Shown here: piece after piece, positions 1 through 63,243 of the stretch
Numbering within the stretch: the first letter of the stretch is position 1
Layout of the letters: each line of letters begins with the position of its first letter
DNA from: Inhella sp.
GTDB lineage: Bacteria > Pseudomonadota > Gammaproteobacteria > Burkholderiales > Burkholderiaceae_C
DNA: 63,243 nucleotides
Reading direction: 5' to 3'
NCBI RefSeq assembly: GCF_027532025.1
Contig: NZ_JAPZSY010000001.1
Location: 1 to 63,243 of the forward strand
Notes under the pieces: generated by a model
What the model was told of the DNA's origin: nothing
Seen by the model: the letters and a program-made list of their open reading frames with translations, nothing else
Database searches by the model: none
Made by a program: the position numbers and the translations under genes

Positions 1-371
1 TAGAGCACGTCGGCGCCCAGGCCTTGCACGTGATCCAGCTTGGCGCGCAGGCTCTGCAGGTCGCCGCCCCAGAACTCGATCTCGTGGCTCCACAGCTTGG
101 CGCTTTCCACGTACGTGCCGCGCTTGGGCGTTTCATCCCAGCTGCGCAGCACCTTGGGCGCGGGGTAGAGGTGGCGCTTGGCCTCCAGGTTGGCCGCGGG
201 CGCGAAGCGGTCGGGCAGCACTTGGTAGACGATGGCACCGTTGCGCCAGTCCTTTTCGCGGGCCTCGAAGCGGCCCTTCAGTTCGGCGTCGAAGCGGTTG
301 GCAGGGTCGGCAGCGTGAACCATGGCGGCTCCCATCAGCAGGGGCAAAGCGAACAGCGGGGCGAGCTTCAT
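1..371 (-). CDS. Secreted GH13 alpha-amylase-like protein, second copy (3' end outside window)
   Basis: Only the N-terminal ~123 residues are in the window. The ATG at 371 is followed by a signal peptide (hydrophobic stretch ending near VHA) and then by the same N-terminal GH13 region as the neighbour at 381-1973: both have DWRNGA, a VYQ..xDRFAP block, LYPAPK and FWGGDLxS. A GAGAGG ribosome-binding site lies just upstream, and the gene starts 9 nt after the upstream gene's stop. It is the last visible gene of the leftward malKEFG-amylase operon. It presumably hydrolyses alpha-glucans outside the cytoplasm. Catalytic residues lie beyond the window, so activity cannot be judged. Confidence 0.85.
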   Translation of the reverse strand, partial: MKLAPLFALPLLMGAAMVHAADPANRFDAELKGRFEAREKDWRNGAIVYQVLPDRFAPAANLEAKRHLYPAPKVLRSWDETPKRGTYVESAKLWSHEIEFWGGDLQSLRAKLDHVQGLGADVL

Positions 372-380
372 GGGAACCTC

Positions 381-1973
381 TCAGGGCACGCGTTTGTAGC
401 GGCTGTAGCCGCCCAGGTCTTTGGGGCGAGGCGCCAGCACCAGCACGCCACGCGGGGGCACGTCCACGGTGACGAAGCCGGGGCCAAAGCCGGCGACCAC
501 CGGCCCAGGCACGAGACCCAGCACGTCCACCATGGGCGTGTCGTCCATCAGGTGGGCGTTGCGCACCATCAAGCGTTCGCGCACGGGCTGGTCGCTGGGG
601 TTGGCCACGACGATGCGCGTTTCCAGCGCGCGGTCGGTGTGGCGCTCGAAGGCGAACAGGCGTTGCGCGTCGATGGCGCGGTAGTCGCCGATGCGCAGCG
701 CGCGGTGCTGCTGGCGCAGCGCCACGAGCTGCTTCGTCCACACCATGTCTGGGTGGTCCTCGCGCACCAGGTCCCAGCGCATGGGGCCGCGGTTCTCGGG
801 GTCGGCGCCACCGGTCATGCCCACTTCCACGCCGTAGTACAGGTTGGGCGCACCGGGCAGGGTGAACTGCAGGGCCTGCGCCAAGCGGCGCTGCGGCAGG
901 TCGGGCAGTTGCGTGGCGATGCGCGGGATGTCGTGGTTGTCGATGACGACCCAGGACTTGAGCAGGGGCTCGATGCCCGCGTCGTCCACCAGCCGGGCCA
1001 TCAGGCGCGAGGCCATGGCGGGTTCCATCTCGCCACGGACCAGGCCCAGCAGCAGGTCGCGCAGGGTGAAGTTCATGACGGCGTCGATGGACTTCAGCCA
1101 GGCGGCCGGGTGATTCACGATCTCGCCCACCACCAGCGAGCCCGGCTTTTCGCGGTGGGCGGCGTCGGTCAGTTCGCGCAGGTAGGCGTGGCCGAGCTCG
1201 AAGGCGGTGTCCAGGCGCCAGCCGTCGGCCCCGTCGCGCAGGTAGCCGCGCACCACCGAGTCGCGGTCCAGCCACAGGTGCTTTCGCACAGCAGGGTTCT
1301 CGAGGTTCAGCTCGGGCAGGTTCTGGAAGCCCGTCCACGCGCGCGCGCCGCCGCGGTACTGCGGTCCGATGGCGAACCAGTCGCGCCAGCGGCTTTGTGG
1401 GTTGGCCAGCGCGTCCTGGAACTTGGGCGCGTTGCGGCCCATGTGGTTGAAGACGCCGTCCAGCACCACCTTCATGCCGCGCCGGTGGGCTTCGGCGGCC
1501 AAGGCTTTGAAGTCGGCGCGCGTGCCGTACTCGGGGCTGATGGCCTGGAAGTCGAAGGCGTCGTACTTGTGGTTGGTGTAGGCGAGGTGGATGGGGTTCA
1601 GGTACAGCACCTGGGCGCCGAGGCGCTGCACGTGCTCCAGCCGGGCCGTGGCGCTGGGGAGGTCGCCGCCCCAGAAGTCCAACTCGTGCGCGCTGAGCCT
1701 TTGGTCTTCCAGGTAGGGGCCGGGCTTGGGCGGCTCGGACCAAGGGCGAAGGGTCTTGGGCGCGGGGTAGAGCGTGCGCTTGGCCTCCAAGTCGCGGCTG
1801 GGCGCGAAGCGGTCCACGATGATTTGGTAAACCACCGCGCCATTGCGCCAATCCTGCTCGCGCGCGGCGAAGCGGGCGCGATCGGCCGACTCGGCCGCGG
1901 TGAGCGGTGCCGCTTGTATGGAACCGATTGCAAAGGCGGTCAGAGCGCCAGCAAGAGCCCGGATGGTTTTCAT
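381..1973 (-). CDS. Secreted GH13 alpha-amylase family protein
   Basis: 530 aa. A signal peptide of about 21 residues is followed by a GH13 (beta/alpha)8 barrel. Visible motifs are GVFNH (~173-177), RLD with the presumed nucleophile Asp255, GEI with the acid/base Glu284, and IDNHD with the transition-state Asp348, so the enzyme should be active. It probably cuts starch or maltodextrin in the periplasm or outside, supplying the adjacent MalEFGK importer. It starts 34 nt after malG, with an AAGGA ribosome-binding site. Exact specificity (alpha-amylase, neopullulanase or cyclomaltodextrinase-like) cannot be fixed from motifs. A close paralogue follows in tandem. Confidence 0.9.
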   Translation of the reverse strand: MKTIRALAGALTAFAIGSIQAAPLTAAESADRARFAAREQDWRNGAVVYQIIVDRFAPSRDLEAKRTLYPAPKTLRPWSEPPKPGPYLEDQRLSAHELDFWGGDLPSATARLEHVQRLGAQVLYLNPIHLAYTNHKYDAFDFQAISPEYGTRADFKALAAEAHRRGMKVVLDGVFNHMGRNAPKFQDALANPQSRWRDWFAIGPQYRGGARAWTGFQNLPELNLENPAVRKHLWLDRDSVVRGYLRDGADGWRLDTAFELGHAYLRELTDAAHREKPGSLVVGEIVNHPAAWLKSIDAVMNFTLRDLLLGLVRGEMEPAMASRLMARLVDDAGIEPLLKSWVVIDNHDIPRIATQLPDLPQRRLAQALQFTLPGAPNLYYGVEVGMTGGADPENRGPMRWDLVREDHPDMVWTKQLVALRQQHRALRIGDYRAIDAQRLFAFERHTDRALETRIVVANPSDQPVRERLMVRNAHLMDDTPMVDVLGLVPGPVVAGFGPGFVTVDVPPRGVLVLAPRPKDLGGYSRYKRVP

Positions 1974-2007
1974 CGCGATCCTTCGTTGGGGTGCGAAAGG
2001 AAGGGCG

Positions 2008-2898
2008 TCAGCCCTTCACGCCCCCGGCCGTCAGGCCCGAGACGATCCACCGCTGCGCGGCCAAGAACACCAGGGTGATGGGCAGGCCCGAGAGCACGGC
2101 CGCGGCGGCGAAGTCGCCCCACAGGAAGCGCTGGTCGTTCAGGTAGTACTTGGTGCCGACGGCGAGGGTCAGGTTGCTTTCCTCGCGCAACAGCACCGAA
2201 GCGACTGGGTAGTCAATGATGGTGCCGATGAAGGCCAGCACGAAGACCACCACCAAGATCGGGACGGCCATGGGCAGCAGCACGTGGCGGAAGGCTTGCC
2301 AGTGCGTGGCACCGTCGACCTTGGCGTTTTCTTCGATCTCCACCGGGATGGTTTCGAAGTAGCCCTTGATGGTCCAGATGTGGGTGGCCACGCCGCCCAG
2401 GTAGGCCACGATCAAGCCGGCGTGCGTCTCCACGCCCAGCCAGGGGATGTAGGAGCCGATGGTCTCGAAGATGGCAAAGATGGCCACGAGCGCCAAAACC
2501 ACCGGGAACATCTGCAGCAGCAGCATGCTGTTGAGCAGACCGGCCTTGAAGGGGAAGCGCAGGCGCGCGAAGGCGTAGGCCGCGGTGGTGGAAATGGCCA
2601 CGATCAGGAAGGCCGAGATGGTGGCCACCTTGATCGAGTTCCACAGCCACAGCAGCACGGGGAAGGGCGGCTCCACCAGCGAGCCGTCAGGCCCCTGGTA
2701 GCTGAAGCCCAGCGCCAGCTTCCAGTGCTCCAGGCTGATCTCGGTGGGAATCAGGCTGCCCGTGGCGAAGTTGCCAGGGCGAAGGCTGATGGACACCACG
2801 GCCAGCAGCGGGAAGATGGTCAGCGCGATCAGCGCCCACAAGAAAGCGTGGGCGAAGAAGGTGCGCCACTTTTGGTTCTTGCCTTGAACGATGGCCAT
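2008..2898 (-). CDS. malG: Maltose/maltodextrin ABC transporter permease MalG
   Basis: 296 aa inner-membrane permease with about six hydrophobic segments. The cytoplasmic EAA loop is seen near residues 190-210 ([15 protein letters not shown]), the docking site for MalK. The C-terminus GLTAGGVKG is close to that of E. coli MalG. The start overlaps the malF stop as TGATG, so the two are probably translationally coupled. With MalF it forms the channel for maltose and maltodextrins. Confidence 0.93.
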
Positions 2899-4466
2899 CA
2901 GCGGGCTCCCGAATCGTTGGACTTGGTCAGGCGCAGGTTGGCGATCGACAGCAGCGCGACCAAGATGAAGATCAGCGTGCTGATGGCCGCGGCCAAGCCG
3001 AAGTCCTGCCCCGAATCGCGGAAGGCGATGCGGTAGGTGTAGCTGACCAGGATGTCCGTCTGCCCGGCCGGCAACTTGGTGTTGAGGAAGTCGGGCCGCC
3101 CGTCGGTGAGCAGCGCGATCAGCACGAAGTTGTTGAAGTTGAAGGCGAAGGCCGAAATCAGCAGCGGCGTGAGCGGCTTGATGATCTGCGGGATCGTGAT
3201 CTTGAAGAAGTTCGTCAGCGGCCCGGCACCGGCCAGGGCGCTGGCCTCATACAGGTCGGCCGGGATGGCTTTCAGCAAGCCGGCGCACAAGATCATGATG
3301 TACGGGTAGCCCAGCCAGGTGTTGACGATCAGGATCATCACCTTGGCCAAGAACGGGTCGGCGAACCACGCGGGCTTGATGCCGAACAGCGCGTCGAGGA
3401 TGGCGTTGATCTCGCCGAAGTTCTGGTTGAACAGGCCCTTGAACACCAAGATGCTGATGAAGCCGGGCACCGCGTAGGGCAGGAACAGCAGGGTGCGGTA
3501 GGTGGTGCGGAAGCGCAGGCCCTCCCAGTTCAGCAGCACCGCCAGGCTCATGCCCACGGCCAGCGAGAACAGCACCGTCAGGCCGGCGAAGACCACCGTC
3601 CACACGAAGATGGCCATGAAGGGGCCACGGAAGTCGGCGTCGCCCAGCATGCGGCTGTAGTTCTTCCAACCCACGAAGACCTTGAAGCCCGGCTGCAAGG
3701 TGCTGCCGTCGGCGGCGGTGAAAAAGCCGGTGTCTCGGTTGGGGATGTACGTGCGACCCGTGGCGGTTTCGGTGAGCGAGCCATCGGCGTTGGCGCGCCA
3801 CAGACGATGCATCGGTGCGAATTCCCGCAGGCCGACGTAGCGGAGTTCCTCGCCGCCTGGCACCTGCAGCTTGAGTTGCTGCAGCACTTCGCGATGCTCG
3901 ATGACTTCGCGCAGCCCCAGGGGCTGGCCGATGGCAAAGCTGGCTTGCGATGGCGTTTGCAGCGCCACCACCGGCGGGGTCTTGCCAGTGCGCAGCGCCA
4001 AGGGCCCCGACACCCAGATCGGATCGTCGCCCTGGCGCAGAACCACGCGGAACTCTTTGCCGTCGGCGTGCAGGTGGTACGCCAGCGCCTCGGCCTCGTC
4101 GTACTCCTGTTGGTCCAGCAGGTATTGCCGCGCGCGGTCCTCGGACAGCAGGTTGCTGGAGGAGTAGTTGGTGAAACCGAGCTGGAAGGTGTAGATCAGC
4201 GGGAACGCCACGAACAGCAGCATGCCGATCACCCCCGGGAACAGGTAGCGGTAGGCAAAGCTGGCGTTGCTGAGGTAGACGTAGAAGCCCGAGGCGAACA
4301 GGATGAGGATGCCGGCTCCCCACAGGTACTGACCGGCGGCGATGATGGCGAAGACCAAATACAGGCAGGCCAACGCCAAGCCGGCCGTGAGCGGCCATTT
4401 GATCCAGGGTGACACCTCGGCGCGGGACGAGGCCATCAAGGGCTGAGACAGGGCGGCGGTGCTCAT
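2898..4466 (-). CDS. malF: Maltose/maltodextrin ABC transporter permease MalF
   Basis: 522 aa, about the length of E. coli MalF (514 aa). It has several N-terminal membrane segments, a large periplasmic insertion of roughly residues 95-280 corresponding to the MalF P2 domain, and a C-terminal permease core. The EAA loop ([11 protein letters not shown]) lies near residue 407. The long P2 domain marks the enterobacterial-type maltose system rather than the short MalF of many sugar transporters. The start overlaps the malE stop by ATGA. Confidence 0.93.
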
Positions 4467-5637
4467 CGGGTCACCTTCATGCGGGCGGCGGCGCCATCGA
4501 GCGCATCCTGGGGCGATTGCAGGCCATTGGTGATGGCTTCGAGCGCGGCGTCCATGGCCGTCCAGAAGCGGCCCACCTCGGGCACGTTGGGCACGGGCCG
4601 ACCCAATCGGGCGTTTTCCATGGTGGCGCGGATGTTCGGGTCGGCCGACAACTCGGCGTAAAAGGCCTTGTTGGCCGGCACGCCCAGGGGCACGTCGGCG
4701 TTCACCACCTTGAGCTGCTCGGGGCGCAGCAGGTGGTTTTCGACGAACTCGCGGGCCACGTCTTTGAGCTTGCTGGGGGCGCTGATCATGCAGCCCAGCA
4801 CCCCCACAAAGGGCTGGCTCGGTTGACCCCGCACCACCGCCGGGATGGGCGCCACGCCGAAGTTGATCTTGGCTTTTCTGGCGTTGTCCCAGGCCCAGGG
4901 CCCGCTGATCATCATGGCCACCGAGCCGCGCGCAAAGCCAGCTTCCATCTCGGCGTAACGGGCGCCCTTGGGCATGACTTTGGCGTCGACCAAGCGCTTG
5001 AGCGTCTCACCCGCCTTCACCGCGCCCGGCGTGTTCACGCCCACGTCTTGCGGCACGTAGTCGCCGTTGGCGTCTTGGCCGAAGACGTAGCCGCCGGCGC
5101 CCGCCAGCATGGGCCAGCTGAAGAAGCTCTTGTTGAAGTCCCACAGAATGGCTTTCTTGCCCTGGCGCGAGAGCTCGGCGTCCAGCGCCAGCACATCGTC
5201 GAAGGTGGCCGGTGGCGTGGGCACCAAATCCTTGTTGTAAATCAGTCCGTTGGCTTCGATGGCAATGGGGTAGCCCCAAACCTTGCCGCGGTAGCGGAAG
5301 GCGTTCCAGGCGCTGGATTCGATCTCGTCGCGGATGGCTTTGTTGGGCCGGACGGGCACGATGAGACCCGCCTTGGCCCACTCCCCCACGCGGTCGTGGG
5401 GCCAGCAAAAAACGTCGGGCCCCTTGCCTGCACCAGCGGCTTGCTGGAATTTCTCAGGCGCGCCCTCGGGGTGCTGCACTTCCACCTTCACGCCGGTTTG
5501 GCGCTCGAAGGCGTCGCCCACCCGCTGCAGGCCGTTGTAGCCCTTGTCGCCGTTGATCCAGACGAGCAGTTTGGGCCGGTTCTCGGCCAGCGCCGTCGGC
5601 GCGATCAAGGTGGCGCACAGGCTCAGGGCAATCCACC

Positions 5638-5641
<4 letters not shown>
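4463..5641 (-). CDS. malE: Maltose/maltodextrin-binding periplasmic protein MalE
   Basis: 392 aa with a cleavable signal peptide (~1-19). The mature N-terminus KLLVWINGDKGYNGL matches the start of MalE-type binding proteins. It captures maltose and maltodextrins in the periplasm and presents them to MalFG. The stop overlaps malF (ATGA), and its ATG overlaps the malK stop (ATGA), so malK-malE-malF-malG is one tightly coupled unit. This differs from E. coli, where malEFG and malK are divergent. Confidence 0.93.
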
Positions 5642-6774
<1,133 letters not shown>

Positions 6775-6849
6775 GGGTTGAACTCCGGAGATCTGGGGTG
6801 ACCGCCTCGAACGGACGGCTGAGGATGCGCGCCAATATACCGATCACTC

Positions 6850-6864
6850 TGTAGTTTCACAACA
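6850..6864. promoter_or_regulatory. Candidate operator TGTAGT-N3-ACAACA (copy 1)
   Basis: A 15-bp near-palindrome nested in a longer perfect inverted repeat, CACTCTGT (6845-6852) and ACAGAGTG (6862-6869). It agrees with copy 2 at 6939-6953 in 11 of the 12 arm positions. It lies about 75 bp upstream of the malK start. Its size and symmetry suit a dimeric repressor such as a LacI-type maltose regulator, but no regulator gene is present here. Confidence 0.5.
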
Positions 6865-6938
6865 GAGTGCATCCCGGAGTTGGGTCGATGTAAGGGGTTG
6901 AAAAACAAGAACTTAGGGTAAACCTAGGGGATGCCCTA

Positions 6939-6953
6939 TGTAGTCAAACTACA
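6939..6953. promoter_or_regulatory. Candidate operator TGTAGT-N3-ACTACA (copy 2)
   Basis: Perfect 6-bp arms with a 3-bp spacer. The centre is 89 bp from the centre of copy 1. Two matching sites in one divergent promoter region suggest a shared regulator of malKEFG-amylases and glgPBX-malQ, possibly with looping. Confidence 0.55.
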
Positions 6954-7204
6954 CATCGAGGCGCGGCTGCGCGATACTTTGTGCCAGGCGTCGCCCATGC
7001 GGGGTGGGTTGTCGGAGCTCCTCAAGGGGCGCCGATGGCCCCCGTTCCCGCGGTGCGGCATTCTTGCGACCGGCCGGTTGCTGGCTTTTTGATGCGACTG
7101 GCCCCATCCGGAGAAGCTCTGCCGCCGACGCGGTAACTTTCCTACACACGATGAGCCGTCTCGCCGATACCCCCACCGTTTCCTCCACGAAGGGCCGCAC
7201 CAGC

Positions 7205-9706
<2,502 letters not shown>

Positions 9707-9708
9707 AC

Positions 9709-11874
9709 ATGCTCGAAGCTGGTGTGGCGCAGGCCTTGGTGCAAGCCCGTCATGGCGATCCATTCGCCGTCCTCGGGCTTCACACCGACGCGGCCGGCGC
9801 CCTCTGGCTTCGGGTGCTGAATCCGCAGGCGGCGGCCGTGTCGGCCGTCGTGGGGGGGCGGGTGGTGGCGACCTTGTCGCCGCTCGGAGAGGGTCTCTTT
9901 GAAGGTCGCCTCCCTGGGCGCGAGCGCGTCGACTACCGGCTGAAGATCGAATGGCTGTCGGGTGGTGAGGGCGAGTACGCCGACGCTTATGCCTACGGGC
10001 CGCAGTTGAGCGACGACGAGCTTCGTCGCCTGCGTGACGGCAACGAAGCCCGCGCCTTCGAGATCCTGGGCAGCCAGCCGGTGACCCACGGCGCCGTGAC
10101 CGGTGTGCGGTTTGCGGTGTGGGCGCCCAACGCCCGTCGGGTGTCGGTGGTCGGCAGCTTCAACGCTTGGGATGGCCGACGCCATGCCATGCGCCTGCGG
10201 CACGACGCTGGCGTGTGGGAGCTTTTCGTGCCCCACGCGCAGGTGGGCGACTTTTACAAGTACGAGCTCATTGGCGCCGACGGCCACCTGCAGCCGCTCA
10301 AGGCCGACCCCTACGCACGCGCCAGCGAACTGCGCCCCGAGACTGCCAGCGTGGTGGCGGCTTTGCCGCCGCGGCGACCGCTGCCACCCGGCCGCGCCGA
10401 AGCCAATCGGCGCGACGCGCCCATCAGCGTGTACGAGTGCCACCCGGCCTCGTGGCGCCAAGGACGCGATGGTGGCTTCCCCACCTGGGAGGAATTGGCC
10501 AACACCTTGCCGGCCTACGTGGCTGGACTGGGCTTCACGCACATCGAGCTGCTGCCCATCAGTGAGCACCCTTTCGATGGCAGCTGGGGCTACCAAACCC
10601 TGGGCCTGTTCGCACCCAGCCGCCGCTTCGGCCCACCCGAGCAGTTCGAGGTCTTCGTCCAGGCCTGCCATGACCACGGCCTGGGCCTGCTGCTGGATTG
10701 GGTGCCCGCTCACTTCCCGACCGACGGCTTCGGCATGGCTCGCTTCGACGGCACGGCGCTGTACGAGTACCAAGACCCGAAAGAGGGCTTCCACCGCGAC
10801 TGGAACACCCTCATCTACAACTTCGGGCGGAGCGAGGTGCGCAGTTTCCTGGCCAGCAACGCGCTGTACTGGGTGGAGCGCTGGGGCGTGGACGGCCTGC
10901 GTGTCGACGCCGTGGCCAGCATGCTCTACCGGGACTACTCGCGCCCCAGCGGCGAGTGGGTGCCCAACCACCACGGCGGTCGGGAGAACCTGGAGGCCAT
11001 CTCGCTGCTGCAGCACGTCAACGCCGTGCTGGGCCAAGAGGCGCCGGGCAGCATCACCGTGGCCGAGGAGAGCACCTCCTTCCCCGGTGTGAGCCAGCCC
11101 ACCTACCTGGGCGGCCTGGGTTTTCACTTCAAGTGGAACATGGGCTGGATGAACGACACCCTGCGTTACATCCACGAAGACCCCATCCACCGCCGCTACC
11201 ACCACCACCAGATGACCTTCGGGCTGGTGTACGCCTTCAGCGAAAACTTCATGCTGCCCATCAGCCACGACGAGGTCGTGCACGGCAAGGGCAGCCTGCT
11301 GGACAAGATGCCGGGCGACGAGTGGCAGCAGTTCGCCAACACGCGCGCCTACTTGGGCTTCATGTGGGGCCACCCGGGCAAGAAGCTGCTGTTCATGGGT
11401 CAGGAATGGGGCCAGCGCGGCGAATGGAACCACAGCGTGGGCCTGCCTTGGCATCAGTTGGACGACAGCCGCCACGCGGGTGTGCGCCGCTGGGTGGGTG
11501 ACCTCAACGCCCTCTACCGCCAAACGCCAGCTTTGCATCGCTTGGACTGCGAGTCTCAGGGCTTCGAGTGGCTAGCCAGCCACGACGAAGACAACAGCGT
11601 TTATGCCTGGTTGCGGCACGACGGCCAGGGCGGCAGCGTGCTCGTGGTGTGCAACCTCACCCCCGTGCCGCGACACGGCTACCGTTTGGGCGTGCCGACC
11701 ACGCAGGGCGCCTGGCGCGAGGTGCTGAACAGCGACAGCGAGCATTACGGCGGCAGCAACATGGGCAACGGCCCGCACGCAATCCCGGTGCAGCCGGAAG
11801 CCGCGCACGGTCGCTCTCACAGCCTCAGCGTGACCTTGCCGCCCTTGGCGACGGTGTTTTTCGTCCCGGCCTGA
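9709..11874 (+). CDS. glgB: 1,4-alpha-glucan branching enzyme
   Basis: 721 aa. An N-terminal CBM48 region (VWAPNARRVSVVGSFNAWDG) is followed by a GH13 barrel. Predicted catalytic residues are Asp400 (GLRVDAVAS), Glu453 (VAEEST) and Asp521 (SHDEVVHG); the 53-residue spacing of the first two equals E. coli GlgB. It makes alpha-1,6 branches in glycogen. The start is either the ATG at 9709, 2 nt after the glgP stop, or the GTG at 9703 overlapping it. No glgA or glgC is in the window, so the synthesis genes must be elsewhere. Confidence 0.95.
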   Translation: MLEAGVAQALVQARHGDPFAVLGLHTDAAGALWLRVLNPQAAAVSAVVGGRVVATLSPLGEGLFEGRLPGRERVDYRLKIEWLSGGEGEYADAYAYGPQLSDDELRRLRDGNEARAFEILGSQPVTHGAVTGVRFAVWAPNARRVSVVGSFNAWDGRRHAMRLRHDAGVWELFVPHAQVGDFYKYELIGADGHLQPLKADPYARASELRPETASVVAALPPRRPLPPGRAEANRRDAPISVYECHPASWRQGRDGGFPTWEELANTLPAYVAGLGFTHIELLPISEHPFDGSWGYQTLGLFAPSRRFGPPEQFEVFVQACHDHGLGLLLDWVPAHFPTDGFGMARFDGTALYEYQDPKEGFHRDWNTLIYNFGRSEVRSFLASNALYWVERWGVDGLRVDAVASMLYRDYSRPSGEWVPNHHGGRENLEAISLLQHVNAVLGQEAPGSITVAEESTSFPGVSQPTYLGGLGFHFKWNMGWMNDTLRYIHEDPIHRRYHHHQMTFGLVYAFSENFMLPISHDEVVHGKGSLLDKMPGDEWQQFANTRAYLGFMWGHPGKKLLFMGQEWGQRGEWNHSVGLPWHQLDDSRHAGVRRWVGDLNALYRQTPALHRLDCESQGFEWLASHDEDNSVYAWLRHDGQGGSVLVVCNLTPVPRHGYRLGVPTTQGAWREVLNSDSEHYGGSNMGNGPHAIPVQPEAAHGRSHSLSVTLPPLATVFFVPA

Positions 11875-11876
11875 GC

Positions 11877-13979
11877 ATGACAGCCGCTTTTCAAGGCCTG
11901 CCGATGGAGATGCAACCGGGCCGCGTGAGCCCCATGGGGGCCAGCGTGCGCGATGGTGGGGTCAACTTCGCTGTCTTCAGCGAACACGCCCATGCCATCG
12001 AAGTGTGCGTGTTCGACACCGAGGGCCAGCGAGAGTTGCGTCGCTACGCATTGCACGGCCCCGACGACGGCGTGTGGCACGGGTTTTTGCCGGGCGTCGG
12101 CCCGGGGCTGGTCTACGGCCTGCGCGCCCATGGGCCTTACGAGCCTGAGCGGGGCCACCGCTACAACGCGCGCAAGCTGCTGCTGGATCCCTGCGCGCAG
12201 GAGATCGTCGGCCGCTTTGGCTGGCGCGCCGAGCACCATGGCTATTGCGTGGGCGACCCCGAAGGGCCGCGCAGTTTTGACACGCGTGACAACGCGCCGC
12301 ACGCCCTCAAGGCGCGCGTGCCGACCCCCTTGTCTGGCCCCAACCCGCGCAGCAACGCGCCGCACCACGCCACCGAGTCGCTGGTCATTTACGAAGTGCA
12401 CGTCAAGGGCTTCACCCAGCAGCACCCCGGGGTGCCGGAGGCCCTGCGCGGCACCTATGCCGGCTTGGCCCACCCAGCGGCCATCGCCCACCTCAAGACC
12501 CTGGGCGTGACCGCGGTGGAGTTGTTGCCCGTCCATTACGCCATCGACGAGCCCCATCTGGCCGACAAAGGCCTGCGCAACTACTGGGGCTACAACACCC
12601 TGGGCTTCTTCGCGCCCGACCCGCGTTGGGCCCATGCCAAAGACCCCAGCGCCGTGCGCGACGAGTTCCGCGCCATGGTGCATGCGTTGCATGCGGCGGG
12701 GCTGGAGGTGCTGCTGGACGTGGTCTACAACCACACACCCGAGGGCAACGAATTCGGCCCCACGCTCAGCTTCCGCGGGCTGGACAACGCCTGCTGGTAC
12801 CACCTGCTGGCCGACGATCGCAGCCGCAGCGAAAACCTCACCGGCTGTGGCAACACCCTGAATTGCCATCACCCTCGCGTGGCTCAGTTCGTGCTCGACT
12901 CGCTGCGCTTTTGGGTGCAGGAAATGGGGGTCGACGGGTTCCGTTTTGACTTGGCCCCCGTGCTGGGCCGTGGCGATCGAGGCTACAGCCCGAACGCCGC
13001 GTTCTTCACGGCTTTGCGGCAGGACCCGGTGCTCGCTGGGGTCCACCTCATCGCCGAACCCTGGGATGCCGGTCCTAACGGCTACCAAGTGGGCCACTTC
13101 CCGGGCCGTTTCCTAGAGTGGAACGACAAATACCGCGACGCCGTCCGCAGCTACTGGTTGGGCGCCGGGGCCAGCCGCGGCGAGTTCGCCCGCCGTCTCA
13201 CGGGCTCCAGCGATGTGTTTCATCACGGCTTGCGCCGTCCGACCGCCAGCGTCAACTTCGTCGCCTGCCACGACGGCTTCACGCTGAACGACGTCGTCAG
13301 CTACGCGCGCAAGCACAACCACGCCAACGGCGAGGACAACCGCGACGGCCGAGATGGCGAATTGGCCGCCAACTTCGGTGTAGAAGGTCCGACCGACGAC
13401 CCGCTGGTGCGCCAGCGCCGCGAGCGCGTGCGTCGCGCCATGCTGGCCACCCTGGCCTTCAGCCAAGGCACGCCCATGATCAACGCGGGCGACGAACTGG
13501 CCAACACCCAAGGCGGCAACAACAACGCCTATTGCCAAGACAACGCCACGACCTGGCTGGACTGGCGGCACGCTCCGACCGACCTCCTGGCCTTTGTGTC
13601 CCGCTGCTTCGAGCTGCGCGCGCAAGAGCCCTTGCTGCGTCACCCGCGCTGGTTCATTGGCATGGCCGAAGGTGCCATGCAAGCCACCGTGCACTGGCTG
13701 ACGCCCGCGGGCACCGAGATGCAGGGGCACGACTGGCACACCGACGCCCAAAAGGCCTTTGCCTGCTGGATGCACACGGGTGCCAAGAGCCGTCCGCGCT
13801 TGCTGTTGCTGTTCAATCCCGAACCCAACAACACACCGTTCACCTTGGTGCACGGTCCCTGGAACTTGCTCATCGACTCCGCCGGCGTGTTGCACCCCGG
13901 CGAAGTGCCCACCGGCTTGCCGCTCGTCGTGCCGGCCCACGGCCTCGTCCTCCTCAAGAACGACCATCCAGAAATCTGA
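11877..13979 (+). CDS. glgX: Glycogen debranching enzyme GlgX
   Basis: 700 aa GH13 isoamylase-type enzyme. The ATG is 2 nt after the glgB stop. An N-terminal CBM48-like region (VNFAVFSEHA) precedes the barrel. Catalytic residues are Asp358 (GFRFDLAPVLG), Glu394 (IAEPWDAG) and an Asp in the CHDG motif. It removes the short alpha-1,6 side chains left by glycogen phosphorylase, releasing maltodextrins that MalQ can use. Confidence 0.95.
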   Translation: MTAAFQGLPMEMQPGRVSPMGASVRDGGVNFAVFSEHAHAIEVCVFDTEGQRELRRYALHGPDDGVWHGFLPGVGPGLVYGLRAHGPYEPERGHRYNARKLLLDPCAQEIVGRFGWRAEHHGYCVGDPEGPRSFDTRDNAPHALKARVPTPLSGPNPRSNAPHHATESLVIYEVHVKGFTQQHPGVPEALRGTYAGLAHPAAIAHLKTLGVTAVELLPVHYAIDEPHLADKGLRNYWGYNTLGFFAPDPRWAHAKDPSAVRDEFRAMVHALHAAGLEVLLDVVYNHTPEGNEFGPTLSFRGLDNACWYHLLADDRSRSENLTGCGNTLNCHHPRVAQFVLDSLRFWVQEMGVDGFRFDLAPVLGRGDRGYSPNAAFFTALRQDPVLAGVHLIAEPWDAGPNGYQVGHFPGRFLEWNDKYRDAVRSYWLGAGASRGEFARRLTGSSDVFHHGLRRPTASVNFVACHDGFTLNDVVSYARKHNHANGEDNRDGRDGELAANFGVEGPTDDPLVRQRRERVRRAMLATLAFSQGTPMINAGDELANTQGGNNNAYCQDNATTWLDWRHAPTDLLAFVSRCFELRAQEPLLRHPRWFIGMAEGAMQATVHWLTPAGTEMQGHDWHTDAQKAFACWMHTGAKSRPRLLLLFNPEPNNTPFTLVHGPWNLLIDSAGVLHPGEVPTGLPLVVPAHGLVLLKNDHPEI

Positions 13980-13980
13980 C

Positions 13981-15495
13981 ATGGACCTGAACCAACGCGC
14001 CAGCGGCGTGCTGCTGCACCCCACCTCCTTGCCCGGCCCCTTCGGCATTGGCGACTTGGGACCTTCGGCCTTCCATTTCATCGAGTGGCTGGAAGCCTCA
14101 GGGCAGACCCTGTGGCAATGGTTGCCCACCACCCCCATCGGGCCGGGCGACTCGCCCTACCAGTCGGTGTCTGCCTTTGCCGGGTCGCCCCTGATGGTGG
14201 CCCTGGAGCCCCTGATCGATGCCGGTTGGCTGGCCGCACCCACGCCGGTGGGCTTCAGCGACCAGCGCGTTGACTTCGCCAAGGTGGTGCCTTGGCGTCT
14301 GCAGCAGTTGCGCGCGGCCTTTGCCGGCTTCGAGACCCAGGCCACGCCGGCGCAGCGCGAGGCCCAAGCCGCTTGGGCGGCCGAGCAGGCCTACTGGTTG
14401 GACGACTACACCCTGTTCATGGCCCTGGAGTCGGCGCATGGAGGGGCCTGCTGGTGGGACTGGGCGCCCGAGCTGCGCGGCCGCAAGAAAGCGGCCCTGA
14501 CCAAGGCCCGCAAAGAACATGCTGCGGACATCGCCTTCTGGACCTTCGTGCAATGGCAGTTCGACGTCCAACTGGCCGCCGTCAAGCAAGCGGCCAACGC
14601 CAAGGGCATCCACTTGGTGGGCGACTTGCCCATCTTCATCGCCCACCACAGCGCCGATTGCTGGGCCGCGCCCGACTTCTATTTCCTGGACGAGAACTTC
14701 CAGCCCACCGTGGTGGCCGGCGTGCCGCCCGACGACCTCGGCCCGCAAGGCCAGCGCTGGGGCAACCCGCTGTACCGCTGGGACAAGATGAAGCGCAGCG
14801 GCTACAAATGGTGGACCGACCGCGTGCGCCGTGCGCTGGCCCAAGCCGATGTCTTCCGCATCGACCACTTCCGTGGGTTTGCCGGCTACTACGAGATCCC
14901 GGCCAGTTGCCCCACGGCCATGGAAGGCGAGTGGGTCAAGGGCCCAGGCAAAGGCCTGTTCGACGCCATTGCCGCCGAACTGGGCGACTTGCCCATCATT
15001 GCCGAAGACCTGGGCCTGATCACGCCCGACGTCATCGAGCTGCGCGACGCTTGTGGCTACCCGGGCATGAAGATCCTGCAGTTCGCCTTCGGCGCCGAGG
15101 GCGACCACGAGTTCCTGCCGCAAACCTACGTGCGCGAGTGCGTGGTCTACACCGGCACCCACGACAACGACACCGCCAAGGGCTGGTGGCACAACGCCAA
15201 GCCCCGCGAGCGGGCTTTTGCCGGCGCCTACTTGGCTTGCGGCGACCACGACGTGCACTGGGCCATGATCCGCGCCGCCAGCAACTCGGTGGCCAATCTG
15301 GCCATCTTCCCCATGCAGGATGTGCTCGGCCTGGGCAGCAGCACCCGCATGAACACGCCGGGTACCCTGGGTGGTGACAATTGGACCTGGCGCTTCACTT
15401 GGGACCAAGTGGGCGCCGAACCCGGCCGCGTGCTGGGCTTGATCAGCGCGGCGGCGGGGCGTGGCCCCTTCCGCTTGTTGGGGCTGTCGGGCTGA
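13981..15495 (+). CDS. malQ: 4-alpha-glucanotransferase (amylomaltase)
   Basis: 504 aa GH77 enzyme. N-terminal SGVLLHPTSLPGPFGIGDLG is typical. The catalytic triad is visible as Asp295 (FRIDHFRG), Glu342 (IIAEDLG) and the Asp in THDND. It disproportionates maltodextrins, linking imported maltose (MalEFGK) to GlgP. It begins 1 nt after the glgX stop and is the last gene of the operon, followed by a good terminator at 15521-15548. Confidence 0.95.
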   Translation: MDLNQRASGVLLHPTSLPGPFGIGDLGPSAFHFIEWLEASGQTLWQWLPTTPIGPGDSPYQSVSAFAGSPLMVALEPLIDAGWLAAPTPVGFSDQRVDFAKVVPWRLQQLRAAFAGFETQATPAQREAQAAWAAEQAYWLDDYTLFMALESAHGGACWWDWAPELRGRKKAALTKARKEHAADIAFWTFVQWQFDVQLAAVKQAANAKGIHLVGDLPIFIAHHSADCWAAPDFYFLDENFQPTVVAGVPPDDLGPQGQRWGNPLYRWDKMKRSGYKWWTDRVRRALAQADVFRIDHFRGFAGYYEIPASCPTAMEGEWVKGPGKGLFDAIAAELGDLPIIAEDLGLITPDVIELRDACGYPGMKILQFAFGAEGDHEFLPQTYVRECVVYTGTHDNDTAKGWWHNAKPRERAFAGAYLACGDHDVHWAMIRAASNSVANLAIFPMQDVLGLGSSTRMNTPGTLGGDNWTWRFTWDQVGAEPGRVLGLISAAAGRGPFRLLGLSG

Positions 15496-15520
15496 CCCAC
15501 GCCTCGCGCCCCAGGCCAGA

Positions 15521-15548
15521 TGCCCTTGCCAGGGCACCTTTTCTTTTT
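15521..15548 (+). terminator. Rho-independent terminator after malQ
   Basis: Perfect 6-bp stem TGCCCT/AGGGCA with loop TGCC, followed by a T-rich tract (CCTTTTCTTTTT). It lies 26 nt past the malQ stop and ends only 8 nt before the next gene's GTG, so that gene may be read by leakage or from a promoter overlapping this site. Confidence 0.85.
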
Positions 15549-15556
15549 GGGATTCC

Positions 15557-16762
15557 GTGAACACAACCGAGATCTACCTGGTGGCCATGCTCATCATCCT
15601 GAGCGTGCCCTACCTCGTTTGGCGACTGGGGAGGACCGAGTACTTCGCGCCTCTGGTCGTGGTGCAAATCGTGGCCGGCGTCTTGCTGGGCCCCGGCGTG
15701 CTGGGGGCGGCCTTCCCCGAGTACTACCAGTTCGTGTTCACCCCGTCGGTGGTGCAGTCGCTCAACGGGGTGGCTTGGTGGGCGGTGAGCCTGTTCGTCA
15801 TGCTGGCAGGCGTCGAACTCGACCTCAAATCCGCGTGGCGCGAGAGGCGCGAGAGTGGCCTCACGGCGGGCTTGGCGCTGTTCACCCCCCTGATCTTCGG
15901 CTGCTTGGCGGCTGTGGCATTGCTGCCCTTCGAGGGCTGGATCGGCCCCAAGGCCCAAGACTGGCAGTTCGTTTTGGGGCTGGGCATGGGCTGCGCCGTC
16001 ACGGCTTTGCCCATTCTGGTGTTGCTGATGGAAAAGATGGGCATCTTGGGCACCCCATTGGGGCAGCGCATCCTGCGCTATGCCAGCCTGGACGACATCG
16101 CCATCTGGAGTGTGCTGGCCATCGTGCTGCTGGATTGGCAGCGGGTGGGCAAACAAGCGGCTTTCGTGTTGGCCTTCGTGGTGCTGGGCCTGCTGTTCCG
16201 GCGGCTGATGCAGCGCGTGCCGGAGAGCGACCGCTGGTACCTGGCCCTGATCTGGTTGGTTTTGTGCGCGCTGGGGGCCGACTGGTGCGGGTTGCACTAC
16301 ATGGTGGGTGCCTTCCTGGCCGGGGTTGTCATCGACGCTGACTGGTTCGATCGCGAGCAACTCGACGCCCTGCGCCGCATGGTGCTGCTGGTGCTGATGC
16401 CCGTCTTCTTCCTCAGCACCGGGCTGCGCACCAACTGGGACGTGGGCGGTGTCGCCGTCTTCCTCGTGGCGGGCTGGCTGCTGCTGGCGGCCCTGAGCGG
16501 CAAACTTCTTGGCATCCGGATGGCAGGGCGGCTGCTGGGTTGGCCCCCAGGGCAAGCCAGCGTGGTGGGCTGGCTGTTGCAGACCAAGGCCCTGATCGAA
16601 ATCATCTTCGCCAACATCCTGCTGGACAAAGGCGTCATCACCGGCGCCACCTTCACGGCCCTGCTCTTGATGGCTGTGACGAGCACCATGCTCACGGTGC
16701 CCGTGGTCAACCCCAAGCTGAAGGGGCTGCGAGGCACGCTGCTGGAGAGGCCTCAGAGCTGA
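15557..16762 (+). CDS. Cation:proton antiporter, CPA2 family (Kef-type membrane domain)
   Basis: 401 aa, almost wholly hydrophobic, about 11-12 membrane segments. The chosen GTG start puts TEIYLVAMLIIL at the beginning of the first membrane helix; ATG 15587 is an alternative. The Asp-Asp pair in YASLDDIAIW is the ion-binding signature of electrogenic CPA2 antiporters. There is no C-terminal TrkA-N domain, unlike KefB/KefC. It probably exchanges Na+ or K+ for H+ across the inner membrane. Convergent with the histidine kinase, stops 3 nt apart. Confidence 0.85.
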   Translation: MNTTEIYLVAMLIILSVPYLVWRLGRTEYFAPLVVVQIVAGVLLGPGVLGAAFPEYYQFVFTPSVVQSLNGVAWWAVSLFVMLAGVELDLKSAWRERRESGLTAGLALFTPLIFGCLAAVALLPFEGWIGPKAQDWQFVLGLGMGCAVTALPILVLLMEKMGILGTPLGQRILRYASLDDIAIWSVLAIVLLDWQRVGKQAAFVLAFVVLGLLFRRLMQRVPESDRWYLALIWLVLCALGADWCGLHYMVGAFLAGVVIDADWFDREQLDALRRMVLLVLMPVFFLSTGLRTNWDVGGVAVFLVAGWLLLAALSGKLLGIRMAGRLLGWPPGQASVVGWLLQTKALIEIIFANILLDKGVITGATFTALLLMAVTSTMLTVPVVNPKLKGLRGTLLERPQS

Positions 16763-16765
16763 GCG

Positions 16766-17887
16766 TCAGCGAACGGCGTTTCGGGCTGCGTCGGCCGGGC
16801 GTGGGGGAGGGGGCGGGCCCAGGGGGCTGGCCGCACGCTGGCACTCCACTTCGAAACTGAAGCACGACCCCACACCGGGACTGCTCTCCACGTCGATACG
16901 GCTGCCGCCCATCAGGCCCACCAGGCGCTGCGAAATCATCAGGCCCAGGCCCGTGCCTCCGAAGCGCCGCGCGATGCTGGCGTCCGCCTGGGCAAATGGG
17001 GCAAACAGCTGTTGCACTTGGGCGGGCGTCATGCCCAGGCCCGTGTCGGTGATGGCGAAGCGCAGCCGCAGGCGCGAGCCCGTTTGGCTGATCCGGCTCA
17101 CATCCACCCGCACTTGGCCTTTCGCCGTGAACTTCAGGGCGTTGCCCACCAGGTTGCCCAGCACTTGGCGCAGGCGAAGCGGGTCGCCGACCATGTCGTT
17201 GGGCACCCCAGGCTGCACGCGGGCCTGCAACTGAACGCCCTTGGCGTGGGCGCCGGCCAGCAGGGGCTGCAGCGCATCGCGCAGGCAGTCGTGCAGGGCA
17301 AAGGCCCGCACGTCCAGCTTCATGGCGCCGGCGTCCACCTTGGCCAGGTCGAGGGTGTGGTTGATGAGCTCCAGCAGATTGCGGCCGCTTTGCAAGGCCA
17401 TGTCCAGCAGCTTGCGTTGGCGGTCCCCCAAGGTGCTGGACAGCACCAACTCGGTCAAGCTGATCACGCCCGTCAGCGGGGTGCGCAACTCGTGGCTCAG
17501 GTGGGACACCAAGGCCGACTGGCTCTCGGCCAGCTCTTCGTCGGGCGCTCGAACGGGCAGGGCGGTCAGCAGGGCCAGGCCTTCGTCCGGTGGCTGCCGC
17601 ACCGACACCTGAAACCAGCGGGCGCCTTGGCCGTTGTCGAGCTTCAGGCGGGTGTGCCAATCGCGCCCAGCGCGCAAATGCGCCCACACCTCGAGCGCCA
17701 TGTCGGCGTGTCCCAGCACCTGGGCCAGGTCGGCGTGCCCGACGATGCCCAGCCACTCTTTGAGGGCGGGATTGGCTCGCAGGATGGTGCCGTCCCGGGG
17801 TTCGAACCAGGCCATCAACATCGCCGAATGCCGCCAAGCCGCCAGCGCGGCGGCGTCTTCGGTTGGGTGCGCGTCGGAGCTCAGCAT
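16766..17887 (-). CDS. Orphan sensor histidine kinase (PAS-HisKA-HATPase)
   Basis: 373 aa, no membrane segment or signal peptide, so cytoplasmic. Residues ~15-115 look like a PAS-type sensor (ILRANPALKEWLGI). HisKA has His132 in SHELRTPLTG. The HATPase domain shows the N box (NLVGNALKF, ~246-254), DTGLG (281-285) and GGTGLGL (310-316). There is no receiver domain and no response regulator nearby. It lies 40 nt after lspA on the same strand and may be co-transcribed with ileS-lspA. The Pro-rich tail is probably disordered. Signal unknown. Confidence 0.88.
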   Translation of the reverse strand: MLSSDAHPTEDAAALAAWRHSAMLMAWFEPRDGTILRANPALKEWLGIVGHADLAQVLGHADMALEVWAHLRAGRDWHTRLKLDNGQGARWFQVSVRQPPDEGLALLTALPVRAPDEELAESQSALVSHLSHELRTPLTGVISLTELVLSSTLGDRQRKLLDMALQSGRNLLELINHTLDLAKVDAGAMKLDVRAFALHDCLRDALQPLLAGAHAKGVQLQARVQPGVPNDMVGDPLRLRQVLGNLVGNALKFTAKGQVRVDVSRISQTGSRLRLRFAITDTGLGMTPAQVQQLFAPFAQADASIARRFGGTGLGLMISQRLVGLMGGSRIDVESSPGVGSCFSFEVECQRAASPLGPPPPPRPADAARNAVR

Positions 17888-17927
17888 GCAGACCGTCAGC
17901 CTAGCACGCAGCCTTTCGCGTCCTTCG

Positions 17928-18413
17928 TCAGCGGGCTTGTCGCACGCGACGGATTTCGTCCGCGATCAACAGAATCGCACCCAGGGTGATCGCGCTGTCG
18001 GCCAGGTTGAAGCTGGGGAAGTAAGCCCCCCGCCAGTGGAACTGCAAAAAGTCCACCACGTAGCCGTGCATGAGACGATCGACCACGTTGCCCACCGCGC
18101 CGCCGAGGATCAAGGTGAGTGCCCAGGCAAACAGCCTTTGCTCGCCATGCTTGCGCAGCATCCAGGTGATGAACACCGTGGCGGCGAGCGCCAAGCCGGT
18201 GAAGAACCAACGCTGCCAGCCTCCGGCATCGGCCAAAAAGCTGAAGGCGGCCCCCGGGTTGTGGGCGCGCACCAGGTTGAAGAACGAGGTCACCACGCGA
18301 CCTTCGTGCAGCCTGAACTCGCCCAGGATCAGCGTCTTGGTGAATTGATCCAGCACGGCGATGACGGCCGCGATCAGCAGCCAGCGCCACCAAGGTTTGG
18401 CAGCGGTTGCCAT
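17928..18413 (-). CDS. lspA: Lipoprotein signal peptidase (signal peptidase II)
   Basis: 161 aa with four membrane segments. The conserved blocks NPGAAFS, GNVVDR (catalytic Asp112) and FNLADS (catalytic Asp139) are intact. It cleaves prolipoprotein signal peptides before the lipidated Cys at the inner membrane. The ATG overlaps the ileS stop (TGATG); a GTG 3 nt upstream is possible. ileS-lspA is a widespread gene order. Confidence 0.96.
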
Positions 18414-21277
18414 CACGCCATCGACCGGGTTTCACCGGCGCCATGCAGGTTGTCGTCGCAGCGGCCGCAAAGGCCCGGGTGCGCCGGGTTGCGGCCCACG
18501 TCGTCGCGGTAGTGCCAGCAACGCTCGCACTTCGCCGCTGGGCTCGGGAGCACCTCCAAGCCCACCCGGTCACCCGCCTGGAGCGTGACCTTGCTGACGA
18601 TGAACACGAACTTCAGGTCTTCTCCGAGGGACTGCGCCAGCGCGAGGTCGTCGCTGGGCAGGGTCAGGCTCAGTTCAGCCTGCAGCGAGGAGCCGATGCC
18701 CCCTTGCGTGCGCAAGGCCTCGAGGGCCTTGTTGACATCGGCTCGCAAGGCCAAAAGCCGCGTCCACTTGGGCAGCAGGCTCGCATCGGCGCCCTCGAAG
18801 CGCCAGAAGGTTTCTTCCAACACGCTGCGCCCCGATCCCGCCACGCCCGGTTGACCGGCTCGGGCGAACAGCGGCCAGGCCTCCTCGGCGGTGAAGCTGA
18901 GGAAGGGCGCCATCCAGCGCAGCATGGCGTGCGTGATTTGCCACAGCGCGGTTTGGGCCGACCGCCGGGCCAGGCTCTTGGGGGCCGTGGTGTAAAGGCG
19001 GTCCTTGAGCACATCCAGGTAGAAAGCGCCAAGGTCTTCCGAGCAATAGACCTGCAGTTTGGCCACCACCGGGTGGAATTCGTAGACGTCGTAGTGCCCG
19101 CGGATCTCGTCCTGCAAGGCGCTGGCTCGGGCCAGGGCGTAGCGGTCCACCTCGAACAACCGCTCGGCCGGCACGGCGTCCGTGGCGGGATCGAAGTCGC
19201 TCACGTTGGCCAGCAGGAAGCGCAGGGTGTTGCGGATGCGACGGTAACCGTCCACCACGCGGGCCAGGATCTTGTCGTCGATGCCCAAGTCGCCGCTGTA
19301 GTCGGTGGCAGCCACCCACAGGCGGATGATCTCGGCGCCCATCTTGTCGCTGACCGTTTGCGGCGCGACCACGTTGCCCACCGACTTGCTCATCTTGCGG
19401 CCCTGGCCGTCCACCGTGAACCCGTGGGTCAGCAGGCCCTTGTAGGGGGCGCGGCCGTGCAGCGCAGCGCCCAGCAGGAGGGCGGAATGGAACCAGCCGC
19501 GGTGCTGATCGTGGCCTTCCAAGTACAGGTCGGCCTCTGGGCCCTCGGCGTGGGCCGCGCCGGCGTGGCTGCCTTTGAGCACGTGCTCGAAGGTGGAGCC
19601 CGAGTCGAACCACACCTCCAGGATGTCGGTGCACTTGGCGTACTGCTCGCCCTCGGCGCCCAGCACGTCGGTGCTGGTCAGCCGGCTCCAGGCCTCCACG
19701 CCACCGGCTTCGACCACCTCGGCGGCCTTGTCCAATAGCACGAGGGTGTCGGGGTGCAGTTCGCCGGTTTCCTTGTGCAGGAACAGCGGCAGGGGCACGC
19801 CCCAAGCGCGCTGGCGGCTGATGCACCAGTCGGGCCGGTTGGCGATCATGTCGCGCAGGCGGGTGCGGCCGTTCTCGGGGTAGAAGGCGGTGGCGTCGAT
19901 GGCCTTCAGGGCCAGCTCGCGCAGGCTCTCGGCCGGGGCTTCGCTGGCGAACACGCCCTCGGTGCCTGGGCCGGCCGCGTCCATGCGGATGAACCACTGC
20001 GAGGCGGCGCGGTAGATCACCGGCGTCTTGTGGCGCCAGCAATGCGGGTAGCTGTGCGTGATGCGCGTGGTGTTCAACAGGCGGCCTGCGCCCTTGAGCG
20101 CGTCCAGGATGACGGGCACGGCCTTCCAGATGTGCAGGCCGCCGAACAGCGGCAGGTCGGCGGCGTACACGCCGTTGCCTTGCACCGGGTTCAGGATCTC
20201 GTCGTGCCGCATGCCATGGGCCATGCACGAGAAAAAGTCGTCCAGGCCGTAGGCCGGCGCGCTGTGCACCAAGCCCGTGCCGTCGGTGTCGGTGGCGTAG
20301 TCGGCCAGATAGACCGGTGCCGTGCGGCGGTAGCCTTCGTGGGTTCGCGCCAGAGGGTGCTCGAAGCGCACGCCGTCCAGGGCCTGGCCCAGGCAAGTGG
20401 CGACCACGTCGCCTTCCAGGCCCCAGCGCTTCAGGCAGTCGTCCACGCGCGCTTGTGCCACGACGAAGCCGCCTTGGGCGGTCTTCACCAAGGCATAGGG
20501 GATTTGCGGGCCCAGGTTCAGCGCCTGGTTGGCGGGCAGGGTCCAGGCCGTCGTCGTCCAGATGACGGCGCTGACCTCGAAGTCCAGCGCACCCACGCCG
20601 AAGGCTGCGGCCAGCTTGGCTGGTTCGGCGCAGGGGAAGGCCACGTCCAGGGTGTCGCTCTGCTTATCGGCGTACTCGATCTCGAACTCGGCCAGCGATG
20701 AGCCGCAGTCGAAGCACCAGTACACCGGTTTGAGACCTCGATACACGAAGCCGCGCTGCACCACGCGCTTGAAGACGCGGATCTGCGTGGCCTCGTTCTT
20801 CGGGTCCATCGTGGCGTAGCGGTGGCTCCAGTCGCCCAGCACGCCCAGTCGCTCGAAGTCCTTGCGCTGCAGGGCGATCTGCTCGGTGGCGTAGGCGCGG
20901 CTCTTGGCCTGCATCTCGTCGCGGCTGAGGTTGCGGCCGAACTGCTTCTCGATGGCGTTTTCGATCGGCAGGCCGTGGCAGTCCCAGCCAGGGATGTAGG
21001 CCGCGTCGAAGCCCGCCAACTGGCGGCTCTTCACGACCATGTCCTTGAGCACCTTGTTCACGGCATGACCGATGTGGATGGCGCCGTTCGCGTAGGGCGG
21101 GCCGTCGTGCAGCACGAACTTCGGCGCACCTTGGCGGGCCGCGCGCAGGTCCTCGTAGCGGCCTTGGGCCTGCCAGTCGGCAACCCAGCCTGGCTCGCGT
21201 TTGGGCAGGTCGCCGCGCATGGGAAAGGCGGTGTCCGGCAGGTTGAGCGTGGTACGGTAGTCCGGCGTGGTGCTCAT
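18413..21277 (-). CDS. ileS: Isoleucyl-tRNA synthetase
   Basis: 954 aa class Ia synthetase. The HIGH-type motif is in NGAIHIGHA near residue 60, KMSKS is at 628-632, and the C-terminal zinc site shows [10 protein letters not shown] plus CGRCDD. A possible start 18 nt upstream (21295) adds MPQRTA; the ATG at 21277 fits better. Charges tRNA-Ile in the cytoplasm. Between ribF and lspA, the usual proteobacterial order. No T-box or other leader structure was noticed in the 76-nt gap to ribF. Confidence 0.97.
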
Positions 21278-21353
21278 GGCGGTGCGCTGCGGCAAGGCGC
21301 AGTCAAAGGAGAAGCGGGGAGGGCGTTCGGCAGCCGCGGAGCGCGGCGGGCCC

Positions 21354-22355
21354 TCAAATTCGATCGCGAGTGGTCTGGCGTCGTTCGGCCGCGTGGGAGG
21401 CGAACCAGCCCCGAGCCGCGGCCACGTCGGCCTCGATGGCGGCCGTCAGCGCATCCAGCCCGTCGTAGCGGGCTTCGTCGCGAAGTTTGTGCAGCAGTTC
21501 CACGCGGACGAGTTTAGCGTAGCCCCCCTCGAGGCCCAGGTGAGGCGGCCAGTTCAGGCAGTGCACCTCCAGCAGCATGCGACCGCTGTCGTCCACCGTG
21601 GGTCGGCAGCCGAGCGACGCCACGCCGTCCAGGGGCTCAGGGCCCAGCCCGTGCGTGCGCACCACGAAGATGCCCTGCGCCGCTGGCTTGCGAGCCGCCA
21701 CGCGCAGGTTCAGCGTGCGAAACCCGAGGCCCAAGGTGCGGCCCAGTTTTTGGCCGTGCAAGACATGCCCCGAAATGGCGTAGGGTCGCCCCAGCAGGGA
21801 TTGGGCTTGCGCCATATCGCCGGCGGCCAGGGCTTGGCGAACGGCGCTGGAGCTGACGCGAAGGCCATGCACCTCGTAGCTCATCATCCGCGCGACGTCG
21901 AAGCCATGCTCGTTGCCCAGCGCATCCAACGTGGCGTAGTCGCCCTGGCGCTTGGCGCCGAAGCGAAAGTCATCGCCCACCAGCACATACCGCGCGCCCA
22001 GACCGCTCACCAGCACCTGTTCGACGAACTCCCGTGCGCTCAGCGACGCCAAGGCGTCACCGAAGGGCAGCACCACGGCCTGGTCGATGCCGCAGCGGGC
22101 CAACTCCAGCAGCTTGTCGCGCAGGTTGGCGATGCGCGCCGGCGCCATGTCCGGGCGCTGCAGTCGTTGGGCGAAATGGTCGCGTGGATGCGGCTCGAAG
22201 GTCAACACGCAGGCCGGCAAACCGCGGTGCTGGGCTTCGGAGCGAAGCAGGGCCAGCATGGCCTGGTGGCCCCGGTGCACGCCATCGAACGTGCCAATGG
22301 TCAGCGCGCACGCTGGCGCTTTGCCCCGATGATGGAAACCCCGAAAGATGCGCAT
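21354..22355 (-). CDS. ribF: Bifunctional riboflavin kinase/FAD synthetase
   Basis: 333 aa from ATG 22355; further in-frame starts upstream (ATG 22373, another at 22388) would extend it by up to 11 residues. The N-terminal nucleotidyltransferase has [11 protein letters not shown], the FRFG block and SSSAVR. The C-terminal flavokinase starts at [16 protein letters not shown]. It makes FMN and then FAD. Directly upstream of ileS. The next gene is divergent with starts only about 10 nt apart, so each start site lies in the other's leader. Confidence 0.94.
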
Positions 22356-22365
22356 CCCCAAGATT

Positions 22366-23325
22366 ATGGTCATCCCCACCCTGCTCATTCACGGTGGTGC
22401 CGGCACCATCCGACGACCCGTTGTCGGCGATGAGGGGAGCCTTGGCCCCTACGAAGCCGCCTTGGAGCGCGTGCTGCGCCGAGCCGACCAGGCCATGCGG
22501 CAGGGCGCGTCGGCCCTGGACTTGGCCTGTCAGGCGGTGGAAGACCTGGAGAACGAACCCCCGTTCAACGCCGGCATCGGAGCCGTGCTGACGGCGCGCG
22601 GCGAGCATGAGCTCGACGCGGCCGTGGCCTGTGGTGCGACCCGGCGCGCGGGAGCCCTGGCCGGCCTGCGCCACACCCTCCATCCAGCCCGAGCGGCCCG
22701 GTGTCTGCTGGAGGCGGTGGATGCGCCGGTGCTGCTCATCGGGGGCGAGGCCGATGCCTTTGCCGCACGGGCTGGAGTGCCCCAGGTGGCCAATGAAGTG
22801 TTCGGCACCGAGTGGCGGCGCCGGCAGTGGGCGGCCTGGCGCCGTGAGCCGCAGGCGTGGGCTTGGCTGGACCACCATGACACGCCAGCGGCGCCCCTGG
22901 ACGACACCACCAAGATGGGCACCGTGGGGGCCGTGGCGCTGGACGCCCAAGGCCGCTTGGCCGCCGCCACCAGCACGGGGGGGATGACGGGCAAGTGGCC
23001 CGGCCGCGTGGGCGACTCTCCCCTGTTGGGCGCCGGCACCTGGGCCGATGAGCGCGTGGCGGTGTCGTGCACAGGGCAAGGCGAGGCCTTCATCCGTGCC
23101 TGTGCAGCCCACAGCGTGGCGGCCCGGATGCGCTGGGCCGGTGCCAGCGTGCAAGACGCTGCGCAGGCGGTCATTCACGAAGACGTGGAGCGGCTGGGCG
23201 CCTCGGGTGGGCTGATCGCCTTGGACGCGCAAGGCCGCTGGGCCATGCCGTTCAACAGCGAGGGCATGTACCGCGGTGTGGTGCGCCTGGGTGAGTCGCC
23301 CCACGTGAGGGTGTTCCGGGACTGA
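22366..23325 (+). CDS. iaaA: Isoaspartyl peptidase/L-asparaginase (plant-type, Ntn hydrolase)
   Basis: 319 aa, similar throughout to E. coli IaaA (IHGGAG near the start, FNAGIGAVLT, ATSTGGMTGKWPGRVGDSP). Autocleavage is expected before the Thr of KMGTVGAV, producing the two subunits and the nucleophile. It hydrolyses beta-aspartyl dipeptides and L-asparagine. Beta-Asp-Arg, the product of cyanophycinase, is a known substrate class for this family, which links it to the locus at 35-44 kb, though it is 16 kb away. ATG 22366 is chosen over ATG 22348, which would overlap the ribF start. Confidence 0.93.
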   Translation: MVIPTLLIHGGAGTIRRPVVGDEGSLGPYEAALERVLRRADQAMRQGASALDLACQAVEDLENEPPFNAGIGAVLTARGEHELDAAVACGATRRAGALAGLRHTLHPARAARCLLEAVDAPVLLIGGEADAFAARAGVPQVANEVFGTEWRRRQWAAWRREPQAWAWLDHHDTPAAPLDDTTKMGTVGAVALDAQGRLAAATSTGGMTGKWPGRVGDSPLLGAGTWADERVAVSCTGQGEAFIRACAAHSVAARMRWAGASVQDAAQAVIHEDVERLGASGGLIALDAQGRWAMPFNSEGMYRGVVRLGESPHVRVFRD

Positions 23326-23351
23326 GTGGGCGGTGCCAGCCCAGAAATGCG

Positions 23352-23375
23352 ACAGGCCGCCCGGGGGCGGCCTGT
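23352..23375. terminator. Hairpin between convergent iaaA and PEP-CTERM gene
   Basis: Perfect 10-bp stem ACAGGCCGCC/GGCGGCCTGT with a 4-nt loop, between the stops of iaaA and the leftward gene at 23394. Neither strand has a strong U-tract; the leftward reading has a short T-rich stretch (CGCATTTC). Probably a bidirectional, GC-rich terminator. Confidence 0.6.
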
Positions 23376-23393
23376 GTCAGGGGGCGAGTCGGA

Positions 23394-24296
23394 TCAAGCG
23401 TTGACGCTCGCGGGGCGACGACGCCAGCGCACGGCAAAGAACAGGCCAAATCCGGCCAGCGCCAGCGCTGCGGGTTCCGACACCTTGTTGTCGCCCGACA
23501 CGGTCAACAACTTGAAGTAGTCGTTGCAAGCGTTCAGGGTACCGGTGTTCTTCAGGTTACCCCCGTAGGTCGGGTTGTACGCGGTGATCAGCCACCAGCT
23601 GGAGGCGGCTTGGTTGGTTTTGCAGGTGCCGTTGCTGTTGCGGCCCGCCAAGCAAAGCGAAGCACTGGTGCCGACGTCGGCGTAGTTGCCCACGTGCTCC
23701 CAGCCGGCGGAGATCAAGCCCCCGGCGGTGGTGGTCGAGAGTTGCGGCGGCAGCCCTGCGCCCACAAACCGGAACACGGCCAAGTCTGTGTCGTTGCTGC
23801 TCCAACCCAGGCGCAGCGTTTGCAGCGCAATGTTCTGCGTGAAGGTGTAGAGCACGCCATCGGTGCGCTGGTCGTTGTCCACCGCGTGCTCAGGGGAATT
23901 GCCTTCGTTGGCGTCGCCGCTGCTTGCATCGCGGTTGGTCACGCCAAAGCCGGAGTTGAGCCAGCCTTTGAGCTTGGCGTCTTCCCAGTACGTGGTGCCG
24001 CCGGCTTGGTTGGTGGTGGACCATGCCGACACCATGGCGTTGTCGTTGGGTGCGGCCGTCAGGTTGCCGGTCACCGCGTCGCGCCCTTGAATGCGGCAGG
24101 TGTTGCCGTGAGCCAGGGTGGCGGCACTGGTGTTGGTCGATTTGTTGATTTCGATCTCACCACTGCTGCCGGAGCGGTAGTTGCAGTCGACCCCAGTGGA
24201 GCTGGCGCTGCTGCCCAGGCTCCAGTTGGTGGCTGCCAAGGTGCCAGCACTGGCCAGAGCCAGGGCAAACAGGGCGGCAACGTGGGTGAGTTTCAT
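23394..24296 (-). CDS. PEP-CTERM sorting domain protein, function unknown
   Basis: 300 aa. The signal peptide ends near GTLAA. The mature part is rich in Ser, Thr, Asn and Gly, without a known catalytic domain, and has a few Cys that could pair. The C-terminus is a sorting signal: VSEPAALALAGFGLFF followed by RWRRR, i.e. a short motif, one membrane span and a basic tail. The motif reads SEP rather than the usual PEP. Proteins of this kind are recognised by exosortase and anchored or released at the surface; no exosortase gene is in the window. Its upstream neighbour is a PrsT-like TPR protein on the same strand. Confidence 0.85.
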   Translation of the reverse strand: MKLTHVAALFALALASAGTLAATNWSLGSSASSTGVDCNYRSGSSGEIEINKSTNTSAATLAHGNTCRIQGRDAVTGNLTAAPNDNAMVSAWSTTNQAGGTTYWEDAKLKGWLNSGFGVTNRDASSGDANEGNSPEHAVDNDQRTDGVLYTFTQNIALQTLRLGWSSNDTDLAVFRFVGAGLPPQLSTTTAGGLISAGWEHVGNYADVGTSASLCLAGRNSNGTCKTNQAASSWWLITAYNPTYGGNLKNTGTLNACNDYFKLLTVSGDNKVSEPAALALAGFGLFFAVRWRRRPASVNA

Positions 24297-24462
24297 CAAG
24301 GGTTCCGTGACGTTCAGAGACTTGACTGAGTTAAGCAAAGATCGCGCCGGGCTGTCAGGGCATCGGTCGATCAGGCCGATACAACCTTCCGCCCGCGAGT
24401 CGGCACGGCCACTCGTTCGGACTGTAAGGGTTGACGACAGGTCCCACCTTTGAAGGAGCCCC

Positions 24463-27270
24463 TCACTTGAGGGTGTTGGCCAGGGCGCGAGCGGCTGGGG
24501 CGCTTTCCAGCGAGCCGGGCTGGGCCAGGGCCGCTTCGATTTCGGTCTTGGCCTCGGCGCGACGGCCCGTTTGTGCCAGCACGGCCGCCAAGTGGTAACG
24601 GATCTCGCCGTTGTCCGGGGCCCGCAGTCGGGCATCGCGGAGCAGGCTCAAGGCCTTGTCGTGCTGGCCTTGCAGGTGGAGGGCCCAGCCCAGGGTGTCC
24701 AGGGCCAAAGCGAAGCCGGGCCGGGCCGCCAATGCCCGCTCGGCGGCAAGGGACGCAGCCTTGGCATCCTTGAGTGCGAGGTGCACGTTGGCCAGGTTGT
24801 TCCAGGCATCGGCGTTGCGGGGCTGCTGTTTCAGCAATTGGTCATAACTCAAGCGGGCGGCAGCCCATTGCCCAGTGGCGGCCTGTTGGTTGGCCAGCGC
24901 TTGCCGAACGGCCGTGTCTTGGGGGCGCTTGGTGAGCCACCCCTCTGCCAGCACGATGGCGGCTGGGCTGGCGCCGTGTTGCACTTGGTGGATGAACAAG
25001 CGCATCACCGTGGCCGTGCTGGGCTGGACGGCGTGCGCTTTGCGCAGGGCTTCGAGGGCCTGGGCCGGCTGCCGGCGGGCCATCGCGATGTCGGCCGCCA
25101 GGTGGTGGGTGGCCGCAGAGCGCGAGCGGATGGCGAGCAGCTGACGCCAGCGGGCCTCGGCCTTGTCGATTTGTCCGCTGCGCAGTTCGAGCGAGGCCAT
25201 CAGCAGCAGGGCGGGGGGGTGGTCGCGTTGGGCTTGCAGCGCCTTCTCGAGGGTGTAGGTGGCGCCAGGCAGGTCGTCGGCCCGCAGTTGGAGGTTGGCG
25301 ATGTCGGTCAGCAGGGCGGCGTCGGCTTGCTGACGGCGCGATGCGTTGGCCAGGGGCTGACGGGCCGATTTGGGATCGCCCGCCGCCAAATGGGCCAGGG
25401 CCTGGGCTTGCAGCGCGGCAGGGTCTTCCGGGACGCGCGCCACCAAGGTGTTGGCCGCGGCCAGGGCCCGCGCAGCATCGCCCTTCTGCAGAAGCACATC
25501 GACCAGGGCGAAGCTGGCACGGACGTCGCGCTGGGGAGCCACGCCAGCAGCGCGCTCCAGCCAGCGGGCCGCGTCGTCGAGCTTGCCGCGCTGCAGCGCA
25601 ACACGGGCCAACTCCAGCAGCGGGTCGACGGCGTTCTCGTGGCGTTCGCTCAGGCTGAGCAAGCGCCGCTCGGCGGCGTCCCACTGACCGGCCTGCGCGT
25701 CAAGGCGGGCCAGGCTGACCTGGGGCTCCAGGGCGTTGGGCTCGAGTTGCAACGCCCGCTCGAAGGCGGCGCGAGCGCCTTTGGCATCTCCCGCAGCAGC
25801 CAGGGCGGCACCCAGCACGTGCTGCGCGCTGGGCTGCGTGGGTTGCGCTTGGGCCCAGCTCTGCGCCACCGGCACGGCGAGCTTGCCCTGGCCCTGCCGC
25901 AGGTAAAGCATGGCCAACGCTTGTGCGTGGCGGGGATTGCGGGGGTCTCGCTGATAGGCGGCCTCGAGCTGCTCGCGGGCGTTGCCGACTTGGCCGGACC
26001 GCAACAAGGCCAGGCCCAGCGCGCCGCGAAGGTCGGCATCGTCTCTGGCGCTGAGGGCTTGTTGGGTCAGGGCCATGGCCTTGCCATGGCGCCCAGCGGC
26101 GCTGTGGCCCATGGCGAGCATGGACAGGGCCTGGGCGTCCTGCGGCTGCACGCGCAGGAAGCTTTCCAGCACTTGGATGCCGTTCTCGGTTTGGCCTTGG
26201 TCGAACAGGATTTGCGCCAGCAGCTTGACCGCCGGACTCTTGGGCTGTTGACGAGCGATGAGCTCCAGGTAGGGTTTGGCCTTGTCGGGTTGCTCGAGCG
26301 CGTGGTGCGATATGGCGGCCAGGAGCAACAACTGCGGGCGGAAGCGGATGCGGTCGATGGGCACCGGGTCGACGAGGTCGACCACGCTGCGCAGCGCGGC
26401 CAGGGCCTCAGTGCGCTGCCCATCGCGGTCGGCCAAGAGGGCGCGCAAATAGGCGCCGCGGGGGTCGCGCGGGTGTTGGCGCTGCACAGAGGCCAGGGTA
26501 GCCCGAGCGGCATCCACCTGCTCCAGGTCCAACGCCAAGCCGGCGTGCGCCACCAGGGCCTCCAGGTGGCTGGGGTCTTGGGTCAGCACTTGGCCGTAGC
26601 CGGCGAGGGCCGCAGCCAATTGGCCCTGCGCGTGCAACACCGTGGCGCGCAGGTACAGCGCTTCGGGCGATTGAGGCGCCAGTCGCAGCGCCTGATCTGC
26701 CGCCTTGAGGGCCTCAGGAAGAGCCTGGGTGCGGATGCGCAGAGGCACCTCCACCAGCCAGCTCTCTGGCCGCTGGGGTGCCAGGCGCCGGGCGCCTTCG
26801 ATCGACGCCAATGCGGCACGGGTCTCGCCCAGGTCCGACTGCGCTGCAGCGCGGGCCAACAGCAGCTCGGCCTGAACGGCGGGTGGCAGCCCGCCGGGCT
26901 GCAGACGCTCGTCGACCAGCATGCTGGGTTGCTTGCCCTGCATCAGCAGGGCCTGGGCCAAGGGCACGACGACTTCGGTCGGGCTGGCGCCCAACTGCAG
27001 CGCCTCGCTCAAGGCCGCTTCGGCCGCGCCTGGGTTGGCGTTGTCCAGCGCCACCTTGCCCAAGAGCAGGTGGGCGGCCAGCATCTTGGGGTCGGCTTGC
27101 AGGGCGTTCTTGAGTTGGATGGTGGCGCCGTCCAAGTCGCGGGCCTGAACGCGCTTGAGCGCGTCTTCGTAAAACTGACCCGCTTTGCGGTTGTCGCTGG
27201 CCTGTGGCGCGGAAACGCCAAGGGCGAGGCCCAGAGCCAGGGCCAGGGTTCGGGATCGAAGCAGGGTCAC
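24463..27270 (-). CDS. Large TPR-repeat protein, PrsT-like (PEP-CTERM/EPS system)
   Basis: 935 aa, nearly all tetratricopeptide repeats (e.g. ATIQLKNALQADP near residue 50, later NADAWNNLANVHLALKD). Length and the N-terminal repeat resemble the PrsT family (PEP-CTERM system TPR lipoproteins). It has an N-terminal signal sequence, but no lipobox Cys is visible (the region ends VSAPQASDN), so it is probably a soluble periplasmic protein here. The adjacent PEP-CTERM gene supports a role in exosortase-linked surface or polysaccharide export. It starts 14 nt after the retropepsin gene. Confidence 0.75.
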   Translation of the reverse strand: MTLLRSRTLALALGLALGVSAPQASDNRKAGQFYEDALKRVQARDLDGATIQLKNALQADPKMLAAHLLLGKVALDNANPGAAEAALSEALQLGASPTEVVVPLAQALLMQGKQPSMLVDERLQPGGLPPAVQAELLLARAAAQSDLGETRAALASIEGARRLAPQRPESWLVEVPLRIRTQALPEALKAADQALRLAPQSPEALYLRATVLHAQGQLAAALAGYGQVLTQDPSHLEALVAHAGLALDLEQVDAARATLASVQRQHPRDPRGAYLRALLADRDGQRTEALAALRSVVDLVDPVPIDRIRFRPQLLLLAAISHHALEQPDKAKPYLELIARQQPKSPAVKLLAQILFDQGQTENGIQVLESFLRVQPQDAQALSMLAMGHSAAGRHGKAMALTQQALSARDDADLRGALGLALLRSGQVGNAREQLEAAYQRDPRNPRHAQALAMLYLRQGQGKLAVPVAQSWAQAQPTQPSAQHVLGAALAAAGDAKGARAAFERALQLEPNALEPQVSLARLDAQAGQWDAAERRLLSLSERHENAVDPLLELARVALQRGKLDDAARWLERAAGVAPQRDVRASFALVDVLLQKGDAARALAAANTLVARVPEDPAALQAQALAHLAAGDPKSARQPLANASRRQQADAALLTDIANLQLRADDLPGATYTLEKALQAQRDHPPALLLMASLELRSGQIDKAEARWRQLLAIRSRSAATHHLAADIAMARRQPAQALEALRKAHAVQPSTATVMRLFIHQVQHGASPAAIVLAEGWLTKRPQDTAVRQALANQQAATGQWAAARLSYDQLLKQQPRNADAWNNLANVHLALKDAKAASLAAERALAARPGFALALDTLGWALHLQGQHDKALSLLRDARLRAPDNGEIRYHLAAVLAQTGRRAEAKTEIEAALAQPGSLESAPAARALANTLK

Positions 27271-27284
27271 AGGGGGCAGAGCGC

Positions 27285-27929
27285 TCAGGGGCGGCGGTCG
27301 AGGGTGAGGGTGTCGGCGTCGCGGCGCATTTGGAATCGGTTCAAGAAGCTGTTGCCCAGCAAGATCACCGGCATGGCAGCTGGCATGACGACGGCTTCGA
27401 CTTGGTAAACCTCGACTTGGCCGAGGCGAACCCGGTTGAGCGTGACCATGTGGCCCTCGACGACGCCGTTGGCGGTGTTGAACGGGGCGCGGCGGCCTTT
27501 GCTGAAGTCGATGCCCAGGCGTCGGGCCTCGGCCTCACCGAGGGCCACGTAGGTGGCGCCGGTGTCCACCATGAAGCGGGTGGCGCGGCCATTGATGCTG
27601 CCGTCGCTGACGAAGTGCCCGCCTCCGCTGGCGAACAGCACCGCGCGCGAACCGCCGCTGCCGCCGCTGCCGGCGCCCAGCGCCACGGGCGTGGCGCCGA
27701 GCGTGAGCTGGAGGCGCTGGCCTTCGGCTTCCACGCTGGCGCCTTGTTCGTTCAGGCTCAGCAGCTTGACCCCATCCACGGTGCTGCCCACGCGAACGGG
27801 CTTGACCTGGCCGTTGATGACGAGCAAGGCCGTTTGCGGGCCGAGGGTGCCGTTCAAGCTGACGCTCACGGCGGCCGCGGCAAGGGGCCCCAGCATCATG
27901 AGCAGACCAAGGATGAAACGCCAGGGCAT
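27285..27929 (-). CDS. Retropepsin-like aspartic protease, secreted
   Basis: 214 aa. A signal peptide or anchor is followed by an SH3-like/linker region with a Gly-Ser stretch (~85-95) and then a single-domain clan AA protease. The active-site motif is VDTGAT, and the flap and C-terminal psi-loop block is ILLGNSFLNRF. It likely works as a dimer in the periplasm. Substrate unknown. Upstream of the TPR gene in the same orientation with a 14-nt gap, so co-expression is likely. Confidence 0.85.
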   Translation of the reverse strand: MPWRFILGLLMMLGPLAAAAVSVSLNGTLGPQTALLVINGQVKPVRVGSTVDGVKLLSLNEQGASVEAEGQRLQLTLGATPVALGAGSGGSGGSRAVLFASGGGHFVSDGSINGRATRFMVDTGATYVALGEAEARRLGIDFSKGRRAPFNTANGVVEGHMVTLNRVRLGQVEVYQVEAVVMPAAMPVILLGNSFLNRFQMRRDADTLTLDRRP

Positions 27930-27938
27930 GAACCGGCC

Positions 27939-28439
27939 TCAGTCGCGGAAGTTGTTGAAGGACAGCGGCGTGTCGTCGATCTCTTTGCGCAGCAAAGCGA
28001 TGGTGGCCTGCAGCAGGTCTTTGTCTTTGCCGGTGACGCGCACGGCGTCCCCCTGGACGCCAGCCTGCACCTTGAGCTTGCTGTCCTTGATCTTGGCCAC
28101 GATCTTCTTCGACAGGTCGGAGGGAATGCCGGCGCGCACCTTCCAGGTTTTGCGCACCTTGTCGCCGCCCAGCTTTTCCACTTTGCCGTCGCGCTCAAAG
28201 TAGGTCAGTTCGACCTTGCGCTTGGTCATCTTGTCGATGAGCACGGCTTCCAGTTGCTCGAGTTGGAAGTCGGAGTCGGCGGTCATCTCGATGCTGGCGT
28301 CCTTCTCCTTGCCCTTCAGTTCGACCTGGGCGCCGGTGCCCTTGAAGTCAAAGCGGGTGGCGACTTCCTTGGCGGCGTTGTCCACGCCGTTGCGAATTTC
28401 AACGAAATTGGGTTCGAGGACGGCGTCAAAGCTGGGCAT
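27939..28439 (-). CDS. yajQ: YajQ family nucleotide-binding protein
   Basis: 166 aa with the family start MPSFD and the end FNNFRD, which are nearly invariant. The two ferredoxin-like domains bind nucleotides; some members bind cyclic di-GMP and act with a LysR regulator (Xanthomonas, Pseudomonas). Cytoplasmic. The start at 28439 is divergent from murB, 42 nt away. An apparent extension to 29285 is only the antisense of murB. Confidence 0.94.
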   Translation of the reverse strand: MPSFDAVLEPNFVEIRNGVDNAAKEVATRFDFKGTGAQVELKGKEKDASIEMTADSDFQLEQLEAVLIDKMTKRKVELTYFERDGKVEKLGGDKVRKTWKVRAGIPSDLSKKIVAKIKDSKLKVQAGVQGDAVRVTGKDKDLLQATIALLRKEIDDTPLSFNNFRD

Positions 28440-28481
28440 GGTGTCGTGGTCTGCAATGAAAGGCGGGGAGAATTCTCGGCG

Positions 28482-29516
28482 ATGCCGCCTGATCTTGCTC
28501 CCCCCGACGTCGAGTGTGATGTCGACCTGCGCCCCTACAACAGCTTTGGCCTGCCTGCGCGGGCGCGTCGCTTGGTGCGCATCCGCAGCGACGCCGATCT
28601 GCGGTGGGTGGTGAACCACCCGGACTGGGGACGAGCGACCAAGTTCATCTTGGGGGGCGGATCCAATTTGGTGCTGACGCAGGACCTGAAGCCCTTGGTG
28701 CTGAAGGTGGAGGTGCCGGGGCGGCGTGTGCTGGACGATGGCGACGATTGGGTCCTTGAGGCCGGCGCCGGCGAACGCTGGCACGAATGGGTGATGTGGT
28801 CGATCGCGCAGGGGGTGGGCGGCCTGGAGAACCTGGCGCTCATCCCGGGTACGGTCGGGGCCGCACCCGTCCAGAACATCGGTGCTTATGGGGTGGAGCT
28901 GAAAGACCGGTTCGACAGCCTCGACACCCTGGACCTGATGAGCGGTCGCTTGGTCCGACTCGACCGTGCGGCTTGTCACTTCGCTTACCGGGACAGTGTG
29001 TTCAAGCAGCATTTGGCCGGACGCAGCGTGATCTTGCGGGTTCGGTTTCGCTGTCCCAAGCGCTGGGTGCCGCAACTGGATTACCTGGATTTGCAGCGGG
29101 CGCAAGAGGCGGCGGGCGTGGCGCAGCCCACGCCGTTGCAGGTGGCCGAGTGGGTGATGGCCATCCGGCGCGCCAAACTGCCCGACCCCGCCGTCATCGG
29201 CAATGCCGGCAGCTTTTTCAAGAACCCCATCGTCAGCGCCGAGAAGTGCCGTGAAGTGATCGCCCGCGACCCTCACCTGGTGCATTACCCCTTAGAGGAC
29301 GGACGCTGCAAGCTCGCGGCTGGGTGGTTGATCGATGCTTGCGGCTGGAAAGGCAAGACCGTGGGTGGGGCCGGGGTGTACGAGAAGCAGGCGCTGGTCT
29401 TGGTCAACCGGGGCGAAGCCCGCGGAGGTGAGGTGCTGACCCTGGCCCAGGCCATCCAAGCGTCGGTGTATGCGCGCTTTGGGGTGACGCTGGAGCCGGA
29501 GCCGGTGGTGGTGTGA
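28482..29516 (+). CDS. murB: UDP-N-acetylenolpyruvoylglucosamine reductase
   Basis: 344 aa type I MurB, FAD-dependent. Motifs: LRPYNSFGLPARA at the start, GGGSNLVLTQD and the FAD-binding GLENLALIPGTVGAAPVQNIGAYG, GNAGSFFKNP with the catalytic Ser, and a C-terminal Glu in TLEPEP. Reduces the enolpyruvyl group in peptidoglycan precursor synthesis. A strong purine-rich ribosome-binding site (AGGCGGGGAG) lies 11 nt upstream of the ATG. Confidence 0.96.
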   Translation: MPPDLAPPDVECDVDLRPYNSFGLPARARRLVRIRSDADLRWVVNHPDWGRATKFILGGGSNLVLTQDLKPLVLKVEVPGRRVLDDGDDWVLEAGAGERWHEWVMWSIAQGVGGLENLALIPGTVGAAPVQNIGAYGVELKDRFDSLDTLDLMSGRLVRLDRAACHFAYRDSVFKQHLAGRSVILRVRFRCPKRWVPQLDYLDLQRAQEAAGVAQPTPLQVAEWVMAIRRAKLPDPAVIGNAGSFFKNPIVSAEKCREVIARDPHLVHYPLEDGRCKLAAGWLIDACGWKGKTVGGAGVYEKQALVLVNRGEARGGEVLTLAQAIQASVYARFGVTLEPEPVVV

Positions 29517-30511
29517 TGGTCTTCGAACGCCACGACTTGGGTGTGCTGTGGTCCTACCAGTTCTATCCGGGCGAGGTGGCGCAGGCACTGTCGCCGACCG
29601 ATGCGAGGTCGTGGCTGGCGAACCCGGATTCGGAGGGATTCCTATGGCTGCACTTGAACTTGGCCAACAACGCGGCGCTGCCTTGGTTGAAAGACATCGT
29701 GCCTGTGCCCGACGCCTTCATCGAGGCGCTGAGCAGTGCCTCGCGCTCCACCCGAATCGAACGCGACGAGGATTCGTTGGTGGGCATCGTCAACGATGTG
29801 AGCTTTGACTTTCGGTTCGAGCCCACCGACACGGCGACCATGTGGCTGTGGGCCGATCGACGCTTGCTGGTGACCTGCCGCCGTCAGCCGCTGCGCACGG
29901 TGGACCGATTGCGCGGTGTGGTCAAGGCGGGTGAGACCTTTCGGTCCAGCATCGACTTGCTGGCGCACTTGATGAGGGACCAGGCCGACGTCTTGATCGA
30001 CATCGTGCGCAAGGCCTCGGAGCAGGTGGATGACGTGGAAGACCAATTGCTCGCCGGTCGTTTGGAGGCCAAGCGCGTTCGCTTGGGTCAATGGCGGCGC
30101 TTGCTGGTGCGCTTGCAGCGCCTGCTGGCGCCGGAGCCCGGCTCGCTGTTCCGCTTGTTGCAGCATCCTCCACGCTGGATCCCCGAGTTGGATGTGTTGG
30201 AGTTGCGGCAGAGCACCGAAGAGTTTTCGGTGGCGTTGCGCGACATCGGCGCTCTGCAAGAGCGCATCAAGCTGTTGCAGGAAGAAATCGCGGCCCAAGT
30301 GGCCGAAAGCAACAACCGCAGCTTGTTCATGCTGACGGTGGTCACGGTGCTGGCCTTGCCCATCAACATGATGGCCGGCTTGTTCGGCATGAACGTGGGC
30401 GGCGTGCCGTTTGGTGAGCACCGCCACGGTTTTGCCATCGTCGCGAGCGTGTTGGTGCTCGCCACGCTGCTGTTGGCGTGGCTGCTGCTGAAGAATCGGG
30501 ACGACCGCTAA
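29516..30511 (+). CDS. CorA/ZntB-type divalent metal transporter
   Basis: 331 aa. A long cytoplasmic N-terminal domain with a stalk helix (~190-270) is followed by two C-terminal membrane segments. The signature GMN motif appears in GLFGMNVGGVP, a form typical of ZntB (zinc) rather than classical CorA (magnesium). The start overlaps the murB stop (TGATG), with an alternative GTG 3 nt upstream. Likely transports Zn2+ or Mg2+ across the inner membrane; direction and ion cannot be read from sequence. Confidence 0.88.
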   Translation: MVFERHDLGVLWSYQFYPGEVAQALSPTDARSWLANPDSEGFLWLHLNLANNAALPWLKDIVPVPDAFIEALSSASRSTRIERDEDSLVGIVNDVSFDFRFEPTDTATMWLWADRRLLVTCRRQPLRTVDRLRGVVKAGETFRSSIDLLAHLMRDQADVLIDIVRKASEQVDDVEDQLLAGRLEAKRVRLGQWRRLLVRLQRLLAPEPGSLFRLLQHPPRWIPELDVLELRQSTEEFSVALRDIGALQERIKLLQEEIAAQVAESNNRSLFMLTVVTVLALPINMMAGLFGMNVGGVPFGEHRHGFAIVASVLVLATLLLAWLLLKNRDDR

Positions 30512-30536
30512 GCCGCTGTCGCCCACCCGGACGCGG

Positions 30537-32210
30537 TCACATCCCCACGTAGTTCGGTCCGCCGCTGCCCTCGGGGGTGATCCAGACGATGTTCTGCGTC
30601 GGGTCCTTGATGTCGCAGGTCTTGCAGTGCACGCAGTTTTGCGCGTTGATCTGCAGGCGGTCGCTGCCGTCGTCGTTCTTGACGTACTCGTACACACCGG
30701 CCGGGCAGTAGCGGCTTTCGGGGCCGGCGTAGGTGGCCAGGTTGGTGGCCACGGGCATGCCGGCGTCTTTGAGCGTCAGGTGCGCCGGCTGGTCTTCGGC
30801 GTGGTTGGTGTTGGAGATGAACACCGAGGACAGGCGGTCGAAGGTGATCTTGCCGTCGGGCTTGGGGTAGGCAATCGGCGGGCAGGCGGAGGCCGGCTTC
30901 AAGGCTTGGTGGTCGGCCTTGTGGTTGTGCAGGGTCCAGGGGGGGCTTTGCACGCCGAGCTTGGGCAGCAGCCACTGCTCGATGCCGGTCATCAGCTGGC
31001 CCACGGTCTTGCCCTTCTTGAACCAGAGCTTGAAGTTGCGGGTTTGCTGCAGTTCCTCAAACAGCCAGCTCTTTTCGAAGGCGGCGGGGTACTCGACCAA
31101 TTCGTCTTGCGCGCGACCGGCGGTCAGGGCGGCGGCGGCCGCTTCGGCCACCAGCATGCCGCTCTTGATGGCGGCGTGGCTGCCCTTGATGCGGGCGGCG
31201 TTCAGGTAGCCGGCGTCGCAGCCCACCAGCGCGCCGCCGGGGAACACGGTCTTGGGCAGGGCCTGCGGCGTGCCGTTGTTGATGGCGCGCGCGCCGTAGC
31301 CGATGCGCTTGCCGCCTTCGAGGTGGGCGCGGATGGCTGGGTGGGCCTTCCAGCGCTGCATCTCTTCGAAGGGGCTCATGTGCGGGTTCTGGTAGTCCAG
31401 GCCGATCACGAAGCCCAGGGTGACCTGGTTGCCGTCCAGGTGGTAGAGGAAGCCGCCGCCGAAGGTGTCGTCGGTCATCGGCCAGCCGGCGGTGTGCACC
31501 ACCTTGCCGGGCTGCGCCTTGTCGGCCGGCACTTCCCACAGCTCCTTGATGCCGATGGCGAAGGTCTGCACGTCCTTGCCTTCGGTCAGGCGGTACTTGG
31601 CCAGCAGCTGCTTGCCCAGGTGGCCGCGGGCGCCTTCGGCGAACACGGTGTACTTGCCGTGCAGTTCCATGCCGAGTTGGAAGTCGTCGCCCGGCTCGCC
31701 GTCCTTCTTGACGCCCATGTTGCCGGTGGCCACGCCCTTGACGCGGCCTTGCTCGTCGTACAGCACCTCGGCCGCCGCGAAGCCGGCGAAGACCTCGACG
31801 CCCAGGCTCTCCGCCTGCTGGGCCATCCACTTGACCACGTTGGACAGGCTGACCACGTAGCAGCCGTCGTTGTGGAGGTTGCGGGGCACCAGGAAATCGG
31901 GCGTGCGGGTGACTCCGGTCTCGCTCAGGAACAGGATGTCGTCGCTGCTGACCGGCTGGTTCAGCGGGGCGCCCAGTTCCTTCCAGTTGGGGAAGAGCTC
32001 GGTGATGGCGCGCGGGTCCATCACGGCGCCCGACAGGATGTGGGCGCCGGCCTCAGAGCCCTTTTCCAGCACGACCACGCTCAGGTCGGCGTTCAGCTGC
32101 TTCAAGCGGATGGCCGTGGCCAAACCGGCCGGGCCGCCGCCCACAACGACGACGTCGTACTCCATCGATTCGCGCGGACCGAATTGGGCAAGGATTTCTT
32201 CGTTCGTCAT
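30537..32210 (-). CDS. Electron transfer flavoprotein-ubiquinone oxidoreductase
   Basis: 557 aa. N-terminal FAD-binding GGGPAGLATA (~residue 24). The C-terminal 4Fe-4S cluster Cys are seen in YCPAGVYEY and CVHCKTCDIKDP. It passes electrons from ETF (fatty acid and amino acid dehydrogenases) to the quinone pool at the inner membrane. The etfAB genes are not here. The start MTNEEILAQFG at 32210 is preferred over in-frame upstream starts. It converges with the transporter gene at 30511 with 25 nt between them. Confidence 0.95.
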   Translation of the reverse strand: MTNEEILAQFGPRESMEYDVVVVGGGPAGLATAIRLKQLNADLSVVVLEKGSEAGAHILSGAVMDPRAITELFPNWKELGAPLNQPVSSDDILFLSETGVTRTPDFLVPRNLHNDGCYVVSLSNVVKWMAQQAESLGVEVFAGFAAAEVLYDEQGRVKGVATGNMGVKKDGEPGDDFQLGMELHGKYTVFAEGARGHLGKQLLAKYRLTEGKDVQTFAIGIKELWEVPADKAQPGKVVHTAGWPMTDDTFGGGFLYHLDGNQVTLGFVIGLDYQNPHMSPFEEMQRWKAHPAIRAHLEGGKRIGYGARAINNGTPQALPKTVFPGGALVGCDAGYLNAARIKGSHAAIKSGMLVAEAAAAALTAGRAQDELVEYPAAFEKSWLFEELQQTRNFKLWFKKGKTVGQLMTGIEQWLLPKLGVQSPPWTLHNHKADHQALKPASACPPIAYPKPDGKITFDRLSSVFISNTNHAEDQPAHLTLKDAGMPVATNLATYAGPESRYCPAGVYEYVKNDDGSDRLQINAQNCVHCKTCDIKDPTQNIVWITPEGSGGPNYVGM

Positions 32211-32383
32211 GGCGTGGCCTTTGAGGGCGGTGCTGGGATGGGCGCGGATTCTAGGGATGCCGACAAAAAAACGAACGATCGTGCTTTTTTGTAGAGGAAA
32301 TGCCCCAGGAGGCATCGGGGAGAACCCGTAGTTTTCCGACTGGTAACGTGGCCGGATTCGCAGCCCACCCATTGCAAAACACC

Positions 32384-33166
32384 ATGAGTTACGCCATCGA
32401 TTTGTCCGGCCGTGTGGCCTTCGTCACCGGCGCGTCCAGCGGCCTGGGCGCTCAGTTCGCCAAAACCTTGGCCACGGCCGGCGCCGCAGTGGTGCTGGCC
32501 GGCCGGCGCGTGGAGAAGTTGAAGACCTTGCGTGCCGAGATCGAGGCCAACGGGGGCGATGCCCACGTGGTGAGCTTGGACGTGACCGACCTGGCGTCGA
32601 TCAAGTCGGCGGTGGCCCACGCCGAAACAGAGATGGGCACGATCGACATCCTGATCAACAACAGCGGCGTGTCCACCAGCCAGCGCATCGTCGATGTGTC
32701 GGCCGACGACTGGGACTTCGTCATGAACACCAACCTGCGCGGCGCCTTCTTCGTGGCGCAGGAAGTGGCCAAGCGCATGCTGGCCCGGGCCAAGGGCGCA
32801 GCGCCCGGCAGCTTCACCGGCGGTCGCATCGTCAACATCGCCAGCATGGCGGGCCTGCGGGTGCTGAGCCAGATCGGCATCTACGCCATGAGCAAGGCTG
32901 GCGTGGTGCACATGACGCGCGCCATGGCGTTGGAGTTTGGCAAGTACGGCATCAACGTGAACGCCATCTGCCCGGGCTACATCGACACCGAGATCAACCA
33001 CCACCACTGGGGCACCGAGCACGGCAAGAAGCTCATCGAGATGCTGCCGCGCAAGCGAGTGGGCCAGCCGCAAGACCTGGACACCACGCTGCTGATGCTG
33101 TGCGCCAACGAGAGCCACTTCATCAACGGCGCCATCATCCAGGCCGACGACGGCTTTGGCGTTTGA
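32384..33166 (+). CDS. SDR family oxidoreductase
   Basis: 260 aa classical short-chain dehydrogenase. Cofactor motif TGASSGLG (~18-25), NNSG (~88), catalytic Ser in NIASMAG and Tyr-x3-Lys in YAMSKAG. The Arg pair in AGRR after beta-2 suggests NADP(H) preference. FabG-like, but no fatty-acid synthesis genes are nearby. The substrate is unknown; position next to ETF-QO suggests, weakly, acyl-CoA metabolism. The 173-bp region upstream, shared with the ETF-QO gene, holds no gene. Confidence 0.88.
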   Translation: MSYAIDLSGRVAFVTGASSGLGAQFAKTLATAGAAVVLAGRRVEKLKTLRAEIEANGGDAHVVSLDVTDLASIKSAVAHAETEMGTIDILINNSGVSTSQRIVDVSADDWDFVMNTNLRGAFFVAQEVAKRMLARAKGAAPGSFTGGRIVNIASMAGLRVLSQIGIYAMSKAGVVHMTRAMALEFGKYGINVNAICPGYIDTEINHHHWGTEHGKKLIEMLPRKRVGQPQDLDTTLLMLCANESHFINGAIIQADDGFGV

Positions 33167-33211
33167 CGCGCACCCCCGACGCGGCCCAAGGCCCGAAACA
33201 ACAGGACTGAC

Positions 33212-33823
33212 GTGATTCGAGATTTGACTGCGACGGAAGCCCGCGTGCTGGCCGTGCTGGTGGAAAAGCAGCACACGGTGCCCGACACCTACCCGCTTTC
33301 GCTCAACGCCCTGACCCAGGGCTGCAACCAGAAGACGGCGCGCGACCCGGTGATGGCCCTGAGCGACGCCGAGGTGCTGGCCGCGTTGATCGAACTCAGA
33401 GACCTGAGCTTGGTGTTCGAGGTGAGCGGCGCGCGGGTCACGCGCTTTGAGCACAACCTCAAGCGCGTGTACGGCGTGCCGGGCCAAGCCGAGGCCTTGC
33501 TCACCGTGCTGTTGCTGCGCGGGCCGCAAACGGCGGCCGAGTTGCGGCTGAACACGGAGCGCCTGCATCGCTTTGTGGACATCTCGTCCGTCGAAGGCTT
33601 TCTCGACGAGTTGGCCGAGCGCGAACCGCCCCTGGCCGTGAAGCTGCCCAAAGCGCCGGGCGCCCGCGAAGCGCGCTGGGCGGCACTGCTGAGCGGCCCT
33701 GTGACCGTCGACGCCTCGGCACCGCCAGCCGCCAGCGACGAGCTGAGCGCCTTGCGCGCCGAGGTGGAAACGCTGAAGGCCCAGGTGGCGAGGCTGATGG
33801 CCGCACAGGGGTGGACCGAATGA
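33212..33823 (+). CDS. YceH/DUF480 family protein
   Basis: 203 aa from a GTG start. Two winged-helix-like domains of the DUF480 family ([47 protein letters not shown]) and a C-terminal coiled coil (~175-198). The biochemical role is not established. The stop overlaps the next gene's ATG (ATGA), implying coupled translation with a Cds1-like enzyme. Confidence 0.85.
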
Positions 33824-34935
33824 GTTCAAGCGGCGGCGCGCGGGCCTGGGTGGCCGAATGCGTGCGGCGGATCGAGGCCGACTTCCAGCGCAGCGCCGAC
33901 ACGCACTTGATCCCCTTGGCCTTGCCCGGCTTCCCCGGTGTGGACCTGTACTTCAAGGACGAGTCCATCCACCCCAGCGGCAGCCTGAAGCACCGGCTGG
34001 CGCGCTCGCTGTTCTTGTACGCGCTGTGCAACGGCTGGCTCAAAGAGGGTGCGCCGGTGGTGGAAAGCTCCAGTGGCTCCACGGCGGTGAGCGAGGCCTA
34101 CTTTGCGCGCTTGCTGGGCCTGCCCTTCATCGCCGTGATGCCGGCCACGGTGAGCGAGGCCAAGCGCCAGGCCATCGAGTTCCAGGGGGGGCGCTGCCAC
34201 CTGGTGGACGACCCGACCCAGGTGTACGCCGAGGCTGCGCGCCTGGCGCGCGAAGGCGGGGGCCACTACATCGACCAATTCACCTACGCCGAGCGGGCCA
34301 CCGACTGGCGGGGCAACAACAACATCGCCGAGTCCATCTTCACCCAGATGGCGCGCGAGCGGCACCCGGTGCCCGCTTGGCTGGTGTGCAGCGCCGGCAC
34401 GGGTGGCACCTTGGCCACGCTGGGGCGCTTTGTGCGATACGGCCGACACGCCACGCGGGTGTGCGGAGCGGACGCGGAGCGCTCGGTCTTCTTCGACCAC
34501 TACCTGAGCCGCGACCTCGCGCTGACCCTGGATTGCGGCTCTCGCATCGAGGGCATCGGTCGGCCTCGGGTCGAGGCTTCCTTCCTGCCCGACGTGATCG
34601 ACGCGATGGTGAAGGTGCCCGATGCGTGGAGCGTCGCGGCCATGCGCCTGCTGTCCGAGCGCTTGGGTCGGCGCGTGGGGCCCAGCACGGGCACCAATTT
34701 GCTGGCGGCCTTGGTGTGCGCGCAGCAGTTGACCGCCCAGCGCCAGGGCGGCTCCATCGTCACCTTGCTGTGCGACAGCGGTGAGCGTTACCGGGAGACC
34801 TGCTTCGACGCGGTTTGGTGCGAGCGTCAGGGCCTGCACGACTCGGCGGCCGACCATGCGGTGGCCCAGGCGATGGACCGAGGGGCGGCGTTGCCGCCCT
34901 GGCGCCGAGCGGGCGGGCTGGCGTCGCTGGCATGA
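33820..34935 (+). CDS. PLP-dependent cysteine synthase/desulfhydrase-like enzyme (Cds1-like)
   Basis: 371 aa fold-type II PLP enzyme. PLP lysine in HPSGSLKHR (~50), the substrate loop SSSGSTA and the phosphate-binding SAGTGGT are present. The overall pattern resembles the Cds1 branch, which degrades cysteine to pyruvate, ammonia and sulfide, more than biosynthetic CysK/CysM. The distinction is from memory and should be tested by phylogeny. Translationally coupled to yceH upstream. Confidence 0.78.
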
Positions 34936-34936
34936 A

Positions 34937-34956
34937 AAAGCCCCGCACGGCGCGAG
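34937..34956 (+). repeat. Direct repeat, copy 1 (20 nt)
   Basis: The 20-nt string beginning AAAGCCCCGC and ending GGCGCGAG occurs here, just after the Cds1-like stop, and again at 35270-35289. Here it lacks the second arm that makes copy 2 a terminator. The copies are 333 nt apart and bracket the small lipoprotein gene. Confidence 0.9.
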
Positions 34957-35007
34957 TCAGGGATTGAGCGGAAACTAAGCGCTTCGCGTTTGCTCTGGGA
35001 TCACTTC

Positions 35008-35247
35008 ATGACCTATCGCCCCAAACTCGCCCTCATGTCCCTGCTCGTTGCGTTGGGCTTGACGGCTTGTGCCGTACCTTCATCGCAAACCGCCTCGGTG
35101 GATGCCGACGCGCCTACAAAGTTGACGCTGACAGGTTCGCGTATCCCACACAAGGTCAAAGGGCGCGTCGAGGGCGTCAAGGTCATCAGCCGCGAGGAGA
35201 TGGCCGACCAGTTGCGGCACGAGCGTCGGCCGAAGTCCGACGGCTAA
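35008..35247 (+). CDS. Small lipoprotein with a TonB-plug-like segment
   Basis: 79 aa from ATG 35008 (in-frame ATG 34990 would add six residues before the signal). Signal peptide with lipobox LTAC. The mature part contains LTLTGSRIP followed by VKVISREEMADQL. That pattern (TGSxI, then a V-x-V-I-x-R-x-x-(I/M) strand and helix) is how the plug domain of many TonB-dependent receptors begins, as in the neighbour at 35320-38088 (VTGSSI...PVQIVKRADI). There is no room for the rest of a plug or a barrel. Function unknown; perhaps a receptor accessory protein or a decayed duplicate. Confidence 0.7.
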   Translation: MTYRPKLALMSLLVALGLTACAVPSSQTASVDADAPTKLTLTGSRIPHKVKGRVEGVKVISREEMADQLRHERRPKSDG

Positions 35248-35269
35248 GCGGCTTCCGCCGCCCAAAAGC

Positions 35270-35289
35270 AAAGCCCCGCACGGCGCGAG
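35270..35289 (+). repeat. Direct repeat, copy 2 (20 nt)
   Basis: Exact copy of 34937-34956. It overlaps the left arm and loop of the terminator at 35270-35302. Confidence 0.9.
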
Positions 35290-35302
35290 CCGGCGGGGCT
35301 TT
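35270..35302. terminator. Bidirectional terminator between lipoprotein and TonB receptor genes
   Basis: Inverted repeat AAAGCCCCGC (35270-35279) / GCGGGGCTTT (35293-35302) with a 13-nt loop, between two convergent genes. T-runs on the rightward exit and A/T at the leftward exit suit both directions. Its left half is copy 2 of the 20-nt direct repeat. Confidence 0.75.
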
Positions 35303-35319
35303 GGGTCGTCGGGCCCGTC

Positions 35320-38088
35320 TTACTTGATGGCGTAGTTCAGGCTGACGAAGTAGCTGCGGCCGCGGGGGTCGCCGTAGGTCGGGTCCCAGGTCACCTGGAA
35401 GTAGCGCGACTGGTTGGTGAACGGCGGCGCGGTGTTGAACAGGTTCAGCACGCCGGCACGCAAGCGCAGGTTCTGGTTGAAGCGGTAGCTGCCCGTCAGG
35501 TCCCACAGCGAGTAGGCCTTGACGTCGCGGTTGCTCCAAGCCGGGGCCGACAGGCCGTCCACGTTTTGGTCGCGGTAGCCGGACATGAAGGTGTTGCCCA
35601 GCGTGAGGCCGACATCGCCGTAGTCCCAGTCGATGTTCAGCTTGTGGCGCCAGCGCTGCACGGCCTTGTCATCGCGGAACTTGCCCAGGCCGTCCACCAG
35701 CGGCGAGCGGGGGTCGGTGTTGAACTTGTACTCGGTGACGAGGGTGCCGTTGATGCTGGCCCCGAAGCGCCCCACCGCAGTGGATTCGCCACGCCAGCTG
35801 AGGTTGACGTCCACCCCCGAGGTGTTCAGCTTGCCGCGGTTCTCCTTCTTCACGTTCACGTAGTTGACGAAGCCGTCCGAGAAGCGCACCACGATGGCCG
35901 GGTTGTTGTAGTACACCGGGTTGGTGAAGATGGTTTCTTCGCCGATTTCCGAAATGATGTCGGTCTTGCGGATGGTCCAGAAGTCGATCGCGCCGCTGAA
36001 ACTGCGGTTGGGCTCGAACACCACGCCCAGGCTGGCCTGCTTGGACTTTTCCGGTTGCAGTTCGGGGTTGGAGGCGCGGTCGATGGGCATCTGGGCCACT
36101 TCGCCCGAGACGGGGTCCTTGACGAAGCTGGCGGTGATGCCCGAGCGCAGGGGGCGGAACATCTCCGACACCGACGGGGCGCGGAAGCCCGTGCCATACG
36201 ACGCGCGGGCCAGCAGTTGCTTGCTGGGGCGGAAGCTCAAGCCCAGCTTGGGGTTGGTGGTGCTGAGCTTGGGCGAGGTGCGGCCGGTGGCGGCGTCGAA
36301 CACGCCGTCGTAGCGGTCGTGGCGGATGGCGAATTGACCTTCCCATGCCTTGGTGAACGGCGCATTGAGTTCGGCGAAGAAACCACCCACGTCGCGGCTG
36401 TGCGAGGTGTCGGCCAACAGCGCGCCGGCGCTGGAGCGGTCGCCGTTCACGTCGTTGCTCTTGAGCACGGCGCTGGACGAGAACTCGGTCTTTTCGCGGC
36501 GGATTTCAGCGCCCAGGGCCAACACGGCATCGCCGCCGCCCAGAGAGGCGATGGCGCGCGTCAGCTTGCCGTCCCAGCTGGTGGAGCTGCCTTCGGCGAT
36601 GCGGGCAGCGCCGTCCAGCCGGATGGAGTTCATGAAGGCCTGACCGGCCGCCGGGTTGGTGCTGCGCACGAAGGGGTTGTACAGGCCATCGCGGATGCCC
36701 GACTCCAGGCGGCTGAACGAGACCCAGCCCGACAGGTTGGTGTCGGTGGCCTTGTTCACGCTGTGGTTGAGGGCCGTGTCGTAGTCCCAATCGCCCCAGG
36801 TGCCCGTCAAGCCAGCAACCAGGCGGGTGGCTTCGCTGTCGACGCGGCTGGTGCGCTTGCCGGCGTCGGTCAGGCGGAAGCGGAAGTCGATCGGCGTGGT
36901 CACGCCGGTCACGGCCTGCAGGGAGGCCGGCAGGCGGATGCCCGAGCTGGTGCGGAAGCGGGCCGTGGCGGGCGAGGCGGCGTAATCGGTCGAGGTCTTG
37001 CTCAGCAGCGCCTCGGCGAAGAACTGGTGGTCATCGGCCAACTGCACCGTGGCGCGGCCCACCAGGGCGAGCTTTTCGGAGGCCGGGTAGATCTCGGCGT
37101 CGCCCATGTAGTTGTAGGAGCAACCTTCCAGACCGCCGGGGCCGGTGGGCGCGCGAGAGTTGGGGTTCAGGCCACCCGTGCAACTGGCTTTGTCCAGGTT
37201 GACGCGGCGGGCGCCCCAGGTGCCGTCGGGGTTGGAGCCGCGCAGCGCCGTGGTCGGGTTGGCGAGCACGAAGTTGTTCAGCGTGGTGCGCTGGGCGGTG
37301 CTCAGGTCGATGTTGGCCGGGAAGGTGTTGCTGGACAGCTGCTGGGGCAGGCGCGTGGCCAGGTCGTACTCGAGGATGAAGTCCCGCTGGTTGCTGTTCA
37401 GAGCGCCCAGCTTCTGGACATCCACAGCCACAAATGCATTGGCGCGGTCGGTGCGCAAGTCGCCCACACCGGCCGAGGCCGAGAAGGTCTTCTTGCTGGC
37501 ACCGCCCTCGTGGGTGGCCAGGGCGTAGGTTCGGAAGTCCACGCCACGGTAGTCTTTGCGGGTGATGAAGTTGATGACGCCGCCCATGGCGTCGGTGCCG
37601 TAGATGGCGGAGGCGCCGTCCTTCAGCACTTCCACGCGCTCGATGGCGCCGGAGGGGATGTTGTTCAAGTCGACGCCAGCGTTGTCACCGGGCGAAGCGA
37701 AGTTGGCCAGGCGGCGGCCGTTGAGCAGCACCAGGGTGCTGGACACGCCCAGGCCACGCAGGTTGGCGCCGTTGAAGCCGCGCTGGTTGCCCGCGGTGTC
37801 GGTGATGCTGGCGCCGTCGGTCAGGCCGCCCACGTTGGCCGTCAGCTGCTGCAGCAATTCAGCCGCGGTGGTCACGCCGGCCTTGTCGATGTCAGCACGC
37901 TTGACGATTTGCACCGGCAGCGGCGTTTCGCCGTCGATGCGCTTGATGCTGGAGCCGGTGACTTCTACGCGGTCGAGTTGTTGTGGTGGGGCGGTCTGGG
38001 CGAGCGCGACGGCGCTGGCCACGGAAGTCAGCGCCAGGAGGCTGGCCTGGGCGAGTTGGCTCAGGCGGAGGGTGGGGTGCAGAGGCAT
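35320..38088 (-). CDS. TonB-dependent outer-membrane receptor
   Basis: 922 aa. The signal peptide ends near ALAQ. The plug starts at VEVTGSSIKRID and includes LRGLGVSSTLVLLNGRR and VLKDGASAIYGTDAMGGVINF. The C-terminal barrel shows the familiar GYRDQNVDG and LRLRAGVLNLF blocks and ends in an aromatic-rich strand (SYFVSLNYAIK). There is no extra N-terminal signalling domain. Family members import siderophores, vitamins, oligosaccharides or peptides. Here the gene is divergent from a secreted cyanophycinase and shares its control region with ArgR-like sites, so uptake of cyanophycin fragments or arginine peptides is a reasonable guess. Confidence 0.93.
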   Translation of the reverse strand: MPLHPTLRLSQLAQASLLALTSVASAVALAQTAPPQQLDRVEVTGSSIKRIDGETPLPVQIVKRADIDKAGVTTAAELLQQLTANVGGLTDGASITDTAGNQRGFNGANLRGLGVSSTLVLLNGRRLANFASPGDNAGVDLNNIPSGAIERVEVLKDGASAIYGTDAMGGVINFITRKDYRGVDFRTYALATHEGGASKKTFSASAGVGDLRTDRANAFVAVDVQKLGALNSNQRDFILEYDLATRLPQQLSSNTFPANIDLSTAQRTTLNNFVLANPTTALRGSNPDGTWGARRVNLDKASCTGGLNPNSRAPTGPGGLEGCSYNYMGDAEIYPASEKLALVGRATVQLADDHQFFAEALLSKTSTDYAASPATARFRTSSGIRLPASLQAVTGVTTPIDFRFRLTDAGKRTSRVDSEATRLVAGLTGTWGDWDYDTALNHSVNKATDTNLSGWVSFSRLESGIRDGLYNPFVRSTNPAAGQAFMNSIRLDGAARIAEGSSTSWDGKLTRAIASLGGGDAVLALGAEIRREKTEFSSSAVLKSNDVNGDRSSAGALLADTSHSRDVGGFFAELNAPFTKAWEGQFAIRHDRYDGVFDAATGRTSPKLSTTNPKLGLSFRPSKQLLARASYGTGFRAPSVSEMFRPLRSGITASFVKDPVSGEVAQMPIDRASNPELQPEKSKQASLGVVFEPNRSFSGAIDFWTIRKTDIISEIGEETIFTNPVYYNNPAIVVRFSDGFVNYVNVKKENRGKLNTSGVDVNLSWRGESTAVGRFGASINGTLVTEYKFNTDPRSPLVDGLGKFRDDKAVQRWRHKLNIDWDYGDVGLTLGNTFMSGYRDQNVDGLSAPAWSNRDVKAYSLWDLTGSYRFNQNLRLRAGVLNLFNTAPPFTNQSRYFQVTWDPTYGDPRGRSYFVSLNYAIK

Positions 38089-38168
38089 GGCAGGGGTCCA
38101 GCGGTGGAAGTGACGGGTTGAACTCTAGGAAGCTCGGCAAGGCGCGCAGGAGCGGGTTCTGGAGCAGG

Positions 38169-38210
38169 AGTCGCATGCGTGCAAATCGGTGTCGCTTGGC
38201 GACAACCGGC
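38169..38210 (+). promoter_or_regulatory. Tandem ArgR-type (AraC family) binding site
   Basis: Two direct half-sites at exactly 21-bp spacing. The first is AGTCGC-N8-AA-N5 from 38169, the second TGTCGC-N8-AA-N5 from 38190. The Pseudomonas aeruginosa ArgR consensus recalled from the literature is TGTCGC-N8-AA-N5, directly repeated. Only one of the 16 fixed positions differs. The second half-site also forms a TGTCGC/GCGACA palindrome. An ArgR-like regulator is encoded in the operon that starts 180 bp downstream. Confidence 0.65.
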
Positions 38211-38231
38211 GTGGCGCGGCCGCCGCACGGA

Positions 38232-38247
38232 TTGCCTCGATGCGACA
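38232..38247 (-). promoter_or_regulatory. Third ArgR-type half-site, reverse strand
   Basis: Read leftward this is TGTCGC-N8-AA, a perfect half-site match facing the TonB receptor gene. No convincing partner is found at 21 bp on either side. It could be a weaker site or chance. Confidence 0.4.
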
Positions 38248-38389
38248 CGGACTTGCACCCGCAGGGTGCGTTGCGGGTGCTCCCGCAGACGCCCTGGGCC
38301 CTGGGCCCACCAGAATCCATCGCATGCCAAGGGCCCGACCCGGACCTTGGGGCCTTGGGGCCTTTCCCGTTTTGCCATCCCCTGTTCCC

Positions 38390-39679
38390 ATGAATTCTTT
38401 GCGCACCTTCCTCACTTTGGGCCTGGCCTTGGTCGCCACATGGGCGGTGGCCACCCCACCGGCGCCGCGTCCGCCGGGTGCTGTCGTGGCCCTCGGGGGC
38501 GCGTTGAAGGTCGACAACACGGCCGTGTGGTCACGCTTGGTGCAGGAGGCCGGCGGCCGAGGGGCGACGTTCGCCGTGTTTGCCACCGCCGCCGAGAACC
38601 CTGAGCGCAGCGGGGAGCGCATCGCCCAGGCCCTGAATGCCGCCGGTGCCAAGGCCGAGGTGATTCCGGTGGCGCCACGATTGCCCACCACGGAATGGAA
38701 GGCGCTGCGCGACGACGCGGCGCTGGCGCAGCGCGTCTCGCGCATGCAAGGCGTTTTCTTCAGCGGCGGTGCGCAAGAGCTCATCACCAGCACCCTGCGC
38801 CCCGATGGGCGCTCGACGGCCGTCTTGCAAGCGGTGCGGCAGGTTTTGGAGCGCGGGGGGGTGGTGGCGGGTACCAGCGCCGGCGCGGCCATCATGAGCG
38901 AGTGGATGTTTCGCGATGCGCAAGACACCTTGGCTGTGCTCAAGGGGCGCATGCGCGAGGGGCAGGAAATCGACCGCGGCCTGGGTTTCGCCGGTCCGGA
39001 CATCTTCGTGGACCAGCACTTCCTCAAGCGGGGCCGCATCGGTCGCATCCTGCCGGTGATGCAGGCCAAGGGCTACCGCTGGGGGCTGGGTGTGGAAGAA
39101 AACAGCGGCGCCATCATCCGCGGGCACCAAGTGGAGGTGATCGGGGCGCGCGGTGTTTTGGTGGTGGACCTCAGCGCGGCCCAGCGTCGCACCGACTTGT
39201 CGGCCTTCAACGTGCAAGGGGCCTTGCTCAGCTACTTGGAGCGTGGCGATCGCCACGACTTCGCCACCGGCGTTACCACCCCAGCACCGGAGAAGCTGGC
39301 GGGCACCATCAACCCCCGCAGCCCCGACTTCAAGCCCTTTTTCAAGCGCGCCCCCTTCCACCCCGACATGTTGGGCGACAGCACCATCGCCAACGCCATG
39401 GCCCAGTTGGTGGACAGCCCGGACGAGGAGTTGTTGGGCCTGGCCTTCAACGGGCGGGCGCTGGCGCAAGGCAGCAAGGCAGCGGCCGACGACCTCGATC
39501 CGACGCTGGGCTTCGAGTTCCGACTGTCCAAGGCGGCCGATTCGCGCGGCTACTTCACCGGTGCCTGGGGCGGCGAGGACTACACCGTGACCCGCATCCG
39601 GCTGGACGTGACCCCGGTGCGCCTGAATACCCCGCTGTACCAAGCGCTGACCCCGAACCGCGCCGCCGACGCGCGTTGA
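38390..39679 (+). CDS. Secreted cyanophycinase-like serine peptidase (S51 family)
   Basis: 429 aa. A signal peptide of about 21 residues indicates export. The class I glutaminase-like fold has the nucleophile Ser163 in GTSAGAA and the cyanophycinase hallmark DQHF followed by RxRxGR (~208-219). Cytoplasmic CphB is about 270 aa; the extra C-terminal domain (~240-429) and signal resemble extracellular CphE-type enzymes. Expected reaction: cutting cyanophycin (multi-L-arginyl-poly-L-aspartate) to beta-Asp-Arg dipeptides. First gene of a six-gene operon; the next gene is 20 nt away. Start chosen at the signal-peptide ATG. Confidence 0.85.
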   Translation: MNSLRTFLTLGLALVATWAVATPPAPRPPGAVVALGGALKVDNTAVWSRLVQEAGGRGATFAVFATAAENPERSGERIAQALNAAGAKAEVIPVAPRLPTTEWKALRDDAALAQRVSRMQGVFFSGGAQELITSTLRPDGRSTAVLQAVRQVLERGGVVAGTSAGAAIMSEWMFRDAQDTLAVLKGRMREGQEIDRGLGFAGPDIFVDQHFLKRGRIGRILPVMQAKGYRWGLGVEENSGAIIRGHQVEVIGARGVLVVDLSAAQRRTDLSAFNVQGALLSYLERGDRHDFATGVTTPAPEKLAGTINPRSPDFKPFFKRAPFHPDMLGDSTIANAMAQLVDSPDEELLGLAFNGRALAQGSKAAADDLDPTLGFEFRLSKAADSRGYFTGAWGGEDYTVTRIRLDVTPVRLNTPLYQALTPNRAADAR

Positions 39680-39699
39680 CCCTCCGACCGAACGATTCC

Positions 39700-40815
39700 A
39701 TGAGATCCCAACACCACGTGCTGCGCGGCAGCCCCAGCGGCACGCAGCGCAGTTTGCTCAGCCTTCACTTTGGGCCAGCCCACAGCGGCCGGCAGGCCTT
39801 GCTGCAGTGCGCGTTGCACGCGGACGAAATCCCGCCCCTGCTGGTGGGTTACCACCTGCGCCAGCGTCTGGCCTCGTTGGAGGCCGCAGGGCAGCTCAAG
39901 CACGAAGTCGTGCTGGTGCCGGCCGCCAATCCCATCGGCCTGGCGCAGCACCTGTGGGGGCGGCATCAGGGTCGTTTTGAGATCAACAGCGGCCACAACT
40001 TCAACCGCCACTACCCCGACCTGGCTGCGGCTGCGGCGGAGCGGGTGCAAGGCCGCCTGAGCGACGACGCCCGCACCAACACCCGGTTGCTGCGTGCCGC
40101 GATGCACGCGGCGCTCGCGGCCTGCACGGTGGAGACCGAGTTGCAGTCGCTGCGCCAAACCCTGCTGGACCTGACCATCGACGCCGACATCGTGCTGGAC
40201 CTGCACTGCGACAACCAGGCGGTCATGCACCTCTACACCACGCCGCACCACCCCGAGGTGACGCGAGACCTGGGGCGCTGCCTGCAAGCCCCCCTGGCAC
40301 TGATCGCCGAGGAGAGTGGCGACTTCCCGTTCGACGAGTCCTGCTCCATGGTGTGGTCCAAGCTGCAGGCCCTGTTGCCTGGGCACCCGGTCGACCTGGC
40401 CTGCTTTGCAGCCACGGTGGAGCACCGGGGTGAGGCCGACGTCAGCCACGCGCTGGCGGCGCAAGACGCCGACGGATTGCTGCGCTTCCTGGCCCGCCAA
40501 GGCTTCATCCAGGGCGACGTAGGCTCGACCGAGCCCTTCGACTGCAGCCTGCGCCCGCTGGCGGGGTCGCTGCCCCTGAATGCGCCGCACGCCGGCGTGC
40601 TGGTCTACCACGTCGAGCCGGGGGCCGAAGTCAAGGCAGGGCAAGCGATGGTCGAGGTCATCGATCCGATCGGCGGAGAATCCACCCTCCTGCGCAGCCC
40701 CGTCGATGGGCTGTTTTACGCCCGTGAGCAACAGCGATGGGCCCAGGCGGGCCAGAAGCTGGCCCGGGTGGCTGGGTTCGAGGCCAAGCGCACGGGCAAG
40801 CTCCTGAGCGCCTGA
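39700..40815 (+). CDS. M14-family deacylase, AotO/CphZ position (likely beta-Asp-Arg hydrolase)
   Basis: 371 aa, succinylglutamate desuccinylase/aspartoacylase family. Zinc ligands are predicted at His40 and Glu43 (LHADE) and His169 (LDLHCDN), with a catalytic Glu near 241 (VEHRGE). A C-terminal beta-barrel-like part follows (~280-371). No signal peptide, so cytoplasmic. In P. aeruginosa a protein of this family (AotO) precedes aotP-argR, as here, and relatives have been described as cyanophycin-dipeptide hydrolases (CphZ). Position after a cyanophycinase supports that. AstE activity (succinylglutamate) is the main alternative. Confidence 0.75.
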
Positions 40816-40831
40816 TCGGACCTTTTCGCCC

Positions 40832-41596
<765 letters not shown>

Positions 41597-41601
41597 GGCG
41601 C

Positions 41602-42591
41602 ATGCAGGACGTGGCCATCCTCCAGCTGCCGGGTGCCTCGCGCCTGGGCGGCCAGCTCCTGGTGGAGCTGCTGGAGGGGGCCAACGCCCTGCTGCCCGAG
41701 CCGGCCTTTCGGCCGCATTGGTGCGCGGTCGGCCCCGCGCAGGAGCAGGCCTTCGATCCCCAGCGCGACTGGGCCCACGTGTGGGTGCTGGCGCCTTGGC
41801 GTCTCCTGGCCAGCAGCGACGCCTTGGCCTCACTGCCCGCCCAACTGCAGCGCGTGGCGCAGCGCGGTGCTCTGCTGGGCGCAGTCGAGGGGGGCGTGTT
41901 GTGGCTGGCCGCGGCGGGCCTGTTGAACGGACGTCGAGCCTGTGCCATCGATTGGCTGACGGGTCACCTGCAGCAGCAGCATCCGGATGCCGTGTGGAGC
42001 CAATCTCTCTACGAGATCGACCTGCCGCCCCGGCCGGTGCTCAGTTGCGCCCGACCGCTGGCCCTGCCAGACCTGCTCTTGGCATGGCTGGCGCGCGAAC
42101 ATGGCGATGCGCTGGCCCGGCAGTTGGGTGGGCGCTTGGGGCTGTCGAGCCTGCGCGGGCGCGACGAACGCGTGCTGGGCGAAGCCCAAGGCCACGCGCT
42201 GATGCCGCCCAAGCTGGCCGAGGCTTTGACCCTCATGCAGGCCAACCTGGCCGAGCCGCTGCCCACCGACGACATCGCCCGACTTGTGGGCCTGTCGCGC
42301 CGGCAGTTGGAGCGGCTGTTCAAGCAACACCTGGACGCGCTGCCCAGCCGCTACTACCTGGAGCTGCGCCTGAACCGCAGCCGCGAATTGCTGCAGCGCA
42401 CCGGCCAGTCCATCTTGCAGGTGGGTTTGGCGTGTGGCTTTTCCAGCGGCCCCCATTTTTCCAACGCCTACAAGGCCACCTTCGGCTGCACGCCGCGCGA
42501 AGAGCGCGCCCGTGAAGCCGCCGGGTGGCGCGAGCACCGCCAGCAAGAGCTGGGCGGTGCCGTTGGCCACCGCGACGTGAGAGCGGCATGA
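41602..42591 (+). CDS. argR: ArgR-like AraC-family transcriptional regulator
   Basis: 329 aa. The N-terminal GlxA/DJ-1-like sensor domain (~1-185) is followed by two helix-turn-helix motifs (~220-242 and 268-292; [16 protein letters not shown] is the second). This is the architecture of Pseudomonas ArgR, the arginine-responsive regulator of aot and aru operons, and the aotP-argR order is the same. Matching operator half-sites lie at the operon promoter (38169-38210), implying autoregulation. The stop overlaps the next ATG (ATGA). Not the unrelated hexameric ArgR of E. coli. Confidence 0.8.
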
Positions 42592-43574
42592 CCTCTGAAC
42601 CCACCCTGTGCCTGCGCCCCGTGCGGCGCGACGACCTCGACGGCCTGCAGCGCCTGGCAGCGGGCGCCAGCCCCGGCATCGGCTCGCTGCGCAACGATGC
42701 CGCCTGGTTGGCCCAACGCATCGAGCACTCGTTGCAGGCCTTTGCCACCGATGACGACGAGGTCAGCGGCGAGGAGCGCTACCTGTTCGTGTTGCACGAC
42801 GAAGCCACCGATCGACTGGTGGGCTGCAGCGGCATCACCGCGCGAGCCGGGTACGGCTCGCGCTTTTACAGCTACCGCAACGAATTCGTGGTGGCCAGCA
42901 GCGCTGGCCTGGGCATCACGCAGCGCACCCACACCCTGCACCTGTGCCACGACCTCACTGGCACCACGCTGCTCACCTCGTTCTACATCGAACCCGAGTG
43001 GGCCGAGGGCGCGGCGCCGCAGTTGTTGTCTCGCGGCCGCCTGCTGTTCATCCGGCAATTCAGCCAGCGCTTTTCGGACCGCATCGTGGCCGAGCACCCC
43101 GGTTGGCTCGATGCCCAGCGCAACAGTCCCTTCTGGGATGCCGTGGGGCGCCGTTTCTTCGCCATGGACTACCCGCAAGCCGAGGCCTTGGCCGGGGGGC
43201 GCAGCAAGGCCTTCATCGCCGAACTCATGCCCACCTCGCCCGTGTACGTGCCCTTGCTGCCCGAGGCGGCGCAACGCGCCATCGGCCAGTTGCACCCCGA
43301 TGGCGAACTGCCCTTCGCCATCTTGCAGGACGAGGGCTTCGACGCCGAGACCTACATCGACCTCTTCGACGGCGGCCCCATCACCGAAGGCCGTTTGCAT
43401 GCGCTGGGCAGCGTGCGCGCGGCCCGGGCGCGGACGCCCCGTGCAGAACCCGTGCCCGTCATCGCCTGCCATGGCCGGCGCGAGGGCTTCGAGGCCCGCG
43501 TGTTGTGGGGGACAGCCCCAGCCACTTGGGGCGAAGGTGGCCTGATCACCCCTTTGGAGCGTGACGAAGCATGA
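42588..43574 (+). CDS. astA: Arginine N-succinyltransferase (alpha subunit, AruF/AstA)
   Basis: 328 aa, close to full length for AstA/AruF (~340). Conserved blocks: LRPVRRDDLDGLQRLA, SRFYSYRNEFVV, HLCHDLTGTTLLTSFY, LDAQRNSPFWDAVGRRFF, FIAELMPTSPVYVPLL, GFDAETYIDLFDGGP. It succinylates arginine with succinyl-CoA, the first step of the ammonia-producing AST pathway to glutamate. Coupled by ATGA overlaps to the regulator before it and the short paralogue after it. The astB, astC and astD genes are not in the window. Confidence 0.9.
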   Translation: MTSEPTLCLRPVRRDDLDGLQRLAAGASPGIGSLRNDAAWLAQRIEHSLQAFATDDDEVSGEERYLFVLHDEATDRLVGCSGITARAGYGSRFYSYRNEFVVASSAGLGITQRTHTLHLCHDLTGTTLLTSFYIEPEWAEGAAPQLLSRGRLLFIRQFSQRFSDRIVAEHPGWLDAQRNSPFWDAVGRRFFAMDYPQAEALAGGRSKAFIAELMPTSPVYVPLLPEAAQRAIGQLHPDGELPFAILQDEGFDAETYIDLFDGGPITEGRLHALGSVRAARARTPRAEPVPVIACHGRREGFEARVLWGTAPATWGEGGLITPLERDEA

Positions 43575-44233
43575 GCCCGACGTTTCGCCTTTTGCCCCAG
43601 GCACCCCAGGGCGCCGTGGCTCACGAAGAAACCGGCGGCCAATGGTGGTGGGCCGAGTCCCAAGACCGCCACGCCTGGCTGCACGTTCAACCGGAGATGG
43701 GGCGGTCGCGGCCCCGCTACCACTTCCACCTCGGCCGCGTGGTGCACGCCGCATCCGAGCTGGGCCTCTACCAGGTCCAACCCCTGCTGCTGCTGGGTCA
43801 CGACGCCACGGGTGAAGCCGAGCTGAGCGCTTGGGGCGGGGATGAAAGCTTGTGGCCGGCTTTGGTGCAGCACGCCCTGTCGGTGTTGCGGGCCATGCGT
43901 CCGGCCGGCACCCTGGTGGTGGCGGAATTGCCCGGCTGGCGCGACCCGCAGGGGCACAGCCCCTTCTGGCAAGGGCTGGTGCGGCATTTCGCGCCGCAGG
44001 TGGCGCCGGGCCAGGTGGAGCGCTTGGGCCCGGCCTTCACCTCGCACCTGGGCCCCTTGTTGCCCCGGCAGCCGGTGCACGGCGCTTTGTTGCCGGCTGC
44101 CACCCAGGCGGTGTTGGGCCGCGCCGCCGATTCGACACAGCCTTGGCGCCATACGCTGCAGGCCGCTGGCTTTGCCGATTGGCGCCACTTGCGCATCGAC
44201 GACGGCGGGCCCGTCTGGGCCCGACCGCTGTAG
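43571..44233 (+). CDS. Short, diverged AstA-like protein (possible beta subunit)
   Basis: 220 aa. Aligns by eye to the middle and C-terminal parts of AstA: RPRYHFHLGRVVHAASELGLY, LGHDATGEAELS, ELPGWRDPQGHSPFWQGLVRHF, then LLPRQPVHGALLP and a final GFADWRHLRIDDGGP. The first ~80 residues of AstA are missing and several conserved positions differ. Pseudomonas has two full-length subunits (AruF, AruG); this could be a reduced AruG or a regulatory remnant. Frame is intact and its start overlaps astA (ATGA), so it is probably expressed. Confidence 0.75.
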   Translation: MSPTFRLLPQAPQGAVAHEETGGQWWWAESQDRHAWLHVQPEMGRSRPRYHFHLGRVVHAASELGLYQVQPLLLLGHDATGEAELSAWGGDESLWPALVQHALSVLRAMRPAGTLVVAELPGWRDPQGHSPFWQGLVRHFAPQVAPGQVERLGPAFTSHLGPLLPRQPVHGALLPAATQAVLGRAADSTQPWRHTLQAAGFADWRHLRIDDGGPVWARPL

Positions 44234-44246
44234 CACTGCCGGCGGC

Positions 44247-44762
44247 TCAGCCTCGGTTGCCGCGCAGCAGGGCGATCAGCCCAACGCCCAGGGCCGACGC
44301 GAACAGCAGCCCGCTCCACACCTCGTAGGGCAGGCTCAGCAGCCGGTAGGCATGCGCCTCGGCGCAGTTGGCCGTGATCATGAACACCGCGGGCCAGAGG
44401 TCTTCCAGACCGGTGGCGGCGATCAAGCGGTCGGCCACCGTCATGGTGCAGCTGGCGCTGTCCGAGGCCACGGCGTTCTGGTAGGTGGCCGCCACGACCC
44501 CGGCCAGTGCCAACAGCACCACCGGCACCGCCAGCACCCGCGAGGCGACTTGCGCTCCGCGCAGGCGCCCCGACTTCTTCAGGCCCCAGGCCAGCCCACC
44601 GCCCACCAGGGCGACCGCCGCCAAAGCCATCACCAGCACCCGCTGCAGGATGCACCAGGGGCAGGGCTTCACCCCAAACTGGTACTGCGCCACCAGGGCC
44701 ACCCCCAAGCTGGCCAGGCAAAGCAAGCCCAGCAGCACCATCAGGCGCGGCGTGTGGCGCAT
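44247..44762 (-). CDS. dsbB: Disulfide bond formation protein DsbB
   Basis: 171 aa with four membrane segments. Redox Cys pairs: Cys34/Cys37 (CPWCILQR) in the first periplasmic loop and Cys105/Cys133 in the second. It reoxidises DsbA using quinone. A GTG at 44780 overlapping the ridA stop (GTGA) would add six residues (VISEGL); the ATG is preferred. It converges with the AstA-like gene, 13 nt apart. Confidence 0.93.
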   Translation of the reverse strand: MRHTPRLMVLLGLLCLASLGVALVAQYQFGVKPCPWCILQRVLVMALAAVALVGGGLAWGLKKSGRLRGAQVASRVLAVPVVLLALAGVVAATYQNAVASDSASCTMTVADRLIAATGLEDLWPAVFMITANCAEAHAYRLLSLPYEVWSGLLFASALGVGLIALLRGNRG

Positions 44763-44776
44763 CAGGCCTTCGCTGA

Positions 44777-45253
44777 TCACGGGGCCAACTCGGCGATGAG
44801 CTCGATCTCGACGCAGGCGCCGCGCGGGATTTGCGCCACCCCGAAGGCCGATCGTGCGTGCGAGCCCACCTCGGTGCCGAACACGGCTTGGAACAGCTCG
44901 CTGGCGCCGTTGGTGACCAGGTGCTGCTCGGTGAAGGTGGGCGTGCTGTTGACCAGGCTCATCAGCTTGACGATGCGCTTGACGCGGCCCAGGTCGCCAC
45001 CGCAGGCGGCCTTCAGGGTGCCCATCAGGTCGATGGCGATGGCCCGCGCGGCCTGTTGGCCCGTGGCCGTGTCCATGTTCAAGCCCAGTTGCCCCGTCCA
45101 TGGTTCGCCATCGGGCCGTTTGGCGATGTGGCCTGAAATGAACACGAGTTGGCCCGTCTGCACAAAGGGCACATAGGCCGCGGCGGGCTCGGCCACGGCT
45201 GGCAGCGTGATGCCAAGCTCGTCGAGTCGTTGTTGGATGGCGGCAGCGCTCAT
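44777..45253 (-). CDS. RidA/YjgF/YER057c family protein
   Basis: 158 aa RidA-fold protein, of the longer subgroup with an N-terminal AAAIQQRLDELGITLP stretch. Contains VFISGHIAKRPDGE, RIVKLMSLVNSTPTF and the C-terminal RGACVEIELIAE; the Arg of RGACVE corresponds to the catalytic Arg of deaminating RidA members. May deaminate reactive imines or act on another small molecule. Lies between dsbB and the divergent comEC. Confidence 0.9.
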   Translation of the reverse strand: MSAAAIQQRLDELGITLPAVAEPAAAYVPFVQTGQLVFISGHIAKRPDGEPWTGQLGLNMDTATGQQAARAIAIDLMGTLKAACGGDLGRVKRIVKLMSLVNSTPTFTEQHLVTNGASELFQAVFGTEVGSHARSAFGVAQIPRGACVEIELIAELAP

Positions 45254-45303
45254 GGCCACTCCTGGAACTGAGGGAAAGGGGCGGCATCGTAGCGGCCGCA
45301 ACA

Positions 45304-47781
45304 ATGCCCCGCATGCGCTCGACCGAAGCCTCCAACACTGCGCCGCCCCGGCTGGGTGTGGGGTCGGCTTGGCAATGGGGTGGGATGCTGGCCGCCTGGA
45401 TGGTGGGTTTGGCCGGTCTGCAGTTCGTGCCGTCTTGGCCCAACGGCGCTCCGGCGCTGGGTGCGGCCCTGGGCCTGGCGCTGCTGGTGGCGGCCGCGTG
45501 GCGCCGCTCGGGCCTTGGGGTTGGGGTGGCAGCGCTGGTGCTGGGCCTGTCCTGGGCGGGTTGGCGGGCCGACGTCCGGCTGGCATCGGGCCTGGATCCC
45601 GCTTGGGAAGGGCACGACCTGGTGGTGGAGGGCGAGGTGGTCGGCTTGCCCACCGCGGTGGACGGCTTTGGCGGGGTGGACGGTTGGCGGCTCATGGTCG
45701 AGGCCGAAGGCCCAGCGAGAGACCCCATCAGCGGCGACGCCGTGCCCATCCCGCGCGGGCTCAGCCTGAACTGGTTTGCGGGTGCCGGCCGCGATCTGGA
45801 GCCGCGCGCCGGTGAGCGCTGGCGCTGGACGCTGCGCCTCAAGCGCGTGCACCTGCCGCAGAACCCCCACCTGCCCGATGCCGAGCTGTGGCTGCTCGAG
45901 CGCGGCATCAGGGCGCAGGGCAGCGTGCTCGGGGGCGTCAAGCTGCAGCCCGCGCCGGCCCACAGCCTGGTGGCGCTGCGCGAACGGCTGCGCGACGCCA
46001 TCGCGAGCCACGTCGAGGCCCCGCGCCACCGCGCCGTTCTGGGTGGCTTGGTCCTGGGCGACCAAGCCGCCTTGCCTGCCGGCGATTGGGCCTTGCTGCG
46101 CGATGCCGGCGTGGTGCACCTGTTTTCCATCAGCGGCCTGCACATCACGGCCTTTGCCTGGCTGGCGAGCCTGGCCGTGCGGCGGCTGTGGCGCACGGTG
46201 CCCGGCCTGGCGCTGACCTGGCCCGCGCCGTCGGCGGCGCGCTGGCTGGGTTGGGCCGCTGCTTTGGCCTACGCCTTGTTGGCGGGCTGGGGCGTGCCGG
46301 CCCAACGGACTGTGGGCCTGATCACCGTGCTGGCCCTGCTGGGCAGCGCCGGTCGGCAGTGGCCCTGGCCGGTGGCGCTGCTGTTGGCGGGCGCCGTGGT
46401 GGGCGCCGCCGATCCCTGGGCGCTGGTGCAGCCCGGCTTCTGGATGAGCTTTGTGGCCGTGGCGGTGCTGATGCATGGCGGCGCCGTGGCGCGAGAGGGC
46501 GCTCGCCTGGCCTCGGCCCTGCGCGAGCTCGTGCGCACGCAGGCCCTCATCACCGTGGGTTTGCTGCCCTTGTCACTGCTGTTCTTTGGCCAGGTGTCGG
46601 TCGCGGGGGTGGTGGTGAACCTGGTGGCCGTGCCCTTGGTGTCGCTGGCGCTCACGCCCCTGTCGCTGCTGGGTCTGCTGCTGCCGCCCCTGTGGACCGT
46701 GGCCGAGTGGCTGACCGACGCGCTGTGGGCGCTCATGCGCTGGGCCACCGCCTGGCCCGGTGCCGTATGGACACACCCCCAGGCGCCCTCGTGGGCCATG
46801 GCTCTGGCGCTGGTGGGCGTGGCGGCGGCCCTGACGCGCCTGCCGTGGCGCTGGCGCTGGGCTGGTGGGCTGGCGGCGGCGCCCCTGCTGCTGTGGACGC
46901 CCGATCGCCCCACGGACGGGCATTTCCGCATCACCGTCATGGACGTGGGGCAGGGCAGTGCCTTGTGGGTGCAAACGGCCCGACATGACCTGCTGTTCGA
47001 CGCCGGCCCGCGCTGGGGCCCTGCGGGGCAGGATGCCGGTGCCCGCACCGTGTTGCCCTTGCTGCGTGCCGAGGGCGTTCGGCGTTTGGACGCCGTGGTG
47101 CTCAGCCACGGCGACACCGACCACAGCGGGGGCGCGCTCAGCGTGGCCCAGGGCCTGCCGGTGCGCGCTTGGTGGGGCCGGGTGGCGCCCACGCACCCCT
47201 TGCACGAGCGTCTGCAGCCCTGCGTGGCTGGCACGGCGTGGGACTGGGACGGCGTGCGCCTGCAATGGCTGCACCCCACGGCCGCCACGCCGGGCTGGGA
47301 CAACGCCGCCTCTTGCGTGTTGCACGTGCAGGACCGCGCCGGCCGCGCCGCCCTGCTCACCGGCGATTTGCCCGCCGCCCAAGAGCGCGAGATGCTGGAG
47401 CGCAGCGTCCCGGGGGCACTGCGGGCCGATCTGCTGCTGGCGCCCCACCACGGCAGCGCCAGCTCGTCCACGCCCGCCCTCATCGAGGCCGTGGCGCCCC
47501 GCTTGGCCTTGGCGCAAAGCGGCTACCGCAATCGGCATGGCCATCCGGCCCTGGTGGTGCGCCAGCGCTATGCGGTGGCGGATGTGCCCTTGCTCACCAG
47601 CGCGGCGTGCGGCGCGTTCGAGTGGTGGTCGGCGCACGGCGCCCCATCGCCCCAGGGGTGCTGGCGCGGGCGGGAGCGGCGTTACTGGTGGAACAGCGCC
47701 GAGCACGCCTCGCCAGCCCCCCACAGCCTGGGTCCGTTCCGGCCCGACGGGCCCGACGAGCCCGCGACAATGCCCCCATGA
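45304..47781 (+). CDS. comEC: Competence protein ComEC/Rec2 (DNA uptake channel)
   Basis: 825 aa. An N-terminal periplasmic DUF4131-type region, a multi-span ComEC core (~230-500; LFSISGLHITAFAWL is the typical block) and a C-terminal metallo-beta-lactamase-like domain with VLSHGDTDHSGG and APHHGSASSS. Transports single-stranded DNA across the inner membrane during transformation; the C-terminal domain may be a nuclease. The start may instead be ATG 45313. The stop overlaps dnaE by ATGA. Confidence 0.92.
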   Translation: MPRMRSTEASNTAPPRLGVGSAWQWGGMLAAWMVGLAGLQFVPSWPNGAPALGAALGLALLVAAAWRRSGLGVGVAALVLGLSWAGWRADVRLASGLDPAWEGHDLVVEGEVVGLPTAVDGFGGVDGWRLMVEAEGPARDPISGDAVPIPRGLSLNWFAGAGRDLEPRAGERWRWTLRLKRVHLPQNPHLPDAELWLLERGIRAQGSVLGGVKLQPAPAHSLVALRERLRDAIASHVEAPRHRAVLGGLVLGDQAALPAGDWALLRDAGVVHLFSISGLHITAFAWLASLAVRRLWRTVPGLALTWPAPSAARWLGWAAALAYALLAGWGVPAQRTVGLITVLALLGSAGRQWPWPVALLLAGAVVGAADPWALVQPGFWMSFVAVAVLMHGGAVAREGARLASALRELVRTQALITVGLLPLSLLFFGQVSVAGVVVNLVAVPLVSLALTPLSLLGLLLPPLWTVAEWLTDALWALMRWATAWPGAVWTHPQAPSWAMALALVGVAAALTRLPWRWRWAGGLAAAPLLLWTPDRPTDGHFRITVMDVGQGSALWVQTARHDLLFDAGPRWGPAGQDAGARTVLPLLRAEGVRRLDAVVLSHGDTDHSGGALSVAQGLPVRAWWGRVAPTHPLHERLQPCVAGTAWDWDGVRLQWLHPTAATPGWDNAASCVLHVQDRAGRAALLTGDLPAAQEREMLERSVPGALRADLLLAPHHGSASSSTPALIEAVAPRLALAQSGYRNRHGHPALVVRQRYAVADVPLLTSAACGAFEWWSAHGAPSPQGCWRGRERRYWWNSAEHASPAPHSLGPFRPDGPDEPATMPP

Positions 47782-50700
47782 GCCCCGCCGACGACCGCGC
47801 CCCTGCCCCGCCCAGCCCGTTTTGTCACCTTCGCGTGCACTCCGAGTTCTCGGTGGTCGACGGCATCGTGCGGGTGGACGACGCCGTCAAGGCCGCGGCC
47901 AAGGACGGCCAAGTGGCCATGGCGCTCACCGACTTGGGCAACCTCTTCGGGGCGGTCAAGTTCTACAAGGCGGCGCGCAAGAAAGGCGTCAAGCCGCTCA
48001 TCGGCGCCGACTGCTGGCTGGAGCCCGACGGCGCCGCCATGCCCGGGGCGCCCCAGGGCCCTGCACCACGCGTGCTGCTGCTGGTGCAAACCACGCAGGG
48101 CTACCTGAACCTGTGCGAGCTCTTGAGCCTAGGCTGGCGCCACAACGTCATCCGCAACCAAGCCTGCCTCAAGCGCGAGTGGCTGGCCGAGTTGGGCGAG
48201 GGGCTGATCTGCCTCTCCGGCTTCGTCCACGGCCCCTTGTCCATGGCCGACACCGACCCGGCGCGCGCCACGGCCGCCGCGCAAGAGCTGGCGGCCGCCT
48301 TCCCCGGCCGCTTCTACGTCGAGTTGCAGCGCGTGCAAGGCCTGCCCCGCGAGCGGCTGGTGCGCGCCAGCGCCCAACTGGCCGCCCAGTGCGGCCTGCC
48401 CGTGGTGGCCACGCACCCCATCCAGTTCATGGCGTCCGACGAGTTCGACGCGCACGAGGCGCGCGTTTGCGTGGCCGAAGGCGAAACGCTGGACAACCCC
48501 AAGCGGGTCAAGCGCTTCACGCCCGATCAGCACTTCAAGCGCCAGGCTGAGATGGCCGAGCGCTTTGCCGACCTCCCCTCGGCCCTGGCCAACACCGTGT
48601 CTATTGCCGAGCGTTGCAGCCTGACCCTGGTGCTGGGCAAGCCGCAACTGCCCGACTTCCCCACGCCGCTCTTGGAAGACGGCTCGCCCATGCCCATGGA
48701 CGACTACTTCCGCAAGCTCAGCTTCGAGGGGCTGGCCAAGCGCCTGGTGCACCTGTTTCCCGTGGAAGCCGAGCGCGACGCCGCGCGCCCGCGCTACGCC
48801 GAACGGCTCGAGTTCGAGCTGAACACCATCATCAAGATGAAGTTCCCGGGCTACTTCCTCATCGTGGCCGACTTCATCAACTGGGCCAAGAACAACGGCT
48901 GCCCGGTGGGCCCCGGCCGCGGCTCGGGCGCGGGCTCGCTGGTGGCCTACGCGCTGGGCATCACCGACCTCGACCCCCTGGCCTACAACCTGCTGTTCGA
49001 GCGCTTCCTGAACCCCGAGCGCGTGTCGATGCCCGACTTCGACATCGACTTCTGCCAGGGCAACCGCGACCGCGTCATCGATTACGTCAAGGACAAATAC
49101 GGCCGCGACGCGGTGAGCCAGATCGCCACCTTCGGCACCATGGCCGCCAAGGCCGCGCTGCGCGACGTGGGCCGCGTGCTGGGCATGAGCTACGGGCACG
49201 TGGACGGCATCGCCAAGCTGGTGCCCGCGCCACCGGGCAAGACCGTCACCCTTGCCCCCGTGCCCGACAAGCCCGACGGTGGCGTCATCTACGCCCGCCA
49301 GGAAGCGCCCGAGCTCGTCGAGCGCGAGAAGAACGAAGAAGAAGTGGCCACCCTGCTGGCCCTGGCCACGCAGGTCGAGGGCCTGACGCGCAACATCGGC
49401 ATGCACGCCGGCGGCGTGCTCATCGCGCCGGGCAAGATCACCGACTTCTGCCCGCTCTACCAACAGCCCGGCAGCGACTCGGCCGTGAGCCAGTACGACA
49501 AGGACGACGTCGAAGCCATCGGCCTCGTCAAGTTCGACTTCCTGGGCCTGGCCACCCTCACCATCCTGGAGCTGGCCAAGGCTTACATCACCCCCCAGGT
49601 CCCCGGCTTCGACTACGACAAGCTGCCGCTGACCGACGCCAAGACCTACAAGCTGTTCTCCGAGGGCAAGACAGAGGCGGTGTTCCAGTTTGAATCCACG
49701 GGCATGCAACGCATGCTCAAAGAGGCCAAGCCCACGCGCCTAGAAGACCTCATCGCGCTGAACGCCATGTTCCGGCCCGGCCCGCTGGAGAACATCCCGA
49801 GCTTTTGCGCTCGCAAAAACGGCAAAGAAAAGATCGAGTACCCGCACCCGCTGCTGGGGCAGGTGCTGGCCGAAACCTACGGCATCTTCGTGTACCAAGA
49901 GCAGGTGATGCAGGCCGCGCAGCTCATGGGCGGCTACAGCTTGGGCGGCGCCGACCTGCTGCGCCGGGCCATGGGCAAGAAAAAGGCCGAGGAGATGGCC
50001 CAGCACCGCGAGTTGTTCCGCAAGGGCGCGGCCGAGAAGGGCATCGACCAGGACAAGGCCGACGAGGTCTTCGACCTGATGGAGAAGTTCGCCGGCTACG
50101 GCTTCAACAAGTCGCACGCCGCCGCCTACTCTTTGTTGGCGTACCACACGGCCTACATCAAGGTGCACCACACGGCCGCGTTCTTCGCGGCCAACATGAC
50201 GATCGAGTCGGACAACACCGACAAACTCAAGATCTTGTTGGCCGACGCCAAACAGTTCGGCATCGACTTCCAGCCCCCTTGCGTCAACCGCAGCCAGCTC
50301 AAGTTCGTGCCCCTGGGGCCCAAGCTCATCAGCTATGGCCTGGGCGCCATCAAGGGCACGGGGCAGGGCGCCATCGAATCCATCGAGCGCGCGCGCCAAG
50401 AAGGTGGCCCCTTCAAGAGCCTGTTCGACTTTGCGGCCCGCGTGGACCGGCGTGCCGTCAACAAGCGCGCGGTCGAAGCCTTGGTCAAGGCGGGCGCTTT
50501 CGACCGCTTGCACCCCCAGCGCGAGCGCGTGCTCGAATCCGTGGCTTTGGCCTTCCAGCACGCGGAGCAGCTCGAAGCCAACGCCGCCCAAGGCGGCCTG
50601 TTCGACTTCGCCGACACCCCAGCCAGCGAGCCCGACTTGCTCGACGCCAAGCCCTGGGGCGTGCGCGAGCGCCTCACCCACGAAAAGCTGGCCATCGGCT

Positions 50701-51320
50701 TCTACCTCAGCGGCCACCTGTTCGACGAGCAAGCCGCCGAGGTGCGCCGGCTGCAGCCCAAGCAGATTAGCGAAGTGGCCGACAGCCGCGAGCCCCAGTT
50801 GCTGGCCGGCATCGTGGGCGACTTGCGCATCGTCAACGGCCAGCGCGGCCGCGTGTGCATCTTCAAGCTGGACGACGGCAGCGACGCCCTGGAGGTCGTG
50901 CTCAACGACGAGCTGTACGAGGCCCACAAGACCCTGCTCACCGAAGACCGCCTCGTCTTCGTTCAGGCCAACGTGCGCAACGACCGCTTCAGCGGCGGCC
51001 TGCGCGCCCAGGGCGCCCAGGTGTGGGATCTGGCCGGCGTGCGCAGCCGCTACGCCAAGGCGCTGGAAATCGACCTGCCGCGCCCCACCGCGGGCCAAGT
51101 GCAAGCCGTGCGCGCCTGGGTGGACCGCCACCCGCCGCAGCAAATCGCCACCGACGACGGCGACACCCTCAGGCGCGGCCTGCCCATCCGCTGGCCCCTG
51201 CGCCTGCCCGACGTGCAGGCCGTGGCCGAGCTGGGGCCCGCCTCCCTGCACTGGCCCAGCGACGACGCCCTCGCCGACCTGCGCGCCAGTGGCATCGGCG
51301 CGCAGTGGGTGTACCGCTGA
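47778..51320 (+). CDS. dnaE: DNA polymerase III alpha subunit
   Basis: 1180 aa. N-terminal PHP domain (HLRVHSEFSVVDGI), palm with catalytic acidic residues in PDFDIDF (Asp422/Asp424), GPGRGSGAGSLVAY, helix-hairpin-helix region, OB domain near 1000-1080. Main replicative polymerase. The ATG overlaps the comEC stop, so the reading frame of an essential gene is coupled to a competence gene. A longer in-frame ORF upstream is only comEC in another frame. Confidence 0.97.
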   Translation: MSPADDRAPAPPSPFCHLRVHSEFSVVDGIVRVDDAVKAAAKDGQVAMALTDLGNLFGAVKFYKAARKKGVKPLIGADCWLEPDGAAMPGAPQGPAPRVLLLVQTTQGYLNLCELLSLGWRHNVIRNQACLKREWLAELGEGLICLSGFVHGPLSMADTDPARATAAAQELAAAFPGRFYVELQRVQGLPRERLVRASAQLAAQCGLPVVATHPIQFMASDEFDAHEARVCVAEGETLDNPKRVKRFTPDQHFKRQAEMAERFADLPSALANTVSIAERCSLTLVLGKPQLPDFPTPLLEDGSPMPMDDYFRKLSFEGLAKRLVHLFPVEAERDAARPRYAERLEFELNTIIKMKFPGYFLIVADFINWAKNNGCPVGPGRGSGAGSLVAYALGITDLDPLAYNLLFERFLNPERVSMPDFDIDFCQGNRDRVIDYVKDKYGRDAVSQIATFGTMAAKAALRDVGRVLGMSYGHVDGIAKLVPAPPGKTVTLAPVPDKPDGGVIYARQEAPELVEREKNEEEVATLLALATQVEGLTRNIGMHAGGVLIAPGKITDFCPLYQQPGSDSAVSQYDKDDVEAIGLVKFDFLGLATLTILELAKAYITPQVPGFDYDKLPLTDAKTYKLFSEGKTEAVFQFESTGMQRMLKEAKPTRLEDLIALNAMFRPGPLENIPSFCARKNGKEKIEYPHPLLGQVLAETYGIFVYQEQVMQAAQLMGGYSLGGADLLRRAMGKKKAEEMAQHRELFRKGAAEKGIDQDKADEVFDLMEKFAGYGFNKSHAAAYSLLAYHTAYIKVHHTAAFFAANMTIESDNTDKLKILLADAKQFGIDFQPPCVNRSQLKFVPLGPKLISYGLGAIKGTGQGAIESIERARQEGGPFKSLFDFAARVDRRAVNKRAVEALVKAGAFDRLHPQRERVLESVALAFQHAEQLEANAAQGGLFDFADTPASEPDLLDAKPWGVRERLTHEKLAIGFYLSGHLFDEQAAEVRRLQPKQISEVADSREPQLLAGIVGDLRIVNGQRGRVCIFKLDDGSDALEVVLNDELYEAHKTLLTEDRLVFVQANVRNDRFSGGLRAQGAQVWDLAGVRSRYAKALEIDLPRPTAGQVQAVRAWVDRHPPQQIATDDGDTLRRGLPIRWPLRLPDVQAVAELGPASLHWPSDDALADLRASGIGAQWVYR

Positions 51321-51442
51321 TGGGGTAGGCCGGTAGGGGGAGTCTCCTGGACGCGGTGTTTCCAGCGCGGCCGCCCATCGGTTCGTTCAAACCCCCACGG
51401 GACGCTCCTGTCAACGGCTGAGGCCCATCCGGGTAAGCCCCC

Positions 51443-51811
51443 TCAGGGCAAAACTTGAAGGTCGGTGACGACCATCGAGCCGCCCTCGCTGACAACCTGG
51501 ATCCGCACCCGCGTGCCGACCTGCAGGCCGTTCAGCAGGGCCGGGTTGCGAACCCGGAAGACCATGGTCATGGGGGGCATGTTCAGGCCTTGCAGTTCGC
51601 CGTGGCGGAGGGTGAGCCGTTGCCTCTCGCGGTCGATGTGGCGCACCTCGGCCTCGGTGGTGTCGACGACGGCTGGCGCCGAGGCTGCCGTGGTGCTTGG
51701 GCTGGGGTGATGGCCGTGGCCGTTACCGTGGCCGTCGGCGGCATGGAGGGCGGGGGACAGCAGCCCGGTGCAGGCCACGATGAAGCCGCTGATGGGGCGG
51801 AGGGGGACCAT
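51443..51811 (-). CDS. CusF-like periplasmic copper-binding protein
   Basis: 122 aa. Signal peptide ending near LHAAD, a His-rich linker (HGNGHGHH), then a CusF/CopK-like OB-fold domain: AEVRHIDRERQRLTLRHGE and MPPMTMVFRV, where the Met residues and His are the usual Cu(I)/Ag(I) ligands. An AGGAG site precedes the ATG. Last gene of the leftward copper cluster. The 122-nt stretch between it and dnaE shows nothing recognisable. Confidence 0.88.
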   Translation of the reverse strand: MVPLRPISGFIVACTGLLSPALHAADGHGNGHGHHPSPSTTAASAPAVVDTTEAEVRHIDRERQRLTLRHGELQGLNMPPMTMVFRVRNPALLNGLQVGTRVRIQVVSEGGSMVVTDLQVLP

Positions 51812-51851
51812 GGGCGATGACTCCTTTGGAGGGGTGGGTGGGTTGTAGGGG

Positions 51852-53261
51852 TCAGTGGTGGCCGCCGCCGGAGTGCGCGCCCGGCTTGCGGATGGTGACT
51901 TCGACGTCGGCACTGGGGCGCTGGACCCGCGGCATGAGCCCAGGGCTTTCGGCCTGGAAGCGGGCTGGCTGCGGCAGGGGGCCTTGGTACTCGTAGGCCA
52001 CGGTGCCCGGTGGGTGGCGGTACCACCCGGGGTCGGTGTGATCGCCCCTTTTTTGGCCCTTGCGCACCTTGACGACGCTGAACATGCCGCCCATGCCCAC
52101 GGCACCGAAGGGCCCTTGGCCGGCCATCATGGGCGCGGTGTTGGCCGGCAGGGGCATTTCCATTTCGGTCATGTCTTTCATGCCGCGCTCGCCCATGACC
52201 ATGTAGTCGGGGATGAGTTGGCGGATCTTGCCGGCCACGCCCGTGTGGTCCACGCCGATGAGGGTGGGCACGCTGTGGCCCATGGCGTTCATGGTGTGGT
52301 GGGCTTTGTGGCAGTGGAAGGCCCAGTCGCCTTCTTCGTCGGCCAGAAACTCGATCTGGCGCATGGCACCCACGGGCACGTCTTCGGTGATGTCGAAGCG
52401 CCGGGTGCTTTTGGGTGTGGGGCCGCCGTCGGTGCCGGTGACCTGGAATTCGTGCCCGTGCAGGTGGATGGGGTGGTTGGTCATGGTGAGGTTGCCGATG
52501 CGGATGCGCACCTTGTCTTTGAAGCCCACCACCAGCGGGTCGATGCCCGGAAAGATGCGGCTGTTCCAGCTCCAGAGGTTGAAGTCCAGCATGGTCATGA
52601 TCTTGGGCGTGGCGCTGCCGGGGTCGATGTCGTAGGCGTTGAGGAGGAAGCAGATGTCGCGGTCCACGTCGTCGATGAGGGGGTGTCGGCCTTTGGGGTG
52701 GGTGACCCAGAAGCCCATCATGCCCATGGCCATTTGCACCATTTCGTCGGCGTGCGGGTGGTACATGAAGGTGCCGGGCCGACGGGCCACGAACTCGTAG
52801 ACATAGGTTTTGCCGGGCGGGATGCCGGGTTGGTTCAAGCCGGTGACCCCGTCCATGCCGTTGGGCAGGCGCTGGCCGTGCCAGTGGATGCTCGTCACTT
52901 CACCCAGCTTGTTGGTGACGAAGATGCGGACGCGATCGCCTTCGACCACTTCGATGGTGGGGCCGGGGCTTTGGCCGTTGTAGCCCCAGAGGTGGGCCTT
53001 GAAGCCGGGCGCCATTTCGCGGACCACGGGCTCGGCCACGAGGTGGAACTCTTTGACGCCTTGGTTCATGCGCCAGGGCAGGGTCCAGCCGTTCAACGTG
53101 AGGACGGGGCGGTAGGGGCGGCCGTTGGGGGGCTCCAGCGGCGGCATGGTGTCGGGGCGCGATTGCAGAACCGGTTCGGGCAGGCCGGCCAACGCCGGGC
53201 GGCTGACGGCCGCGGCGCCCACCGCGCTGGCGGCGCCCAGGAAAAAGCGTCGTTGAAACAT
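51852..53261 (-). CDS. Multicopper oxidase, copper-resistance type
   Basis: 469 aa. Signal peptide with an Arg pair (RRFFLGAAS) suggesting Tat export. All four copper motifs are present: HWHG, HPHADE, HPIHLHGHEF and HCHKAHHTMNAMGH. Fewer Met-rich stretches than CopA/PcoA, but the C-terminal part is Met-rich (MKDMTEMEMPL, MMAGQGPFG) and the tail is His-rich. Likely oxidises Cu(I) or another substrate in the periplasm. Starts 13 nt after the TolC-like gene. Confidence 0.9.
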   Translation of the reverse strand: MFQRRFFLGAASAVGAAAVSRPALAGLPEPVLQSRPDTMPPLEPPNGRPYRPVLTLNGWTLPWRMNQGVKEFHLVAEPVVREMAPGFKAHLWGYNGQSPGPTIEVVEGDRVRIFVTNKLGEVTSIHWHGQRLPNGMDGVTGLNQPGIPPGKTYVYEFVARRPGTFMYHPHADEMVQMAMGMMGFWVTHPKGRHPLIDDVDRDICFLLNAYDIDPGSATPKIMTMLDFNLWSWNSRIFPGIDPLVVGFKDKVRIRIGNLTMTNHPIHLHGHEFQVTGTDGGPTPKSTRRFDITEDVPVGAMRQIEFLADEEGDWAFHCHKAHHTMNAMGHSVPTLIGVDHTGVAGKIRQLIPDYMVMGERGMKDMTEMEMPLPANTAPMMAGQGPFGAVGMGGMFSVVKVRKGQKRGDHTDPGWYRHPPGTVAYEYQGPLPQPARFQAESPGLMPRVQRPSADVEVTIRKPGAHSGGGHH

Positions 53262-53274
53262 GGGATGCGGGCTT

Positions 53275-54711
53275 TCAGTGGGGGGCCGTCACGGCGGCGT
53301 GGGAGGGCGAGGAGGACGAAGCAGTGGGCGCGGCGTGGGGCTCCGCACCGCTGGCGCCAGGGCTGCCGATGAGGGCTTGGTCGAGGTCGGTCTGGGCCAA
53401 CCAGTAGGCCTCCAGGGCGTCGATGGTGGAGGCCACCGCCTGGATTTGGGCGCGGGTGTCGGCCAACAACTCGAACACCCCGGTGAGCATGCCGTTGTAG
53501 CGCAGCAGTTGCTCGTCGGCGATGCGTTGACGCAAGGGCAGCAGGGCGTCGCGGTGCAGGCGGGCGATGTCGTGGGCGTGCTGCAGGCGCAGGTCGGCTT
53601 CGCGCACCTCCGATCGCGCTTGCAGGGCCAGCGCGGCCAGTTCCTGGAGCCGCTGCGCTTGCAGCGCTTGGGCGCGGGCCACGCGGGGGCCAGCGCCGTC
53701 GAACACGGGCAAGGCCAGGCTCAGCGTCCAGCCGGTTTCCGTGGGTTCGTCGTGGCCCCGGTGCCAATTGCGGCCCAAGGCCAGCGCATCGACCCAACGG
53801 GTGCCGCGCACGAGGTCGGCGTCGGCCTGGCTCTGGGTCAGGGTCCAGCGCGCGGCGTCGATGTCCAGCCGCTCGCGCAGCGCGCGGGCTTCGAGCCCTG
53901 CCGAGGGGGGCGGTGTGGCAGGCAAGGGGGGCAGGCGGTCGGGCAGTTTCAGCGCATCGACCGACTCGCCCCACAGGCCCAGTTGCCGCACCAGCCGCTC
54001 GCGGCTCTGGTGGCGGCGTTGTTCCGCCCGGGCCAGACCGAGCGCAGCCTCAGCCAGAAAGGTTTGCTCCCGGGCCCGCTGCAGGGCGTTGAAGTTGCCC
54101 ACGGCTTCCATGCGGCGCGCCAATTCGGCGCTGGCCTCGGCGGCGTCCATGACTTGGCGTTGGTAGCGCCAGGCTTCTTGGGCGGCCACGGCCTGCACCC
54201 AAGCGCGGCGCGTGGCGTGGGCCCAGCGCAGCAGCTCGGCGGCCGCTTCGCGCCGTTCGGCCTGGAGCTTGGCGCTTTCTACGCGCTGGCGTTGAGGACG
54301 CATCAGCAGGCGCACCAGGTCCAGGTGCAGGCCGGCTTCCCAGCTCAGGGCGCCGCCTTGGCTCAGGCGGCCGAGGGACAGCCCGGGATTGGGCCATTGC
54401 AGGGCCTGCCAGGCCTCGGCCTCGGCGACGCCCAGGCGGTGCAGGCGCGCGTGCACGCTGGGGTGCTGCCGCAGGGCCAGGCGCACCGCGGCGTCGGCGT
54501 CCAGGGGCTGCGCCAGGGCTTCGCGCAGCGCGGTGTCGCTCAAGGGCGCGGGGGGCTCGGTGCTGGCTGCTCCGGGCGGTAGGCGCCGGTTCACTTCGGC
54601 GTGCACCCAGGGGGCCGACGCCTCGGGGGGCGCGGTGGCGCACCCGCCCAGGGCCATGGCCAGAGTCAGGGTGACCGCCAAGCGGCAGCGGTGGGCTCGG
54701 CGGGCCTTCAT
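53275..54711 (-). CDS. TolC-family outer-membrane lipoprotein (CusC-like)
   Basis: 478 aa. Lipobox LGGC at the end of the signal peptide. Two alpha-helical/beta repeats of the outer-membrane efflux protein family (about 60-250 and 265-450), high Ala/Arg/Gln content from the long coiled coils. Would form the outer-membrane exit duct of a tripartite pump, but no RND or membrane-fusion gene is adjacent. The start overlaps the preceding gene's stop (ATGA). Confidence 0.85.
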   Translation of the reverse strand: MKARRAHRCRLAVTLTLAMALGGCATAPPEASAPWVHAEVNRRLPPGAASTEPPAPLSDTALREALAQPLDADAAVRLALRQHPSVHARLHRLGVAEAEAWQALQWPNPGLSLGRLSQGGALSWEAGLHLDLVRLLMRPQRQRVESAKLQAERREAAAELLRWAHATRRAWVQAVAAQEAWRYQRQVMDAAEASAELARRMEAVGNFNALQRAREQTFLAEAALGLARAEQRRHQSRERLVRQLGLWGESVDALKLPDRLPPLPATPPPSAGLEARALRERLDIDAARWTLTQSQADADLVRGTRWVDALALGRNWHRGHDEPTETGWTLSLALPVFDGAGPRVARAQALQAQRLQELAALALQARSEVREADLRLQHAHDIARLHRDALLPLRQRIADEQLLRYNGMLTGVFELLADTRAQIQAVASTIDALEAYWLAQTDLDQALIGSPGASGAEPHAAPTASSSSPSHAAVTAPH

Positions 54712-55052
54712 CGCGGCTCACCCTTGGGGGTTGGCGTGGGCTGCAGCTCGGTGCCCGGCAGGGGCTCGCGGGCGTAGGTGCGCCAGCCGCCCACGCGCAG
54801 CACTTGGGCGTTGGCCGCCCGCCAATCCAGGGGCGGTAGGGGCTCCAGGCCGAGCGCCGACCAGCGGCGCCAGGCCTCGCGCGTGACGGGGCGTGGCACG
54901 GGGGCGGTTGCATCCAACACGCTGGCCATGCTGGGTGGGACGGCGCCCGCGTGGGGGGGCGCTTCTTGGGCGTGGGGGGTGGCGATGGGTGCCAGCAAGA
55001 CGCTGGCCAGAACACAGGCCACCAGCGGCGGCGGGCAAGGCAGGGGAGTCAT
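54708..55052 (-). CDS. Small secreted protein of the copper cluster, unknown function
   Basis: 114 aa. Signal peptide (hydrophobic ~8-22, ending PHAQ), a Pro-rich linker, then a short conserved-looking tail with LDWRAANAQVLRVGGWRTYAREP. No Cys or Met/His cluster that would bind copper. Coupled to the TolC-like gene by an ATGA overlap, which implies a shared role. I do not recognise the family. Confidence 0.7.
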   Translation of the reverse strand: MTPLPCPPPLVACVLASVLLAPIATPHAQEAPPHAGAVPPSMASVLDATAPVPRPVTREAWRRWSALGLEPLPPLDWRAANAQVLRVGGWRTYAREPLPGTELQPTPTPKGEPR

Positions 55053-55139
55053 GGGGCATGCGCTGACAAGGCGCGCACCGCCGGCGTGGGTGGGCGGTGC
55101 GCCAGCCCACCGCGAGGCGGTGGGGGCGGGACGAGGCGG

Positions 55140-55538
55140 TCAGCGCGCGCTGCGCGGAGGGCGGTCCAGGGCCGGGTGGGGCGCGTCGGTGGCCCCGGTG
55201 GGCAGCGCGGCCACGGGCGCGGCCTGCTCCCTGGGGGCGGTGGGCAGCAGCGGCCATGGCGCGGGCATGGCCGGCGTGCAGCAGGGCGCGCAGGTTTGGC
55301 AACCGGGCTTGCCGCTGGCGGCAAGCTCAGGGGCCGGTGCATCGCTGTCTTGGGGCGCCATGGTCTGGCTGTGCTCACCGTGGCAGGGCGCCGGTGCTGC
55401 GACGGCGATCGCCACCGACAGGGCGGAGGGCGGGGTGGGCAGCGGGGCACAGGCCATGAACCCCACGGCGGCCATGCCTTTGAGCGGCAAGGCCAGCAGC
55501 AGGGTCAACAGCAGCAGGGTGCGCACGCCTTGGAGCAT
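55140..55538 (-). CDS. Cys-containing small secreted or membrane protein of the copper cluster
   Basis: 132 aa. An N-terminal hydrophobic signal or anchor (~6-25), then a low-complexity Ala/Pro region with CHGEH and a CQTCAPCC motif near residue 80. Such Cys/His groups could bind copper, and short proteins of this kind are common upstream of copper genes in related bacteria, but the link is inference. First gene of the cluster in transcription order; the 87-nt gap to the next gene holds nothing clear. Composition-biased, so coding status is less certain. Confidence 0.6.
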   Translation of the reverse strand: MLQGVRTLLLLTLLLALPLKGMAAVGFMACAPLPTPPSALSVAIAVAAPAPCHGEHSQTMAPQDSDAPAPELAASGKPGCQTCAPCCTPAMPAPWPLLPTAPREQAAPVAALPTGATDAPHPALDRPPRSAR

Positions 55539-55547
55539 GGGTCGATC

Positions 55548-57296
55548 TTAGGCCTCGTCCCCCAGGCTCACCAGCGCCGCGTAGGCGCCCCCAAGGGCCA
55601 TGAGGTCGGCATGCGTGCCGCTTTCCACCACGCGGCCGGCCTGTAGCACATGGATGGCATCGGCATGGCGCACGGTGCTCAGGCGGTGGGCGATGAGGAT
55701 GAGCGTTTTGCGCCCCTGTTGCCGAGCCAAGGCCTCTTGCACCGCGCGTTCGCTTTCGGTGTCCAGCGCCGAGGTGGCCTCGTCAAAAATCCAGATCGGG
55801 GCGTCGCGGTACAGCGCGCGGGCGATGGCCAGGCGCTGGCGTTGCCCGCCGCTGAGCGTGCTGCCGTTGTTGCCGATGCGCGTGTGCAGGCCCTGGGGCA
55901 AGGTTTGCACGAAGTCCCAAAGCGCGGCGTCGCGCAGCGCGGCCTCGGCGCGGGCGGGGTCGGGCGTTTGGGCGTAGGCCACGTTGGCCAGTACGGTGTC
56001 GTCGAACAGCACGATGTCCTGGCTGACCACCGCAAACTGCGAGCGCAGGCTGGCCCGGGTGAGGCTGGCGGCATCCACCCCGTCCACCAAGAAGCGTCCG
56101 CCCTGGGGTTCGGCAAAGCCTTGCAGCAGGTGAATGACGCTGCTCTTGCCCGCGCCCGAGGGGCCCACCAAGGCCACGGTTTGCCCGGCCTGGATGCGCA
56201 GGCTCAGGCCGTTCAGTGCGGGGTGGTTGGCGCCGGGGTAGGTCAGCTGCAGGTCTTGCAGGTCCAAGTCGCCACGGGCCCGCTCCAGCACCGTGCTCCC
56301 GGGGTCGGCTTCGGCCGGGGTGTCCAGCAGGTCCATGCAGCCGCGAGCCACGATCAAGCCATTGGTGATGGGCTGCGCCACCTCGGCCAAGTGGCGGGCG
56401 CGGCTCATCAACAGCAGCAAGCCCCCGACGAACTCCACGAACTCGCCCGGCGTGGCACCGGTTTCGCGGCCCTGGTACAGCGCCATGCTGACGATGACCG
56501 AGATGCCCACCGAGGCCACCATCTGCGACAGCGGCTGCGCCAGCGCGTTGGCCGCGGTTTGCTTCAAGGCGTTCAGGCGCACTGCAGCGGCGGCTTGGGC
56601 GAAACGCTCGCGCTCGAAGGCAGCGGCGTTGAAGCTGCGCACCAGCTTCCAGGCGCGGGCGATGTCGTCCACCACACCCGAGAGGTGAATCTGCGCGTCG
56701 TAGGCCCGGGTGCCGGTCTGCCGCACGCGCCGGTTCACTTTCTTCAGCACCCAACTCATCACCGGCAGGGTCACCAGCGTCAAGAGCGTCAGCTTCCAAT
56801 TGATGTAGAGCAAGTAGCCCAGCATGGCGAGCGCTGGCAGTCCGTCGCGCAGCACCGTGATGCAGGCCGTGCCCAGCAACTGGATGCTTTGCTGCGGGTC
56901 GCCCACCACCTTGGTGACGGCTGCCCCGCCGCTCATCTGGGTGTAGACCTTGGCATCGGCGCGCAGCAAGGCGTCCAACAGTGCCCGGCGCAGGTCGACC
57001 ACCGTGCGGCCAATGGTCCAGTGCAGCAGGTACTGGCCCAGAAAACTGAAAACGCCTCGTAGCGCAAACAAGCCGATAAGCACCACCGGCACCCACCAGA
57101 GGGGGAAGGGGGCTTCTTTGGAGAAGCCGTCGTCCAGAGCGACCTTCAGCAACTGCGGGATCAAAGGCTCGGTGCAGGCAGCCAGCACGTAAGCGCCGAT
57201 GGCCGCGAACAGGCCGCGGCGGTGAGGGGTCACGAAACCCAACACCCGCTGCGCGGTGGGCTTCAGGGGGATGGGGTCGGGGTGCGTCGAACTCAT
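55548..57296 (-). CDS. msbA: Lipid A/phospholipid flippase MsbA
   Basis: 582 aa half-transporter: six-span ABC exporter domain (~1-330), then ATPase with Walker A GPSGAGKSS, signature LSGGQRQR, Walker B IWIFDEATSALD. Length and sequence fit MsbA, which flips lipid A-core across the inner membrane. Divergent from a GT4 glycosyltransferase, 37 nt away, in an envelope-glycan neighbourhood. Confidence 0.9.
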   Translation of the reverse strand: MSSTHPDPIPLKPTAQRVLGFVTPHRRGLFAAIGAYVLAACTEPLIPQLLKVALDDGFSKEAPFPLWWVPVVLIGLFALRGVFSFLGQYLLHWTIGRTVVDLRRALLDALLRADAKVYTQMSGGAAVTKVVGDPQQSIQLLGTACITVLRDGLPALAMLGYLLYINWKLTLLTLVTLPVMSWVLKKVNRRVRQTGTRAYDAQIHLSGVVDDIARAWKLVRSFNAAAFERERFAQAAAAVRLNALKQTAANALAQPLSQMVASVGISVIVSMALYQGRETGATPGEFVEFVGGLLLLMSRARHLAEVAQPITNGLIVARGCMDLLDTPAEADPGSTVLERARGDLDLQDLQLTYPGANHPALNGLSLRIQAGQTVALVGPSGAGKSSVIHLLQGFAEPQGGRFLVDGVDAASLTRASLRSQFAVVSQDIVLFDDTVLANVAYAQTPDPARAEAALRDAALWDFVQTLPQGLHTRIGNNGSTLSGGQRQRLAIARALYRDAPIWIFDEATSALDTESERAVQEALARQQGRKTLILIAHRLSTVRHADAIHVLQAGRVVESGTHADLMALGGAYAALVSLGDEA

Positions 57297-57333
57297 GGCT
57301 GGCGCGGATTCTCGGGGCTCCTAAACTTGGCCG

Positions 57334-58434
57334 ATGAGTTCGCAGCGCATTCGCGTCATCCACTTCGTCACCGGCGGCTTCTCAGGCGCCACTCAAGTGG
57401 CCATCGACCTGGCCCGGGCTCAGGCCCAAGGCACCGAGTTCGAGCCCCTGCTGGTGCTGCGGCGCAAGCGAAGCACCGACCCCGAGCGGGTGCAAAGACT
57501 CCGTGACTCTGGCCTGGCCCTGGAGATCGTGCCGGGCTGGAGCCACTTGGCCACTCTTTGGGCATTGGCCCGGCTCTGTCGTCGTTTTCAGCCCCACGTC
57601 ATGGTGGCGCACGGCTTTCCGGAGCACCTGTTGGGCCGTTGGGCGTCCTTGTGGGCTGGGGTTCCGCGCCGCGTGCATGTGGAACACAACTCGCGCGAGC
57701 GCTACACCCGCTGGCGTTTGTGGCAAGCCCGCAAGCTGGCCGCCCGAACCGACGCCATCGTGGGCGTGAGCGAGGGTGTGGCGGGCGCGCTGCTGCGCCT
57801 GGGCATGCCCCCCGAACTGGTGCAAGCCATCCCGAACGGCGTGGACGTGGACAAGTTCGCCAGCGCGGACGAGCATCCGATGGCCGCTCGTGCCCCGGAT
57901 GTGGTGATGAGTGCACGCTTCGCGCGGCAGAAGGATCACCCCACGCTCATCCGCGCCTTGGCTTTGCTGCGCGATGAGCATGAGCTGACCCCGACCTTGC
58001 ACCTGGCTGGCAGTGGGCGAGAGCATCACCAGCAGGAGGCGCAGCGCCTGGTTGAGCGCCTGGGCCTGGGGGGGCAGGTGAAGTTTTTGGGTTACGAGCC
58101 TCAAGTGGCGCGGTTGCTGATGAGGAACCGGGTGTTCGTGCTGAGCACCCGTTGGGAGGGCATGCCCCTGGCCTTGGTGGAGGCCATGGCCGCCGGCTGC
58201 GCCTGCGTGGCCACCTTGGTGCCTGGGGTCGAAGGGGTGCTGGAACACGAAAAGACCGGCCTGCTGGTGCCCCCGGAGGACCCGGCTTTGTTGGCGGCAG
58301 CGCTGCGTCGCCTGCTGACTGACCCGCTGTTGTGCGCGCGGTTGGGGCACGCGGCGCGTCAGCAGGCGCTGCAGGCCCACGGCCTGCCCTTGATGCGCCA
58401 ACGCTACGACGCGCTGCTGCGACGCCTCATCTGA
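57334..58434 (+). CDS. GT4-family glycosyltransferase
   Basis: 366 aa GT-B fold. N-terminal HFVTGGFSGATQV, then the donor-site block MSARFARQKDHPTLIRAL and the EX7E-like region EGMPLALVEAMAAG. Likely transfers a sugar to an LPS core or surface polysaccharide from the cytoplasmic side. Divergent from msbA and overlapping the end of the SOUL gene by 8 nt. Donor and acceptor unknown. Confidence 0.85.
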   Translation: MSSQRIRVIHFVTGGFSGATQVAIDLARAQAQGTEFEPLLVLRRKRSTDPERVQRLRDSGLALEIVPGWSHLATLWALARLCRRFQPHVMVAHGFPEHLLGRWASLWAGVPRRVHVEHNSRERYTRWRLWQARKLAARTDAIVGVSEGVAGALLRLGMPPELVQAIPNGVDVDKFASADEHPMAARAPDVVMSARFARQKDHPTLIRALALLRDEHELTPTLHLAGSGREHHQQEAQRLVERLGLGGQVKFLGYEPQVARLLMRNRVFVLSTRWEGMPLALVEAMAAGCACVATLVPGVEGVLEHEKTGLLVPPEDPALLAAALRRLLTDPLLCARLGHAARQQALQAHGLPLMRQRYDALLRRLI

Positions 58435-59095
58435 GGCTGCCGGCCTGCGAGGCGCTGGACAGTTTCTCCAGCGTTTGCCCAGGGGCCACGTCCATCCACA
58501 CCTCATTGCGGCGCAGGAAGGGCAGGGTGAAGGGGCCGTTGTAGCGGGACAGCACCGGCTCGCCTTGGAGGGCGATGCCGGCTTGGGCGGCGCTGGACTT
58601 CAACAGAGCCACTTGCTCGGCGTAGTTGCCGGCCGTCCACATGCCGCTGTAGCGCACCACGGCCACCGTGCGGGCAGGCTCCTCGCGCACGGTCACCTGC
58701 GGGTTGTTGGGCACGGGGGCGTTGTCGGGGGTGATGTTGGAGGGCAGCACGAACTGCACCCGCCAACCGCCGTCGGTGGCGCTTTGCGTCACGGGAGCGG
58801 TCATGGCCATCTTGACGGGCTCTGGGGCCTGGATGACGGGAGCGGTCATGGCCATCTGACGCTGACCCTGGTTGCCGCCGAAGATGTAGTTGGCCAGCAG
58901 CCGGAAGGCGCGGTTGCCGGCTTGCTCGAACTCGCCCCCCACCCGCACTTCGGCCACCATGTATGGCGCGTAGCGGCGGACTTCGAGCGGGCCTTGCTGG
59001 AGCAAGGTGTCAAAGCGTGGCTCTTCGATGGCGTGGGCGCTGGGGGTCAGGCTGCCGAGGGCGGCGGCGATCACGAGCGAGTAGGCTGAGCGCAT
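58427..59095 (-). CDS. SOUL-type haem-binding family protein, exported
   Basis: 222 aa. Signal peptide ending near SAHA, then a SOUL/HBP domain: FDTLLQQGPLEVRRYAPYMVAEV, two MAMTAPV copies about 15 residues apart, and FTLPFLRRNEVWMDV near the end. Family members bind haem or porphyrin; the bacterial role is unclear. Periplasmic. The paired MAMTAPV motif is a family trait, not a new duplication. Confidence 0.88.
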   Translation of the reverse strand: MRSAYSLVIAAALGSLTPSAHAIEEPRFDTLLQQGPLEVRRYAPYMVAEVRVGGEFEQAGNRAFRLLANYIFGGNQGQRQMAMTAPVIQAPEPVKMAMTAPVTQSATDGGWRVQFVLPSNITPDNAPVPNNPQVTVREEPARTVAVVRYSGMWTAGNYAEQVALLKSSAAQAGIALQGEPVLSRYNGPFTLPFLRRNEVWMDVAPGQTLEKLSSASQAGSLR

Positions 59096-59148
59096 GGGTG
59101 GGTCCTCCAAAGCCCCGATGCTGCGCTTGTCGCCAAGTCCCCGTGGGC

Positions 59149-60015
59149 TCAGGTGCTTTGCTCCAGCCAGCGCCGAAGCGGCCGACCCAGGGCCGTCCAA
59201 AGCTGTTGCCAGCGCGAGCGCACGTGCCGTTGCTCGAAAAGGCGCCGGTACCAGTCGCTGCCCAAGAGGTCGGGGCGTTGCGCTGTCAACAGTTGCAGCG
59301 AGCGCTCGCGCATGGCCTGCAACTCGTCAAAGGCGGTTCGGCCGGTGCGGTAGGTTTTGTTGCCGCTGGTGATGGGGCGGCGGTGGCTGGCGGTGACGGC
59401 GTCGATCAGCGCCGTGCGCGTTTGCCCTCGCAACTGCTGCAGGGTGGGCCACAGGTACTTGTCGAGACCCCAACTGGACACGTTGCCGTCCAGGTGCTCG
59501 CGCGCCGACAGGAACAGGTCGCCGCGGTAGAAGGGCATCATCACTTCCACCCAGTCCACCGCCCGGAACAGCCGGTGTGGCTGGGTCAGCATCCAGCGGT
59601 GCGTGTAGTGGCTGTCGTGCATCAGCGTGGGCGAAAAAACGTCCAAGCGTTCGCAGCGAGCCCAGTGCAGGGCGCGGTTGATGTCGCTGACCCCGATCCA
59701 CACGTCGTCGTCGATCAAGCCGACGTATTCAGGGCAGCGGCCGGTTTGATGCAGCCAGCGGCACAGGGCCTGAAAGATGTCGCCCTTGCACTCGGTGGGT
59801 TCGGCCAGCACGGTGACCGGCAAGCCGTTGACCTCACGCTCGCCGCTGGCCTGGCTGCCGGTGTAGTCGAACAGCAGCCAGTCGAACTGCGCCTGCGCGT
59901 CCAGGTGGAGGCAAGGCAAGGGCGCCTGGGCGCCGTGCCACGACACCAGCACCAAGGGGCGTTGGGTGGGGCTGCCCGGGCTGGTTGCGCTGGCGGGCGT
60001 GAGGGCGGTGCTCAT
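59149..60015 (-). CDS. DUF707-like putative glycosyltransferase
   Basis: 288 aa, no membrane segment. Contains FDWLLFDYTG, GLIDDDVWIG (a DxD-type metal/sugar site) and SSWGLDKYLW, a pattern I associate with DUF707, a family of probable glycosyltransferases. Coupled to the GT25-like gene by an ATGA overlap. Probably adds a sugar to a surface glycan. Family assignment from motif memory only. Confidence 0.65.
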   Translation of the reverse strand: MSTALTPASATSPGSPTQRPLVLVSWHGAQAPLPCLHLDAQAQFDWLLFDYTGSQASGEREVNGLPVTVLAEPTECKGDIFQALCRWLHQTGRCPEYVGLIDDDVWIGVSDINRALHWARCERLDVFSPTLMHDSHYTHRWMLTQPHRLFRAVDWVEVMMPFYRGDLFLSAREHLDGNVSSWGLDKYLWPTLQQLRGQTRTALIDAVTASHRRPITSGNKTYRTGRTAFDELQAMRERSLQLLTAQRPDLLGSDWYRRLFEQRHVRSRWQQLWTALGRPLRRWLEQST

Positions 60016-60746
60016 CGGCCGCGTCCATGCCAAGCATTGCCCAGCGAGTAGTTCAGTTTGTGACGGAACTTGCGCCATTTGTCGGCCAGCGAGCGCTCGG
60101 CCACCTTGGCGCCGATGCTGCTGTCCAGGCTGGTGTCGTCGAGTTCGATGGCGGCGGGCTCGAGGCCCTGGACACGAAGGTGGGCGCATTCCCACCAGTG
60201 GCGCAGGTCCACGTCGATGGGGCGGCCGAAGGGCACGCGGTGGGCCAGCAGTTTTTCGGCTCCGCGCCGGCTCAGCGCGTAGCCGGCCGTCAGGCTGGGC
60301 ACGCGCCGGTAATCCACGCGCTCGAAGCCGATGCATAGTGGCTGGCGACGCCGCAGCTTCTCCGGCTTGCCCAAGCCGGGGCGACCGATCAGCTTGACCA
60401 TGTCCCAGTCCTCGGGGTTCTGGCTCAAGGCTTCGCAAGCCACGGCAAAACCGGGTGCGGGGCGAACGTCGTCTTCCAGCAAGATGACGCCCGCGTGGGG
60501 CGACGCCAGCAGCCAGCGCCAAACGGCGATGTGACTGGCGTAGCAACCCTTCTCGCCATTGACCAAAGGCTTGTGGAACTGGCGGGCGCTGAGGGCTGGG
60601 CTGTAGAGCGCGTCCTGCTCGGACGGCGGCAGTGCCGTCCAGAGCACGCCGCTGAATCGCTGCAGGGGCAAGCCGTTGAACGAGCGCTCCATCGCCGTGC
60701 GGCGCTGGGGGTCGCGGTCCAGGTTGATGTAGAGGATGGGCAGCAT
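60012..60746 (-). CDS. GT25-family (LPS-type) glycosyltransferase
   Basis: 244 aa from ATG 60746; a TTG at 60761 would add five residues. Start ILYINLDRDPQRR and the GEKGCYASHIAVWRWLL and ILLEDDVRP blocks are classic for GT25 (LPS beta-1,4-galactosyltransferase type). C-terminal DVDLRHWWE follows. Acts in LPS or oligosaccharide assembly. Overlaps the DUF707-like gene downstream. The 104-nt gap upstream shows no feature. Confidence 0.88.
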   Translation of the reverse strand: MLPILYINLDRDPQRRTAMERSFNGLPLQRFSGVLWTALPPSEQDALYSPALSARQFHKPLVNGEKGCYASHIAVWRWLLASPHAGVILLEDDVRPAPGFAVACEALSQNPEDWDMVKLIGRPGLGKPEKLRRRQPLCIGFERVDYRRVPSLTAGYALSRRGAEKLLAHRVPFGRPIDVDLRHWWECAHLRVQGLEPAAIELDDTSLDSSIGAKVAERSLADKWRKFRHKLNYSLGNAWHGRGR

Positions 60747-60850
60747 CTCAGGTCGGTTCAAGCGAGCGGCTGCCGCACGGGACGGCCGGAAGGGGCGTTG
60801 TGGGGCATCGGCCTGCGCACCGCAGCCATGAACGACGTCCTCTCATCCGC

Positions 60851-61858
60851 TCAGAGCACCGCGACGCGCGCTTCCACGTCGCGGGCAAAGTTGATGGCGG
60901 CCAAGTCGCTTTCCAAGCGCGCCAAGCGGGCGATTTTTTGAGGCGCGTGGCGGCCGGAGAGCGCATGGATCAAACCTTGGCTCACGGGGTTGGTGCGAAG
61001 CCAGTACTCCAGGGGGTTCACCGTTTGGCGAAAGCGGCGCAAGTGACGGGGCGCGGCAAAGTCCTCGAAGGCCATCCAGCCGAAGTCTTGGCCGAAACGT
61101 TGTTGGGCCTGTTGCAGGGCCTCGGGGGCGAGGTTGTGGAAGCCGGCGCCGGGCTTGCAGTGTTTGAGGTGCATGTAAAGCAGGCCCACATAGCGCTTGG
61201 GGATGCGCCGCCCCTCCAGGCGCCCAAAGCGAAACACCTCGGTGCGCGGGTCTTGCACGAAATGGATCTGCGAGCAGACCGGGAAGAACAGGTGATCGCC
61301 CGTGCCCACGAAGGGCTGGGGCGTGTAGACGCCCAGGCGGCCGTCGGGGTTGCGCACCAAGTTGAGCCCCGAAAAGGTGAACAGCTCGCGCCGTCCTTCG
61401 GCCAGCGCCTGCCGTACCAGCGCGATGGCGGGGCGCAGGTGCACGTCGATGGCGAGGTGGTCGTCGTCCAGCTTGGTGGCGTAGCGGTAGCGCGCTTGGC
61501 TGAGGGCGAAGTTGTAGTAATTCGCGGTGGAGTGCACCGACTCCGTGGGCGCGGCGGCGTGTGCAGCGCTCAGGATGGGGTGCACCTGGGGCCGGTACGC
61601 GATGGGCCGCACCTTGCCCGGATGCTCGGCCGCCAGTTGCTCCAGGATGGGGACGGTGTCGTCGCTGCAGTCGTTGTAGCAAGCCACCACCTCGTCCACA
61701 TAGGGCAGGTGCGACTCGATGGCCAGCCGCAGGTAGTCGGCGCCATTCTTGATGCGCATGACGGCGCTGATGCCCGCAGGACGTGGGACGTCGAGGCTGG
61801 ACGGGTCGAAGCGGTAGGCGGCGTCGGAGTCGGCGTTGGCCACGCTGTCGGCGTTCAT
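60851..61858 (-). CDS. GT2-like putative glycosyltransferase
   Basis: 335 aa. ISAVMRIKNGADYLRLAIES and VDEVVACYNDCSDDT are typical GT2 (GT-A) N-terminal strands; ATKLDDDHLAI carries the DxD site. The C-terminal half (e.g. RRIPKRYVGLLYMHLKHC) is unfamiliar. A GTG at 61867 overlapping the preceding stop (GTGA) is an alternative start and would couple it to the oxygenase gene. Probably part of surface glycan assembly. Confidence 0.75.
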   Translation of the reverse strand: MNADSVANADSDAAYRFDPSSLDVPRPAGISAVMRIKNGADYLRLAIESHLPYVDEVVACYNDCSDDTVPILEQLAAEHPGKVRPIAYRPQVHPILSAAHAAAPTESVHSTANYYNFALSQARYRYATKLDDDHLAIDVHLRPAIALVRQALAEGRRELFTFSGLNLVRNPDGRLGVYTPQPFVGTGDHLFFPVCSQIHFVQDPRTEVFRFGRLEGRRIPKRYVGLLYMHLKHCKPGAGFHNLAPEALQQAQQRFGQDFGWMAFEDFAAPRHLRRFRQTVNPLEYWLRTNPVSQGLIHALSGRHAPQKIARLARLESDLAAINFARDVEARVAVL

Positions 61859-61863
61859 GGCCG

Positions 61864-62505
61864 TCACATCATCATCGTGTCGCGGCCCATCAGCTTCTTG
61901 AAGAACGCGGAGAGGCCGTGACGACTTTGTTCGCGCTCGACCACCGACTGGTCGGTGACATAGTTGAACTGTAGCGCCCGGCGCGGGCCTTCGTAGCTGG
62001 TGTGGCCGTGCCAGCTGTGGTCGCAGCGGCGAAACACCAGCAGCGTGCCCCCGGCGGGCTCGACTTCGTCGACGAAGTCGTGCAGGTCGGTGCCGTTTTT
62101 CAGGATGCGCAGGCGACCGTTGGCGTTGTCCCAGTGGTCGTCGTTCATGTAGAGCAGGATCGTGATGATCTTGCTCTTGGTGTCGGTGTGGATCTGGCCG
62201 TCTCGCGCCCGGCAGTGGCCGCGCACGGTGTACATCAGGGGTCGGTCGGTCAGGTCGATGTTGAACTTGTGTTCGATCGCCTGCCGGAATTCGGGGCTGT
62301 GGAAGTCGTCGATCAGCGTCTTGAAGCCACCCTGGATGGTGAGTCCCCCTGGGGGATGCGAGCCCGGACCCGGCACCTTGGGGTAATCCGCTCGGGCGGC
62401 GTCGAGCGCCTCGGGGGTCAGGAAGTCCCTGACCACCAGGTACTCGTAGGGCTCGCGTTGCAGCGGGGTGTCGGCGAAACGGTCGAGGCGCAGGGTGCTG
62501 CTCAT
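61864..62505 (-). CDS. 2-oxoglutarate/Fe(II)-dependent oxygenase
   Basis: 213 aa. Fe(II) ligands His and Asp in GQIHTDTKSK and the distal His in HSWHGHTSYEG, with the 2OG-binding Arg in GPRRALQFNY. A prolyl-4-hydroxylase-like double-stranded beta-helix. In a glycan operon it could hydroxylate a sugar, lipid or protein; substrate unknown. It starts 26 nt after the truncated gene at the window end. Confidence 0.8.
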   Translation of the reverse strand: MSSTLRLDRFADTPLQREPYEYLVVRDFLTPEALDAARADYPKVPGPGSHPPGGLTIQGGFKTLIDDFHSPEFRQAIEHKFNIDLTDRPLMYTVRGHCRARDGQIHTDTKSKIITILLYMNDDHWDNANGRLRILKNGTDLHDFVDEVEPAGGTLLVFRRCDHSWHGHTSYEGPRRALQFNYVTDQSVVEREQSRHGLSAFFKKLMGRDTMMM

Positions 62506-62531
62506 GGGGGTGCTCCGGTGAAGCCTGAATG

Positions 62532-63242
62532 CTACGGCTTGGCGTGTTGGCTGCTGGCTTCCAGGTCCTGCAGCAGAGTTTCGCGCGCGCCGGGTGCCCA
62601 CACGCCGCGCCAGCGCGCCTCGCGTTCGGCGATCCAGGCTTGGGCTTGCGGCCGCTCCAAGCGCATCAGATCGGTGGACAGGTCTCGAAGTGGGGTGGGC
62701 AGGAACGAGCGATCGAACATGGTGGCCGTCATCAGCTGGCCGGCACTGGGTCGGGGGTGGCCATCGGCCCGGAAGTAGCGGGAGGTCGCGGCATCGCCCT
62801 GGCGCAGGGCTTCGAAGGTGATGGCGTTGGGGTGGGCAAAGTCCCAGTAGCTCAAGCCGCCCGGGCAGCGTGTGCGCCAGCGGGCCAGGAAATCCCACAG
62901 CGCGAGCTTGAGCTGGGCTTGGTCCACGGCGCGCGGCAGGATCACGGGATGCGACACCGTCCAGTACGCATGCACGCGCACGCCCCGGCCGCAAGCGATG
63001 TCCAGGGCGCGGTCCAGTTCATCCAAGTGGGTGGCCAGCTGCGCAGCGTCGAAGGCCTCGGGCTCACCCTCGCCGCTGGCCGCACCGGCGAGCACCCGCT
63101 GCCAGTGCTGCCAGCGCTCGCCTTGGGTGCCGAAGTCGCGCCGGTCGTAGGCGCGGAGCAATTGCTCCTTGGGTTTGCCGCCATGGAACTGGCGCAAGAT
63201 GTTGAAGGCCGACAGGTTGTTGCCCACCGCAGCCCCCGACAT
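62532..63242 (-). CDS. Putative SGNH-like envelope protein (5' part outside window)
   Basis: At least 236 aa; the ATG at 63242 lies at the window edge and the true start is probably further upstream. Features: YWTVSHPVILP, LSYWDFAHPNAITFEALR and YFRADGHPRPSAGQLM, resembling the C-terminal Asp/His block of SGNH-type hydrolases or acyl-transfer proteins. The catalytic Ser block would be in the missing part. Same orientation as the glycan genes downstream. Identity uncertain. Confidence 0.55.
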   Translation of the reverse strand: MSGAAVGNNLSAFNILRQFHGGKPKEQLLRAYDRRDFGTQGERWQHWQRVLAGAASGEGEPEAFDAAQLATHLDELDRALDIACGRGVRVHAYWTVSHPVILPRAVDQAQLKLALWDFLARWRTRCPGGLSYWDFAHPNAITFEALRQGDAATSRYFRADGHPRPSAGQLMTATMFDRSFLPTPLRDLSTDLMRLERPQAQAWIAEREARWRGVWAPGARETLLQDLEASSQHAKP

Positions 63243-63243
63243 C

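What the first reader, a model, noticed from the sequence alone, without database searches (positions are those of the whole stretch)
35320..44233. Candidate arginine-sensing cyanophycin utilisation locus
Seen: a six-gene unit with gaps of 20, 16 and 5 nt and then two ATGA overlaps. It encodes a signal-peptide-bearing cyanophycinase, an M14 deacylase, an AotP-like ATPase, an ArgR-like AraC regulator, AstA and a short AstA-like protein. A TonB receptor is divergent. Known: cyanophycinases yield beta-Asp-Arg; AotO/CphZ-type M14 proteins and the aotP-argR order occur in Pseudomonas; AstA starts arginine breakdown. Inferred: the bacterium scavenges cyanophycin made by others, imports the pieces, and degrades the arginine. 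I saw no cyanophycin synthetase in the window. Combining a TonB receptor, a secreted cyanophycinase and the first AST step under one regulator is, to my knowledge, not a described unit.
Basis: partly seen in the sequence, partly recalled or inferred. Interest (0 to 1): 0.82.

Follow-up and report, generated by a model that had tools for sequence, protein, structure and literature searches.

The report
Cyanophycin-eating locus with orphan AstA pair
A bacterium carries a gene set that looks made for digesting and importing cyanophycin, a nitrogen-storage polymer of microbes, and the set keeps the first enzyme of an arginine-degradation pathway although the rest of that pathway seems to be gone, so that enzyme may have a different job.

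Summary
In detail: seven genes at the stated coordinates, six in one tight run, one divergent TonB receptor. The window is from an Inhella species (Burkholderiales). Cyanophycin use is well supported: the S51 protein keeps the catalytic residues and a leader-like N-terminus, the M14 protein is closest to the cyanophycin-dipeptide-hydrolase (CphZ) type, and TonB receptor plus cyanophycinase occur together in 56 of 60 comparable loci. Two parts of the interpretation fail. (1) The genome does encode cyanophycin synthetase, on another contig. (2) AstA does not start a recognisable AST pathway: AstB and AstE gave no match in the genome, and no AstD reaches its cut-off. In 149 relatives, the 8 genomes with AstB all lie in other families; the 13 AstA genomes of this family have none. 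Some betaproteobacterial MAGs carry a longer version: TonB receptor, cyanophycinase, aotJQM, CphZ, aotP, argR, astC-A-A-D-B. The window type looks like a derived form that lost astC/D/B once and kept the AstA pair. AstA alpha stays conserved; its partner became a short, confidently folding subunit without the putative catalytic His. Verdict: a known kind of locus, a new variant, with an orphan acyltransferase pair whose reaction is the open question.

The parts
35320..38088 (-). TonB-dependent outer-membrane receptor (922 aa), divergent from the operon; leader-like N-terminus
   Evidence: PF00593 135.6 bits, PF07715 82.3 bits; hydrophobic N-terminal run; a TonB receptor match is found in 60 of 60 loci with enough flank, divergent and under 2 kb from the cyanophycinase in 49 of the 56 that have both
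38390..39679 (+). Exported-looking cyanophycinase, CphE-like, peptidase family S51 (429 aa)
   Evidence: TIGR02069 127.9 bits, cut-off 126.6; PDB 7uqv, 3en0 cyanophycinases; S163, H210, E237 and D208-Q209 identical in 16 of 16 aligned sequences, window included; hydrophobic leader judged by hydropathy only
39700..40815 (+). CphZ-type M14 beta-Asp-Arg hydrolase (371 aa), in the place that an M14 gene holds between aotM and aotP in L113/L114; no leader-like start
   Evidence: PDB 8ein/8eip 249/246 bits over residues 6-362, the two other PDB matches 78 and 73 bits; the aligned E that differs (E to A) between 8ein and 8eip is E here; PF24827; order in L113/L114
40832..41596 (+). AotP-like ABC ATPase, probable partner of a distant aotJ-aotJ-aotQ-aotM set (contig C100)
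   Evidence: HisP-type, 384 bits; own aotQ/aotM at C100:20132-21486; the aotJJQM loci of 6 of 6 genomes in the genus search show no AotP-like match in the stretches held
41602..42591 (+). AraC-family regulator (329 aa) in the argR position
   Evidence: PF12833, PF00165; an AraC gene stands between aotP and astC in L113 and L114
42588..43574 (+). AstA alpha subunit (arginine/ornithine succinyltransferase, alpha type), putative catalytic H236 kept
   Evidence: TIGR03243 323 bits over cut-off 284; TIGR03245 alpha 335.5 under its cut-off 458.8; PDB 1yle 277.8 bits; His in 69 of 70 AstB-less alphas
43571..44233 (+). Short AstA beta-derived partner (220 aa) without the putative catalytic His
   Evidence: PF04958 91.8 bits; closer to canonical beta than to canonical alpha in 68 of 69 AstB-less cases, window included; His column: 12 of 12 canonical betas, 5 of 69 AstB-less betas; AlphaFold pLDDT 90.5, only significant PDB fold match 1yle

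Best explanation
The unit is a cyanophycin-utilisation operon. Shown by sequence: an exported-looking S51 cyanophycinase, a TonB receptor, a CphZ-type dipeptide hydrolase without a leader, an AotP-like ATPase, an AraC regulator in the argR position, and an AstA alpha/beta pair. Inferred: the cyanophycinase cuts external (or released) cyanophycin to beta-Asp-Arg; the TonB receptor brings polymer fragments or dipeptides across the outer membrane; AotJQM (encoded elsewhere) with AotP from this operon imports them; CphZ releases Asp and Arg in the cytoplasm; the regulator switches the unit on when arginine is present; arginine then goes mainly through arginase. The operon descends from a longer one that also carried astC, astD and astB. 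After what looks like a single loss of those genes the AstA pair was kept and changed: a conserved alpha with a shortened beta that has lost the putative catalytic His. It most likely still succinylates (or otherwise acylates) arginine, ornithine or a cyanophycin-derived dipeptide, but as a step outside the AST pathway, with an unknown fate for the product.
For: Gene identities and catalytic residues of the cyanophycinase. Conservation: of 60 loci with at least 8 kb upstream and 3.5 kb downstream (of 77 found), TonB receptor 60, cyanophycinase 56, M14 55, AraC 60, beta subunit 60. Longer forms: 5 of those 60 (8 of all 77) carry astB; the 5 carry cyanophycinase, aotJQM, CphZ, aotP, argR, astC, astD and astB together. 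Absence of AST: own genome; AstB in 8 of the 8 AstA genomes outside the family, 0 of the 13 inside it; of 55 AstB-less loci 0 carry astD and 1 a distant astC-like gene. Single origin: 69 AstB-less alphas form one group, SH-aLRT 92, one change on the tree. Retention: 97 of 114 canonical-alpha fixed columns kept at 80% or more, 40 of 125 for beta; dN/dS about 0.21 and 0.24 against I. crocodyli, similar to the cyanophycinase at 0.20.
Against: No activity, expression or growth data. The TIGR02069 margin is 1.3 bits. The genome is a draft in 144 contigs at 99.19% completeness, so a missing gene is not proof for this one genome (the 13-genome pattern is stronger). TonB substrate and regulator ligand are inferred from position only. 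Signal peptides were judged by hydrophobicity, not by a trained predictor. Four of 60 loci lack a recognisable cyanophycinase and five lack the M14 gene. The catalytic role of the AstA His is recalled from UniProt (E. coli His229) and was not tested; 2 of 12 canonical alphas have N in that column. The AlphaFold beta model overlays 1yle with an rmsd of 7.4. The longer cyanophycin clusters themselves show no astE match in their flanks (0 of 8 loci), so even they may not be a complete AST unit. The tree is a quick one with long branches.
Confidence: 0.72

Rival explanations
1. One reading: AstA makes N2-succinylarginine as the entry to a working AST pathway, completed by enzymes encoded elsewhere.
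For: AstA alpha is well conserved. Aldehyde dehydrogenases scoring 225 bits or less against the AstD model exist; ArgD-type aminotransferases could replace AstC (established knowledge).
Against: No AstB and no AstE match in the own genome; AstB absent in all 13 same-family AstA genomes; AstE over cut-off in 6 of 149, all among the AstB genomes; beta subunit lost the putative catalytic His.
Confidence: 0.08
2. Ornithine route: arginase makes ornithine, the AstA pair succinylates ornithine, and general enzymes finish it, so AstB is not needed.
For: Own genome has an arginase, TIGR01229 308.5 against cut-off 227.6. AruFG succinylates both arginine and ornithine according to PMC9007349 (passage).
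Against: AstD and AstE equivalents would still be needed; none over cut-off. No further gene family is shared by the loci: outside the known genes the widest family of open frames is in 6 of 77 loci.
Confidence: 0.15
3. The locus mainly mobilises the cell's own cyanophycin.
For: cphA tandem in the genome; cphA over cut-off in 12 of the 13 same-family AstA genomes (G016 has no match at E 1e-100). cphA is common in the family anyway (77 of 149 relatives over cut-off), so this is weak.
Against: Leader-like start on the cyanophycinase and constant TonB partner point outwards; cphA lies on another contig; G016 has the AstA/TonB/aot/CphZ part, and a cyanophycinase elsewhere, without a cphA match.
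Confidence: 0.12
4. The S51 protein is an exported peptidase for other arginine-rich peptides, not a cyanophycinase.
For: Bit score only just over the model's cut-off; PDB relatives match only residues 28-261 with 60-67 bits.
Against: S163, D208-Q209-H210, R214, R216, R219 and E237 are identical in 16 of 16 aligned sequences; tight linkage with the CphZ-type gene.
Confidence: 0.1

Closest known systems
aot-argR and aru (AST) genes of Pseudomonas aeruginosa, and the same order in AstB-bearing Burkholderiales (L113, L114)
   Same: Order M14-aotP-argR-astA-astA is shared; in L113 and L114 aotJ-Q-M precede it, astC stands between argR and the AstA pair, and astD, astB, astE follow. Arginine transport by aotJQMP, aruCFGDBE and ArgR control in P. 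aeruginosa: PMC8871633, passage. That the two P. aeruginosa operons are neighbours and that its M14 gene is called aotO is recalled.
   Different: A cyanophycinase and a TonB receptor are added; aotJQM are elsewhere in the genome; astC, astD, astB, astE are gone; beta subunit short and without the His.
Cyanophycin utilisation loci of scavengers (strain L21-Spi-D4, Flammeovirga pacifica)
   Same: Cyanophycinase + isoaspartyl dipeptidase + transporter for external cyanophycin (PMC10206079: parts 1 and 2 of 5 read, passages; the Ben Hania paper itself not seen).
   Different: Those use IadA/IaaA and are described for genomes without cphA; here a CphZ-type M14, an AstA pair, an AraC regulator, and cphA elsewhere in the genome.
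TonB receptor next to cyanophycinase in Citromicrobium sp. JLT1363
   Same: TonB receptor close to a cyanophycinase gene, cyanophycin proposed as substrate (PMC3400609, passages).
   Different: One strain of another lineage; the passages mention no aot or ast genes.
Cyanophycin dipeptide hydrolase CphZ (Sharon et al. 2023, PNAS)
   Same: M14 proteins annotated succinylglutamate desuccinylase/aspartoacylase are beta-Asp-Arg/Lys hydrolases (stated in PMC10206079, passage); closest PDB entries 8ein/8eip, which the PDB file calls succinylglutamate desuccinylase. That these entries are CphZ, and that AotO of P. aeruginosa is a CphZ, is recalled; the PNAS paper is not held.
   Different: Activity of the Inhella protein untested; percent identity to 8ein not computed.

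Membership tests
Cyanophycinase (peptidase S51, TIGR02069) | Score over the curated cut-off | tested here: met
   127.9 against 126.6 bits, a narrow margin
Cyanophycinase (peptidase S51, TIGR02069) | Ser-His-Glu catalytic residues (positions recalled from the Synechocystis CphB structure) | tested here: met
   S163, H210, E237 align with the 3en0/7uqv motifs and are identical in 16 of 16 aligned sequences
Cyanophycinase (peptidase S51, TIGR02069) | Hydrolysis of cyanophycin to beta-Asp-Arg | not testable with these tools
   needs enzyme assay
CphZ (cyanophycin dipeptide hydrolase) | Closest to the 8ein/8eip structures (CphZ by recall) rather than to other M14 entries, catalytic Glu kept | tested here: met
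   8ein 249 bits versus 3fmc 78 and 3lwu 73; the E that is A in 8eip is E here
CphZ (cyanophycin dipeptide hydrolase) | Specific beta-Asp-Arg hydrolysis | not testable with these tools
   needs enzyme assay
AST (arginine succinyltransferase) pathway | AstA with succinyltransferase signature | tested here: met
   TIGR03243 over cut-off, but under the alpha equivalog cut-off; 1yle match
AST (arginine succinyltransferase) pathway | AstB (N-succinylarginine dihydrolase) in the genome | tested here: not met
   0 matches, with the E. coli and Caulobacter control genomes ringing
AST (arginine succinyltransferase) pathway | AstD and AstE | tested here: not met
   AstD best 224.9 of 579.3 bits; AstE no match in the own genome at E 0.001
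AST (arginine succinyltransferase) pathway | AstC | not tested
   not searched in the genome, since family models overlap with ArgD; not in the locus: the six-gene run 38390-44233 holds no such gene
Complete aotJQMP transporter | Binding protein, two permeases and ATPase in one operon | tested here: not met
   ATPase in the window; aotJJQM on contig C100
Cyanophycin scavenging locus | Cyanophycinase + dipeptidase + transporter gene clustered | tested here: met
   of the transporter only the ATPase
Cyanophycin scavenging locus | No cphA in the genome (typical, not strict) | tested here: not met
   C138:5302-10044

The most novel reading that the evidence does not exclude
The AstA alpha / pseudo-beta pair is a repurposed heteromeric acyltransferase with a cyanophycin-linked function outside the AST pathway: for example acylating beta-Asp-Arg, arginine or ornithine to trap it, to make a signal that the regulator reads, or to enter an undescribed arginine route. 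It arose once when astC, astD and astB were lost from a cyanophycin supercluster and then spread through Sphaerotilaceae and a few other lineages.
Probability: 0.4. Interest if true: 0.72.

Novelty: new variant of a known kind. Interest (0 to 1): 0.55.

Why it matters
Betaproteobacteria were said to lack cyanophycinase (PMC5178258, searches repeated in 2016, passage), and only 2.8% of 903 cphA1-bearing betaproteobacterial genomes had a recognisable one in PMC10206079. A recurrent exported-looking system in loci from Inhella, Roseateles, Paucibacter, Pelomonas, Ideonella, Rubrivivax and others suggests that some of them are regular cyanophycin consumers. The orphan AstA pair is a concrete, testable case of a pathway's first enzyme surviving the loss of the pathway, with one subunit turned into a short, probably non-catalytic partner.

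Tried and rejected
Chance or misread frames: rejected, the order recurs in many genera. Foreign island by composition: GC of the six-gene run 69.0% against 67.9% for the window, no sign. Another conserved gene near AstB-less loci that could replace AstB: an all-against-all comparison of open frames over the 77 loci gave large families that are nearly all shadow frames over known genes (checked); families outside the known genes reach at most 6 loci. The frame filter was crude. AstA pair as decaying relics: rejected by dN/dS 0.21/0.24 and a confident beta model. The AlphaFold model of alpha was of middling confidence (pLDDT 72.5) and I drew nothing from it. Plasmid spread: 22 plasmid records with distant matches, all under 60% identity, one of them from Roseateles, not followed. 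Terminator and promoter scan uninformative. Literature: the searches listed no paper on this combination (I read listings, and passages or parts of the papers named in this report); PMC7367855 (passages) concerned cyanobacterial use and PMC12661447 and PMC10687191 (passages) only mention or cite CphZ. The 77 loci come from a scan that needs one of two short peptides of the AstA alignment, so 8 with astB against 69 without is not a prevalence. Rows dropped: L108 as a copy of L142, L156 as well from the tree; 17 of 77 loci from the counts for short flanks.
Full report
OBSERVATION. The seven genes are present at the stated places with the stated gaps (20, 16, 5 nt, then two ATGA overlaps). The TonB receptor is divergent, 301 bp away. 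A convergent dsbB-like frame follows the last gene (name recalled from its sequence, not searched).

ORGANISM. The window is contig C84 of a 3.51-Mb draft genome in 144 contigs, 99.19% complete. Its AstA is 79% identical to that of Inhella crocodyli, and the next hit is Inhella proteolytica. The I. crocodyli contig has the length of contig C9 of G001, which is labelled same genus as the window, so this is an Inhella species, order Burkholderiales.

CYANOPHYCIN PART. The S51 protein matches cyanophycinase structures 7uqv and 3en0 over residues 28-261. S163, H210 and E237 are identical in 16 of 16 aligned sequences, window included. It has a leader-like N-terminus, judged by hydropathy only. The M14 protein matches PDB 8ein/8eip at 249/246 bits over nearly its whole length, and the two other PDB matches at 78 and 73 bits; the Glu that differs between 8ein and 8eip (E to A) is Glu here. 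PMC10206079 (passage) says that proteins with this annotation are beta-Asp-Arg hydrolases; that 8ein is CphZ is recalled. The genome also has a tandem pair of cyanophycin-synthetase-type genes (C138:5302-10044): the second scores 960 bits against cut-off 850 of TIGR02068, the first 710 (under it) but 1028 against cut-off 877 of NF010623. Of the 13 same-family genomes with AstA, 12 have cphA over cut-off (all but G016); cphA is common among relatives, 77 of 149.

TRANSPORT PART. The window has only the ATPase. The closest aotQ/aotM relatives lie on contig C100 next to two aotJ-like genes. In all 6 genomes of the genus search the aotJ-aotJ-aotQ-aotM set shows no AotP-like match in the stretches held (the own contig ends about 675 bases after aotM), and a yfcC-type carrier lies near it in two. 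I infer that AotP of this operon powers that distant set; other ATPases of the genomes were not surveyed. In other genera the cyanophycin locus carries aotJQM itself, or a YfcC-like carrier (NF008611 at 368-379 bits in the two tested, under cut-off 500) between M14 and AraC.

AST PART. AstB gives no match in the own genome. Over 149 relatives, AstB is found in 8 genomes, all outside the window's family. AstA is found in 21: those same 8, and 13 of the window's family. AstE is over cut-off in 6, all among the 8, and gives no match in the own genome. AstD has no match over cut-off in the own genome, best 224.9 of 579.3 bits. An arginase (TIGR01229, 308.5 against 227.6) and an agmatinase-type protein are present. 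All 13 family genomes with AstA also have a cyanophycinase match, and in 12 of 13 AstA lies in the cyanophycin locus; in G016 the locus has TonB receptor, AraC, AstA, beta, aotJQM, M14 and ATPase but no cyanophycinase within the stretch.

ORIGIN. A scan of named genomes with the AstA alignment gave 77 loci. Of these, 60 have at least 8 kb upstream and 3.5 kb downstream. Five of the 60 carry TonB receptor, cyanophycinase, aotJQM, M14, aotP, AraC, astC, AstA alpha, beta, astD and astB; no astE match was found in any of the eight astB-bearing loci. In the other 55: TonB 55, AraC 55, beta 55, cyanophycinase 51, M14 50, astD 0, astB 0, a distant astC-like match 1; transport aotJQM+P 17, yfcC at 60% identity or more 27, aotJ alone 4, aotP alone 2, none 5. 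AstB-bearing Burkholderiales L113 and L114 have the same order without a cyanophycinase match: aotJ-Q-M-M14-aotP-argR-astC-astA-astA-astD-astB-astE; L111 and L112 have astC-A-A-D-B without the M14 part. On a quick tree of alpha subunits the 69 AstB-less rows form one group (SH-aLRT 92), the eight loci with astB (cyanophycinase seen in five, the other three cut short upstream) lie outside it, and one change suffices. The tree has several long branches, and the group's support is below the starred level.

THE ORPHAN PAIR. Alpha: 97 of 114 columns fixed in canonical alphas are kept in 80% or more of AstB-less alphas; none is replaced by another fixed residue, and three fall below half. The putative catalytic His (window H236; role recalled) is kept in 69 of 70, and in 10 of 12 canonical alphas. 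Beta: 40 of 125 fixed columns are kept; the His is kept in 5 of 69 against 12 of 12 canonical betas; the window's beta is 220 aa against a canonical median near 350, though automatic start choice makes the lengths rough. In 68 of 69 cases it is closer to canonical beta than to canonical alpha. It is not decaying: dN/dS against I. crocodyli is 0.24, alpha 0.21, cyanophycinase 0.20; AlphaFold gives pLDDT 90.5, and the one significant PDB match is 1yle, the P. aeruginosa alpha subunit (E 1.4e-13, TM 0.63 by query length, rmsd 7.4).

MECHANISM. See best explanation. Steps shown by sequence: gene content, catalytic residues, order, conservation, absence of recognisable AST enzymes. Steps inferred: substrate of the TonB receptor, pairing of AotP with the distant aotJJQM, ligand of the regulator, site of cyanophycinase action, arginase as main route, and everything about the AstA product. 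PMC9007349 (passage) notes that AruFG acts on both arginine and ornithine, so an ornithine acceptor is possible.

NOVELTY. Known: cyanophycin utilisation loci (PMC10206079), TonB receptor by cyanophycinase (PMC3400609), arginine aot/aru/ArgR control (PMC8871633). New as far as my searches go: the combined supercluster in Betaproteobacteria and its AST-less derivative with an AstA alpha/pseudo-beta pair. The library holds open-licence papers only, and the PNAS CphZ paper is not in it, so that paper may describe some of these clusters.

Noticed in passing
Own genome contig C11, about 38.5-39.9 kb (-); L073:12551-13927: A second S51 protein (459 aa, leader-like N-terminus, TIGR02069 107.9 bits, under cut-off 126.6). 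Both cyanophycinase-like proteins found look exported although the cphA products should be cytoplasmic, so how the cell uses its own granules is open. A third weak S51 match on C20 (22.9 bits) was not examined.
   Followed up: partly
L196, L205-L209: aotJ-aotJ-aotQ-aotM sets in six Inhella-genus genomes without an AotP-like match nearby, two with a yfcC-type carrier beside them: a split transporter.
   Followed up: partly
L043, L046, L048: Same-genus loci with cyanophycinase, M14 and ATPase but no AraC and no AstA match; L043 and L048 have an added gene of 258 and 250 aa, the first weakly binding-protein-like, the second without an NCBIfam match.
   Followed up: no
L054 and L064; L145 and L177: Some genomes carry two copies of the AstA/cyanophycin locus (G012; Pelomonas sp. 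V22).
   Followed up: no
L157, L167, L192: Three Lysobacterales/Xanthomonas MAG loci keep TonB receptor, M14, AraC and the AstA pair but show no cyanophycinase match.
   Followed up: no
L160, L162, L166, L169, L174: Long cyanophycin-AST superclusters in Rhodocyclaceae and other betaproteobacterial MAGs, without an astE match in the flanks.
   Followed up: partly
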